Source of the DNA: a bacterium BMS3Abin08
Lineage (GTDB): Bacteria > Nitrospirota > Thermodesulfovibrionia > Thermodesulfovibrionales > JdFR-85
Length of the DNA: 39,932 nt
NCBI GenBank assembly: GCA_002897935.1
Contig: BDTA01000116.1
Coordinates: 1 to 39,932, forward strand
Direction: 5' to 3'
Shown here: positions 1-39,932 of the stretch, piece after piece
How positions within the stretch are numbered: the stretch's first letter is position 1
Layout: every line of letters starts with the position of its first letter
Program-made: the position numbers and the translations under genes
Notes under the pieces: model-generated
Databases searched by the model: none
The model's input: the letters and a program-made list of their open reading frames with translations, nothing else
Told to the model about the DNA's origin: nothing

Positions 1-119
1 CCGAGAAACCCGAAGATCTCACCCTCAAATACATCGAAACTCACATTATCCACAGCGGTAATCCGCCCGTATTGTCTGGTTATGCCGGTGACCTCAACCG
101 CCTTGTTTCCCTGAACCAC
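1..119 (-). CDS. ABC transporter ATP-binding protein, N-terminal fragment
   Basis: The first 39 codons of an ATPase subunit run off the left edge. The visible peptide begins with a GTG start (AAAGGA ribosome binding site 6 bases upstream) and has the pattern VTRxYG..TAVDNVSFDV..GEIFGFLG, typical of the first strand and A-loop region of ABC ATPases just before the Walker A motif, which lies outside the window. It overlaps the end of the HlyD-family gene by 26 bases, so the two are translationally coupled. With HlyD and TolC it would energise a tripartite export pump of the YbhFG/YhiHI or MacAB type. The permease is expected beyond the edge. Family is clear; substrate unknown. Confidence 0.85.
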   Translation of the reverse strand, partial: MVQGNKAVEVTGITRQYGRITAVDNVSFDVFEGEIFGFL

Positions 120-1161
120 CTTGTATCCTTTCAGGTATCTCTACCTCAACCGTCATCCCGGGCTTCAACAACCCGCCAGGGTCTTCCAAAGCAACCTTGA
201 CCCTGAATGTCTTTATATCCTGCCTCCCCCGGCTAACGTCCCTCTGTGTTGCAAAACCGGCATATCTTCCTATCTCTGAAATCTTTCCCTTAAATACCCT
301 GCCGGGGATGTCTTCCGTCATGACCGCTGCAGGGCCGTTGAGTTTAATATCCCCGATCCTGGTCTCTTCCAGATCGATCCTGGCATAGAGATTTTTCAGG
401 TTAACTATTGTCAAAACCGCCGTCCCCGGACTTACTGTCTCGCCTTTTTCCAGCGCCCTGAAGACGACTGTTCCGGATAAGGGGCTTTTTATAGTTGCGT
501 AAGAGAGCCTGGCCAGGTTATATGCCAGATTTGCTTCAGACTGCCTGACGGCTGCCCACGCAGCGTTAAGACGGCTTTCGGCAGTGTTTAACTGCGCTTC
601 AGCAGCGTTCTTCCGTGAATATGATGCTGCAAGCCTTGCCTTCGAAGATTTGTAGTTTGCAACATTCGTCTTATAGGCGGTCACAGCCGCATCCAGAGAT
701 TCTTTTGAAATAAATTCCCTTATATAGAGAGCACTTGCCCTGTCCATCTGTCTTTTTGCCTCTTCCATACGGGCCGAGGCTCCTTTCATGTCGGCTTCGG
801 CGCTTTTAATATCCGCAACTGCGCTTGCAATATCAGCCCTTGAACTTTTGATCGCAGACCGTAATACCATGGCATCGGCTTTTGCCTTCTCAACGCCCGC
901 TTTTGCCTGCTCCACTAATGACCTGAGGTCATTATTTACGAGCCTGAGGACAACGTCTCCCTGCCTTACCGCGTCACCTTCACTGCAGCATATGTACGAA
1001 ATTGTGCCCGGCAACTCTGTTGAAATGTTGGTCTCAACACCCTCAATGATTCCGGATGTGGTTATGTATCCGGGGCTCTCCCCCCCTTTTGAAAAGAAAA
1101 GTACCAGGAGGGCGGCCGCTGCAATAACGATAATGGCAAAAAAAACCGTCCGTCTCTTCAT
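94..1161 (-). CDS. HlyD/MacA-family periplasmic adaptor protein
   Basis: A 355-residue membrane fusion protein. It has an N-terminal membrane anchor (about residues 6-24), a first half of the lipoyl/barrel-sandwich domain (about 45-75, with GDxVRQGDVVLRL), a long alanine-rich coiled-coil hairpin (about 78-215) that should dock on TolC, the second lipoyl half (SPLSGTVVFRALEKGETVSPG, about 228-248) and a beta-barrel and membrane-proximal domain ending in LKPGMTVEVEIPE. It bridges an inner membrane ABC transporter to the outer membrane channel. The gene lies 108 bases after tolC and overlaps the ABC ATPase start. The extended hairpin resembles YbhG/YhiI adaptors. The Cys-Cys pair near residue 58 is unusual for this domain. 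Substrate not deducible. Confidence 0.93.
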   Translation of the reverse strand: MKRRTVFFAIIVIAAAALLVLFFSKGGESPGYITTSGIIEGVETNISTELPGTISYICCSEGDAVRQGDVVLRLVNNDLRSLVEQAKAGVEKAKADAMVLRSAIKSSRADIASAVADIKSAEADMKGASARMEEAKRQMDRASALYIREFISKESLDAAVTAYKTNVANYKSSKARLAASYSRKNAAEAQLNTAESRLNAAWAAVRQSEANLAYNLARLSYATIKSPLSGTVVFRALEKGETVSPGTAVLTIVNLKNLYARIDLEETRIGDIKLNGPAAVMTEDIPGRVFKGKISEIGRYAGFATQRDVSRGRQDIKTFRVKVALEDPGGLLKPGMTVEVEIPERIQGGSGKQGG

Positions 1162-1269
1162 TTATCAATCCCCTGTGATATTATTGCCGGTCATATCTCC
1201 ATATCCGGCTTCTATTATAATAGGATTCCATATCTTCGGCAAATTGCAGCAAAGCCGGCAATCCCCGGA

Positions 1270-2544
1270 TCACTTATCTCCCCCCATAGCTTTTACAAGA
1301 CTTGCCTCTGCAACCCTGTAATCATAAAGCGCTTCGATATAGGATGTCTTTGCATTGGTCAATGCTACCTCTGCATCCGTAACCTCTATCGGATTGCCCA
1401 CGCCCGCTCTGTACCTCCCATTTGCGATATCGAGGTTTTCTTTCGCCTGTTTTACAGTGAGTTCGGCAACGGGAATCCTCTCCTCCGCCTCTTTGAGATC
1501 CAGATATGACTTCTGCACCTCAAGGAATATGCCCTGCTTCAGTGATTCCTCGTTTGCCTCTAAAACCCGGAGGTTCCGCCTTGATTCCTCTACCTGATAT
1601 TTTGTCGAAAATCCGCTGAATACCGGGAATGAAAGGGTTACCCCCGCGCTCCAGCCGTGCTCAAGGGGAAATCTCTCTCCAGACCAGCTGTAATCCGCAT
1701 TCCCGGACAGGACGGGGTAATAATCTTTTTTTGCAAGTCCAACGGATTCCTCCGATGCCTTTTTCCTGTAACTGATCGACCGGAGGTCGGGTCTCTGTTT
1801 GTAAGCCCTCTGCAATGCCTCTTTAAAGTTTATGTCATATTTCCGGAACACAAGATTATCCTCGATGGTATATTCGGGCGCTTCGGGAATACCCATTGCA
1901 TTATTCAGATCCGCCTTTGCCGTTCTGAGGGCATTTTCCGAGATAAGCAGCTTCAGTTTTGAATTGCCCAGGTCTACCTCTGCCTTTGTCACGTCATATT
2001 TAGGCCTTGTGCCGACTGCATAAAAACCCTTTGCCTGTTCGAGGTGCTGCTGGAATTGCTTGACGGTTTCTGCAGCAACATCACTGTTTCGCCTTGCCTT
2101 TAATACACCGTAGTAAGCCTGCCTTACATTGAAGATTATCTGTTCGGAGGTATTTTTCAGGTCGTAACGGGAAGAATTCAGATTCAGTCTCCGGATGTCT
2201 ACCTGCGTCGCTGTCTTACCGAAATCGTAGATATTCTGCTTTAGTGTGACGCTGCCCGTATATTCGTCAAAGGACTGTTTTGTAGTTCCTGAAGCGGGAG
2301 AATACCTGCTATAGCCCGATGACACACCAATTTCAGGATAATAGTTTGCCTTTGCCCGGCCTATCCTGCTCTGATTTATACCTACCGTATTCACGGCTGC
2401 AATCATATCCGGATGATTTTTAAGCGCTATTTCCGTACACTGTTCCAGACTAAGGATCTGGCCCTTTTTTATAATCTCATCAGCCCCCGCTTTAGAGGGA
2501 ATAATAAACACTGTTAACAGCAGAATAAAAACGAACCGTTGCAT
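1270..2544 (-). CDS. TolC-family outer membrane efflux protein
   Basis: A 424-residue outer membrane channel subunit. A signal peptide is visible at residues 1-21 (hydrophobic core, ending SKAGA). The mature part begins with SLEQCTEIALKNHPDM, the usual TolC/OEP repeat start, and contains two OEP repeats, each rich in heptad coiled coil and ending in motifs such as FSGFSTKYQVEESRRNL and AGVGNPIEVTDAEVALTNAKTSY, with Y/F-rich strands for the beta-barrel. GGAGG lies 5 bases before the ATG. It is the first gene of the export operon with the HlyD adaptor and ABC ATPase. The gap to hlyD contains a TATAAT on the minus strand, so a second internal promoter is possible. Confidence 0.94.
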   Translation of the reverse strand: MQRFVFILLLTVFIIPSKAGADEIIKKGQILSLEQCTEIALKNHPDMIAAVNTVGINQSRIGRAKANYYPEIGVSSGYSRYSPASGTTKQSFDEYTGSVTLKQNIYDFGKTATQVDIRRLNLNSSRYDLKNTSEQIIFNVRQAYYGVLKARRNSDVAAETVKQFQQHLEQAKGFYAVGTRPKYDVTKAEVDLGNSKLKLLISENALRTAKADLNNAMGIPEAPEYTIEDNLVFRKYDINFKEALQRAYKQRPDLRSISYRKKASEESVGLAKKDYYPVLSGNADYSWSGERFPLEHGWSAGVTLSFPVFSGFSTKYQVEESRRNLRVLEANEESLKQGIFLEVQKSYLDLKEAEERIPVAELTVKQAKENLDIANGRYRAGVGNPIEVTDAEVALTNAKTSYIEALYDYRVAEASLVKAMGGDK

Positions 2545-2620
2545 ATTGGCCTCCCATCTGTTTATTTCGTTGAATATCTTCTGTCTGCAAAAACAAACAA
2601 ATACCGTGATTGGTAATTTT

Positions 2621-2930
2621 TTATTTTATGGTTCCGGGTGCAAATATGTCCACAAAGCCGCTTATAGTCTTTTCCACACCTTTTTCTTTCGCTTTCTCCT
2701 GATTCTTCAACGATGTGTATCCCCCGTCGGTTACTACATCACCCGGTGTTACCACATAGTCTCACTGTATCCTCTCCAATACCCCTTCAAATAGCTGCGT
2801 ATCCTCCGGATTGCCGTCCGTTATTTCTACATCAAGTATGATATTGCTCCTGCCCGTCGTCATGTTTACCTTGTGTCCGAATTCCGCTTCCCGCGTGCCT
2901 TTGACGATTATGTCGGTATGACCTTCATAG
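2621..2930 (-). pseudogene. Transposase remnant (IS1182/ISNCY-like, DDE type)
   Basis: Reverse translation of this gap gives an open stretch reading GHTDIIVKGTREAEFGHKVN, then DVEITDGNPEDTQLFEGVLERIQ, a TGA stop, and in the same frame DYVVTPGDVVTDGGYTSLKNQ followed by EKAKEKGVEKTISGF. This is the central part of a DDE transposase (the ITDGNPxDT and TDGGYxS motifs flank the second catalytic aspartate). The 5' part is missing (an in-frame stop lies just before 2930), there is an internal stop near 2765, and the frame ends at 2621. It is a decayed fragment, not a functional gene. The sequence TGTCCGGAATAAGTTT at 3001-3016 may be the old element end. Exact IS family is an inference. Confidence 0.75.
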
Positions 2931-3258
2931 AATCAACCTCCTATGCCGTTTGATACCCGAATTGGAGGGAAACTCCCCGTATATTAAGAAAAAATTTATC
3001 TGTCCGGAATAAGTTTCAGAATAAAATCTTCCCCCTTGTCACCCTTCCCAAAGGGATATTGAGAAGTGTTTTTTGCAATATTACGATCAGGATTACCTAA
3101 ATTTGAATCCGGGATGTTATAATACGGCGTTATTCAGATGCCTGCAGATACCGGGGAGATCCAGGTAGTCCTGACTGATCCCTTGTTTTGACATAATCAA
3201 CCGGGAAAATTGTGCTCATACGAGCCCTTTATACTATGCTGATTAATGAGGTCCTGAA
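2931..3258. other. Intergenic region upstream of the multiheme cytochrome
   Basis: No credible gene is seen. It holds a possible IS end at 3001-3016 (TGTCCGGAATAAGTTT, repeated with one mismatch at 16162-16177). A TATACT at 3230-3235 could be the -10 box for the cytochrome, giving a start of transcription near 3241, but I see no convincing -35 at the right distance. Confidence 0.4.
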
Positions 3259-4230
3259 ATGTTAAAGAAGCTGCAGTGGCTTAAGCTTGGTCTGACGCTG
3301 AAGGGAAAGATAATAATTGCGGTACTGCTTCTCGTTATCGCTGTAGGTGCCGGTATTGTTGCATTTAAGTTTTATGACTTTACCCAGAATAATCCAAAAT
3401 TCTGCGTAAGCTGCCATTTGATGAAGCCGGCATATACTGCATGGTCAAAAAGCAAGCACAAAGGGATAAACTGCCATGAATGCCATCATATGGGTATCCC
3501 TGAGCAGAACAGACTACTTATAACCTTTATCCTGCACCGTCCCAAATCCGTACCACCACTGCATGGCAAGATAATAGTGCCCTGGAAATTCTGTTTTAAA
3601 TGTCATTGGGAGAAGAACAAGAAGTATCCTGAAGCCAAAAAGATAAACTCTTCAAGGATGCACGCAAGGCATTATTTTATGGAAAGGATAGAGTGTTCCA
3701 AATGTCATGGGTATATACTGCATGAATTTTTGCCCGGTGCAAGATTCTGTCTCAGGTGTCATAAGGGCAAAGAGGTTCACGGCATGAAAGGGCTTGCATG
3801 TCTTAACTGTCATACGGACCGCACCGTAGATCTGAGGCCGGGGAGGGGAAAGTGTCTCTTCTGTCACGGTGGTGAACGAACAAGAAAAGAATTGATTGCA
3901 GGTGGCACGTTGGATGTCGAGTTCTTTAGACCAAACAAGGAGACGATCAACAAGGCGCCAAAGATTAACGTGCCCAAGGGTGCGCCTATGCAGTTTTACT
4001 GTTATGAATGTCATAAACCCCACGCAAAGCTCTTGCCTGGTTTCGATAAATGCCTATCCTGCCACAGAGATATTTTAAATGTGGGTAAACACCAGCTCCA
4101 TATAGAGACTGTAGGGCTTGAATGTACCTGGTGTCACAAGCCGCATTCGTGGAAGGTGACGAAAGAGGCGGCAAAATCGGTTTGTACGACTTGCCACGCA
4201 TATAGAGAACCTCTATCGTTTATAAGATAA
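3259..4230 (+). CDS. Membrane-anchored 11-heme c-type cytochrome (NapC/NirT-like N-terminus)
   Basis: A 323-residue protein with one N-terminal membrane helix (about 18-38) and eleven CXXCH heme c motifs: CVSCH, CHECH, CFKCH, CSKCH, CLRCH, CLNCH, CLFCH, CYECH, CLSCH, CTWCH and CTTCH. The anchor followed at once by FCVSCHLMKPAYTAWSKSKH and INCHECHH resembles NapC/NirT quinol dehydrogenases, which have four hemes; the remaining seven motifs resemble cytochrome c3/c7 or doubled-CXXCH domains. The likely role is periplasmic electron transfer from the quinone pool to a terminal reductase or extracellular acceptor. No reductase is adjacent. GAGGT lies 7 bases before the ATG. Partner and acceptor unknown; the heme count is directly read. 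Confidence 0.9.
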   Translation: MLKKLQWLKLGLTLKGKIIIAVLLLVIAVGAGIVAFKFYDFTQNNPKFCVSCHLMKPAYTAWSKSKHKGINCHECHHMGIPEQNRLLITFILHRPKSVPPLHGKIIVPWKFCFKCHWEKNKKYPEAKKINSSRMHARHYFMERIECSKCHGYILHEFLPGARFCLRCHKGKEVHGMKGLACLNCHTDRTVDLRPGRGKCLFCHGGERTRKELIAGGTLDVEFFRPNKETINKAPKINVPKGAPMQFYCYECHKPHAKLLPGFDKCLSCHRDILNVGKHQLHIETVGLECTWCHKPHSWKVTKEAAKSVCTTCHAYREPLSFIR

Positions 4231-4424
4231 GGTGATGTCCTTGGAGAAGTCTATAACCTGCCACCTCTGAATTACAATCAGTGGTGGTGTTTCGCGGTTC
4301 CGGCAGCAGTCCCTTAACGCCTGAAATCCCTCCTTATTAACCCCCATAGTCGGGAACTTCGGGTGAATTTTGTCAGGAATTCAAAACGCTTCAGAGCAGA
4401 TACCGCTGTACATTAATTGCATTC
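4231..4424. other. Gap between cytochrome and repeat cluster
   Basis: No gene or clear terminator is seen. Together with the repeat cluster that follows, it makes the 530-base non-coding stretch between the cytochrome and mscS. Confidence 0.4.
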
Positions 4425-4708
4425 CTGTATAAAGTCGAACAATTGTCGTTTTTCCGTCATTTCCCGAAAGCGCTCGGGGAATCGTTCCTTGAGAAGGATT
4501 CCCGACATGCTTCGCTTGCGGGAATGACAAGCGATCGTAATTTATACACAACCCTATTTAGTGCCTGTATAAAGTCAGTATCTCTATCTGTCATTCCGGC
4601 AGTTCTTAAGCCGGAATCCAGTTTTTTCAATAAGTTCCGGATACCCCGAATGCTTTCGGGGTATGACAAAAATAAAAAACGGCACTTTATACACAAACTC
4701 TATTTAGA
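4425..4708. repeat. Two adjacent MITE-like palindromic elements
   Basis: Two units lie side by side. Each begins with TGTATAAAGTC (4425 and 4567) and ends with its near inverse, TTTATACACAACCCTATTTA at 4541-4560 and ACTTTATACACAAACTCTAT at 4684-4703. Inside each are nested palindromes: CATTTCCCGAAAGCGCTCGG with ATTCCCGACATGCTTCGCTT in the first, and CATTCCGGCAGTTCTTAAGC with ATACCCCGAATGCTTTCGGG in the second. The same ends and inner palindromes recur at 21485-21620 and near 32450-32655. No protein is encoded, so they look like non-autonomous mobile or REP-like elements. Confidence 0.75.
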
Positions 4709-4750
4709 GTATTGATCCTTTTTTTAGGTGAAAGAACCGCTCAGATCAGG

Positions 4751-4756
4751 TATAAT
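4751..4756 (+). promoter_or_regulatory. -10 box of mscS, leaderless-type
   Basis: TATAAT ends 5 bases before the ATG at 4762. A start of transcription 6-7 bases after the box would fall on or next to the start codon. No ribosome binding site is present. Confidence 0.55.
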
Positions 4757-4761
4757 TAAGT

Positions 4762-5790
4762 ATGCATGAAATATTGAATAACCCCCTAATCCGTTTGATC
4801 ATTGTCACTGTTGCCCTTTTACTTTTCTTCAAGATAGTCGACCTGTTTTTGAAAAAGTTCCTGTTGAGACTCACAGGGATTACCCGTACATCACTTGATG
4901 ATGAGGTCATAGATATTCTTCACAGACCCATCATTCTATCTTTGTTTTTCCTGAGCTTAATCTTCAGCCTCCCCCATATCGGCTTAAAGGACGAGGCTGC
5001 CTTCTATCTCAAATCCATCTCCTATACAGTATTAGTGCTGACATGGTGTATAACGCTGATAAAGACAAGTAACCAGGTTGTACACCATATCTTAAGCGCT
5101 GTGAAGGATGAGACGGGTCTTCGTAAGGACCTGATACCACTTATAAAGAACATCTCCAAGATCATCATACTCGGTACAACGGCATTTTTTTTCCTATCAA
5201 TCTGGAAGATTAACCTTACCCCTCTTCTTGCATCAGCCGGAATTGCAGGCGCTGTCGTTGCCTTTGCCGCCAAGGACGCGATGGCAAACCTCTTTGGAGG
5301 AATCAGCATCTTTTTTGACAAGCCCTTTATTATAGGCGACTACGTGGTGCTGGACAGTGGCGAGAGGGGAGAGGTGGTAACGATAGGTGTCAGAAGTACG
5401 AGGATAAAGACGAGGGATGACATCCTGATAACTATACCCAACTCGATTATTGCCAATACAAAGATCATAAATGAGAGCGCTCCCATTCCAAGATTCAGGG
5501 TCAGAAGCCCCGTATCCGTTGCTTACGGCAGTGATATAGACCTCGTGGAGAAGACCCTGTTGGAGGTAGCTGAAGGCAATCCAAATGTCCTTTCCCTGCC
5601 TTCACCGAGGGTGAGATTCCGTTCCTTCGGGGATTCCGCACTAAACTTTGAATTGCTCTGCTGGGCAAGAGAGCCGTCCGTGAGGGGTCTGACCGTTCAT
5701 GAGCTGAATTCCGCAATATACAGAGAGTTCGAAAAAAGGAATATAAAGATTCCTTTTCCCCAGCGCGATGTCCATCTGTATAAAACCTGA
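4762..5790 (+). CDS. MscS-family mechanosensitive ion channel
   Basis: A 342-residue small-conductance mechanosensitive channel that would open on hypo-osmotic shock to release solutes. Membrane helices are seen at about 8-28, 56-72, 85-102, 130-148 and the pore helix at about 152-182. The pore helix carries the MscS signature GIAGAVVAFAAKDAMANLFGG, with small residues that pack the pore, followed by SIFFDKPFIIGDYVVL, the start of the cytoplasmic beta domain, then VTIGVRSTRIKTRDDILITIPN and a C-terminal alpha-beta domain. It has more N-terminal helices than E. coli MscS and is closer in size to YbdG/YnaI-type members. The start is set by TATAAT just upstream; no Shine-Dalgarno is seen, suggesting a leaderless message. 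Confidence 0.93.
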   Translation: MHEILNNPLIRLIIVTVALLLFFKIVDLFLKKFLLRLTGITRTSLDDEVIDILHRPIILSLFFLSLIFSLPHIGLKDEAAFYLKSISYTVLVLTWCITLIKTSNQVVHHILSAVKDETGLRKDLIPLIKNISKIIILGTTAFFFLSIWKINLTPLLASAGIAGAVVAFAAKDAMANLFGGISIFFDKPFIIGDYVVLDSGERGEVVTIGVRSTRIKTRDDILITIPNSIIANTKIINESAPIPRFRVRSPVSVAYGSDIDLVEKTLLEVAEGNPNVLSLPSPRVRFRSFGDSALNFELLCWAREPSVRGLTVHELNSAIYREFEKRNIKIPFPQRDVHLYKT

Positions 5791-5916
5791 CCCGGCCCTT
5801 GAGGACAAAGGACAGAGGGCAGAGGGCAGAGGGGGGGTGGATTAAGATGCTGTTATCACCCCTCCCTTTAATCCAAAAATGCAGGATACCAGTTAGCAGG
5901 AAGTTTTCGGTTCGGG

Positions 5917-5922
5917 TATAAT
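5917..5922 (+). promoter_or_regulatory. -10 box of rpiB
   Basis: TATAAT lies 11 bases before the rpiB ATG, leaving a leader of only about 5 bases. AAGG occurs in the spacer but would lie at or before the predicted transcript start. Confidence 0.5.
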
Positions 5923-5933
5923 ATAAGGCAGAA

Positions 5934-6392
5934 ATGAATATCGTAATCGGGGCAGATCATGGGGGTTATCAACTAAAAAATACCCTCACCGGCTTCCTCC
6001 GGGACAGGGGGCACGGGGTGGCCGATGTTGGGGCATTCTCTGGTGAGTCTTCAGACTACCCGGACTTTGCAAGGCTTGTGGCTGATAAGATCATATTGCT
6101 GGAGGCAGAGAGGGGTATCCTGATATGCGGAAGCGGTGTCGGGGCATCGATTGCAGCCAACAAATTCCACGGGATCCGGGCTGCAGTGTGCCATGACACT
6201 TATTCATCCCGCCAGGGTGTTGAGGATGACGATATGAATGTCCTGTGCCTCGGTGCGCGGATCATAGGGGTGGAACTGGCAAAGGAAGTGGTAACGGCTT
6301 TCCTGAAGGCACGGTTCAAGGATCTTGATCGCTATAAACGACGGCTTAGGAAGGTGAAGGAGATAGAGGAACAATGGATGAAGAGAAGTTGA
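5934..6392 (+). CDS. rpiB: RpiB/LacA/LacB-family sugar-phosphate isomerase
   Basis: A 152-residue cytosolic isomerase that interconverts ribose 5-phosphate and ribulose 5-phosphate (pentose phosphate pathway). Family features are ADHGGYQLK (D8, H9), the DVG..S..SDYPDFA segment, the catalytic cysteine in ILICGSGVGASIAANK (C65; usually CGTG) and the NVLCLGARIIG strand. Length is normal. The ring-opening histidine of E. coli RpiB (H99, in QHNDTNV) aligns with an aspartate here (VEDDDMNV, D98), which is unusual and may alter substrate or rate. The last 19 bases overlap the next gene. It might act on another phosphosugar, but the fold is certain. Confidence 0.93.
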   Translation: MNIVIGADHGGYQLKNTLTGFLRDRGHGVADVGAFSGESSDYPDFARLVADKIILLEAERGILICGSGVGASIAANKFHGIRAAVCHDTYSSRQGVEDDDMNVLCLGARIIGVELAKEVVTAFLKARFKDLDRYKRRLRKVKEIEEQWMKRS

Positions 6393-6733
6393 TCCATGAC
6401 TGGCTTGTCCGTAAACTCAAGGAGAGGCTGTCGCGGGACTATAACGAAATTCAGGACAACATAGAAGGGCAGAGACACGAGTTCGATGACTGTTATCCGG
6501 ACATAATACTCGGGAATCACGGTATGGTGCTGGCCGTACTGGAGGTTGAAACCGAGCATAGCATCAATTCAGGGAAGGCCGCCGAATGGAAGAGGATTGC
6601 TGAATCAGGAACAAAACTGATCCTCATGGTGCCGAAGAAATCTGTAAAGTACGTCACATCCCTTCTCTGGGAACAGGGTATCATGGATAAGGCATCAATC
6701 GGGACTTATGACGTGGTTATTGCAATGCCTTGA
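6374..6733 (+). CDS. Hypothetical protein with PD-(D/E)XK-like nuclease motifs
   Basis: A 119-residue protein of no named family known to me. It starts inside the 3' end of rpiB (19-base overlap) and is therefore coupled to it. An N-terminal helix is followed by CYPDIILGNHGMVLAVLEVETE: a PD at residues 42-43, 13 residues, then E-V-E at 57-59. This matches the spacing of the PD-(D/E)XK nuclease fold with E in place of the last lysine. A strand (KLILMVPKKSVKYV) and helix follow, also as in that fold. No partner methylase is near, so it need not be a restriction enzyme; the domain may be catalytically weak. Fold assignment is inference from motif spacing. Confidence 0.7.
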   Translation: MDEEKLIHDWLVRKLKERLSRDYNEIQDNIEGQRHEFDDCYPDIILGNHGMVLAVLEVETEHSINSGKAAEWKRIAESGTKLILMVPKKSVKYVTSLLWEQGIMDKASIGTYDVVIAMP

Positions 6734-6798
6734 ATCCGGGGAAGTTCTAATCTTATTGCTTTAAACAGTGAAATCAATGCCTGAAAGGAGATCCGGTC

Positions 6799-7317
6799 AT
6801 GAGAAGTATTTGGGTGCTTATAGCTATGGCAATACTGGTAGTTTCGGGATGTAAGGGAAAGGACAATACCAGTGTCTATTCCACTCCCGGTGGACAGGTG
6901 AAGGTTGAGAAGAAGGGTAATGGAGATGTAAAGGAACTCACCGTTACCTCTGAGAAGGGAACCGTGACATTCAGGACAGGAAAAGGTGAAATTCCAGAGG
7001 ACCTGGGAGTTCCCATCTATCCCGGGGCGGATGCCGAAGAGGGGCGGACATGGAGTATGAAGGGGATGAATAAGGGGAAGGAAGGGGGCGTTTCATCGAC
7101 ATTTCTGCATAGCGATGATGGAATTGAGAAGGTGATTGCGTTTTATAAAAAAGAACTTAAAGGCCGGACTCCTAAATTTTTTGAGATGACCTCTCCAAAC
7201 GGCAGGATGGCAAATTTTGCTATTGACACAGACGCTCCGGTCTCAATAAATATCATGATTGCCGAGAGCCCGGATAAGAAAGGAACACAAGTTCATATCA
7301 CAAGGATACAGAAGTGA
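6799..7317 (+). CDS. Putative lipoprotein
   Basis: A 172-residue secreted lipoprotein: basic start, hydrophobic core and lipobox LVVSGC with lipidated Cys at residue 18. The mature part has a glycine/lysine-rich beta segment (about 30-65) and a C-terminal domain with VPIYPGADAEEG, then IEKVIAFYKKELKG, a pattern seen in small bacterial proteins that take up a YPGA...T.D....V..FY..L form. No function is assigned to that pattern. GAAAGGAGA precedes the ATG by 7 bases. It is the last gene of the plus-strand block, followed by two terminator hairpins. Confidence 0.8.
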   Translation: MRSIWVLIAMAILVVSGCKGKDNTSVYSTPGGQVKVEKKGNGDVKELTVTSEKGTVTFRTGKGEIPEDLGVPIYPGADAEEGRTWSMKGMNKGKEGGVSSTFLHSDDGIEKVIAFYKKELKGRTPKFFEMTSPNGRMANFAIDTDAPVSINIMIAESPDKKGTQVHITRIQK

Positions 7318-7321
7318 AGCT

Positions 7322-7397
7322 CCCAGACCAAAGGTCGGGGCTTCCGGGAAAGGAATATCGATTATTTTTTTTAATAACCCACAGTCTCTTCTGTGGG
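7322..7397 (+). terminator. Tandem hairpins after the lipoprotein gene
   Basis: The first hairpin (7322-7339) has a GACC/GGTC core with AAA loop and belongs to a repeat shared with 36728-36744. The second is a CCCACAG stem, loop TCTCTT, CTGTGGG (7378-7397), preceded by a run of T. It is a plausible terminator in the minus direction and possibly in both. Confidence 0.5.
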
Positions 7398-7472
7398 GTT
7401 TCCTCATAATCCTTCCTTTGAAAAAGGGGACAATGGGGGATTTTTAAATCTAATAAACTATACCTAACGATA

Positions 7473-7494
7473 CCCCGCCGTCTCTGCGGCGGGG
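7473..7494. terminator. GC-rich hairpin between convergent genes
   Basis: A perfect 8-base stem CCCCGCCG / CGGCGGGG with a 6-base loop lies between the lipoprotein gene (plus) and the DUF502 gene (minus). A strong T tract is lacking on the plus side, so terminator function is likely but not certain. Confidence 0.5.
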
Positions 7495-7531
7495 AGGTTC
7501 GTCCCCCTTGTGTCAGTCTTCCATGCCGGTA

Positions 7532-8074
7532 TCATCTTGACGTTATCCCCCCGGAGACAATAAATGCCATCAGGTCACTGCTGTCAACATCAAGGGGGCG
7601 TATCTGTTCCTTTGGAACAATAATGAGGTTGCCTGCAAAATTATAAGACTGGGGGAGGTAAACCGCTACCATGTCGGAGAGTCCGATGTTTTCGAGGTTC
7701 TTCTTTGTCACAAAACCTATAACATGTATCTTGCTTTCCGGTGATATGGAGACAAGAACAGGCATGTTAAATCCCTTTTTGTCTCCCACAAATGCACCTA
7801 TCAGGTCCTTGATGGAGGAATAGATCATCTTCACAAGGGGCAGGCGTGTGAAAACCCTGTCAATGAGGCGGACTATTCTTCTGGTAAGAAAGTTTGATGT
7901 AATGCACCCGACGAATGTTATTAGCAGGATTGTAACGACAAAGCCGATGCCCGGGATACTGAATCTGAAGAGATTGTCAATCTTGATAAAAATAATATAG
8001 ATCACGTAGATGGTGGCAACGATTGGAACAAGAAATAAAAGTCCATTGAGAAAATACCTGGTAAGTCTCTTCAT
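7532..8074 (-). CDS. DUF502 family inner membrane protein
   Basis: A 180-residue protein with two membrane helices, about residues 7-30 (FLNGLLFLVPIVATIYVIYI) and 38-62 (IPGIGFVVTILLITFVGCIT). Next comes the conserved TRLPLVKMIYSSIKDLIGAF segment and a soluble C-terminal beta domain containing IGFVTKKNL, VYLPQSYNFAGNL and the end motif DLMAFIVSGG. These are hallmarks of DUF502, whose function is unknown. A start 18 bases further upstream is open (MIEEDLMKR), but GAGGAGGATC sits 3 bases before the internal ATG at 8074, so I chose that. It stands alone, convergent with the lipoprotein gene. Confidence 0.9.
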   Translation of the reverse strand: MKRLTRYFLNGLLFLVPIVATIYVIYIIFIKIDNLFRFSIPGIGFVVTILLITFVGCITSNFLTRRIVRLIDRVFTRLPLVKMIYSSIKDLIGAFVGDKKGFNMPVLVSISPESKIHVIGFVTKKNLENIGLSDMVAVYLPQSYNFAGNLIIVPKEQIRPLDVDSSDLMAFIVSGGITSR

Positions 8075-8228
8075 AAGATCCTCCTCGATCATTCTGGTGC
8101 AAATAAGGGATTATCCATTAACCCTGGTTTTTCAAGGGGCAGACATGTACCCTGATATTTTACACCATTCAGACCCGTTTACCTTCAAATATGTGCCGGT
8201 TATAAACAGCTCAGGTGAGGGAATAAAG

Positions 8229-8261
8229 GAAACCGGGAGCGGGGGAGGTGCTCCCGGTTTC
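8229..8261 (-). terminator. Rho-independent-like hairpin after the DUF1858 gene
   Basis: A perfect 12-base stem GAAACCGGGAGC / GCTCCCGGTTTC with a 9-base loop. On the minus strand it is followed by CCTTTATT, a weak T tract. It lies 205 bases downstream of the DUF1858 gene and is the best terminator candidate for it. A small hairpin AATGACTG TT CAGTCATT lies at about 8287-8304. Confidence 0.55.
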
Positions 8262-8465
8262 GAAAGCCTGTCCGGGCGTTCTACAGAATGACTGTTCAGT
8301 CATTATTGTCGGATGGCCTGAACAGGGGAGGGGCGTTAATGGGCTCCGTGTATAAGAATGGGGAGGCATCTTGTACATACCGCCTTTTTCTCCCCTTCAT
8401 GTATACAGGGGAGATAAACCCTTTCTTTTTCATCTGAACCGCATACAAAACACCTTGTTTCCATA

Positions 8466-8675
8466 TCAGTCCTCCAGCGAATTGATTTCGTCCACTACCT
8501 TCTGCGGATCGATATTATGCATCATTGCACCAAAGGAAATGGATTCCACCTTGATGCCGGGACAGGTGAAGCAGCCATTGCCGAAGTATTTTTCGATTAC
8601 CTTCTTTGCCTCGGGGTTCTCTTTTATGATGTCACCAATAACCGTATCCTTTGTTACCTTCCCTGTTGTTACCAT
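8466..8675 (-). CDS. DUF1858 / hybrid-cluster-protein-associated redox disulfide protein
   Basis: A 69-residue cytosolic protein. The pattern TVIGDIIKENPEAKKVIEKYF-G-GCFTCPG matches the DUF1858 family, also described as a redox disulfide domain found next to hybrid cluster protein (prismane) genes in anaerobes. The CXXC pair is C35 and C38, suited to a reversible disulfide or metal site. Open frame extends upstream to 8741, but AAGGAGG six bases before the ATG at 8675 fixes the start here. No hybrid cluster gene is in the window. The exact role of the family is not established. Confidence 0.9.
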   Translation of the reverse strand: MVTTGKVTKDTVIGDIIKENPEAKKVIEKYFGNGCFTCPGIKVESISFGAMMHNIDPQKVVDEINSLED

Positions 8676-8741
8676 TTTTTCCTCCTTAATGTTTGTTCTT
8701 ACTTGTATTTTAGAATCTATTGTCAGCAATTTGTATGACAT

Positions 8742-9060
8742 AAGTCATATATTTCACAATGCCTGTTTGCCGAAAGCCACCACCTCATAAAAGGCTCTTT
8801 CGTGTTTTAGTTAAAGACAGGTTTAAAATTCAACTTAACACTAACACTAACCACAACGCACAATGTCATTCCGGCTTGTCCGGAATCGTTCCTGCAATAT
8901 TTTCGTATAAATCACTAAATGTCGGAGAGCTTGACAATCAGTTGTCATTCCCGCAATCCCGAACGCATTCGGGAGTTGGGGATCATTCTTAAAGAACGAT
9001 TCCGGACAAGCCGGAATGACTGGACAAGCCGGAATGACAGACTGATCAAGTGTTTTTAAC
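8742..9060. repeat. Mosaic of palindromic repeats
   Basis: A stretch without genes. It contains CATTCCGGCTTGTCCGGAAT (8869-8888), ATCCCGAACGCATTCGGGA (about 8957-8975), ATTCCGGACAAGCCGGAATG (8999-9018) and a second GGACAAGCCGGAATG just after it. A short piece TCGGAGAGCTTGAC at 8922-8935 belongs to the repeat found at 23471-23526 and 37279-37330. The same inner palindromes occur in the elements at 4425, 21485 and 32450. Confidence 0.7.
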
Positions 9061-9103
9061 TTTTTTACGAATGAACCTTACAAAATATCAGAACATTACA
9101 TTG

Positions 9104-9375
9104 CTATGCCACAAGGCATGCCTTCGCCTCAGGTGGTAGTGCTTGACTGAAATGGACTATTGTCGGAAAGCCGCCGGTGCGGGGTTGCAGTGAAAACGGT
9201 ATGGGCCGGGCTGTCCCGGCACCATTTAGCAGAAAAGGGGGGGCAAAGGACGTTGAGCTTCCTGTTGCGCCTAAGAGGCTCTTTACTGACGCTACAGAAA
9301 AAGCTGAGAGAAAGGGTCTCCGTCCGCTCATAATGACAGCAAACGGGACCTTTTCAGCCGATGGTCAAGACTGAA
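9104..9375. other. Unexplained structured segment
   Basis: More GC-rich than the flanking repeats, open on both strands for about 65-75 codons, but with no ribosome binding site and no recognisable protein. It holds the hairpin GCCGGG ctgt CCCGGC (within 9207-9222) and several G-rich tracts. It could be a dispersed repeat or a structured non-coding element. I do not recognise an RNA family. Confidence 0.35.
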
Positions 9376-9394
9376 CAGGGAAGGCAGAGGGCCA

Positions 9395-9739
9395 CTATGC
9401 CTTTTTAAACTTTTTTTTTCCTTCCTCAAAGGCCTCTTTCCCTGCTTCAATGGCGGATGAGATAGCGGTTTTCTTGTCTTCAACATACTCTTTTCCCTTT
9501 TCAAGCGTCGTTGCCATAGTGTCTTTACCCTTCTCTATGCCCTTTGTTACCTTTTCTTTCACGTCTTCAGCATATTCCGTTGATTTTTCTTTTGCATCTT
9601 CTGCTAAATCCCTGAGCTTTCTCCTTGTCTCTTCACCGGACTGGGGTGCAAGCATCAATGCAACCCCCGCTCCCGCAACCCCACCAAGAAAAAAGGCAAG
9701 CAGCATTGATCCAGCGTTGTATCCATCCTTTTCAGACAT
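9395..9739 (-). CDS. YtxH-domain protein
   Basis: A 114-residue protein with a short N-terminal membrane helix containing the YtxH signature (LLAFFLGGVAGAGVALMLAPQSGEETR, about residues 11-37), followed by a long charged amphipathic helix rich in K, E and A with LEA-like repeats (KEKSTEYAEDVKEKV, KGKEYVEDKK). YtxH proteins are small stress-associated membrane proteins of unclear mechanism. AAGGAGG lies 6 bases before this ATG, inside the end of the DUF948 gene, whose stop is separated by one base; the upstream open extension is therefore rejected. The two genes form one operon. Confidence 0.88.
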   Translation of the reverse strand: MSEKDGYNAGSMLLAFFLGGVAGAGVALMLAPQSGEETRRKLRDLAEDAKEKSTEYAEDVKEKVTKGIEKGKDTMATTLEKGKEYVEDKKTAISSAIEAGKEAFEEGKKKFKKA

Positions 9740-9740
9740 G

Positions 9741-10127
9741 CTAACCTCCTTGTTTGAAAATATTTTTAAGGAATACTTCAATGCCGGTCCTGATACCGGC
9801 CTTCAGACCCGCAATTATGGCATTCGTTTCAGTTGTTATACCTGAAATCGTACTGGATACCTTCCGTAGACTCTCAGAGGTGCTGCTGATGGACTCTGTA
9901 AGCCCCCTGACCCCGCCTGTTACCGACTGTATATCCGAGGTGATCCTGTTAAGCATCTCGAGGTTTGTCCGTAATTCCTCAAGGGTTGGTTTCAGGCTGC
10001 TGTCAGTCCTCTCAACGAATTCGTTCACTCTCGTGAGAGTCTTCCTGAATTCCAGGAGGATCGGAATCAGCAAGATTCCAAGAACCAGTACCACGGATGC
10101 AATTATGCCGAGCGCTATATCAACCAT
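9741..10127 (-). CDS. DUF948-family protein
   Basis: A 128-residue protein with one N-terminal membrane helix (about 2-25) followed by a coiled coil (LEFRKTLTRVNEFVERTDSSLKPTLEELRTNLEMLNRI) with spaced T/S-rich heptads, as in DUF948 and in the signalling helices of chemoreceptors. DUF948 and YtxH genes are often neighbours, and both occur in stress operons of Gram-positives and other groups. First gene of a two-gene unit: its stop is one base from the YtxH start. A TATAAT 8 bases before the ATG and no ribosome binding site suggest a leaderless or near-leaderless transcript. Confidence 0.85.
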   Translation of the reverse strand: MVDIALGIIASVVLVLGILLIPILLEFRKTLTRVNEFVERTDSSLKPTLEELRTNLEMLNRITSDIQSVTGGVRGLTESISSTSESLRKVSSTISGITTETNAIIAGLKAGIRTGIEVFLKNIFKQGG

Positions 10128-10135
10128 TTAGATAT

Positions 10136-10141
10136 ATTATA
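10136..10141 (-). promoter_or_regulatory. -10 box of the DUF948-ytxH unit
   Basis: On the minus strand TATAAT is followed by eight bases and the ATG, so transcription would begin about 2 bases before the start codon. Confidence 0.55.
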
Positions 10142-10549
10142 TCACAATTATATCACAGACTGTATTTAAGTTAAAGATTTTTCGGAGATATGCGATATGA
10201 TATTAAAGAGCGCCAATGAAAAAGGTCTTGATATGTGTTGTTTTACCCCTTAACATGACGGTCTTTAGTCAGCTCCGATTACCGAGGTCCGAAGAGACAA
10301 CTCCCGATCTCCATGTGCAGGGGCGGAATAATGGAGAGGAGGAGGTAAAAGAAGCAGCGCAGTCAATAAAACCGGAAGGCCGGCTGTAAACGCTTTTAGT
10401 GACTACCGCATGATATGAAATGTGAACTTTACCGGACAGCATACTATGGGAAGAGCTAACACATTGAAAAATAAGGAATCCGTTCATAGTGACTTCATAG
10501 TGAATGCAATAGGTGGAAATTTAACCGGACAGTAGTGTCTGCATCTACC
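10142..10549. other. Gene-free stretch with short direct repeats
   Basis: No credible gene. Two similar sequences, ACTTTACCGGACAG (about 10427-10440) and ATTTAACCGGACAG (about 10519-10532), and TTCATAGTGACTTCATAGTG at about 10483-10502 suggest old transposon ends, but no transposase remnant was found between them. Confidence 0.35.
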
Positions 10550-11014
10550 CTACACACTATCGCGATATTTAAGCTGCAGACCTTTGAGAAAAGTACGCAG
10601 GATCTGATCCTTACATTCACGGTAGTGTTTATGCCCTGGCCTACGGAAAAACGCACTTAATTCGTGCTTACTAATGCGCAAACCGGCCATGTCCATAATT
10701 TCCAATATGTCTTCGGCTTTCAGGTTTAATGCGATTCTTAATTTTCTGAAAATGATATTGTTGGTTAAGCGTTGCTCCGGCTCGGGTTGCGACCCTTCTT
10801 TTTTGCCCCGTTTATAGTTAATCAAACCATTGAGGAAAATCGCCAGCAGAGTGTCGCTACATTTCTGATACGCAGGATCATCCTCTTTTTTTAACCAATC
10901 GCTGATCTGCCCACGCGTTACCTGATAATCAGCTAAGCCAAATACGGCAATCATTTTAGAATCGTTAAAGTCGAAGATATAGCGGATACGGCGTAAGATA
11001 TCGTTATTGGTCAC
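10550..11014 (-). CDS. DUF1456 (YehS-like) protein
   Basis: A 154-residue cytosolic protein built of two similar halves: NNDILRRIRYIFDFND...DYQVTRGQISDWLKKEDDPAYQKCSDTLLAIFLNGLINYKRGK and NNIIFRKLRIALNLKAEDILEIM...ISKHELSAFFRRPGHKHYRECKDQILRTFLKGL. This is the double DUF1456 arrangement of E. coli YehS, whose function is unknown. I place the start at GTG 11014, with GGAG 7 bases upstream; longer TTG starts run into a tandem repeat. Resemblance to gammaproteobacterial YehS and the decayed surroundings suggest acquisition by transfer, though this is not proven. Confidence 0.9.
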   Translation of the reverse strand: MTNNDILRRIRYIFDFNDSKMIAVFGLADYQVTRGQISDWLKKEDDPAYQKCSDTLLAIFLNGLINYKRGKKEGSQPEPEQRLTNNIIFRKLRIALNLKAEDILEIMDMAGLRISKHELSAFFRRPGHKHYRECKDQILRTFLKGLQLKYRDSV

Positions 11015-11050
11015 AATTATGCTCCGATCTAACAATTATGCTCCGATCTA
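11013..11050. repeat. Perfect 19-base tandem duplication at the DUF1456 start
   Basis: ACAATTATGCTCCGATCTA occurs twice in direct succession (11013-11031 and 11032-11050). On the minus strand each copy carries GGAGCATAATTGT, so the ribosome binding site is duplicated; the inner copy supplies the GTG start. Confidence 0.9.
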
Positions 11051-11352
11051 AACTGTAGTTCTGTCACAACGACTCACTGCCTGGGTATCTTGGAAACTAT
11101 CTCAGTTTTTTCTGCTTTCTTTATCAGTAAATTTCGTTCAGTTTGTCTCTCATTGGAAACAAGACGCAGACTTCAATGAACCAAGCCCTTAAGAAAGGAT
11201 AACATGAGAAAGGATGATTTGGATATAAAAAAACACCTTAAGCTCAAAAAGGTCATGCTGGTTCAGTGTCACACAGACCCCACCCAAATTCGGTATAATT
11301 AAAAGTAGCTTTTAGATTGGAAACAACTTAAAAAGGGAAACAAGGTGAATTC
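11051..11352 (+). promoter_or_regulatory. Leader and promoter region of the DEAD-box helicase
   Basis: A TATAAT at 11294-11299 lies 53 bases before the helicase ATG, giving a leader of about 45 bases that carries AAGGTGAATTC as ribosome binding site. No other gene is seen in this stretch; a 32-codon open frame at 11204-11302 has a fair AAAGGA site but runs through the promoter and is not accepted. Confidence 0.5.
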
Positions 11353-12615
11353 ATGAAGTTTGAGGACTACAAGATATCAGAAACAATTAAAAAAAACCTT
11401 GTCCTGATGGGTTTCAAAAGGCCTACGAACATACAGTTCAAGTCCATCCCCTCGATCCTGAAAGGCGAAGACGTCCTGGCAATTGCACAGACCGGGACCG
11501 GGAAGACGGCTGCTTTTGCGATTCCCATCGTTGACATGATCCACAGGGACAAGAGCAGCAAGCGGTCCCATGGGATCAAGTGCGTTGTCATGGTCCCTAC
11601 GCGTGAACTGGCAATGCAGATCGGGGAGGTTTTTGAAAAGCTTGCACGCCACACGAAGGTCAAGACCTTTGCCTTGTACGGCGGGGTTGAGCAGGACCCG
11701 CAGATTAAAAAGCTCCAGGACGGAATCGACGTACTTATTGCGACCCCGGGACGGATGTTTGATCTTATCAAACAGGAGTACGTTGACCTCTCACGGATCA
11801 GGACCCTCGTGCTTGATGAGGCCGACCATATGCTTGACATCGGGTTTATAGATGACATCAAGTATGTGAAGAGGAAGCTCACAAAGAAGCACCAGACACT
11901 CTTCTTCTCAGCCACGATTAACAGAGAGGTAAAGAAACTCGCCTTCTCGCAGGTTAAGAGTTCTGCAATACGCATCCAGATAGCACCGGAGGACCCTGTC
12001 GCGAAGAATGTTTCGCACTTTGTCGTATTTGTGAAAATGGATGACAAACGGTTTTTCCTCGATCGGTTTATTAAGGATAATCCGGAAAGCAAGATCATCG
12101 TATTTGTAAGGACACGGGTCCGTGCCGAACGGGTAGCAAAGGCCATGGAGAGGGTGCAGATAGAGACGGTTACCATCCACGGGGACAAGAAACAGGACGA
12201 CCGGTCCGAGGTGATGAAAAAATTCAAGGAGGGCCGCTACCGCATCATGATCGCCACGGACGTCAGTGCCCGCGGGATCGACGTGCCTGATGTCGATTAC
12301 GTAATCAACTATGATCTTCCGGACAACCCCGAAAATTACGTGCACAGGGTTGGAAGGACCGGTCGCGGCATCAACCTGGGCGTAGCGATCTCATTCTGCA
12401 GCAAAGAAGAAAAAGGACTTCTTGAGGATATCCAGCAGCTCATCAATAAGGATATCGAGGTCATAAAGCTCTACAGAAAAGATTACGACGCAATCGTCAG
12501 CTTACCCGGGGAGCACCTCGGTCTGCAGGAGATGATCGATGAACATGAGCAATGGGAGGCAAACAGGAAGAAGAAAAAGAGGAAGTCCCCGAAGACAGCA
12601 AAGAAGAAGAAATAA
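11353..12615 (+). CDS. rhlE: DEAD-box ATP-dependent RNA helicase (RhlE-like)
   Basis: A 420-residue RNA helicase with all core motifs in order: F and Q motif (FKRPTNIQ, about 21-28), motif I AQTGTGKT (45-52), PTRELA (82-87), GG, TPGR (131-134), DEAD (155-158), SAT (186-188), then in the second RecA-like domain VFVRTR, HGDKKQDDR, ATDVSARGIDVPDVDYVINYD and HRVGRTGR. The C-terminus is lysine-rich (EANRKKKKRK, KTAKKKK), likely for RNA binding. It would unwind rRNA or mRNA structures. The RhlE versus other subfamily call rests on size and tail type and is moderate. A slyX-like gene follows after 18 bases, so the two may be co-transcribed. Confidence 0.93.
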   Translation: MKFEDYKISETIKKNLVLMGFKRPTNIQFKSIPSILKGEDVLAIAQTGTGKTAAFAIPIVDMIHRDKSSKRSHGIKCVVMVPTRELAMQIGEVFEKLARHTKVKTFALYGGVEQDPQIKKLQDGIDVLIATPGRMFDLIKQEYVDLSRIRTLVLDEADHMLDIGFIDDIKYVKRKLTKKHQTLFFSATINREVKKLAFSQVKSSAIRIQIAPEDPVAKNVSHFVVFVKMDDKRFFLDRFIKDNPESKIIVFVRTRVRAERVAKAMERVQIETVTIHGDKKQDDRSEVMKKFKEGRYRIMIATDVSARGIDVPDVDYVINYDLPDNPENYVHRVGRTGRGINLGVAISFCSKEEKGLLEDIQQLINKDIEVIKLYRKDYDAIVSLPGEHLGLQEMIDEHEQWEANRKKKKRKSPKTAKKKK

Positions 12616-12633
12616 AAGATGGAGTGTGAATGG

Positions 12634-12840
12634 ATGAATGAAGACCGTTTAGTAGAAATTGAAACAAAGATAGCCTTTCAGAAAAACACAATAAAAGACC
12701 TGAGCGACACCGTCTACAATCAGCAGAAACAGATAGATGCTCTGTACGAAACCCTGAAACACCTCATTGACCGGATCAGGGATTCATCCATCATATCCCC
12801 CGGAGAAACCCTGAAAGACGAAAAACCGCCGCATTATTAA
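12634..12840 (+). CDS. slyX: SlyX-family protein
   Basis: A 68-residue protein. RLVEIETKIAFQKNTIKDLSDTVYNQQKQIDALYETLKHLIDRI is the SlyX pattern: one long coiled-coil helix with the conserved E-x-K-x-A-F-Q/Y start. The C-terminal end KDEKPPHY matches the proline-histidine-tyrosine finish of SlyX proteins. Function unknown in the family. An ATG at 12619 is also open, but GGAG lies 8 bases before the ATG at 12634. Follows the helicase directly. Confidence 0.88.
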   Translation: MNEDRLVEIETKIAFQKNTIKDLSDTVYNQQKQIDALYETLKHLIDRIRDSSIISPGETLKDEKPPHY

Positions 12841-12961
12841 TAATGAAAACAGGGGGCTTGATTATTTACCTTGAAGTACTATAACCCAACATTGCCATAA
12901 GTCGAAGGCTGGACAGGGACGACGATGAGATTAGAGGAATAGGCGTCGGATTTCCCTGCCC

Positions 12962-14167
12962 TCACTGGGGCATAGGACAGCTCGGGAGTTCGGCCTGTTC
13001 CTTTCTCACCGGTAGATACCACAACAGGCCATCCACAACCATGAATATCCCCGCAATAATAAGGATGACATCAAAGAGCGACAATAAACTGAGCCCGAAA
13101 TAGTGCAGCAGGCCGAGGCCGAGACTTGCAAAGGAAAAACCTGTCCGGATTAAGGCAAGCCCTGTCCTCGCCCGGGCATAGATGGTGCGGTAACATGCAG
13201 CCATTGTCCGTTGTCCTCCAAGCACACTCCTCTCCCGTGCAAGATGGGTGCGTTCCTTGCTGGATGGAGAGGGGTAGAGAATGGTGCAGTGGCTGGCCAG
13301 CAGATCGGCAATACGGGCAAGCATACTCTTCTTCTTGGATATCTCAACATCGGTGGTTTCAATAAGGTGATAGCCCTTTAGAAAACCCATGGTTGCATAG
13401 GTCATTCCCACAATAGTCCGGCGTTCGGGGGGATTCATTTCAGATCTCCGTATCTTCAGGTATCTTGATAAGCCGAAGAACCCGAGGAAAAATCCAGCAG
13501 CAATAATCGACCAGTAAAAGGGATATGTTATCGGCAGCTTTTTGGTCCGCATAAGGGTATTTGCTACGGCAATAAACCCGAGCCCCCACCTGAGGAAGGC
13601 AAGCCCGGTCCTTGCCGTTGCCATGTCGGTCCTGCAGCAAGCCAGTCTCGTCCGCCATTGGGCCATGGTGGTGCGCCAGAAGGAAAGACCGGTCCTCTCG
13701 GTACCCCAGAGATAACCCGGCCTTGCATGAAGGAAGTCCTGGATAAACCACTGAATATCTTCTGCAAGGGCCACCCGGAATTCGTATTTCTCTGCCTTGA
13801 TAAACCTTTTGGCCTCATCCAGTACCACAGGGTCTTCGGGATTGTTTGCCGCTATAATCACCGTATCACCATCCTTGATGACCGGAAACCACCGGCTTAT
13901 GGAAAGCATGTCCCCATTAACCGCCGATAATAACCCGGGCGGTATGAGCATTCTCTCGTCATACTCTATAGTGGGGCATTGATAATACTCCGAAAGCGCT
14001 TTGAGCAAAATAAACCGCGGGACATCATACTCTCTGAGAAGAACACTTTCAAGGTCGACACTCCTCGCAACAGCCGTATGCTCTGCTTTGCGGAGTTCCT
14101 CATCCGTCAGGATACCCCGTTCCACCAATATGAGAAATCCCTGCAATCCTGTGTTAGCGAGCATCAT
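12962..14167 (-). CDS. MshEN-like domain protein with two DUF202 modules and an Arg-Thr heptad ladder (second of pair)
   Basis: A 401-residue membrane protein. Residues 1-145 resemble the N-terminal domain of GspE/PilB/MshE ATPases (LVERGILTDEELRKAE, LSEYYQCPTIEYDERMLIP, ISRWFPVIKDGDTVIIAANNPEDP, FRVALAEDIQWFI), yet no ATPase follows. Instead there are two DUF202-type modules. Each begins with arginines spaced exactly seven residues, nearly all followed by T or S: R158, 165, 172, 179, 186, 193 and R306, 313, 320, 327, 334, 341. Each ladder runs into two membrane helices and the second module ends in LWYLPVRK. The ATG overlaps the end of the upstream partner by 14 bases, with AAGGTGG before it. 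Function unknown; see findings. Confidence 0.85.
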   Translation of the reverse strand: MMLANTGLQGFLILVERGILTDEELRKAEHTAVARSVDLESVLLREYDVPRFILLKALSEYYQCPTIEYDERMLIPPGLLSAVNGDMLSISRWFPVIKDGDTVIIAANNPEDPVVLDEAKRFIKAEKYEFRVALAEDIQWFIQDFLHARPGYLWGTERTGLSFWRTTMAQWRTRLACCRTDMATARTGLAFLRWGLGFIAVANTLMRTKKLPITYPFYWSIIAAGFFLGFFGLSRYLKIRRSEMNPPERRTIVGMTYATMGFLKGYHLIETTDVEISKKKSMLARIADLLASHCTILYPSPSSKERTHLARERSVLGGQRTMAACYRTIYARARTGLALIRTGFSFASLGLGLLHYFGLSLLSLFDVILIIAGIFMVVDGLLWYLPVRKEQAELPSCPMPQ

Positions 14168-15803
14168 GATTGAAACCCACCTTCTTCCAATAACGTGTCG
14201 GCCGGCCGTAATCAGGAATAATTGTTTCCATATCTCCAACACAATAGGGGAATTGTCTCCTTATTCTTTCAGCCGGTATATTCCAGTAAAGTCCATCGGC
14301 AATGACTGCCAGTCCGATCACTATCAGTGCAATATTAAACATGGCCCATGCAATATCAGCGGTGCCGAAATAAACCAGAAGCCCCGTGCCCACCGCGCAT
14401 ATGCTCCTTCCTGTCCTGATAAATGCCATTCCCGTCCGTGATCGGGCCATAACCGTGCGTAGTCTTGCCATCATATTTCTTCTGTCTGCGAGCACTGTCC
14501 TTTCAAGGGCAAGTCCCGTGGTAGCCCATATGCCCGGCGCATAGGAGGCCTTTGCCTGAAAAAAACGCTTATGGAAATCACCGGGACCTCCAATCACCCT
14601 GTGAACGGGAAGAGAGATGAAATCCCATGCCTTCCGGCTCTTTTTTTTCCTCATCACTGATTCAAAACCTTCTACACCGGCACGGCGGCCGGGGAAATAC
14701 CAGTAAAAGCCTTCCATGGCCATCATAATACCTGTCAGGATAAGGGCGGCATCGAATAACGTCCAGGGGCCGATAGCGAACTGCCTGAACAGCGCAATCC
14801 CAAGCCCGATAAAGGCAATCCCCGTACGGGTAAAGGCAAGCCCTGTGCGCGCCCTTGCCATCATCGTTCTGTAACATGCAAGGACCGTTCTTTCCTCGGC
14901 AAAATCCGTCCTGTCACTGGCAAGAAATCTGCGTCTCATCACAGGAGTAAGGTTATCCCAATCGGCACGGAGTTTATCCGCTCCGTCAATGGTATTCGTG
15001 CGCGTAAAGAAAGGATTGTTGCCGGGGTTTTGAACCTCAAGCAGCGTAGTTGCCCAGGTCGGCACTGTAGCAGCACAGTTTAAACGTTTCTTTCCGGCCT
15101 TCCGGGTCGGCAGGTACCATCTGAATCCATTCACTGATAGAACAACACCGGCTACTAAAAATAACGCTTCGGTTATGATTAAATACCCTATACCGAAAAT
15201 CCTGAGAAGTAGCAGGGCAATGGCTATAAAAGCTATCCCGGTGCGGAGGAAGGCAAGCCCCGTTCTGCCCTTTGCCATGGCGGTCCTGTAGCACGACATC
15301 AGGGAACGCCTGTCCGCAAGGAAGGTTCTCACCTTGGCAAGGGGGGTCCTGCCGCCCGAAAAAGGAAACCCGGGATTCACATCATTGTTGTTTTCAATAA
15401 TCCTGACGAGGTCTGAAGGCAGGGCGACGATGAAGTCTATTTTTTCCACGCCGAGGCTCTTTTTTATATCTTCAACTACCGCTGTGTCATCCGGCCTGTA
15501 AGCGATCACCTCAGCCCTGTCCTGCATAACGGAGAGGGGAAACCAGAGCGCCTGCTTGAGCTTCTCCATGTCCATACGTCTTGTGAGGAGGTAAGAAGCC
15601 ATAACCTCTTCATCATACTCCACAAAGGGATAACCGTAGAACTCAGAAAGACAGAACAGGATCTCATGCCTTGGAATACCCCTGACTATCAATAATTCTT
15701 CAGGGTATTTGCCTGAATCTTCCGATTCCTTTATGACCTCATCCAGCTCTTCCCTGGTCAGTAATCCCCTGCTGAGAAGTCTTTCAAATTTAGTATCCTG
15801 CAT
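14154..15803 (-). CDS. MshEN-like domain protein with three DUF202 modules and an Arg-Thr heptad ladder (first of pair)
   Basis: A 549-residue membrane protein, first gene of the pair. Residues 1-140 have the GspE/PilB/MshE N-terminal pattern (FERLLSRGLLTREELDEVI, LSEFYGYPFVEYDEEVM, KQALWFPLSVMQDRAEVIAY, IDFIVALPSDLVRIIE). Three DUF202-type modules follow, with arginine ladders at R152-159-166-173-180-187, R298-305-312-319-326 and R435-442-449-456-463. Each ladder leads into two membrane helices and a FRWYLPTRK / FYWYFPGRR / LYWNIPAER closing motif. So six membrane helices are predicted. There is no enzyme domain. ATG 15803 is preceded by TATACT eight bases upstream, suggesting a near-leaderless transcript. 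Confidence 0.87.
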   Translation of the reverse strand: MQDTKFERLLSRGLLTREELDEVIKESEDSGKYPEELLIVRGIPRHEILFCLSEFYGYPFVEYDEEVMASYLLTRRMDMEKLKQALWFPLSVMQDRAEVIAYRPDDTAVVEDIKKSLGVEKIDFIVALPSDLVRIIENNNDVNPGFPFSGGRTPLAKVRTFLADRRSLMSCYRTAMAKGRTGLAFLRTGIAFIAIALLLLRIFGIGYLIITEALFLVAGVVLSVNGFRWYLPTRKAGKKRLNCAATVPTWATTLLEVQNPGNNPFFTRTNTIDGADKLRADWDNLTPVMRRRFLASDRTDFAEERTVLACYRTMMARARTGLAFTRTGIAFIGLGIALFRQFAIGPWTLFDAALILTGIMMAMEGFYWYFPGRRAGVEGFESVMRKKKSRKAWDFISLPVHRVIGGPGDFHKRFFQAKASYAPGIWATTGLALERTVLADRRNMMARLRTVMARSRTGMAFIRTGRSICAVGTGLLVYFGTADIAWAMFNIALIVIGLAVIADGLYWNIPAERIRRQFPYCVGDMETIIPDYGRPTRYWKKVGFNHDAR

Positions 15804-15811
15804 AAACAATT

Positions 15812-15817
15812 AGTATA
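15812..15817 (-). promoter_or_regulatory. -10 box of the DUF202 gene pair
   Basis: TATACT on the minus strand, followed by eight bases and the ATG at 15803. No ribosome binding site is visible. Confidence 0.5.
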
Positions 15818-16280
15818 CTACAATATGGGACTTCAAGAAAATTCCGGGCGGCACCCGAGGAAGCCTTTAAAGAGTAAAGGAGGATTTAACAGGATATCAG
15901 TGGGAAGAAAAGGGGTCTGCACATTTCAAAAATGAGACTGAGAAAGCCTAACACGTGAAGACCTACGGGTGTAGCGTCGGTATGTTTTATCTTTTCTTGA
16001 AACCTTATTTCTGCTATAATCTGTTTATCAATAGTTCACACTACCCCGCAGCTTATGTGGGGCATTATACGCAAAAGGTAACTTATGAGTATCCGCTTTG
16101 AAAAATCAACGGATATTGAAATAATCAAGCGCTAACAAAAAATCATATTGTACTTCAGACCTGTCCGAAATAAGTTTTCTTGGACAGCATGAAACGGGGG
16201 GTTATCTTGGACGGGAAAGGGTAAGCTTTAATCATAACAACCTGCCAATTTGCAGAATTTCCAAAACGCTTTGCTAATTC
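15818..16280. other. Gene-free stretch with promoter-like box and possible IS end
   Basis: No accepted gene. A TATAAT is at 16015-16020. TGTCCGAAATAAGTTT at 16162-16177 matches the putative transposon end at 3001-3016 with one mismatch and forms a stem with GGACAG at 16182-16187. A 16-codon frame at 16085-16135 could be a peptide or the remnant of a gene. Confidence 0.4.
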
Positions 16281-16292
16281 AGGAGGGAACAA

Positions 16293-17546
16293 ATGGCAAA
16301 AAATCAAATTATGATTCTCAGTGATGTTCACATCGGGATTAATGCGCCGACAAACTGGTATCAGAAGAAGGTTCATGAGGATTTACTGATAGCTTCTTTG
16401 CAATGGGCTCAAAAAAATGACTCTCTCAAGGAATTAGTCATTCTGGGTGACCTGGTAGATTTCTGGACATATAAGCCGGACTTTTCTCTCCCTTCTCTTG
16501 AAAAAATTGTGAATGAAAATCCGAATATATTAGGCCCTTCCGGTGAACTGGCTAAAACAGTAAATGTACTGGGGGAAGGTAATGTGGTTTATGTAAACGG
16601 CAACCACGACATGATTCTAACACCTGAAATGATAAAGGCATGGATTAGTCCCAAAATCAAAACCATGCCAAACGGCATACTTTATTATATGCCTGATTTC
16701 GGGAAAAGAACGGTCTATCTGACACATGGGCACATCTATTCATTGCTCTGCGCTCCGGATTACATCAACCCACCTGAAAGCTGGCAGAATCTACCGCTGG
16801 GTTATTTCTTAACCCGAATGTCCGCTCTGCTCTGTGAAATAGAAATAAATAAATTACACAAAAACAATCCATCTATTGTTAGCGCTGCAGATTTGGAGGG
16901 ACAGGGAAATCCCCTGGGTTACAGCGTCCTGGGAATACTTGAGAATATTTATTCTGAATGGAAAAACGGAGGTTCTATGAATTTGCCTCATCTGGTGATG
17001 GATGGTTTGCAACCGCAACCTCCAAATCCAATGGTAGACAGCATTAATATGCCGGCTTACCAGGGGAATCCTTTCGAGGTGACCGTGAACGAAGTGGAAA
17101 AGGTCTACGCAAACCTGTTAATCGGCATGTTCGAAGATCCTCGATCAACTTATCCGAACGGTTCAAATATTGATCCTAAATATTATGCATACTTTAATAA
17201 TACGAAAGGCGCTCTTCTGGCCCTTGGGGATGCCGATGTATTAGGTGATCTAACAGCTTGGGCAGACGGGCTGGCGGTTTCTCTTTTTACCGCCGCCGGT
17301 GAACCGGTTGTTGCCTTTGGACACACTCACGTCCCGAAATTAGACGATAAACATATTTTCTATACCAATGCCGGCTTTAACTGTCCTGCAATCCCGGACA
17401 TGAAAAGCGGTAAAAAAGCACCGACTTTTTCCGTTATCGAATGCGATGGAGATACCACCTATAAACTCTCCGTGAACACTGTAGCTCTTTCGTTAGAGGT
17501 TCAAGAAGACACAAATCCGAAAGTATTAAGTGGGGAAACTCTTTAG
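16293..17546 (+). CDS. Calcineurin-like metallophosphoesterase
   Basis: A 417-residue protein with the full two-metal phosphoesterase motif set: D11-V-H13, GDLVDFW (D53), GNHD (103-106), THGH and GHTH near residues 345. The family hydrolyses phosphomono- or diesters; UDP-diacylglucosamine pyrophosphatase-type and nuclease-type members share these motifs. An insert of about 130 residues between THGH and GHTH (residues about 155-330, with PLGYFLTRMSALLCEIEINK) is larger than in LpxH. No signal peptide. AGGAGGGAACAA before ATG. It is more AT-rich than its neighbours and sits alone between decayed sequences, so it may be acquired. Substrate unknown. Confidence 0.9.
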   Translation: MAKNQIMILSDVHIGINAPTNWYQKKVHEDLLIASLQWAQKNDSLKELVILGDLVDFWTYKPDFSLPSLEKIVNENPNILGPSGELAKTVNVLGEGNVVYVNGNHDMILTPEMIKAWISPKIKTMPNGILYYMPDFGKRTVYLTHGHIYSLLCAPDYINPPESWQNLPLGYFLTRMSALLCEIEINKLHKNNPSIVSAADLEGQGNPLGYSVLGILENIYSEWKNGGSMNLPHLVMDGLQPQPPNPMVDSINMPAYQGNPFEVTVNEVEKVYANLLIGMFEDPRSTYPNGSNIDPKYYAYFNNTKGALLALGDADVLGDLTAWADGLAVSLFTAAGEPVVAFGHTHVPKLDDKHIFYTNAGFNCPAIPDMKSGKKAPTFSVIECDGDTTYKLSVNTVALSLEVQEDTNPKVLSGETL

Positions 17547-17706
17547 AGGGATCAGATATTCGCAGTGACCAGGGATCGACAGCGGGAATCCAGGCAATCC
17601 CATCAGGATGCCTCTCTCTGAGGCATCTGCTATGGTGCTCTTGCCACTGCCTCTCAGGGCGTTATCCATAATAGCCTGGTGCGTATTTATACCCTCCCCT
17701 TGAGAC
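17547..17706. other. Gap between convergent genes
   Basis: Contains the hairpin GCCTC tctct GAGGC at about 17610-17624, a possible terminator. A minus-strand frame overlapping the kinase end by 8 bases is not accepted as a gene. Confidence 0.35.
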
Positions 17707-20091
17707 TTATTTTTCATAGCTGTCCAGGACCCTTCGTACTGCCTGTGCAAACTCATATGTAGTGAATGGCTTCTGGAGGTAATTTATCTCATTCTTCAAA
17801 ACGCCGTGCTTCACTATGGCGTCTTCAGTGTATCCCGACATATAAAGTATCTTGATTTCAGGGCAGCACTCCGTTATCTCTTTAGCAAGCGCACTCCCGC
17901 TCATCCCCGGCATAACCACATCCGTTAAGAGCAGATGTATCCTTCCATGATACATCTGCACCATTTTCAGTGCATCCTCAGCATCTTCCGCCTCAAGCAC
18001 TGTATAACCGAGTTCGGAAAGGACAATAGCGGCAAGCTCTCTTACCTCTTTTTCATCCTCAACCAGCAGTATGGTTTCAGTCCCTCTTGGCAGGACTTGT
18101 ATTTCCACCCTCTCGAATTCTTTTTCAGCTTCTTTAACCCGCGGGAAGTATATTTTGAAGGTCGTCCCCTTGCCGGGTTCGCTGTAGACATAGATATTGC
18201 CCCCGTGTTGCTTGATTACCCCGTATACTGTTGCAAGTCCCAGCCCTGTACCCTTCGCGCCTTCTTTTGTGGTAAAGAAGGGTTCAAAGATACGCCTCTG
18301 CACATCATCGGTCATGCCCTGGCCCGTATCAGAGACCACAAGCCTCACATACTCACCCGGGGTTACGGAAAGATGCCCCTCGGCATAACCCTTGCCGAGA
18401 ACTACATTTTCAGTCTCTATTGTAAGGGTTCCACCCTTTGGCATGGCATCCATGGCATTTATAGCAAGGTTCATGAGCACCTGCTCGATCTGACCGCGGT
18501 CTGCCTTGATATTCCATAAACCCCCGCCCTGTAATATCTCTATCTTGATGTCCTCTCCTATAAGCCGCTTGAGCATCTTCATCATATCGTTAATCAATGT
18601 GTTGAGGTTCAGTACCTCTGGTTTAATTATCTGCTTGCGGCTGAAGGCAAGCAGTTGCTGGGTAAGGGTTGCCGCCCTGTTGGCTGATTTATGGATAATC
18701 TCGATATTTCTTCTCAAAGGATCATCCTTTTCCATCTTCCTCATAGCAAGTTCGGCATAACCGGTAATGGCACTCAGGATATTATTAAAATCGTGAGCAA
18801 CACCACCGGCAAGCCTTCCGACCGCTTCCATCTTCTGTGCCTGGAGCAGTTGCTCCCACATTTCCTCACGGCTTCTTTCCTCATCGAGTACCTCAAGCTC
18901 TGTTGCAACCATCTGCCCAATGGTCTGGAAGACCTTCATGTCCGACTCTGTGAATATCCGGTGTCTTCCAAATGCATTCAAGATTCCGATTGCGTTGCCC
19001 TTTCTGCCGAATATGGCAAAACCGATATACGAATCCGCCTTTACACTCTTAAGGAAATCTGAAGAGGGAAAGTGCTTATATACATCCTTTTCAATAATAG
19101 CCATATGTTTTTTATTTACGACATTCTCACATGGAGTGCCTTTTAAAGAAACTTTCATCCCCCTCTTTAATTCACCATCGAGGTACATCGTTATAACGTT
19201 TGCAGTCTCCCCATCCGGATCAACCCTTGCAATAAGGGAGTTCAGACCGAACATCCTTGCAATCGTGATTACCACCTCATCAAGAAACTCCTCACCCCGC
19301 TTCGATGCAGCGATGTGATATATGTTATTGAGCATCTTTGTCTCACCCCGCAGGGACTCCATTGTCTGCCTGATGTTATCACTCAGGTACTCAAACTCGG
19401 AGATACCCTTATACGCAGGCTTCTCCCCCTTCTTCAAGGGGGTTATTATCCTGTCAATGGGCATCTTGATAGCCCTGTGCAGGAAATAAATAATCAGGAT
19501 CGTGCTTAACAGGAGAATAAATGCAGTTGCACCATATGCAAACTTCATCTTATTTATCAAAGCTGCGTACTCCACTGCTTCCTTTATCAATACTACATGC
19601 CATTTCCACGGGGGGAAAGGCATATGATACACATAATACTTCTTCCCCTCGTACCACATGGTTGAAACCGTGTTCTCCTTGACAGTTTTATCGATCAACT
19701 CTGGAAATTCCGGGGGAAAACCACCTGTTGAAAACACACCTTTATCACCCTCCATTATAAAGCCCTTGAGATCGTTCTGCCTCATATAGTCTTCTATCAT
19801 GCCGATGGTTAAACCCTTCTTTATCCTTTTAACCTTTTCATTAACCTTCCCGTTAATCTTCACATCTGCCGCCATACCACTCTGTAAAAGTTCATTCAGG
19901 CTTTCATCGCAGATACGGTATATATCAAGCGCCATATATGAAAAACCCTCTTTTATCTGTTTATCCGTAAACTCAGACACCGACCTCAGGACAAAGAAAT
20001 AGAGTCCAAGTCCTATCAGGAGAGTTATAATGATCACAGGAATGATAATCCTTACTGAAATGCTGTTCATTATCCTCTTAAATTTGTTCAC
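17707..20091 (-). CDS. Hybrid sensor histidine kinase with GAF and C-terminal receiver
   Basis: A 794-residue membrane kinase. Helix 1 about 14-34, a periplasmic sensor region about 35-185 (cache-like, with FSTGGFPPEFP and WKWHVVLIKE), helix 2 about 186-206, GAF about 265-400, HisKA with VAHDFNN (H433), HATPase with NLAINAMDAM, DTGQGM (D588) and GTGLGLA, and a receiver with D724 and K774. It autophosphorylates H433 and passes phosphate to its own D724; no separate output domain is present. The GTG start is 7 bases after the stop of the binding protein; ATG 20070 with AAGAGG close by is an alternative. The pair suggests that the periplasmic protein presents a ligand to the sensor. Confidence 0.92.
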   Translation of the reverse strand: MNKFKRIMNSISVRIIIPVIIITLLIGLGLYFFVLRSVSEFTDKQIKEGFSYMALDIYRICDESLNELLQSGMAADVKINGKVNEKVKRIKKGLTIGMIEDYMRQNDLKGFIMEGDKGVFSTGGFPPEFPELIDKTVKENTVSTMWYEGKKYYVYHMPFPPWKWHVVLIKEAVEYAALINKMKFAYGATAFILLLSTILIIYFLHRAIKMPIDRIITPLKKGEKPAYKGISEFEYLSDNIRQTMESLRGETKMLNNIYHIAASKRGEEFLDEVVITIARMFGLNSLIARVDPDGETANVITMYLDGELKRGMKVSLKGTPCENVVNKKHMAIIEKDVYKHFPSSDFLKSVKADSYIGFAIFGRKGNAIGILNAFGRHRIFTESDMKVFQTIGQMVATELEVLDEERSREEMWEQLLQAQKMEAVGRLAGGVAHDFNNILSAITGYAELAMRKMEKDDPLRRNIEIIHKSANRAATLTQQLLAFSRKQIIKPEVLNLNTLINDMMKMLKRLIGEDIKIEILQGGGLWNIKADRGQIEQVLMNLAINAMDAMPKGGTLTIETENVVLGKGYAEGHLSVTPGEYVRLVVSDTGQGMTDDVQRRIFEPFFTTKEGAKGTGLGLATVYGVIKQHGGNIYVYSEPGKGTTFKIYFPRVKEAEKEFERVEIQVLPRGTETILLVEDEKEVRELAAIVLSELGYTVLEAEDAEDALKMVQMYHGRIHLLLTDVVMPGMSGSALAKEITECCPEIKILYMSGYTEDAIVKHGVLKNEINYLQKPFTTYEFAQAVRRVLDSYEK

Positions 20092-20097
20092 TTATTT

Positions 20098-21270
20098 TCA
20101 CTTTTGAACATAGGTTTTTTTGAATATCGGGTTTGCAGTCCTGAGTTGCTTCGGCCAGACGATTTCCTTCCTCCCGTTCTGCCACTGGATTATGAGTGGA
20201 AAGTGTTTTGTCTGCATCCCTGTTCTGTCTACTCCGTATCTTCCGATGATGCTCATCGTATCCATTGCAGAGAATATCTTCCCCAACCTGTACCTGTCCA
20301 GACCGCCCGCCTTTTTTATGGCAGACTCCAGGATCTGCCCCGCTGCATAGGCCTCGGCAGCATGATAGGCCGGCCTGACACCGTATTTTTTCAGGAAGCG
20401 GTTATAAAACTCCCTGGAGCCGGGGATGTTCAAACGGGGCTCCCACTGGGATGAGGAAAAGGCATATTCGGCATCGGAACCGAGCATTTTGTGAAATTCA
20501 TCCATTACAGGGCCAACAGAGGCATAAAAAGCCTGTGGATACCATCCGGCCCTCTTCAGTGAAAGACGCATATCCACCGCCTCGTTGAAATGTCCACATA
20601 CAATAACAACCTGCGGACGTGATGCCTTTAGCTTTTCAGCGATATTATCAAGATTCCGTTCCCCTTTTTTGAACCTTTCAAATAAGATCACCTTAAGGCC
20701 GAACCTCTCCGCCCATTTCTTTGTCCCCTCTGCAAGACCTTTGGAAAAGGTATCATCCGCATAGACAATTGCTGTATTCTCAAAGTCATTCATGACCAGC
20801 AGTTCAAGGAACCCGACCACGTATTTGCTTGCAGGAGTAAAGATACCGAAGACATGCTTGTAGCCCTTCCGCCATAGACTGTCTGCTGAGGCACCTGAGA
20901 GGAGTAACGGGTAACCATACTTTTCGGTTATGGGAAGAATTGCCTCTGTTATTTCACTTGAGTAGGGACCAAAGAGCAGGTCGACCCTGTCGTTTAATAT
21001 GAGCTGTTTATAGATGGAGGTTGCAATCCGGGGGTTACTTTTATCATCGTATATAGTAAGTTGTATCTCTCTGCCAAGGATGCCTCCCCGGCTGTTTACA
21101 TCCTCCTGCCATAACTTGAACCCCTTCAACTGCATATCCGACATGTAAGAGTATTTACCTGTCAGTCCAAGCGTAAGACCTATCCGGATGGGCTCATCAG
21201 CTCCGGCAGGTTTTGACGGAATAAATGTAAAAAGACATATCAGAATGGCTGATACACAAAATCTTTTCAT
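20098..21270 (-). CDS. Branched-chain amino acid-type periplasmic substrate-binding protein
   Basis: A 390-residue secreted protein. Signal peptide at 1-24 (MKRFCVSAILICLFTFIPSK, cut after AGA). The mature part begins DEPIRIGLTLGLTGKYSYMSDMQLKGFKLWQEDVNSRGGI and continues with GREIQLTIYDDKSNPRIA, LLFGPYSSEITEAILP and VYADDTFSKGLAEGTKKWAERFG, the standard LivJ/Peripla_BP_6 fold. No permease or ATPase gene accompanies it; the next gene is the hybrid kinase, only 7 bases away. It may therefore act as the ligand-binding part of a sensor. The start is ATG 21270, with GAGGA 7 bases upstream. The longer open frame upstream falls in a palindromic repeat. Confidence 0.92.
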   Translation of the reverse strand: MKRFCVSAILICLFTFIPSKPAGADEPIRIGLTLGLTGKYSYMSDMQLKGFKLWQEDVNSRGGILGREIQLTIYDDKSNPRIATSIYKQLILNDRVDLLFGPYSSEITEAILPITEKYGYPLLLSGASADSLWRKGYKHVFGIFTPASKYVVGFLELLVMNDFENTAIVYADDTFSKGLAEGTKKWAERFGLKVILFERFKKGERNLDNIAEKLKASRPQVVIVCGHFNEAVDMRLSLKRAGWYPQAFYASVGPVMDEFHKMLGSDAEYAFSSSQWEPRLNIPGSREFYNRFLKKYGVRPAYHAAEAYAAGQILESAIKKAGGLDRYRLGKIFSAMDTMSIIGRYGVDRTGMQTKHFPLIIQWQNGRKEIVWPKQLRTANPIFKKTYVQK

Positions 21271-21298
21271 CAGGGTTTCCTCAACAAAGACCAATATT

Positions 21299-21424
21299 GA
21301 TGGCGTCGTAAAAAATCGATCTCCTGCGTCGTAGCGGGTACACCCAATGCTCAACATACCATATGTATGTCTCCGCTTGGGCGACACCACTACTCCTTGT
21401 ATATCGAATTTTTACTTAGCCATC
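21299..21424. repeat. 126-base palindromic element upstream of the binding-protein gene
   Basis: Ends are inverted copies: GATGGCGTCGTAAAAAATCG and, read on the other strand from 21424, GATGGCTAAGTAAAAATTCG. The inside also folds back: GTAGCGGGTACACCCAA pairs with TTGGGCGACACCACTAC around ACATACCATATGTATGT. It lies directly upstream of the ribosome binding site of the substrate-binding protein gene. Confidence 0.8.
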
Positions 21425-21438
21425 CTAAAACGGTGCTA

Positions 21439-21459
21439 TGGACTTTTTGCGAGTCCATC
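21439..21459. repeat. Short copy of a GGACTCG-AAAAAGTCC repeat end
   Basis: TGGACTTTTTGCGAGTCCAT is the reverse complement, with one mismatch, of the sequence at 29226-29245, which is the left end of a larger element. Confidence 0.7.
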
Positions 21460-21484
21460 AATATTAGATTAAACAGAACATACT

Positions 21485-21620
21485 TAAATAGTGTCCGTGT
21501 GTAAAATTGAACAGTTGTCGTTTTTTCCGTCATTCCGGCTTGTCCGGAATCCTTCTGAGACCCTGAAACGAGTTCAGGGTGACACTTTAGAGTAATTTTT
21601 TATAAACAGACTCTAAATAA
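21485..21620. repeat. MITE-like element related to 4425-4708
   Basis: Left end TTAAATAGTGTCCGTGTGTA and right end (opposite strand) TTATTTAGAGTCTGTTTATA are imperfect inverted repeats. Between them lie TTGTCGTTTTTTCCGTCATT (as at 4440-4460), CATTCCGGCTTGTCCGGAAT and GACCCTGAAACGAGTTCAGG. No coding capacity. Confidence 0.75.
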
Positions 21621-22010
21621 AAACGAAAACAGCCCCTCGTTGAGATGCTTTATTCATACCCTTGCTGCAAAACATTTCGTGCAAGTCTACTGAAAAAATA
21701 AACTCCATTCGGATTATTCATAAATTATAAAAATCCCCCCTTCTTCCCCTTTGCTAAAGGGAGGTGAACTATTGCCTCAATTTTTTTATCTGTCATTCCG
21801 GCAGTCTTTAGGCCGGAATCCATTGTCTCATTGTCCTCCGGATACCCCGGATGCCTTCAGGGCATGACGACCGTAAGAATTTATATATCTAAAATAATTA
21901 TATCATATATTTATAAATTCTTCAAAAATCGAAATAAAAAGGTATCGTGCCGGAGCCGAGCCTCATTCGGGATAGATGTTTGATGAGATAAATCAGAGTG
22001 TTGACCGGTG
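21621..22010. other. Gene-free stretch upstream of the thiamine riboswitch
   Basis: Holds another palindrome group (about 21794-21870, GTCATTCCGGCAGTCTTTAG and ATACCCCGGATGCCTTCAGG) and AT-rich sequence. No gene seen. Confidence 0.5.
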
Positions 22011-22015
22011 TTGAT

Positions 22016-22045
22016 TTGACAAGGTTGATATGTATTAACTATACT
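22016..22045 (+). promoter_or_regulatory. Promoter of the thiamine operon
   Basis: TTGACA (22016-22021), an 18-base spacer and TATACT (22040-22045). Transcription would start near 22052, about 35 bases before the riboswitch. Confidence 0.75.
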
Positions 22046-22086
22046 TTAAAAAGGCATAAATTGCCGGATTATTTTGAGATAACAGA

Positions 22087-22173
22087 ATCCCTGGGGGAGG
22101 TGCAAACCTGAGAACCCTGTGAATGACACAGGGGACCCCTCGAACCTGAAACGGTTAATACCGACGTAGGGAA
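22087..22173 (+). ncRNA. TPP riboswitch (THI element)
   Basis: All conserved blocks are present: CCCTGGGGGAGGTGC, CTGAGA after a short helix, ACCC, a variable arm (CCTGTGAATGACACAGG), GAACCTGAAACGGTTAATACC and GACGTAGGGA closing the P1 stem against ATCCCTGG. It binds thiamine pyrophosphate and should switch off the downstream thiamine genes. Confidence 0.95.
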
Positions 22174-22175
22174 TG

Positions 22176-22213
22176 GGATGGGGCCGTATGCCATCCAGGG
22201 ATACGGTTTTTTT
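22176..22213 (+). terminator. Riboswitch expression platform: attenuator with competing stem
   Basis: CCGTAT (22184-22189) and ATACGG (22201-22206) form a stem followed by seven T: an intrinsic terminator. GGATGG (22176-22181) can instead pair with CCATCC (22191-22196), a stem that traps the first terminator arm in its loop. The two folds exclude each other, as in transcriptional riboswitches. Confidence 0.8.
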
Positions 22214-22338
22214 ATGGTTTCTGTAATAAAATATTCACCCCCTTGGTTCGGCAATGGGGTGACTTAATACACCTCAGTTAACTGTATGATAATGGAATGG
22301 GACACACAACTGAACAAACGGACGAGAGGGATTCAGGT

Positions 22339-22545
22339 ATGATGAAGATTAGCCTCAATGGAGAGGATTACACTGCGAAAGAACCGGTAAGCGTGGAGGG
22401 CCTGTTGAAGGAACTCGGGGTTCATCCTCAGAGGGTGGCTGTAGAGGTTAATTTCAGGATTATCAGGAAGGCGGATTACAGCCGTGCAATGATAAAAGAT
22501 GGCGACAGTGTTGAGGTTGTGAGTTTTGTTGGTGGAGGGATTTGA
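22339..22545 (+). CDS. thiS: Thiamine biosynthesis sulfur carrier protein ThiS
   Basis: A 68-residue ubiquitin-like sulfur carrier: [27 protein letters not shown], then [36 protein letters not shown]. ThiS is adenylated and thiocarboxylated at its C-terminal Gly-Gly and donates sulfur for the thiazole ring made by ThiG. Here the last residue is an extra isoleucine after Gly-Gly-Gly, which would need trimming before activation or is tolerated. The start at 22339 has GAGAGG upstream; an open ATG at 22297 lies 6 bases after a TATGAT and could be a leaderless start adding 14 residues. First gene after the TPP riboswitch. Confidence 0.88.
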
Positions 22546-22568
22546 CTGAACAGAGAAAGGAGAAGCTT

Positions 22569-23342
22569 ATGGAAGACAGATTGGTGATAAAAGGTATTGA
22601 GTTTAGATCAAGACTATGGGTAGGGACCGGCAAATACAGGGACTTCGAGGAGACAGTCAGGGCCGTGGAGGCATCAGGGACGGATGTTGTAACCGTATCT
22701 GTCAGAAGGGTTAACATCTTTGACAGAAAGGCCCCCAACCTCCTTGACTATATAGACCCCGGGAAATACAGGATCCTTCCAAATACTGCAGGATGTTACA
22801 ACGTGGAAGATGCTCTCAGGTACTCAAGACTGGCACGTGAGGCCGGTATCTCGGATCTCATAAAACTTGAGGTCATAGGTGATGAAAGGACGCTTTTCCC
22901 CGATGTCTGCGCCCTTCTGAAGGCCACTGAGATACTTGCAAAAGAGGGTTTTATCGTGCTTCCATACACAAATGACGATCCGATTCTGGCACAGAGACTG
23001 GTGGATGCCGGTGCTGCCGCCGTCATGCCCCTGGGCGCCCCGATAGGATCGGGACTTGGAATTAGAAACCCGTACAATATAAAGATAATTCTTGAGACCG
23101 TTGATATCCCCGTAATCGTAGATGCCGGTGTTGGGACCGCTTCCGACGCTGCAATTGCAATGGAGTTGGGCTGTGACGCGGTTCTTATCAATTCCGGCAT
23201 TGCGGGGGCCAAAGATCCTGTTGCAATGGCTGAAGCCATGAAACATGCCGTTATGGCGGGAAGGCTTGCTTACAGGGCTGGAAGGATTCCCAAAAAGCTC
23301 TATGCCTCTGCAAGCAGCCCCCTGGACGGAATGCTTATTTGA
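22569..23342 (+). CDS. thiG: Thiazole synthase ThiG
   Basis: A 257-residue TIM-barrel enzyme that builds the thiazole phosphate of thiamine from 1-deoxy-D-xylulose 5-phosphate, dehydroglycine and the ThiS thiocarboxylate. Motifs: [24 protein letters not shown], the Schiff-base lysine in [10 protein letters not shown] (K99), [43 protein letters not shown]. Length is normal. The ATG at 22569 has AAAGGAG 6 bases upstream, so the slightly longer TTG start that overlaps thiS was rejected. No thiH, thiO or thiF is in the window, so the source of dehydroglycine and ThiS activation lies elsewhere. Confidence 0.96.
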
Positions 23343-23470
23343 AGAATAAATTCTTAATGTTTTTTAACGCCATTTAAACAGGTGCGTAGCAGGCCAGGGC
23401 AACGTATGCTTCACTCCGTGCAGCAATTGTATCGGAATTCCTTAACCACTGTTGAGGAGGTCTCCACTGC

Positions 23471-23526
23471 CTTGAAGTCAAGCTCTCCGACCAAAGGCCG
23501 TGACTTTCGGCAAGGTGCATTGTAAT
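23471..23526 (-). repeat. Dispersed palindromic repeat (copy of 37279-37330)
   Basis: On the minus strand: TTACAATGCACCTTGCCGAA, then a CGGCCTTTGGTCGGAGAGCT core and TTGACTTC. The same string, with small changes, is at 37279-37330 beside tRNA-Gln, and part of it is at 8922-8935. AAGTCA and TGACTT can pair as a stem. It lies between thiG and the following membrane protein gene and could affect read-through. Confidence 0.8.
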
Positions 23527-23622
23527 CCTGGAATCGCTCTGTTTTGGTCTGAATAAACAAAGAAATTATTCAACATAAGCACTCTACATAAATAAAGATT
23601 AAATCCGGGAGGTGCGAGGGAT

Positions 23623-24195
23623 ATGGAGGCTTACAGGTATCAGGAGCTGGCTTATTTAATAGTACCGGTAACCCTTGGGTTGGAATTTTTCACGACGGCA
23701 AAAAACGAGAAAAAAGACAAAAATGAAACACCGCTTGGTTCATATGTGCTTGATCTGTGGGGATTTATATTTTTTGCCCTCATTCCGGCGATGTTTGTTT
23801 TCACGATATGGGCGATTGAGTCAAAGGCATTCCCCCTGAGAGAGAGCACACTTGCACGCCTTGACCGTTATGGGGTTATGTTTATGTTTATGGGTGCCTG
23901 GTGGCAGATTTATATAATAGGCGCCTTGCGGGCAAGAAGGCTTCTGAGTCTTGAGAGCCGGGTATCTCTCTGGGGACCGTTCATCGGGCTTGGAACCTTT
24001 ATATCCCTTCTTGTTTTGTGGGTTTCGCCGTGGAATCTCAAGTGGGTTTCCGTTGGATGGTTTATTGTTATCTCTGCCGCGTTGCACTTTTCCAAGGCAG
24101 GTTCGAAAATGATCGAGAGGGTGCTCTGGATACTTGCAGGCATAACATTCATTGTGGAGAATATAGTCTTTGTATGGCTTGAGACCATTGTTTAG
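23623..24195 (+). CDS. Unknown integral membrane protein within the thiamine cluster
   Basis: A 190-residue protein that I do not recognise. Hydrophobic segments at about 45-68 (LDLWGFIFFALIPAMFVFTIWAI), 84-104 (YGVMFMFMGAWWQIYIIGAL), 116-138 (LWGPFIGLGTFISLLVLWV), 142-157 (WVSVGWFIVISAALHF) and 166-187 (VLWILAGITFIVENIVFVWL) suggest five membrane helices, with a polar lysine-rich loop at 27-36. It is tryptophan-rich. Its stop abuts the ATG of thiE with no gap, so it is translationally linked to thiE and thiC. GGAGG lies 10-14 bases before the start. A role in thiamine precursor movement is possible but not shown by the sequence. Confidence 0.75.
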   Translation: MEAYRYQELAYLIVPVTLGLEFFTTAKNEKKDKNETPLGSYVLDLWGFIFFALIPAMFVFTIWAIESKAFPLRESTLARLDRYGVMFMFMGAWWQIYIIGALRARRLLSLESRVSLWGPFIGLGTFISLLVLWVSPWNLKWVSVGWFIVISAALHFSKAGSKMIERVLWILAGITFIVENIVFVWLETIV

Positions 24196-24810
24196 ATGAT
24201 TGATTTCTGCATCTATCTGGTAACGGACAGGAGGCAGCTGAGTATTCCTCTTTTAGAGGGTATCGAGGAGGCGCTGAAGGGTGGCATAAGGGCGATACAG
24301 TTGAGGGAAAAGGACCTGTCAGTCAGGGAGTTACTTGTGCTGGCAGCAGAATTAAGGGAGCTGACATCAAGATACGATGCAAGATTGTTTATAAATGACA
24401 GGGTGGACGTTGCCATGGTGGTTGAGGCGGATGGAGTACATCTCGGGGCCGGGGGTATGCCTGTTGATTCCGTCAGAAGACTCACTGGCGGCGAAATGCT
24501 GATAGGGGTTTCAACTCATTCACTCGGGGATGCAGAAGCTGCTGAAAGAGCAGGGGCGGATTTCATAACCTTTGGTCCGGTCTATGAAACTCCTTCAAAA
24601 ATGAAATACGGTCCCCCTCAGGGACCGGAAAAGTTGCGGAAGGTTGCAGGAAACATCAGGATACCTGTTTTTGCGATAGGAGGCATTAAAAAAGAAAAAA
24701 TAGGCGAGGTCAGGGATGCAGGTGCAAGGGGAATAGCCCTTATTTCGGGTATACTTGCATCTGATAGTATAAATAAAGAAACAGAGGAGTATGTGAGGTC
24801 TATGTCATGA
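24196..24810 (+). CDS. thiE: Thiamine-phosphate synthase ThiE
   Basis: A 204-residue TIM-barrel enzyme that joins HMP pyrophosphate to thiazole phosphate to give thiamine phosphate. Motifs: YLVTDR, IQLREKDLS, LFINDRVDVAMVVEADGVHLG, IGVSTHSLGDAEAAERAGADFITFGPVYETPSK, VFAIGGI, and GARGIALISGIL. Standard length. Its ATG follows the stop of the membrane protein gene directly and its own end overlaps thiC by four bases (ATGA), so the three genes are coupled. Confidence 0.96.
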   Translation: MIDFCIYLVTDRRQLSIPLLEGIEEALKGGIRAIQLREKDLSVRELLVLAAELRELTSRYDARLFINDRVDVAMVVEADGVHLGAGGMPVDSVRRLTGGEMLIGVSTHSLGDAEAAERAGADFITFGPVYETPSKMKYGPPQGPEKLRKVAGNIRIPVFAIGGIKKEKIGEVRDAGARGIALISGILASDSINKETEEYVRSMS

Positions 24811-26090
24811 CAATTATTGATGAGGCAAGAAAGGGAAGAATAAGCGATATCGTAAGGAAATGCGCAGAACTCGAAGGGGTTAATCCTGAAGAACTGGCAA
24901 GTGATATCTCGAGAGGTGTGACGGTTATAACCAGAAACAACAGCCATGAGGTGCGCCCCCTTGGTATAGGGAAGGGTCTCAGGACGAAAATCAATGCAAA
25001 TATAGGAACGTCAAAGGACCATATCTCCCTTGATGAGGAGATGGAAAAACTCGATGTATTAGTCCGTTTTGGTGCAGATGCGGTGATGGACCTCTCAACG
25101 GGCGGACCTGTGAGGGATATCAGGAGGCTTATGCTGAGGAAGTCCACCATACCGGTAGGCACTGTTCCAATATACGAAGCGGCGCTGAGGGCGGCCGAAT
25201 CACATGGCTCGATCATGAAAATGACGGTGGATGAACTCTTCGAGGTGATAGAGGAGCATGGTGAGGAGGGTGTGGATTTCGTAACCGTTCATTCAGGGTT
25301 GACACTGAAGTCGATAGATCACCTCAGGAATGAGGGGAGGGTGCTTGACGTTGTCAGCCGCGGCGGGGCCATCCTTCTTGAATGGATGATCTGCAACGAG
25401 CGTGAAAACCCCCTGTACGAGTATTATGACAGGCTCCTTGAGATCACCGGAAAGCATGATATGACCCTCAGTCTTGGCGACGGGATGAGACCCGGATGTC
25501 TCGCGGATGCTACCGACCGGGCCCAGATAGAGGAGCTGAATACCCTCGGTGAGCTTCACCAGAGGGCGCTTGAAGCAGGTGTGCAGAGTATGATTGAAGG
25601 TCCGGGGCATGTTCCGCTGAATCAGGTAGAGCTTAATATCAGGATACAGAAGGAACTATGCAAGGGGGCTCCCTTTTATGTTCTTGGTCCCCTTGTAACG
25701 GATATCGGCATGGGTTATGACCACATCTCAGCGGCGATTGGCGGCGCTATAGCTGCAGCAGCCGGTGCCGACTTCTTGTGCTACGTCACACCGGCCGAAC
25801 ACATAAGACTGCCGTCTCTGGAGGATGTGAAGGAGGGCGTAGTTGCATCAAGGATCGCCGCCCATGCTGCGGATATATCCAAGGGGATACCAGGGGCCAT
25901 GGAGAAAGACATCGAGATGGCCAGATGTCGCAAGAACCTCGACTGGGATGGTCAGACCGGGTTTAGTTTCGATCCTGAGAAGGTCAGGAGATACCGCGCT
26001 GAAGTGCCCCCTACAGAGAGCGATGTGTGCAGTATGTGCGGAGAATTCTGTGCAATCAGGACTGTGGAGCGGGCTCTGAAGAAGAAGTAA
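24807..26090 (+). CDS. thiC: Phosphomethylpyrimidine synthase ThiC
   Basis: A 427-residue radical-SAM enzyme that turns 5-aminoimidazole ribotide into HMP phosphate. Seen: INANIGTS (29 residues after GVTVITRN), MDLSTGG, DFVTVHSGLT, SRGGAILLEWMICNERENPLYEYYD, SLGDGMRPG, EGPGHVPLNQ, PFYVLGPLVTDIGMGYDHI and the C-terminal cluster motif CSMCGEFC (CX2CX4C) that holds the 4Fe-4S. Length fits the short (archaeal and anaerobe-type) ThiC rather than the 600-residue form. Last gene of the thiamine cluster. Its 3' end overlaps the tail of the convergent antiporter gene by 35 bases. Confidence 0.96.
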   Translation: MTIIDEARKGRISDIVRKCAELEGVNPEELASDISRGVTVITRNNSHEVRPLGIGKGLRTKINANIGTSKDHISLDEEMEKLDVLVRFGADAVMDLSTGGPVRDIRRLMLRKSTIPVGTVPIYEAALRAAESHGSIMKMTVDELFEVIEEHGEEGVDFVTVHSGLTLKSIDHLRNEGRVLDVVSRGGAILLEWMICNERENPLYEYYDRLLEITGKHDMTLSLGDGMRPGCLADATDRAQIEELNTLGELHQRALEAGVQSMIEGPGHVPLNQVELNIRIQKELCKGAPFYVLGPLVTDIGMGYDHISAAIGGAIAAAAGADFLCYVTPAEHIRLPSLEDVKEGVVASRIAAHAADISKGIPGAMEKDIEMARCRKNLDWDGQTGFSFDPEKVRRYRAEVPPTESDVCSMCGEFCAIRTVERALKKK

Positions 26091-27225
26091 GCCTCTTGAC
26101 GGATATCCTGAAGATAAAGGGATAGAGGATCGCTGTTATAATCGACGCGAGGATCAGGGCGTTCTTCAGACCTTCGTCTATTAATCCCAGCTTTACCCCG
26201 ACAGTGGTTGCAACGAGTAACATTGTAAGGGGAGCGGAAAGGATGAGAGAAATACTTACGGATTCCAGGCCCTTTATCTTCATTAAGCGGGAAAAGATAA
26301 CCGGTAGCAGGTTGCTCACAAAGACCAGGAGTGAGAGCAGTAAAGCGATAGAGACCGTTTTCAGGGAATAGAGACCCTGGATGTCGAACTCTGCTCCCAC
26401 ACCTATAAAAAAGAAGGGTGTCAGAAATCCGAAACCGACGGCATTGATCTTTTCTTCAAACCTCTCCTTGCTCTTGAAGACATAGTTGAAGATTATACCA
26501 GCCAAAAAAGACCCGAGGATTGGTTCCACACCGACACTGTAAGCCTCGATACTTCCGATCAGTGCTATGAGAAAAACCGCCCTGATGCCTTCCTCTATTG
26601 GGTCCTCATTCTCCATGACCCTCTCCACCTTTTCAGGAAACCACCATGCAATCAGATACAGGACCCTGAGGAAGATACCGGCCAGCCCCAGGAAAGCCAG
26701 GAGTTCAAATGTCTTTACTGCCGCCATTATGGTAATTCCATACTGGTGATGGATATCCATACCGGTAAGGATAAGAATTGAGATGAGTTCCCCCATGAGT
26801 GCAATTCCGACTATATCACGTCCGGTTTCCGTACGTAAAATGCCGGATTCCTTCAGGGCGGGGATGATGATTCCCGCAGAGGTGACTGCAAGCACAATTC
26901 CGGTAAAGGCGGATAGCCCGATCTGATAGGTAATAAAGGGTGTGATTATGAATGATAGCATGGGGATTAAAAGATACCAGCAGAGTCTTTTGTCCCTGAT
27001 CATTGTCCTTGCGTCAAGCTCCATGCCGGCTATAAACATAAGATATAACAGACCGAGTTCCTTTAAGAGAGATAGCCAGGGTGGGTAGTGGTTTATCAGG
27101 AGGTTAAAGAGAAGTATTCCGTAAAGGATCTCCAGAACAGCGGATGGTATTCTTAGTCTTCCTGCAATAAGCGGGACGATCGAAGCCCCGGCAACAACGG
27201 CGAATAGTAAAAAATATCTGGTCAC
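26056..27225 (-). CDS. CPA2-family cation/proton antiporter
   Basis: A 389-residue membrane protein with about 11-12 helices. RLRIPSAVLEILYGILLFN, LGLLYLMFIAGMELD, TSAGIIIPALKESG and EPILGSFLAGIIFNYV, FGFLTPFFFIGVGAEFD are the conserved blocks of KefB/KefC/MjNhaP-like CPA2 exchangers. It ends shortly after the membrane domain, so the regulatory TrkA domain is supplied by the adjoining upstream gene, 7 bases away. It starts with GTG and no clear ribosome binding site, suggesting coupling to that gene. Expected role: K+ or Na+ export in exchange for H+. Its last 35 bases overlap thiC tail to tail. Confidence 0.92.
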   Translation of the reverse strand: MTRYFLLFAVVAGASIVPLIAGRLRIPSAVLEILYGILLFNLLINHYPPWLSLLKELGLLYLMFIAGMELDARTMIRDKRLCWYLLIPMLSFIITPFITYQIGLSAFTGIVLAVTSAGIIIPALKESGILRTETGRDIVGIALMGELISILILTGMDIHHQYGITIMAAVKTFELLAFLGLAGIFLRVLYLIAWWFPEKVERVMENEDPIEEGIRAVFLIALIGSIEAYSVGVEPILGSFLAGIIFNYVFKSKERFEEKINAVGFGFLTPFFFIGVGAEFDIQGLYSLKTVSIALLLSLLVFVSNLLPVIFSRLMKIKGLESVSISLILSAPLTMLLVATTVGVKLGLIDEGLKNALILASIITAILYPFIFRISVKRLTSSSEPAPQS

Positions 27226-27232
27226 CCATAGG

Positions 27233-28711
27233 TTAAAGCGATTCCTCTACCGCCGGTAGAATTAGTGTTGAGATGGTAGCCCTCTTGATCAACAGCCAGA
27301 GGATATCTGGATTAAGTAACGCCGTAATGAATCCCTGACGTTTCATACCGCTGATATCGTTGATGAAGAGGTTGTACTCGCTGAATGCATTTGTGATAAC
27401 CTTTACCGGGTTGCCCTTGAGGGTTACGGTGTCGATGCTTTTTTTATACATAAGGCTCACTTCATTGACCGTTTTCTTTATTTCATTAAACAGGGCCATG
27501 TCCGCATCGGAGGATATATATTCAGAAGGCTCAACAAGCACGGCTGATACGTCGTTATGGAGGGAGAGGGATATCTCGATCGCCGTCTCCAGTGAGTGCT
27601 GGAGATTGATACTCCCGGTGCAGGGCACGATTGTCCTGTTGTATGGAAAAGAGCCCGCGCACAGAAGGACCGGGGAGTAAGAGTAGGAGGAAATGCCATG
27701 GAGAAAATCCTTCTTTCCTATGCTGAAGACAAAGTGTTTCCTGCTGTCTATCAGCGTATGTCTGGATAGAATGATCAAGCCCTGCTCGTTCCTTGTCTCA
27801 TCTATAGCATGATAAATTGCATTTTCCGGCGGCAGGATTGAATTAATAAAGTCATGATCCTTTATGTGATCCTTTTCCCTTATGTAGTCTAATAACCCGG
27901 GGTTGTTTTCCGCTTTTTTCGAGCATGAAAACACTATCCTTTTAAGAGGAAAAACAGAGAAGATGTAATCGATTTCATCTATGAATGAGTAGTCTTCATC
28001 ACCTGTCAGATAGGCTATGGCAGTTGTACCATACTCCATCGGAAACTGCTGGAAGTTAAAGGTCAGTATTTCAGAAACCGTCTTCAGTACAGCGGGATCA
28101 CCAAGAATAATAACCCTGTCACGTGGTTTCAGGCGTACATCCTTTCTGGGGATTATGATGTTGTTGTCTCTGTATATCAGGCCGATTTTCCATCTTATCG
28201 GTGCAAGCGCTCCAATGGGCTTATTGGCAAGTTTTGAATCGGGGTGGACCTCGACTTCCAGTATCTCATCCTTTCCAAGGCCGATGGCGTGAGCTGCCCT
28301 GGAGTATTGTTCGAGCCTGTTCCGGATGTCTATTGCAGCCGCCATAAACAGGCTTTCAACCTCGATACCGAGTTCCTCGAGTCTTTCAATACCCTGCTTG
28401 GTGATCCCCACCGAGATAATACGGTCGATTTGAAAGTGCTCCTTTAAGAGGGTCGCCACCTCGATATTCACCTTCTCATTATTGGTGGTAATGATCACGA
28501 CATCTGAATCACCCACCCCTGCCTCTTCAAGCACAAGGCGGCTTGTAGCGTCTCCCTGAAGGAACCTCGCATCCTTTCTTATTGTCGAGAGTATCTCGGC
28601 AGGATCCGGGGTAAGGTCGATACAGAAGATCTCAAATTCCCTGGAGAGCCTTTTTATAATTTCTATGCCGATGTTTCCAAGGCCGATTATGGTTATTTTG
28701 TTTTTTTTCAT
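27233..28711 (-). CDS. TrkA-N/TrkA-C protein with C-terminal USP-like region
   Basis: A 492-residue cytosolic protein. KKNKITIIGLGNIGIEIIKRLS is a Rossmann NAD(H)-binding TrkA-N (RCK) domain (about 1-140), continued by LQGDATSRLVLEEAGVGDSDVVIITTNNEKVN. A TrkA-C domain lies at about 150-230 (ILEVEVHPDSKLANKPIGAL, VRLKPRDRVIILGDP). A C-terminal third (about 330-490) resembles universal-stress or CPA2 C-terminal domains (CTGSINLQHSLETAIEISLSLHNDVSAVLVEPSEY). Together with the next gene it makes a two-part KefC-like efflux system gated by ligand binding. Longer starts are open (28765 and 28831), with TATACT near 28785; I chose the residue that begins the Rossmann fold. Confidence 0.85.
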   Translation of the reverse strand: MKKNKITIIGLGNIGIEIIKRLSREFEIFCIDLTPDPAEILSTIRKDARFLQGDATSRLVLEEAGVGDSDVVIITTNNEKVNIEVATLLKEHFQIDRIISVGITKQGIERLEELGIEVESLFMAAAIDIRNRLEQYSRAAHAIGLGKDEILEVEVHPDSKLANKPIGALAPIRWKIGLIYRDNNIIIPRKDVRLKPRDRVIILGDPAVLKTVSEILTFNFQQFPMEYGTTAIAYLTGDEDYSFIDEIDYIFSVFPLKRIVFSCSKKAENNPGLLDYIREKDHIKDHDFINSILPPENAIYHAIDETRNEQGLIILSRHTLIDSRKHFVFSIGKKDFLHGISSYSYSPVLLCAGSFPYNRTIVPCTGSINLQHSLETAIEISLSLHNDVSAVLVEPSEYISSDADMALFNEIKKTVNEVSLMYKKSIDTVTLKGNPVKVITNAFSEYNLFINDISGMKRQGFITALLNPDILWLLIKRATISTLILPAVEESL

Positions 28712-28852
28712 GGAAAATACCCGGTTGGTTCCCAAACCCGTCCGTTGTGCCGGCATGATTTTCATTGTCTGATCATACAGAAAATAGTATAACACAGAAT
28801 CATTCATCATTCCCTTTATGATATATGTCATGGAAACTCCTGAATTGTCTGT

Positions 28853-28858
28853 TATAAT
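28853..28858 (+). promoter_or_regulatory. -10 box of the eight-cysteine protein gene
   Basis: TATAAT followed by six bases and ATG: a leaderless arrangement. The divergent trkA-type gene has its own minus-strand TATACT about 75 bases away. Confidence 0.6.
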
Positions 28859-28864
28859 AGAGGT

Positions 28865-29116
28865 ATGAGTAACTTTAAAGAAGGTTGTCCAGGCAGCAAA
28901 GAGATAAGGAATCCATATCCGGAGGAAATAACCTGCCCCTCCTGCGGTAGCACTGTGGAAATCTGGTCAGATGAGGCCGATACTGTATGTAAGAAATGCG
29001 GCAAGACTGTCTCGAGGGACATGAAGATGACCTGTCTGCAGTGGTGTCCGGCGGCAAAGGAGTGTGTTGGAGCAGAGAAATACGAGAGGATAATGTCCAG
29101 GGTCAAGGACGACTGA
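28865..29116 (+). CDS. Small eight-cysteine zinc-ribbon-like protein
   Basis: An 83-residue cytosolic protein with cysteines at 8, 24, 27, 42, 45, 57, 61 and 67. CPSCG..VEIWSDEADTVCKKCGKTV forms a classic four-cysteine zinc ribbon; CPGSKEIRNPYPE before it and CLQWCPAAKECVGAEKYER after it add four more cysteines that could hold a second metal. The overall pattern recurs as an uncharacterised protein in strict anaerobes. No enzyme domain. Its TATAAT lies so close that the message is probably leaderless; AGAGG is present but too near. Divergent from the trkA-type gene. Function unknown. Confidence 0.85.
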   Translation: MSNFKEGCPGSKEIRNPYPEEITCPSCGSTVEIWSDEADTVCKKCGKTVSRDMKMTCLQWCPAAKECVGAEKYERIMSRVKDD

Positions 29117-29225
29117 AGCTTCCCGGTTTTGGTATCATCTCCGGCAGGCTCAGGATTGTGTTTCGCCTGTTTGCAGCATCGTTGAGATTCCTCTTCTTCA
29201 ATCATTGCACCCGGTATTAAATCAT

Positions 29226-29363
29226 GATGGACTCGTAAAAAGTCCCTGATTGTCACCCTGAACTTGTTTCAGGGTCTCATAAGTTCATGATATAGATTTC
29301 CCGAACTTGATTCGGGATTCAGAATGACAGAATACGGTATTTCTGGTTTTTTACGAGACTGTC
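29226..29363. repeat. Palindromic element with CTCGTAAAAA ends
   Basis: Left end GATGGACTCGTAAAAAGTCC (29226-29245), right end GGTTTTTTACGAGACTGTC (29345-29363), imperfect inverted copies. Inside are CACCCTGAACTTGTTTCAGG and CCCGAACTTGATTCGGGATT palindromes. The left end recurs at 21439-21459. Confidence 0.75.
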
Positions 29364-29403
29364 AACTGTTAAGGACATCTGAGTTTAGTGTATCATAAGG
29401 AAC

Positions 29404-29757
29404 ATGAAGAAAGAGATCGGTAAAGAGGGGGAGCTCTTTGCCATAGGATACCTGAAGAACAAGGGCTACAGGATCCTTCAGTCCAATTACCAGACCCCCA
29501 TAGGAGAGATAGACATAGTGGCACAGGACGGAGATACCGTTGTGTTTGTTGAGGTCAAAACCCGTCGGAGTCTCTCCTACGGCTATCCCTTCGAGGCGGT
29601 TACAAAGCAAAAGCGGAAGAGGATGAAGCGGCTGGCTCTCTATTATATGAAGGTCAACAAGATCCTGGGTGAAAAGGGCAGGTTTGATGTCATAGGGTTG
29701 TATCTGAGGGATGGTTTTTACCAGGTCCGGCATATTGTTGACGCCTTTGAGGTCTGA
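29404..29757 (+). CDS. yraN: UPF0102 (YraN-family) putative endonuclease-fold protein
   Basis: A 117-residue protein of the YraN family: GKEGELFAIGYLKNKGYRIL, QTPIGEIDIVAQDGDTVVFVEVKTRRS. The PD-(D/E)XK-type core is E35, D37, E50-V51-K52, as in archaeal Holliday-junction resolvases; function in bacteria is uncertain. Length and domain layout are normal. AAGGA lies just upstream of ATG and TATCAT 7 bases before it. It converges on alaS with a gap of only 7 bases. Confidence 0.93.
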   Translation: MKKEIGKEGELFAIGYLKNKGYRILQSNYQTPIGEIDIVAQDGDTVVFVEVKTRRSLSYGYPFEAVTKQKRKRMKRLALYYMKVNKILGEKGRFDVIGLYLRDGFYQVRHIVDAFEV

Positions 29758-29764
29758 CGGATGG

Positions 29765-32383
29765 TTACAAGGACGAGATAATCTTTGGAATCTTCTCCAC
29801 CGCAGACTTGAGTTTATCCGGATTTTTTGTTCCACCCTGTGCCATATCCTTCTTGCCGCCACCCTTGCCCCCTGCCAGAGAGGAGAGGTCCCTGACGATT
29901 TTACCGGCGTTATAGCGTTCCTTCAAATCATCGGAAACCGTACATACAATGGCTGCCTGGCCGTCATTTTCAGAGGTGAGGATAATTATGCCTGAGTTTA
30001 TATTGTCCCTGATTTTGTCTGCTATCATGCGGAGTTCCCTGTGATTGAGCCCCTTTTCCCTTAAGAGAATCACGTTCACACCGTTTATGTTGAGGGAGTT
30101 TTTAACTGCATCGAAAACAACATCCCTCGAAGCACCTGTCTTGAGCCTCTCCAGTTCCTTTTCAAGTCTCTTCAGTTCATTCAGAAGCTTCGACACCCTC
30201 TCAACAGGCTTGTCGGTTTTTAATATTCGCCTGATCCGTTCCAGTTCCTTTCTCTTGTCGTTCAGAAACCGGAAGGCCTGTCTGCCGGTTAATGCCTCTA
30301 TCCTCCTTATACCGGAAGCCACACTGCCTTCTGAAATGATGACAAAGGGTCCTATTTCACCTGTCGACCTGCAGTGGGTACCTCCGCAGAGTTCCTTGCT
30401 GTAATCCCCTGCAGAGACGACCCTTACGGAGTTGCCGTACTTTTCGTCAAAGAGAGCAACCGCACCTTGTTCAATTGCATCATCGACGGACATCACCTCG
30501 GTTCTGACAGGGAGGTCTTCAAGGATCTTTTCGTTTACAATCTCTTCCACTTTCTCTATCTCGTCTTGCTGAAGTGCGTAAAAGTGTGTAAAGTCGAATC
30601 TCAAACGCACAGGACTTACGAGTGAGCCAGACTGTTTAACATGATCGCCAAGTACATCCTTCAAGGCCCGGTGTAAAAGGTGGGTAGCAGTATGATTCCT
30701 CATCGTTGCATGCCTGAGTTCTTCATTGACGGATGCGTGTACGGTTTCTCCTTTTCCGACGACCCCCCTCTTTACATCAACCGTATGCACGGTCAGGTCC
30801 TGTCTGGGTTTTTTTGTGTCAATAACGTGTATGTGTGTGTTTTCCGAGTCAATAATACCTGTGTCACCGGCCTGGCCGCCGGATTCACCGTAAAAGGGGG
30901 TTCTGTCAAGCACGAGTTCACCTCTCTCACCCTCCCTGAGTTCATCCACCGATTTCCCCTCACGGTAGATGCCGACTACCCTGGCGTCGCAGCTCATCGT
31001 CTCATAACCTGTAAATTCGGTTTTCAGGGAAAGGGGATAACCGGTAAAGGGTTCCTTCAGAGAGGGGCCTTCGGAATGCGCCTTTGCCTTACTCCTCTGT
31101 TTCTCAAGCTCGACCCTGAAGCCATCGGTATCAACCTCGATGCCCTCGTCCATTGCAATGTCAACGGCGAGATCGAGAGGGAATCCGTACGTGTCATAAA
31201 GCCTGAAAACCTCTTTTCCCGGAATAACACGCGAGCCCCCGGCTTTTATGCCTGAGATGATTTCGTCAAGTATGTTCATCCCCATCTCAAGGGTCCTTGT
31301 GAAACGATCCTCCTCTATCCGAAGCAGTTTCTCGGTCCTTTCTCTTTCATCGCCGATTTCCGGATAAGCGTCACCCATTACGGAGATAACCGGCTCTATC
31401 AGCTTATAAAGGCATGGCTCGTGGATATTGAGGATCCTTGCATGCCTTGAGGCCCTCCTTATGATCCTCCTCAGGACATAACCCCTGCCTTCGTTTGAGG
31501 GAATAAGGCCCTCGGCAAGGAGAAAGGTTGCCGCCCTGACATGGTCTGCAATTACCCTCAGGGAAACGTCGGTTTCCTTCGTGGCACCGTAATTTATACC
31601 GGCAATCATGGCTGTCTCGGTAATTATAGGCGCAAAGAGATCGGTATCAAAGTTGTTGAGTTTGCCCTGAAGCACTGCAGAAAGCCTCTCAAGCCCCATG
31701 CCCGTATCGATACTCGGTTTTGGAAGGGGCGAGAGGACGCCGTCATGGTTCCTGTTGTACTGCATGAATACCAGATTCCAGAGTTCCAGATATCTGTCAC
31801 AATCGCATCCCACCGCACATGTGTCTTCACTGCATCCGGTCTCTTCACCCTGATCAATTAATATTTCCGAGCAGGGGCCGCAGGGGCCGGTGTCCCCCAT
31901 CTGCCAGAAATTATCCTCTGCTCCGAGTCTAACGATCCTTGAAGGGGATATGTCCGTGTTTTCAGTCCATAGTTTCATTGCCTCATCATCCTCTTCAAAA
32001 ACCGACACCCAGAGCCTCTCTTTGGGGAGACCATAACGTTCTGTGAGAAGTTCCCAGGCAAACTGTATTGCCTCCCTCTTGAAGTAGTCTCCAAAGGAGA
32101 AGTTACCGAGCATCTCAAAAAACGTGTGGTGTCTTGATGTGTGTCCGACGTTTTCGAGATCGCTGTGCTTTCCTCCTGCACGCATGCATTTCTGACAGGA
32201 AGTGGCACGGACATAGTCTCTTTTCTCATTACCAAGGAATACCCCTTTAAACTGGACCATCCCGGCATTGGTAAAGAGAAGGGAAGGATCGTTGTAGGGG
32301 ATAAGGTTGGAACTCCTGACCACCTCATGGCCCCGCTCTCTGAAAAAAGTCAGAAAATTCTCACGTACCTCTTTGCTGTTCAT
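29765..32383 (-). CDS. alaS: Alanyl-tRNA synthetase
   Basis: An 872-residue class II synthetase that charges tRNA-Ala and edits misacylated Ser/Gly. Domains: N-terminal catalytic core (about 1-240; FTNAGMVQFKGVFLG, MRAGGKHSDLENVGHTSRHHTFFEMLGNFSFGDYFK, DTGPCGPCSEI), tRNA-recognition helices (240-460), editing domain (550-710; zinc site HTATHLLH and CGGTHC) and C-Ala (710-872; coiled coil, then a GKGGGKKDMAQGG tail). Start ATG 32383 has an AGG-rich region upstream; 45 extra open codons upstream are in a repeat and are rejected. Follows recX and a lipoprotein gene, an order common in bacteria. Confidence 0.97.
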   Translation of the reverse strand: MNSKEVRENFLTFFRERGHEVVRSSNLIPYNDPSLLFTNAGMVQFKGVFLGNEKRDYVRATSCQKCMRAGGKHSDLENVGHTSRHHTFFEMLGNFSFGDYFKREAIQFAWELLTERYGLPKERLWVSVFEEDDEAMKLWTENTDISPSRIVRLGAEDNFWQMGDTGPCGPCSEILIDQGEETGCSEDTCAVGCDCDRYLELWNLVFMQYNRNHDGVLSPLPKPSIDTGMGLERLSAVLQGKLNNFDTDLFAPIITETAMIAGINYGATKETDVSLRVIADHVRAATFLLAEGLIPSNEGRGYVLRRIIRRASRHARILNIHEPCLYKLIEPVISVMGDAYPEIGDERERTEKLLRIEEDRFTRTLEMGMNILDEIISGIKAGGSRVIPGKEVFRLYDTYGFPLDLAVDIAMDEGIEVDTDGFRVELEKQRSKAKAHSEGPSLKEPFTGYPLSLKTEFTGYETMSCDARVVGIYREGKSVDELREGERGELVLDRTPFYGESGGQAGDTGIIDSENTHIHVIDTKKPRQDLTVHTVDVKRGVVGKGETVHASVNEELRHATMRNHTATHLLHRALKDVLGDHVKQSGSLVSPVRLRFDFTHFYALQQDEIEKVEEIVNEKILEDLPVRTEVMSVDDAIEQGAVALFDEKYGNSVRVVSAGDYSKELCGGTHCRSTGEIGPFVIISEGSVASGIRRIEALTGRQAFRFLNDKRKELERIRRILKTDKPVERVSKLLNELKRLEKELERLKTGASRDVVFDAVKNSLNINGVNVILLREKGLNHRELRMIADKIRDNINSGIIILTSENDGQAAIVCTVSDDLKERYNAGKIVRDLSSLAGGKGGGKKDMAQGGTKNPDKLKSAVEKIPKIISSL

Positions 32384-32449
32384 GCACCTGCCTTTCCTCT
32401 GTAAAGAGGGTCTGTTTACTGTCGTGTCGACCTTGTAATGTCGGGGTGT

Positions 32450-32655
32450 TTGAATTGTCATTCCCGCTACGTCGGGAATCATACTCCTCCTTAGATTCCG
32501 GACAAGCCGGAATGACAATTGAGAGTTGACGCGACACTACAGTGTCACCCTGAACTCGTTTCAGGGTCTCGGAACCATTGTCATTCCCGCAATCCCGAAC
32601 ACTTTCAGGACATGACAAAAATAAAAAACGGCAACTTATACACGGACTCTAACTA
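32450..32655. repeat. Repeat cluster between the lipoprotein gene and alaS
   Basis: Contains GTCATTCCCGCTACGTCGGG (32457-32476), ATTCCGGACAAGCCGGAATG (32494-32513), CACCCTGAACTCGTTTCAGG (32547-32566), ATTCCCGCAATCCCGAACAC (32582-32601) and ends with GGCAACTTATACACGGACTC (32630-32649), the same end as in the 4567-4708 element. It makes the gene-free stretch 32384-32687. Confidence 0.75.
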
Positions 32656-32687
32656 TAAAACAGCCGGTGACCGAATGTCACCATGGT

Positions 32688-33020
32688 TTATTTTGCAACT
32701 CCGGGTTCCGTGCTGATGATTTCAGTGAGCTTGCCGGATGTGAACCTCAGGATCGACTTAACGGCCCCCAACATTCTGGGGTATTCCCACTGGACCCTGT
32801 CCTTACCATCGGGAGTAGGCTCAAGCACCTTTATAAGAGCCGGCGGACCCCAGGCATATCTGACCTGCTGAAAGGTCATACCGATAGCAATTTCACTGTT
32901 TTTGATATACGACTGCATCTCCGGAGGATAGCTCTTAATTTCCTCATAGGAGTATCTCATTGTCTTTGCACATCCGGAAACTATAAAAACCAGGGCGATT
33001 ACGATAAGGACTCTCTTCAT
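32688..33020 (-). CDS. Small lipoprotein, SmpA/BamE-like
   Basis: A 110-residue lipoprotein: signal with lipobox FIVSGC, lipidated Cys at residue 17. The mature part has EIAIGMTFQQVRYAWGPPALIKVL, a helix then short turn as in the BamE/SmpA fold, where the pattern GMT..QV...G.P starts the domain, followed by strands (VQWEYPRMLGAVKSILRFTSGKLTEI). GGAGG lies 5 bases before the ATG. Located between recX (32 bases upstream) and alaS, so probably in the same transcript. A BamE-type role in outer membrane assembly is possible but not established by sequence alone. Confidence 0.85.
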   Translation of the reverse strand: MKRVLIVIALVFIVSGCAKTMRYSYEEIKSYPPEMQSYIKNSEIAIGMTFQQVRYAWGPPALIKVLEPTPDGKDRVQWEYPRMLGAVKSILRFTSGKLTEIISTEPGVAK

Positions 33021-33052
33021 GGTTGCCTCCTGTTAGTGTTTTGACCGATGCT

Positions 33053-33544
33053 TCACAGAACCTTTTTCAGTACGTAAGAAATTGTTTCACTGGAGTAACC
33101 TCTCCTTGAGAGCATGCCATAGAGGCGTCTCCTTTTTTTATCCTCAGGCAGTTCTGAAATCCGGGGGGCCCTCTTTCTTACAAGTTCTTCCGCACCGGGT
33201 CTTTCGTCCAGGCTCTCTATGCCCGACTCGGTGATTATTTCCACGGGGATACCCCTCTTGTGAAGGAATGACGTTGTTCCCCTCCTGCCCAGCTTCCTGT
33301 CGGTAAAAGCATATGAGATCAGGTGCTCTGCAAGCCTTCGGTCGTTAATATATCCGTAACCCCTTAAAACATCTATTGCCTTTTCCATGGTCCCTTGATT
33401 AAAACCCTTTTTTGTCAGCCTCTCCTTTAACTCCTTTTCACTCCTTCCCCTGATGCTCAGGAGGCGAATCGAGTATGAGACGGCATCACTGATGGAATCT
33501 TTCGATCGGGATGTCATCCGACTTTTTCTGTTCAATCTCTTCAT
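33053..33544 (-). CDS. recX: Regulatory protein RecX
   Basis: A 163-residue (or 154 from the second ATG at 33517) helical protein. Three-helix repeats typical of RecX are seen: SYSIRLLSIRGRSEKELKERLTKKGF, VLRGYGYINDRRLAEHLISYAFTDRKLGRRGTTSFLHKRGI and KKRRRLYGMLSRRGYSSETISYVLKKV. RecX binds RecA filaments and limits their activity. Either start overlaps the pilT end (by 59 or 32 bases) and neither has a good ribosome binding site, so translation is probably coupled to pilT. RecX normally follows recA directly; here pilT is between them. Confidence 0.92.
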   Translation of the reverse strand: MKRLNRKSRMTSRSKDSISDAVSYSIRLLSIRGRSEKELKERLTKKGFNQGTMEKAIDVLRGYGYINDRRLAEHLISYAFTDRKLGRRGTTSFLHKRGIPVEIITESGIESLDERPGAEELVRKRAPRISELPEDKKRRRLYGMLSRRGYSSETISYVLKKVL

Positions 33545-34631
33545 AGCTCAGATCACTTGTGGATTGGATCCCCTTTATTTTCAGCGCAAAGTCATCAGGA
33601 TTCGTTGCCCTCCTCAGGGCCTCTTCATATGTAATAAGATCTGAAGCATAGAGGTCGTGCAGAGATTGATCAAAGGTCTGCATGCCGTATATGGTCTTGC
33701 CCTTTGCAACTACATCGCTTATGAGCTTTGTTTTGTCCGGGTCGAGTATGCAGTCCTTGATGGTTTCAGATGCAACCATAACCTCCACCGCAGGGACCCT
33801 GCCGTTGCCGTCAGCCTTCGGGACCAGCCTCATGGAGACAACTCCCTTCATGACTGAAGAAAGCTGAATCCTCACCTGTTTGTGCTGATAGGGCGGGAAC
33901 ACGGCGATTATCCGGTTTATCGTCTCCATTGCATCCGTGGTATGGAGGGTGCTCATAACGAGATGTCCTGTTTCAGCCGCAGTTAGGGCGGTCTGGATGG
34001 TCTCGAAATCCCTCATCTCACCAACCAGAATCACATCGGGGTCCTGACGTAATGCAGCCCTCAGGGCCTTGCTGAAGGACTCGGTATCCGATCCGATCTC
34101 CCTCTGGTTTATGATGCTTTTTTTATCCCTGTGGAGGTACTCGATAGGGTCTTCGATGGTAATGATATTGTAAGTCCTGTTGTTGTTGATATGGTCTATC
34201 ATCGATGCGAGGGTGGTGGACTTTCCGCTCCCCGTGGTGCCGGTGACGAGTATAAGGCCCCTTGGTTCAAGTGAGATTTTTTTCAAAACCTCCGGTAGGT
34301 TCAGTTCATCAATAGTGGGGACCCTCATGGGGATAATCCTGAATACAACCCCTATTGTCCCACGTTGTATAAAGATGTTACACCGGAACCTTCCAAGCCC
34401 GGGAATGCTATAGGCAAGGTCAAGATCCTGTTTCTTCTTGAAGATTTCACGCTGGTTGGGGCTCATTACCTTAAATGCTATTTTTATGGCCTCATCCTGC
34501 GTAATCCTCTTCTCAGACTGCATGGGAACCAGCTCACCATTGATCCTCAGGATCGGAGGGGAGCCGACCTTTATATGGAGGTCTGATGCCAGGCTGGAAG
34601 AAGCCTCCTTTAGTAATTCATTAATCTCCAT
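33486..34631 (-). CDS. pilT: Type IV pilus retraction ATPase PilT/PilU
   Basis: A 381-residue hexameric ATPase that powers pilus retraction (twitching, DNA uptake). N-terminal [20 protein letters not shown], Walker [10 protein letters not shown] (131-139), Asp box [12 protein letters not shown], Walker [17 protein letters not shown], His box [13 protein letters not shown], and the AIRNLIRE-like region ([19 protein letters not shown]). Length fits PilT or PilU. It overlaps the 3' end of recA by 11 bases and recX by 32-59 bases, tightly inside a recombination cluster. The rest of the pilus machinery is not in the window. Confidence 0.95.
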
Positions 34632-35628
34632 CGCTACTACCTGTGTTAACGGGATTCATGATCTTATCCTCTATTTCCTTAGCCATCTCGGGGTTCGACT
34701 TTAAGAACTCCTTCGCATTCTCCCTTCCCTGGCCTATCCTTGTGCTGTTATAACTGTACCATGCCCCGGATCTTTCTACAATTTTATCCTTTACCGCAAG
34801 ATCCAGCAGTTCGCCCTCTCTCGATATCCCTTCATTAAAATAAATATCAAACTCCGCCTGTCTGAAGGGCGGTGCAACCTTGTTCTTTACAATCTTGACA
34901 CGCATTCTCCCGCCGATCATCTCCTGACCGTTTTTGATGCTGTCAATTTTCCGTATATCGAGTCTCATGGAGGAATAAAACTTCAGGGCGTTTCCACCCG
35001 TTGTTGTTTCAGGATTACCGTACATTACACCTATCTTCATCCTGATCTGGTTGATGAATATCACAGTGGTCAGGGATTTTGAGATAGCGGCCGTCAGTTT
35101 CCTCAGGGCCTGACTCATCAGCCTTGCATGAAGTCCGGGAAGGCTGTCCCCCATCTCCCCCTCGATCTCTGCCCTCGGAACAAGTGCCGCTACTGAATCG
35201 ATTACCACAATATCAACCGCTCCGCTTCTGACAAGGGCCTCTACCACCTCAAGGGCCTGTTCACCGGTGTCCGGCTGGGAAACGAGGAGGTCCGCAATAT
35301 TCACCCCGAGACGGCTTGAATAGTTGATATCAAGGGCATGTTCAGCATCAATAAAGGCTGCAACACCGCCTTGTTTATGGGCCTGGGCAATTGCATTCAG
35401 GGCGAGGGTTGTCTTGCCCGAGGACTCGGGTCCGTATATCTCTATCACCCTTCCCCTTGGGAATCCGCCGATACCGGTAGCTAAATCGAGAGTTATGGAT
35501 CCTGTGGGGATTACCTTTATCCCCTCCACAACCCCATCCGCTCCAAGTCTCATAATGGCACCCTTGCCAAAGGCGCGTTCAATCTGCGATAAGGCCATAT
35601 CAAGGGCCTTGGCCTTGTTCTTGTCCAT
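34621..35628 (-). CDS. recA: Recombinase RecA
   Basis: A 335-residue RecA. Seen are [19 protein letters not shown], Walker [10 protein letters not shown] (66-74), the DAEHALD strand, [21 protein letters not shown] (Walker B and L1), [29 protein letters not shown] (L2), and [15 protein letters not shown]. It forms filaments on single-stranded DNA for strand exchange and SOS induction. AAGGAGG ends 7 bases before the ATG. The thpR stop codon is directly adjacent (TAGATG). C-terminal tail is acidic but short. I saw no LexA box, since the gene is inside an operon. Confidence 0.98.
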
Positions 35629-36192
35629 CTAATCCTCCTTCCCCAGGGGTGCAGAGAAGATCCTTTCATATACTGCCCCCGAAGGTTTTAGTGTGCTTTT
35701 CATCAGGTCAACTTCTTTTATATCTATTGTACCAAAGACGCTCTCTTTATGGCTTCTCAGTTCCTTTAAAAGCGTCCTTATCCCAACCGGGGACTTTACC
35801 CTCCCGATTGTAACATGGGGTTTGAACCGGCGTTTGTCCCTGCTGAATCCGATCCTGTAGAGCGCCTCTTCAATATCTGAATGGAGCCTGCTGAGTTTTT
35901 CGGATTCCCCTGCCCCAACCCACAAGACCCCCGGCCTTGAGAAGTCGGGAAACACCCCTGCTCCGCGTATCTCAAGACTGAAGCGCCCTGTCATGGCTGA
36001 TGCCGTTCTTAGTGAATCTTCTATTTTAACGATTTTTGATTCATCGACGTCACCAAGGAATTTAAGGGTGATATGAATCCCCTCCCTGGAGAGCCACCTT
36101 ACGTTTGCATCATACCTCTTGAGGAGGTCTATAAACTCCAGGATGTTCCTCTTCACAGGGTCACTGATCGAAAGTGCAATAAAACATCTCAT
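35629..36192 (-). CDS. thpR: RNA 2',3'-cyclic phosphodiesterase (2H family) ThpR
   Basis: A 187-residue 2H phosphoesterase, formerly called 2'-5' RNA ligase. It has two HxTx motifs, HITL (H40, T42) and HVTI (H126, T128), facing each other on a pseudo-twofold fold, and the RCFIAL start. It hydrolyses 2',3'-cyclic phosphates on RNA. The start overlaps the pncC stop (ATGA) and its stop abuts recA, so the three genes are coupled. The cinA/pncC-thpR-recA order is frequent in bacteria. Confidence 0.95.
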   Translation of the reverse strand: MRCFIALSISDPVKRNILEFIDLLKRYDANVRWLSREGIHITLKFLGDVDESKIVKIEDSLRTASAMTGRFSLEIRGAGVFPDFSRPGVLWVGAGESEKLSRLHSDIEEALYRIGFSRDKRRFKPHVTIGRVKSPVGIRTLLKELRSHKESVFGTIDIKEVDLMKSTLKPSGAVYERIFSAPLGKED

Positions 36193-36677
36193 GCCGATAA
36201 GTCAATTACCTCCAGGAGGAGTTTCAGGGCAGAGACGGTAGCGGCTATCTTGTTTTCCGCCCGGTTCCCCCAAAAACTGAATTTCCTCGAAAATGAGCCG
36301 CCGCCGCTACTGACGGCGATATAAACTAACCCGACGTCTTTACCCTCCAGGGCATCAGGGCCGAGGTTGCCTGTGGTGGCGACTGAGAAGTCGGTCTTTG
36401 TGAGATTCCTTGTGCATACCGCCATTTCCAGGGCAGTCTCTGCACTTACAACTCCCCATTTCCTGATTGTGGCTTCCTGAATTCCAAGTATCGTTTTTTT
36501 AGCGTCAGCAGAGTAGGTTACCAGTCCTGCTTTAAAGAATGAACTTGCACCCGGTATGTCTGTGATGGAATTGCTGATCAGGCCACCAGTGCAGGATTCA
36601 GCAACAGAGAGACTCAATCCCCCCTCTTGAAAGGCGGTATGTATCCGCCCGCAGAGTTTATAGACGTCTTCATACAT
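36189..36677 (-). CDS. pncC: CinA C-terminal domain protein, nicotinamide-nucleotide amidohydrolase
   Basis: A 162-residue PncC-type enzyme that deamidates NMN to NaMN. Motifs: LSVAESCTGGLISNSITDIPGASSFFKAGLVTYS and VATTGNLGPDALEGKDVGLVYIAV, both typical of CinA C-terminal domains. The N-terminal CinA nucleotide domain (MoaB-like) is absent; the gene is a stand-alone form. The usual TGIAGP is TGNLGP here. I chose ATG 36677; the open frame extends further up without support. TATAAT at 36681-36686 is only 3 bases before, so the true transcript start is unclear. It overlaps thpR by four bases. Confidence 0.92.
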   Translation of the reverse strand: MYEDVYKLCGRIHTAFQEGGLSLSVAESCTGGLISNSITDIPGASSFFKAGLVTYSADAKKTILGIQEATIRKWGVVSAETALEMAVCTRNLTKTDFSVATTGNLGPDALEGKDVGLVYIAVSSGGGSFSRKFSFWGNRAENKIAATVSALKLLLEVIDLSA

Positions 36678-36727
36678 AATATTATAGCGGAATTCCCCAC
36701 CTGAGTTGCGGTTTACATGTGAAGCTC

Positions 36728-36744
36728 CCCGACCAAAGGTCGGG
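36728..36744. repeat. GACC-AAA-GGTC hairpin, dispersed
   Basis: CCCGACC, loop AAA, GGTCGGG between pgpA and pncC. A near copy (GACCAAAGGTC core) follows the lipoprotein gene at 7322-7339. It may weaken transcription between the two genes. Confidence 0.6.
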
Positions 36745-36776
36745 CATTCAGCCGGCATCCTCGTAAAACACGCAGT

Positions 36777-37232
36777 TTATTTCCAGAAAATGAGGATCAG
36801 CCTGAGCATGATATTGGTGTAAATCCCAGCAAGTATATCATCTAACATTATACCAAGTCCAGCGCTTATCCCTTTTTCGATATGTCTGATCGGGGGTGGT
36901 TTTATTATATCAAAGAGCCTGAAGATGAAAAAAGAGAGAATGGATACCTCGATGCTGTAAGGTATAAAGACAACGGAAACAAGGTAACCTACAAATTCAT
37001 CGATAATAATGTGAGAGCTGTCTTTTTCCTTCAGAAGCAGTTCCGCCTTTGATGAAGATACTGTGCCTACGACGAAAAGGATTGGTATTATCAGCAATAA
37101 TGCCTGGTCTCCGGGGCGAAAGATCACGAAAAAAAGGCATGCCATCAGCGTTCCTGCCGTCCCGGGAGCAACCGGTGTATATCCCAGGGGGCCAATGGTG
37201 GCTAATACCTTTAATAAGTTATCCTTTGTCAT
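36777..37232 (-). CDS. pgpA: Phosphatidylglycerophosphatase A
   Basis: A 151-residue inner membrane enzyme that removes phosphate from phosphatidylglycerophosphate to give phosphatidylglycerol. Motifs: GYTPVAPGTAGTL, DSSHIIIDEFVGYLVSVVFIP, FIFRLFDIIKPPPIRHIEK, and GLGIMLDDILAGIYTNI (the conserved acidic residues). Four hydrophobic segments. It precedes pncC by 99 bases. No clear ribosome binding site is visible before the ATG. Confidence 0.95.
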   Translation of the reverse strand: MTKDNLLKVLATIGPLGYTPVAPGTAGTLMACLFFVIFRPGDQALLLIIPILFVVGTVSSSKAELLLKEKDSSHIIIDEFVGYLVSVVFIPYSIEVSILSFFIFRLFDIIKPPPIRHIEKGISAGLGIMLDDILAGIYTNIMLRLILIFWK

Positions 37233-37278
37233 CCGGGGGATTCAAAAACCCAAGAGCCTGTTGAAAACCTGACAGCTG

Positions 37279-37330
37279 TTACAATGCACCTTGCCGAAAG
37301 CCCCGACCCCTTGCCGGAGAGCTTGACTCC
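37279..37330 (+). repeat. Dispersed palindromic repeat next to tRNA-Gln
   Basis: TTACAATGCACCTTGCCGAA begins the element and TTGCCGGAGAGCTTGACTCC ends it. Matches the minus strand of 23471-23526. It ends 10 bases from the tRNA 3' end; its stem could also end tRNA transcription on the minus strand. Confidence 0.8.
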
Positions 37331-37340
37331 GGGGTTTTTC

Positions 37341-37415
37341 TGGCTGGGGCGGGAGGACTCGAACCTCCAAATGGGAGAGCCAAAATCTCCTGACTTGCCG
37401 TTTGTCTACGCCCCA
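37341..37415 (-). tRNA. tRNA-Gln (TTG)
   Basis: Read on the minus strand: acceptor TGGGGCG / CGCCCCA, discriminator G and encoded CCA; anticodon stem GGAGA / TCTCC with seven-base loop TTTTGGC, anticodon TTG, decoding CAA; T arm GGAGG TTCGAGT CCTCC. All four arms are intact and the size is 75 with CCA. Confidence 0.97.
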
Positions 37416-37571
37416 ACAGGTTACATATATAGAAATTCTCCTACAATATCATCGACGTTGTCAAGGCAGCCCCGCCTCCCGACCGCATCTGCGGACGGAA
37501 AATGATTTGTGAAGAAGTGTCTCGTTGAGTTATCATATAACCCGAAAGGACTTCACATAGAGGGGTTGACC

Positions 37572-38879
37572 ATGGACTTGTTGAAAAAAATCCGTTCACG
37601 AAATGCCGCTGTCGGTATCGTAGGCTTGGGATATGTGGGCCTTCCCCTGGTCATTGAGTTCTGCACTGCAGGCTTTGATGTCACCGGGTTCGATATTGAC
37701 AGTGCGAAGATTAAGAAACTGAATGAGGGGAGATCTTATATTGGTCATATACCATCGAAGACAATAAAGGGATTCATAAAAAAAGGCGGTTTCAGGGCAA
37801 GTGATGATTTTACCCGTATAAGAGACATGGATTGTATCATCATATGCGTTCCCACTCCTCTTAATAAGCACCGTGAACCAGACCTTACCTATGTGATAAA
37901 CACCACCGAAAGGATATCGGAGAGCCTCCGCAGAGGACAGTTGATAGTTCTTGAATCAACCACATATCCGGGGACCACTGAAGAGCTGATGAAGCCCATA
38001 CTCGAAGGCAGGGGCCTTAAAACAGGCAGGGACTATTATCTTGCATACTCACCTGAGCGTGAAGACCCCAATAACAGTGATTTTACTACACGGACAATAC
38101 CGAAGGTGGTTGGCGGCGTCACAAAGAACTGCCTTGAAAGGGCGGTTGCCCTTTACAGCGCCGTAATTGAAAGGGTTGTCCCTGTCTCATCTACCGCTGT
38201 GGCAGAGGCCACCAAGTTGCTTGAGAATATTTACCGTTCGGTGAATATCGCCCTTGTAAATGAGATGAAGATGCTCTTTGACAGGATGGACATCGATATC
38301 TGGGAGGTGATCGATGCCTCTGCAACCAAGCCCTTTGGATTTCATGCATTCTATCCGGGCCCCGGACTTGGGGGACATTGTATCCCCATAGACCCCTTTT
38401 ATCTCACCTGGAAGGCAAGGGAGTTTGACTTCAGTACACGTTTCATAGAACTTGCCGGAGAGATCAACAGCTCGATGCCTTACTATGTAGTGCGTAAGGT
38501 GATAAAGGCGCTGAACGGGCGGGGTAAAAGCATCAGGCGGGCAAAGATTCTCATCCTCGGACTTGCCTACAAGCGCGATGTGGACGATATAAGGGAATCG
38601 CCATCCCTTAAGTTGATTGAACTGCTGAAGGAGGAAGGGGCACGTGTTGACTACAACGATCCCTATATTCCACGGACACCCAGGACGAGGAGGTATGACC
38701 TCGGGATGAAGTCAGTCACCCTTACGGAAAAGAGACTCGGATCTTATGACTGTGTGGTTATAGCGACCGACCATTCCTGCTATGACTACGAATCTATTGT
38801 GAAGAATGCCGGGATGATAGTCGATACGAGGAACGCAGCAAAGGGTGTGAGGCGAAGATCAAAGATACTAAAGGCGTAA
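37572..38879 (+). CDS. UDP-N-acetyl-glucosamine/UDP-sugar 6-dehydrogenase
   Basis: A 435-residue NAD-dependent nucleotide-sugar dehydrogenase (WbpA/WecC type) that oxidises C6 of a UDP-sugar twice to a uronate for surface polysaccharide. Rossmann GIVGLGYVG (15-23), ICVPTPLNKHREPDLTYV, ESTTYPGTTEE, YSPEREDPNN, PKVVGG, the KLLENIYRSVNIALVNEM helix, the catalytic cysteine GPGLGGHCIPIDP (C270) and a C-terminal UDP-binding domain (LGLAYKRDVDDIRESP). The form RxDPGN-like ERxDP points to UDP-GlcNAc 6-dehydrogenase. GAGGGG lies 6 bases before ATG 37572; 21 codons further upstream are open but unsupported. No other glycan genes are adjacent. Confidence 0.93.
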   Translation: MDLLKKIRSRNAAVGIVGLGYVGLPLVIEFCTAGFDVTGFDIDSAKIKKLNEGRSYIGHIPSKTIKGFIKKGGFRASDDFTRIRDMDCIIICVPTPLNKHREPDLTYVINTTERISESLRRGQLIVLESTTYPGTTEELMKPILEGRGLKTGRDYYLAYSPEREDPNNSDFTTRTIPKVVGGVTKNCLERAVALYSAVIERVVPVSSTAVAEATKLLENIYRSVNIALVNEMKMLFDRMDIDIWEVIDASATKPFGFHAFYPGPGLGGHCIPIDPFYLTWKAREFDFSTRFIELAGEINSSMPYYVVRKVIKALNGRGKSIRRAKILILGLAYKRDVDDIRESPSLKLIELLKEEGARVDYNDPYIPRTPRTRRYDLGMKSVTLTEKRLGSYDCVVIATDHSCYDYESIVKNAGMIVDTRNAAKGVRRRSKILKA

Positions 38880-38944
38880 TCAGGCCGGCATGCCGGGGCC
38901 TTGTGCATTCTCAGAAACAGGGATGGAATCAGGCATTCTGTTTT

Positions 38945-39932
38945 TTATATTCCCAACATAACTTTTTCGAGTATTTCAGTATCAACGCCGGAGACTATCT
39001 TGACCTTGCCTATCTCTTCGGGAAGGACAAACCTTACCGTACCTGAGAGGGCCTTTTTATCAAGGGCCATTGCACTTGATATGTTTGACATGTTTAATTG
39101 ATGCCCGGCTTCGGCGGGAAGGCCGTAGGCCCTCACAAGTTTTCTGATCGAGTCTACACCTTCACTGTCAATCATGCCAAGAGAGCGGGCAATTTCCGCC
39201 TCATATACCATACCTATTGCAACCGCTTCACCATGGAGGTACCGTTGATAGCCGGTTACCGTTTCAATGGCATGTCCTACGGTGTGTCCATAGTTGAGAA
39301 TTGCCCTTAACCCGGACTCCCTTTCGTCCTTCGATACCACTGCAGCCTTGATTCCGCATGACCTCCTGATAACAGCCGACAGTGTTTCAGGGTCAAGACC
39401 AAGTAATTCATCCCTTTTTTTATCAAGATACTCAAAAAATTCCCTGTCCCATATGACACCGTACTTTATTACCTCGGCAATGCCTGAGAGTAATTCTCTT
39501 TCAGGCAGGGTCTTCAGTGTCTCTATGTCTATCCAGACAAGTCCCGGCTGATAAAATGTCCCTATCATGTTCTTCCCGAGGTGATGGTTCACGCCGGTCT
39601 TTCCACCGACTGAACTGTCTACCTGGGAGAGGAGGGTTGTGGGAATCTGGATATAGGATATTCCCCTCATATAGGTGGATGCACAGAATCCTGTTATGTC
39701 GCCTACCACTCCACCTCCGAGTGCAAAGATGACCGAGTTCCTGTCAAGTCCTGTCTTGAGAAGCCTGCTGAGGATGTGGTATGCCCAGAGAAGGTCCTTG
39801 TACTCCTCTCCGTCGGGGGTCAGGACCGTATAGACATCGAGTCCTGCCCCTTGAAGTGATTCAAGTACTCTCGATCCGTATAACCCGTAAACGGTCGGGT
39901 TGCTTACAATCGCACATTTTTCGGAAAAGCCA
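38945..39932 (-). CDS. aroB: 3-dehydroquinate synthase, N-terminus outside window
   Basis: About 329 codons of AroB; the first residues (roughly 25-35) lie beyond the right edge. The reading frame continues to the window end: FSEKCAIVSNPTVYGLYG, then TPDGEEYKDL and VIFALGGGVVGDITGFCAS. The rest has PTTLLSQVDSSVGGKTGVNH, KNMIGTFYQP, LPERELLSGIAEVIKYG, ILNYGHTVGHAIE and YLHGEAVAIGM (NAD, zinc and substrate sites: E, H and H residues). It closes DAHP to dehydroquinate in the shikimate pathway. Converges with the sugar dehydrogenase, 65 bases apart. Confidence 0.96.
   Translation of the reverse strand, partial: GFSEKCAIVSNPTVYGLYGSRVLESLQGAGLDVYTVLTPDGEEYKDLLWAYHILSRLLKTGLDRNSVIFALGGGVVGDITGFCASTYMRGISYIQIPTTLLSQVDSSVGGKTGVNHHLGKNMIGTFYQPGLVWIDIETLKTLPERELLSGIAEVIKYGVIWDREFFEYLDKKRDELLGLDPETLSAVIRRSCGIKAAVVSKDERESGLRAILNYGHTVGHAIETVTGYQRYLHGEAVAIGMVYEAEIARSLGMIDSEGVDSIRKLVRAYGLPAEAGHQLNMSNISSAMALDKKALSGTVRFVLPEEIGKVKIVSGVDTEILEKVMLGI

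Follow-up and report, generated by a model that had tools for sequence, protein, structure and literature searches.

Gene pair and domain organization

The locus comprises two genes on the minus strand of the window (the whole stretch of DNA analysed, 39,932 nucleotides). They encode the proteins P1 and P2, and both reading frames are found where the first-pass annotation had placed them. The likely start of P2 is the ATG at 14167, overlapping the 3' end of P1 in ATGATGCTCGCTAA. The features of the pair are as follows.

14154..15803, minus strand: P1, MshEN and three ladder-DUF202 modules, 549 aa
15387..15785, minus strand: P1 MshEN/GspE-N-type head, aa 7-139, c-di-GMP motif lost
15093..15350, minus strand: P1 module 1, predicted helix 152-203 with R152, 159, 166, 173, 180, 187; hairpin helix 209-237
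14640..14945, minus strand: P1 module 2, predicted helix 287-341 with R291, 298, 305, 312, 319, 326; hairpin helix 348-388
14253..14519, minus strand: P1 module 3, predicted helix 429-479 with R435, 442, 449, 456, 463; hairpin helix 484-517
12962..14167, minus strand: P2, MshEN and two ladder-DUF202 modules, 401 aa from ATG 14167
13730..14149, minus strand: P2 MshEN-type head, aa 7-146, c-di-GMP motif lost
13439..13699, minus strand: P2 module 1, predicted helix 157-208 with R158, 165, 172, 179, 186, 193; hairpin helix 215-243
12992..13252, minus strand: P2 module 2, predicted helix 306-357 with R306, 313, 320, 327, 334, 341; hairpin helix 363-392

P1 matches Pfam MshEN with an E-value of 1.3e-8 and DUF202 with 1.3e-13 over three stretches; the values for P2 are 1.7e-9 for MshEN and 3.1e-5 for DUF202 over two stretches. 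Both proteins score above the curated cut-off of DUF202 (PF02656), and both heads belong to MshEN (PF05157) by profile and by fold. Pfam matches no ATPase domain in P1 or P2, which sets both apart from the type II secretion and type IV pilus ATPases. The profiles thus bear out what had been read from the letters, namely a secretion-ATPase-type N-terminal domain that has no ATPase and is followed by three and two DUF202 modules. The WYxP-type ends described for four of the five modules are also present. An SPX regulatory domain was not matched in either protein, nor was a TTM/VTC polymerase domain by Pfam. Each protein ends in a short conserved tail with a cysteine, PYC in P1 (14157-14253) and CP in P2 (12965-12991), both modelled with low confidence.

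AlphaFold2 models have a mean pLDDT of 80.6 and pTM of 0.75 for P1 (32 homologues), and 75.1 and 0.52 for P2 (31 homologues). In every module a single helix of about 52 residues is predicted to carry the whole ladder, continue as TM1 and pair with a return helix in a hairpin. The helical ladder proposed in the first-pass annotation is therefore seen in the models, each ladder on one continuous helix. Two membrane passes per module, judged from models and sequence together, would give all modules the same orientation. Foldseek matches of the helical part (ABC exporters and others) are weak and were treated as noise.

Distribution and pairing

A sample of 396 genomes from the phylum has P1 in 41, in one case as a contig-end fragment. 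The 41 loci analysed in detail are the other 40 and that of genome G015, all from Nitrospirota. In all 41, P1 and P2 are same-strand neighbours with overlapping reading frames, and the module count is exactly three in P1 and two in P2, so the two genes do co-occur, a point that the first-pass annotation had left to a homologue search. Among 61 relatives, own genome counted, 10 have full-length P1 adjoined by P2; the 36-genome tally of that search also counts MshEN-only and single-DUF202 matches. A scan of named genomes with single-sequence patterns matched only Nitrospirae SZUA-77, and no relative of the pair was found in the viral contigs and plasmids searched. Our literature search yielded no paper on DUF202 and MshEN together. 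The pair is a real, deeply conserved two-protein membrane system.

In a tree of modules, each of the five positions forms its own clade with support of 0.75-1.0, in a topology whose deeper branching is unresolved and whose outgroup is not cleanly separated. The five positions were therefore settled before the lineages sampled here diverged and show no later exchange, which fits a hetero-ring with a set place for each module. An apparent fusion of P2 with a histidine kinase in genome G376 (L105:280-2898) was rejected: P2 is frameshifted in its second module, and the frame runs on into the kinase.

The arginine ladder

The ladder arginines follow a strict 7-residue period: 152-187, 298-326 (plus R291) and 435-463 in P1, and 158-193 and 306-341 in P2. 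The residues first listed are exact in all five modules, and R291, if included, brings P1 module 2 to six. We numbered the layers from 0, the arginine nearest the membrane, outward to -5.

Layer 0: P1 187/326/463, P2 193/341
Layer -1: P1 180/319/456, P2 186/334
Layer -2: P1 173/312/449, P2 179/327
Layer -3: P1 166/305/442, P2 172/320
Layer -4: P1 159/298/435, P2 165/313
Layer -5: P1 152/291/T428, P2 158/306

Five layers are complete across the modules, and the sixth is present in four of the five. Over the 41 loci, arginine at this spacing is conserved at 95-100% per site, with one exception among the 30 sites. This is T428 (P1 codon 428, window 14520-14522), just before module 3, a conserved gap in the outermost layer, threonine in the window protein and never arginine in the 41 homologues. 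Composition shuffles produce heptad arginine runs of at least six in 7 of 20000 cases for P1 and 3 of 20000 for P2, while the real modules are five with runs of 5-6. Shuffle rarity and conservation together argue that the ladder is not a product of chance. In G015 P1 (L042:2665-4257), 17 residues of module 2 are missing and the ladder is shortened; the deleted region holds R291 and R298 in the window protein.

Within the heptad, position a is conserved as R, b as T, d as L and e as A across the 41 loci, and these four make up a conserved arc of the helix. Positions c and f are the most variable, and g is intermediate and module-specific. The residues at i±3/4 from each ladder arginine are L or A, so the charges are unpaired within the helix. 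The layer 0 arginine sits within the hydrophobic stretch. Ordinary DUF202 proteins of the same phylum mostly carry three heptad arginines (27 of 33; four in 4 and two in 2), for which the earlier figure of about two was too low. The ladder thus extends a family trait and is not an invention.

Relation to VTC and ordinary DUF202 proteins

The P1/P2 modules align with ordinary DUF202 in hhalign with a probability of 97.6% (E 3.9e-12), and a PDB search with ordinary DUF202 finds Vtc1 at E 0.003-0.005. Through this alignment K24, R31 and N38 of Vtc1 fall on ladder layers -2, -1 and 0, in agreement with the earlier statement that DUF202 is the membrane domain of VTC. The module profile alone did not find Vtc1 in the PDB, and VTC was not among the best 50 Foldseek matches of P1 or P2; the link is therefore indirect, through ordinary DUF202. 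The VTC channel is built from five TM1 helices at a stoichiometry of 3 Vtc1 : 1 Vtc3 : 1 Vtc4. Its lumen is lined by Vtc1 K24/R31 and Vtc4 K622/R629, each pair 7 residues apart, R31 of Vtc1 forms the narrowest point, and the basic residues of DUF202 are required for vacuolar polyphosphate (PMC9911596).

P1/P2 and the VTC membrane domain (Vtc1/Vtc3/Vtc4; PDB 7YTJ, 8I6V, 9UMG) share DUF202 kinship and basic residues 7 apart at matching positions of TM1. At 1:1, P1:P2 would also bring together five modules and two chains with large cytosolic heads, as VTC does at 3:1:1. Unlike VTC, the bacterial modules are fused in tandem on two chains, have two membrane helices rather than three, carry a ladder about three heptads longer, and are accompanied by neither SPX nor TTM polymerase. 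The pentameric state is that of VTC and is not established for bacterial DUF202 proteins. Stand-alone bacterial DUF202 proteins belong to the same Pfam family, and their two-helix arginine-heptad form (four in L027, for example) aligns in register with the modules; they differ in having a single module, usually three ladder arginines and no MshEN head. On the function of bacterial DUF202 (YidH), the literature search yielded nothing beyond a screen for D-alanine exporters; there YidH left D-alanine levels unchanged (PMC10299036).

The MshEN-type heads

Foldseek matches the P1 and P2 heads to the N-terminal domains of MshE, PilF and PilB (MshEN, GSPII). The fold and the Pfam match are common to both groups, whereas P1 and P2 lack the attached ATPase and the c-di-GMP motif. 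The closest heads found by sequence are N-domains of GAF-like/MshEN proteins of about 770 aa in the same phylum (L013-L019), apparently GspE-type ATPases with an N-terminal GAF-like part. In other proteins, MshEN domains bind c-di-GMP through two RLGxx..G....LxxxLxxQ motifs with a 5-residue spacer (PMC5013675). Neither the strict nor the published relaxed form of this motif occurs in the 32 P1 or 31 P2 sequences, which mostly have F/E/K/R and S/A/Y at the sites of the key Gly and Gln. Loss of the motif in 63 of 63 sequences argues against the c-di-GMP control that the first-pass annotation had envisaged.

Genomic context

In most relatives the pair follows, on the same strand, a Usp-like gene, TSUP (TauE), TIGR02186 and two Usp genes, and precedes a HAMP histidine kinase, a single receiver and a PPDK_N/PEP-utilizers protein of about 870 aa. 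Several contigs end too early to tell, and with this limit the kinase directly follows P2 in 28 of 41 loci, with the stand-alone receiver next, the PPDK_N gene lies downstream in 30 of 41, and 25 of 41 have a same-strand TauE/TSUP gene no more than 9 kb upstream. In the PPDK_N and PEP-utilizers protein at L036:13525-16191 and its relatives, conserved downstream of the pair, the PEP/pyruvate barrel is undetected. None of the Usp, TSUP, TIGR02186, kinase, receiver or dikinase genes adjoins the window pair, and a search of the window genome found no ortholog of the dikinase. Both the window locus and L041 carry the pair with no adjoining kinase, receiver or dikinase and with the ladder largely kept. 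The pair can thus persist without its operon neighbours. Elsewhere in the window, a TPP riboswitch (22083-22190, Rfam RF00059) lies upstream of likely thiamine genes.

A proposed pseudo-pentameric pore and its alternatives

We propose, with close to even chances of being right, that P1 and P2 together build a VTC-like pseudo-pentameric DUF202 pore from covalently tethered modules, its lumen lined with arginines and its cargo an anion or polyanion. The 3/2 module count and the overlapping same-strand genes in all 41 loci suggest such a pore. P1 and P2 would form an obligate 1:1 inner-membrane complex, in which the five hairpins (3+2), all in the same orientation, would close into a ring like the VTC membrane domain. 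The count of five is a fact; from it we infer the ring. The five long first helices would line the pore, and their arginines would form a stack of roughly six layers, five of them complete and the sixth holding four, that reaches from a shaft on the cytoplasmic side into the membrane. These layers may carry or hold the anion or polyanion, and the two heads, having no c-di-GMP site, may serve in assembly, gating or partner docking.

A credible though doubtful alternative is a signalling scaffold with no pore, in which the helices bearing the arginines would bind anionic lipids or partner proteins at the membrane and the heads would dock the kinase/receiver or a secretion component. The downstream kinase and receiver speak for it, as does the PilB/GspE-N fold of the heads, one such head having been solved with PilZ bound (PDB 7lko). 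However, the ladder is largely kept at the two loci where kinase, receiver and dikinase do not adjoin the pair, and a lipid-binding face poorly explains why five modules agree layer by layer or why an arginine lies inside the hydrophobic stretch. It is unlikely that P1:P2 partners the TSUP transporter of the operon in conducting or binding an inorganic anion, be it a small sulfur oxyanion or some other. In that role the ladder would resemble the arginines that guide anions through phosphate porins (OprP, for example). The upstream TSUP, TIGR02186 and Usp genes fit this reading, but TSUP does not adjoin the pair in the window or at several further loci, and a filter for small anions would hardly seem to need so long a ladder.

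The earlier proposal of a polyphosphate channel or translocase under c-di-GMP control is very unlikely, even though the VTC kinship and the c-di-GMP binding of MshEN elsewhere favour it, given the missing motif and the missing enzymes. PPK1 occurs in 81 and PPK2 in 133 of the 396 genomes; neither occurs in any of the 41 pair-bearing genomes, by a comparison of genome lists made by eye in which the two groups are different families, so that mutual exclusion may be inherited. A search for the VTC polymerase domain in the 61 relatives, own genome included, found none. Together these absences disfavour polyphosphate made by PPK or VTC as the polyanion. The window genome yielded no known polyanion synthase. 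Also very improbable is polyanion export without PPK or VTC polymerase, in which a P1:P2 pore under kinase/receiver control would take a phosphate-rich polymer from the co-encoded dikinase, the protein with no detected PEP/pyruvate barrel. Candidate cargoes are a dikinase product, TSUP-handled sulfur oxyanions or another polyanion.

Of the earlier interpretation, the domains, the ladder, its continuous helix and the link to the VTC membrane domain stand, whereas c-di-GMP control is unsupported and polyphosphate is disfavoured. New relative to it are the total of five modules (3+2), the strictness with which that number is conserved, and the operon setting. Should the ring of the proposed pseudo-pentameric pore exist, bacteria that lack the classical polyphosphate enzymes would have a covalently tethered, hetero-specific version of the VTC pore, with an arginine ladder roughly twice as long. 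It would also offer a two-gene system in which each ring module can be mutated singly, and a testable mechanism for DUF202, a widespread family with no settled bacterial function.
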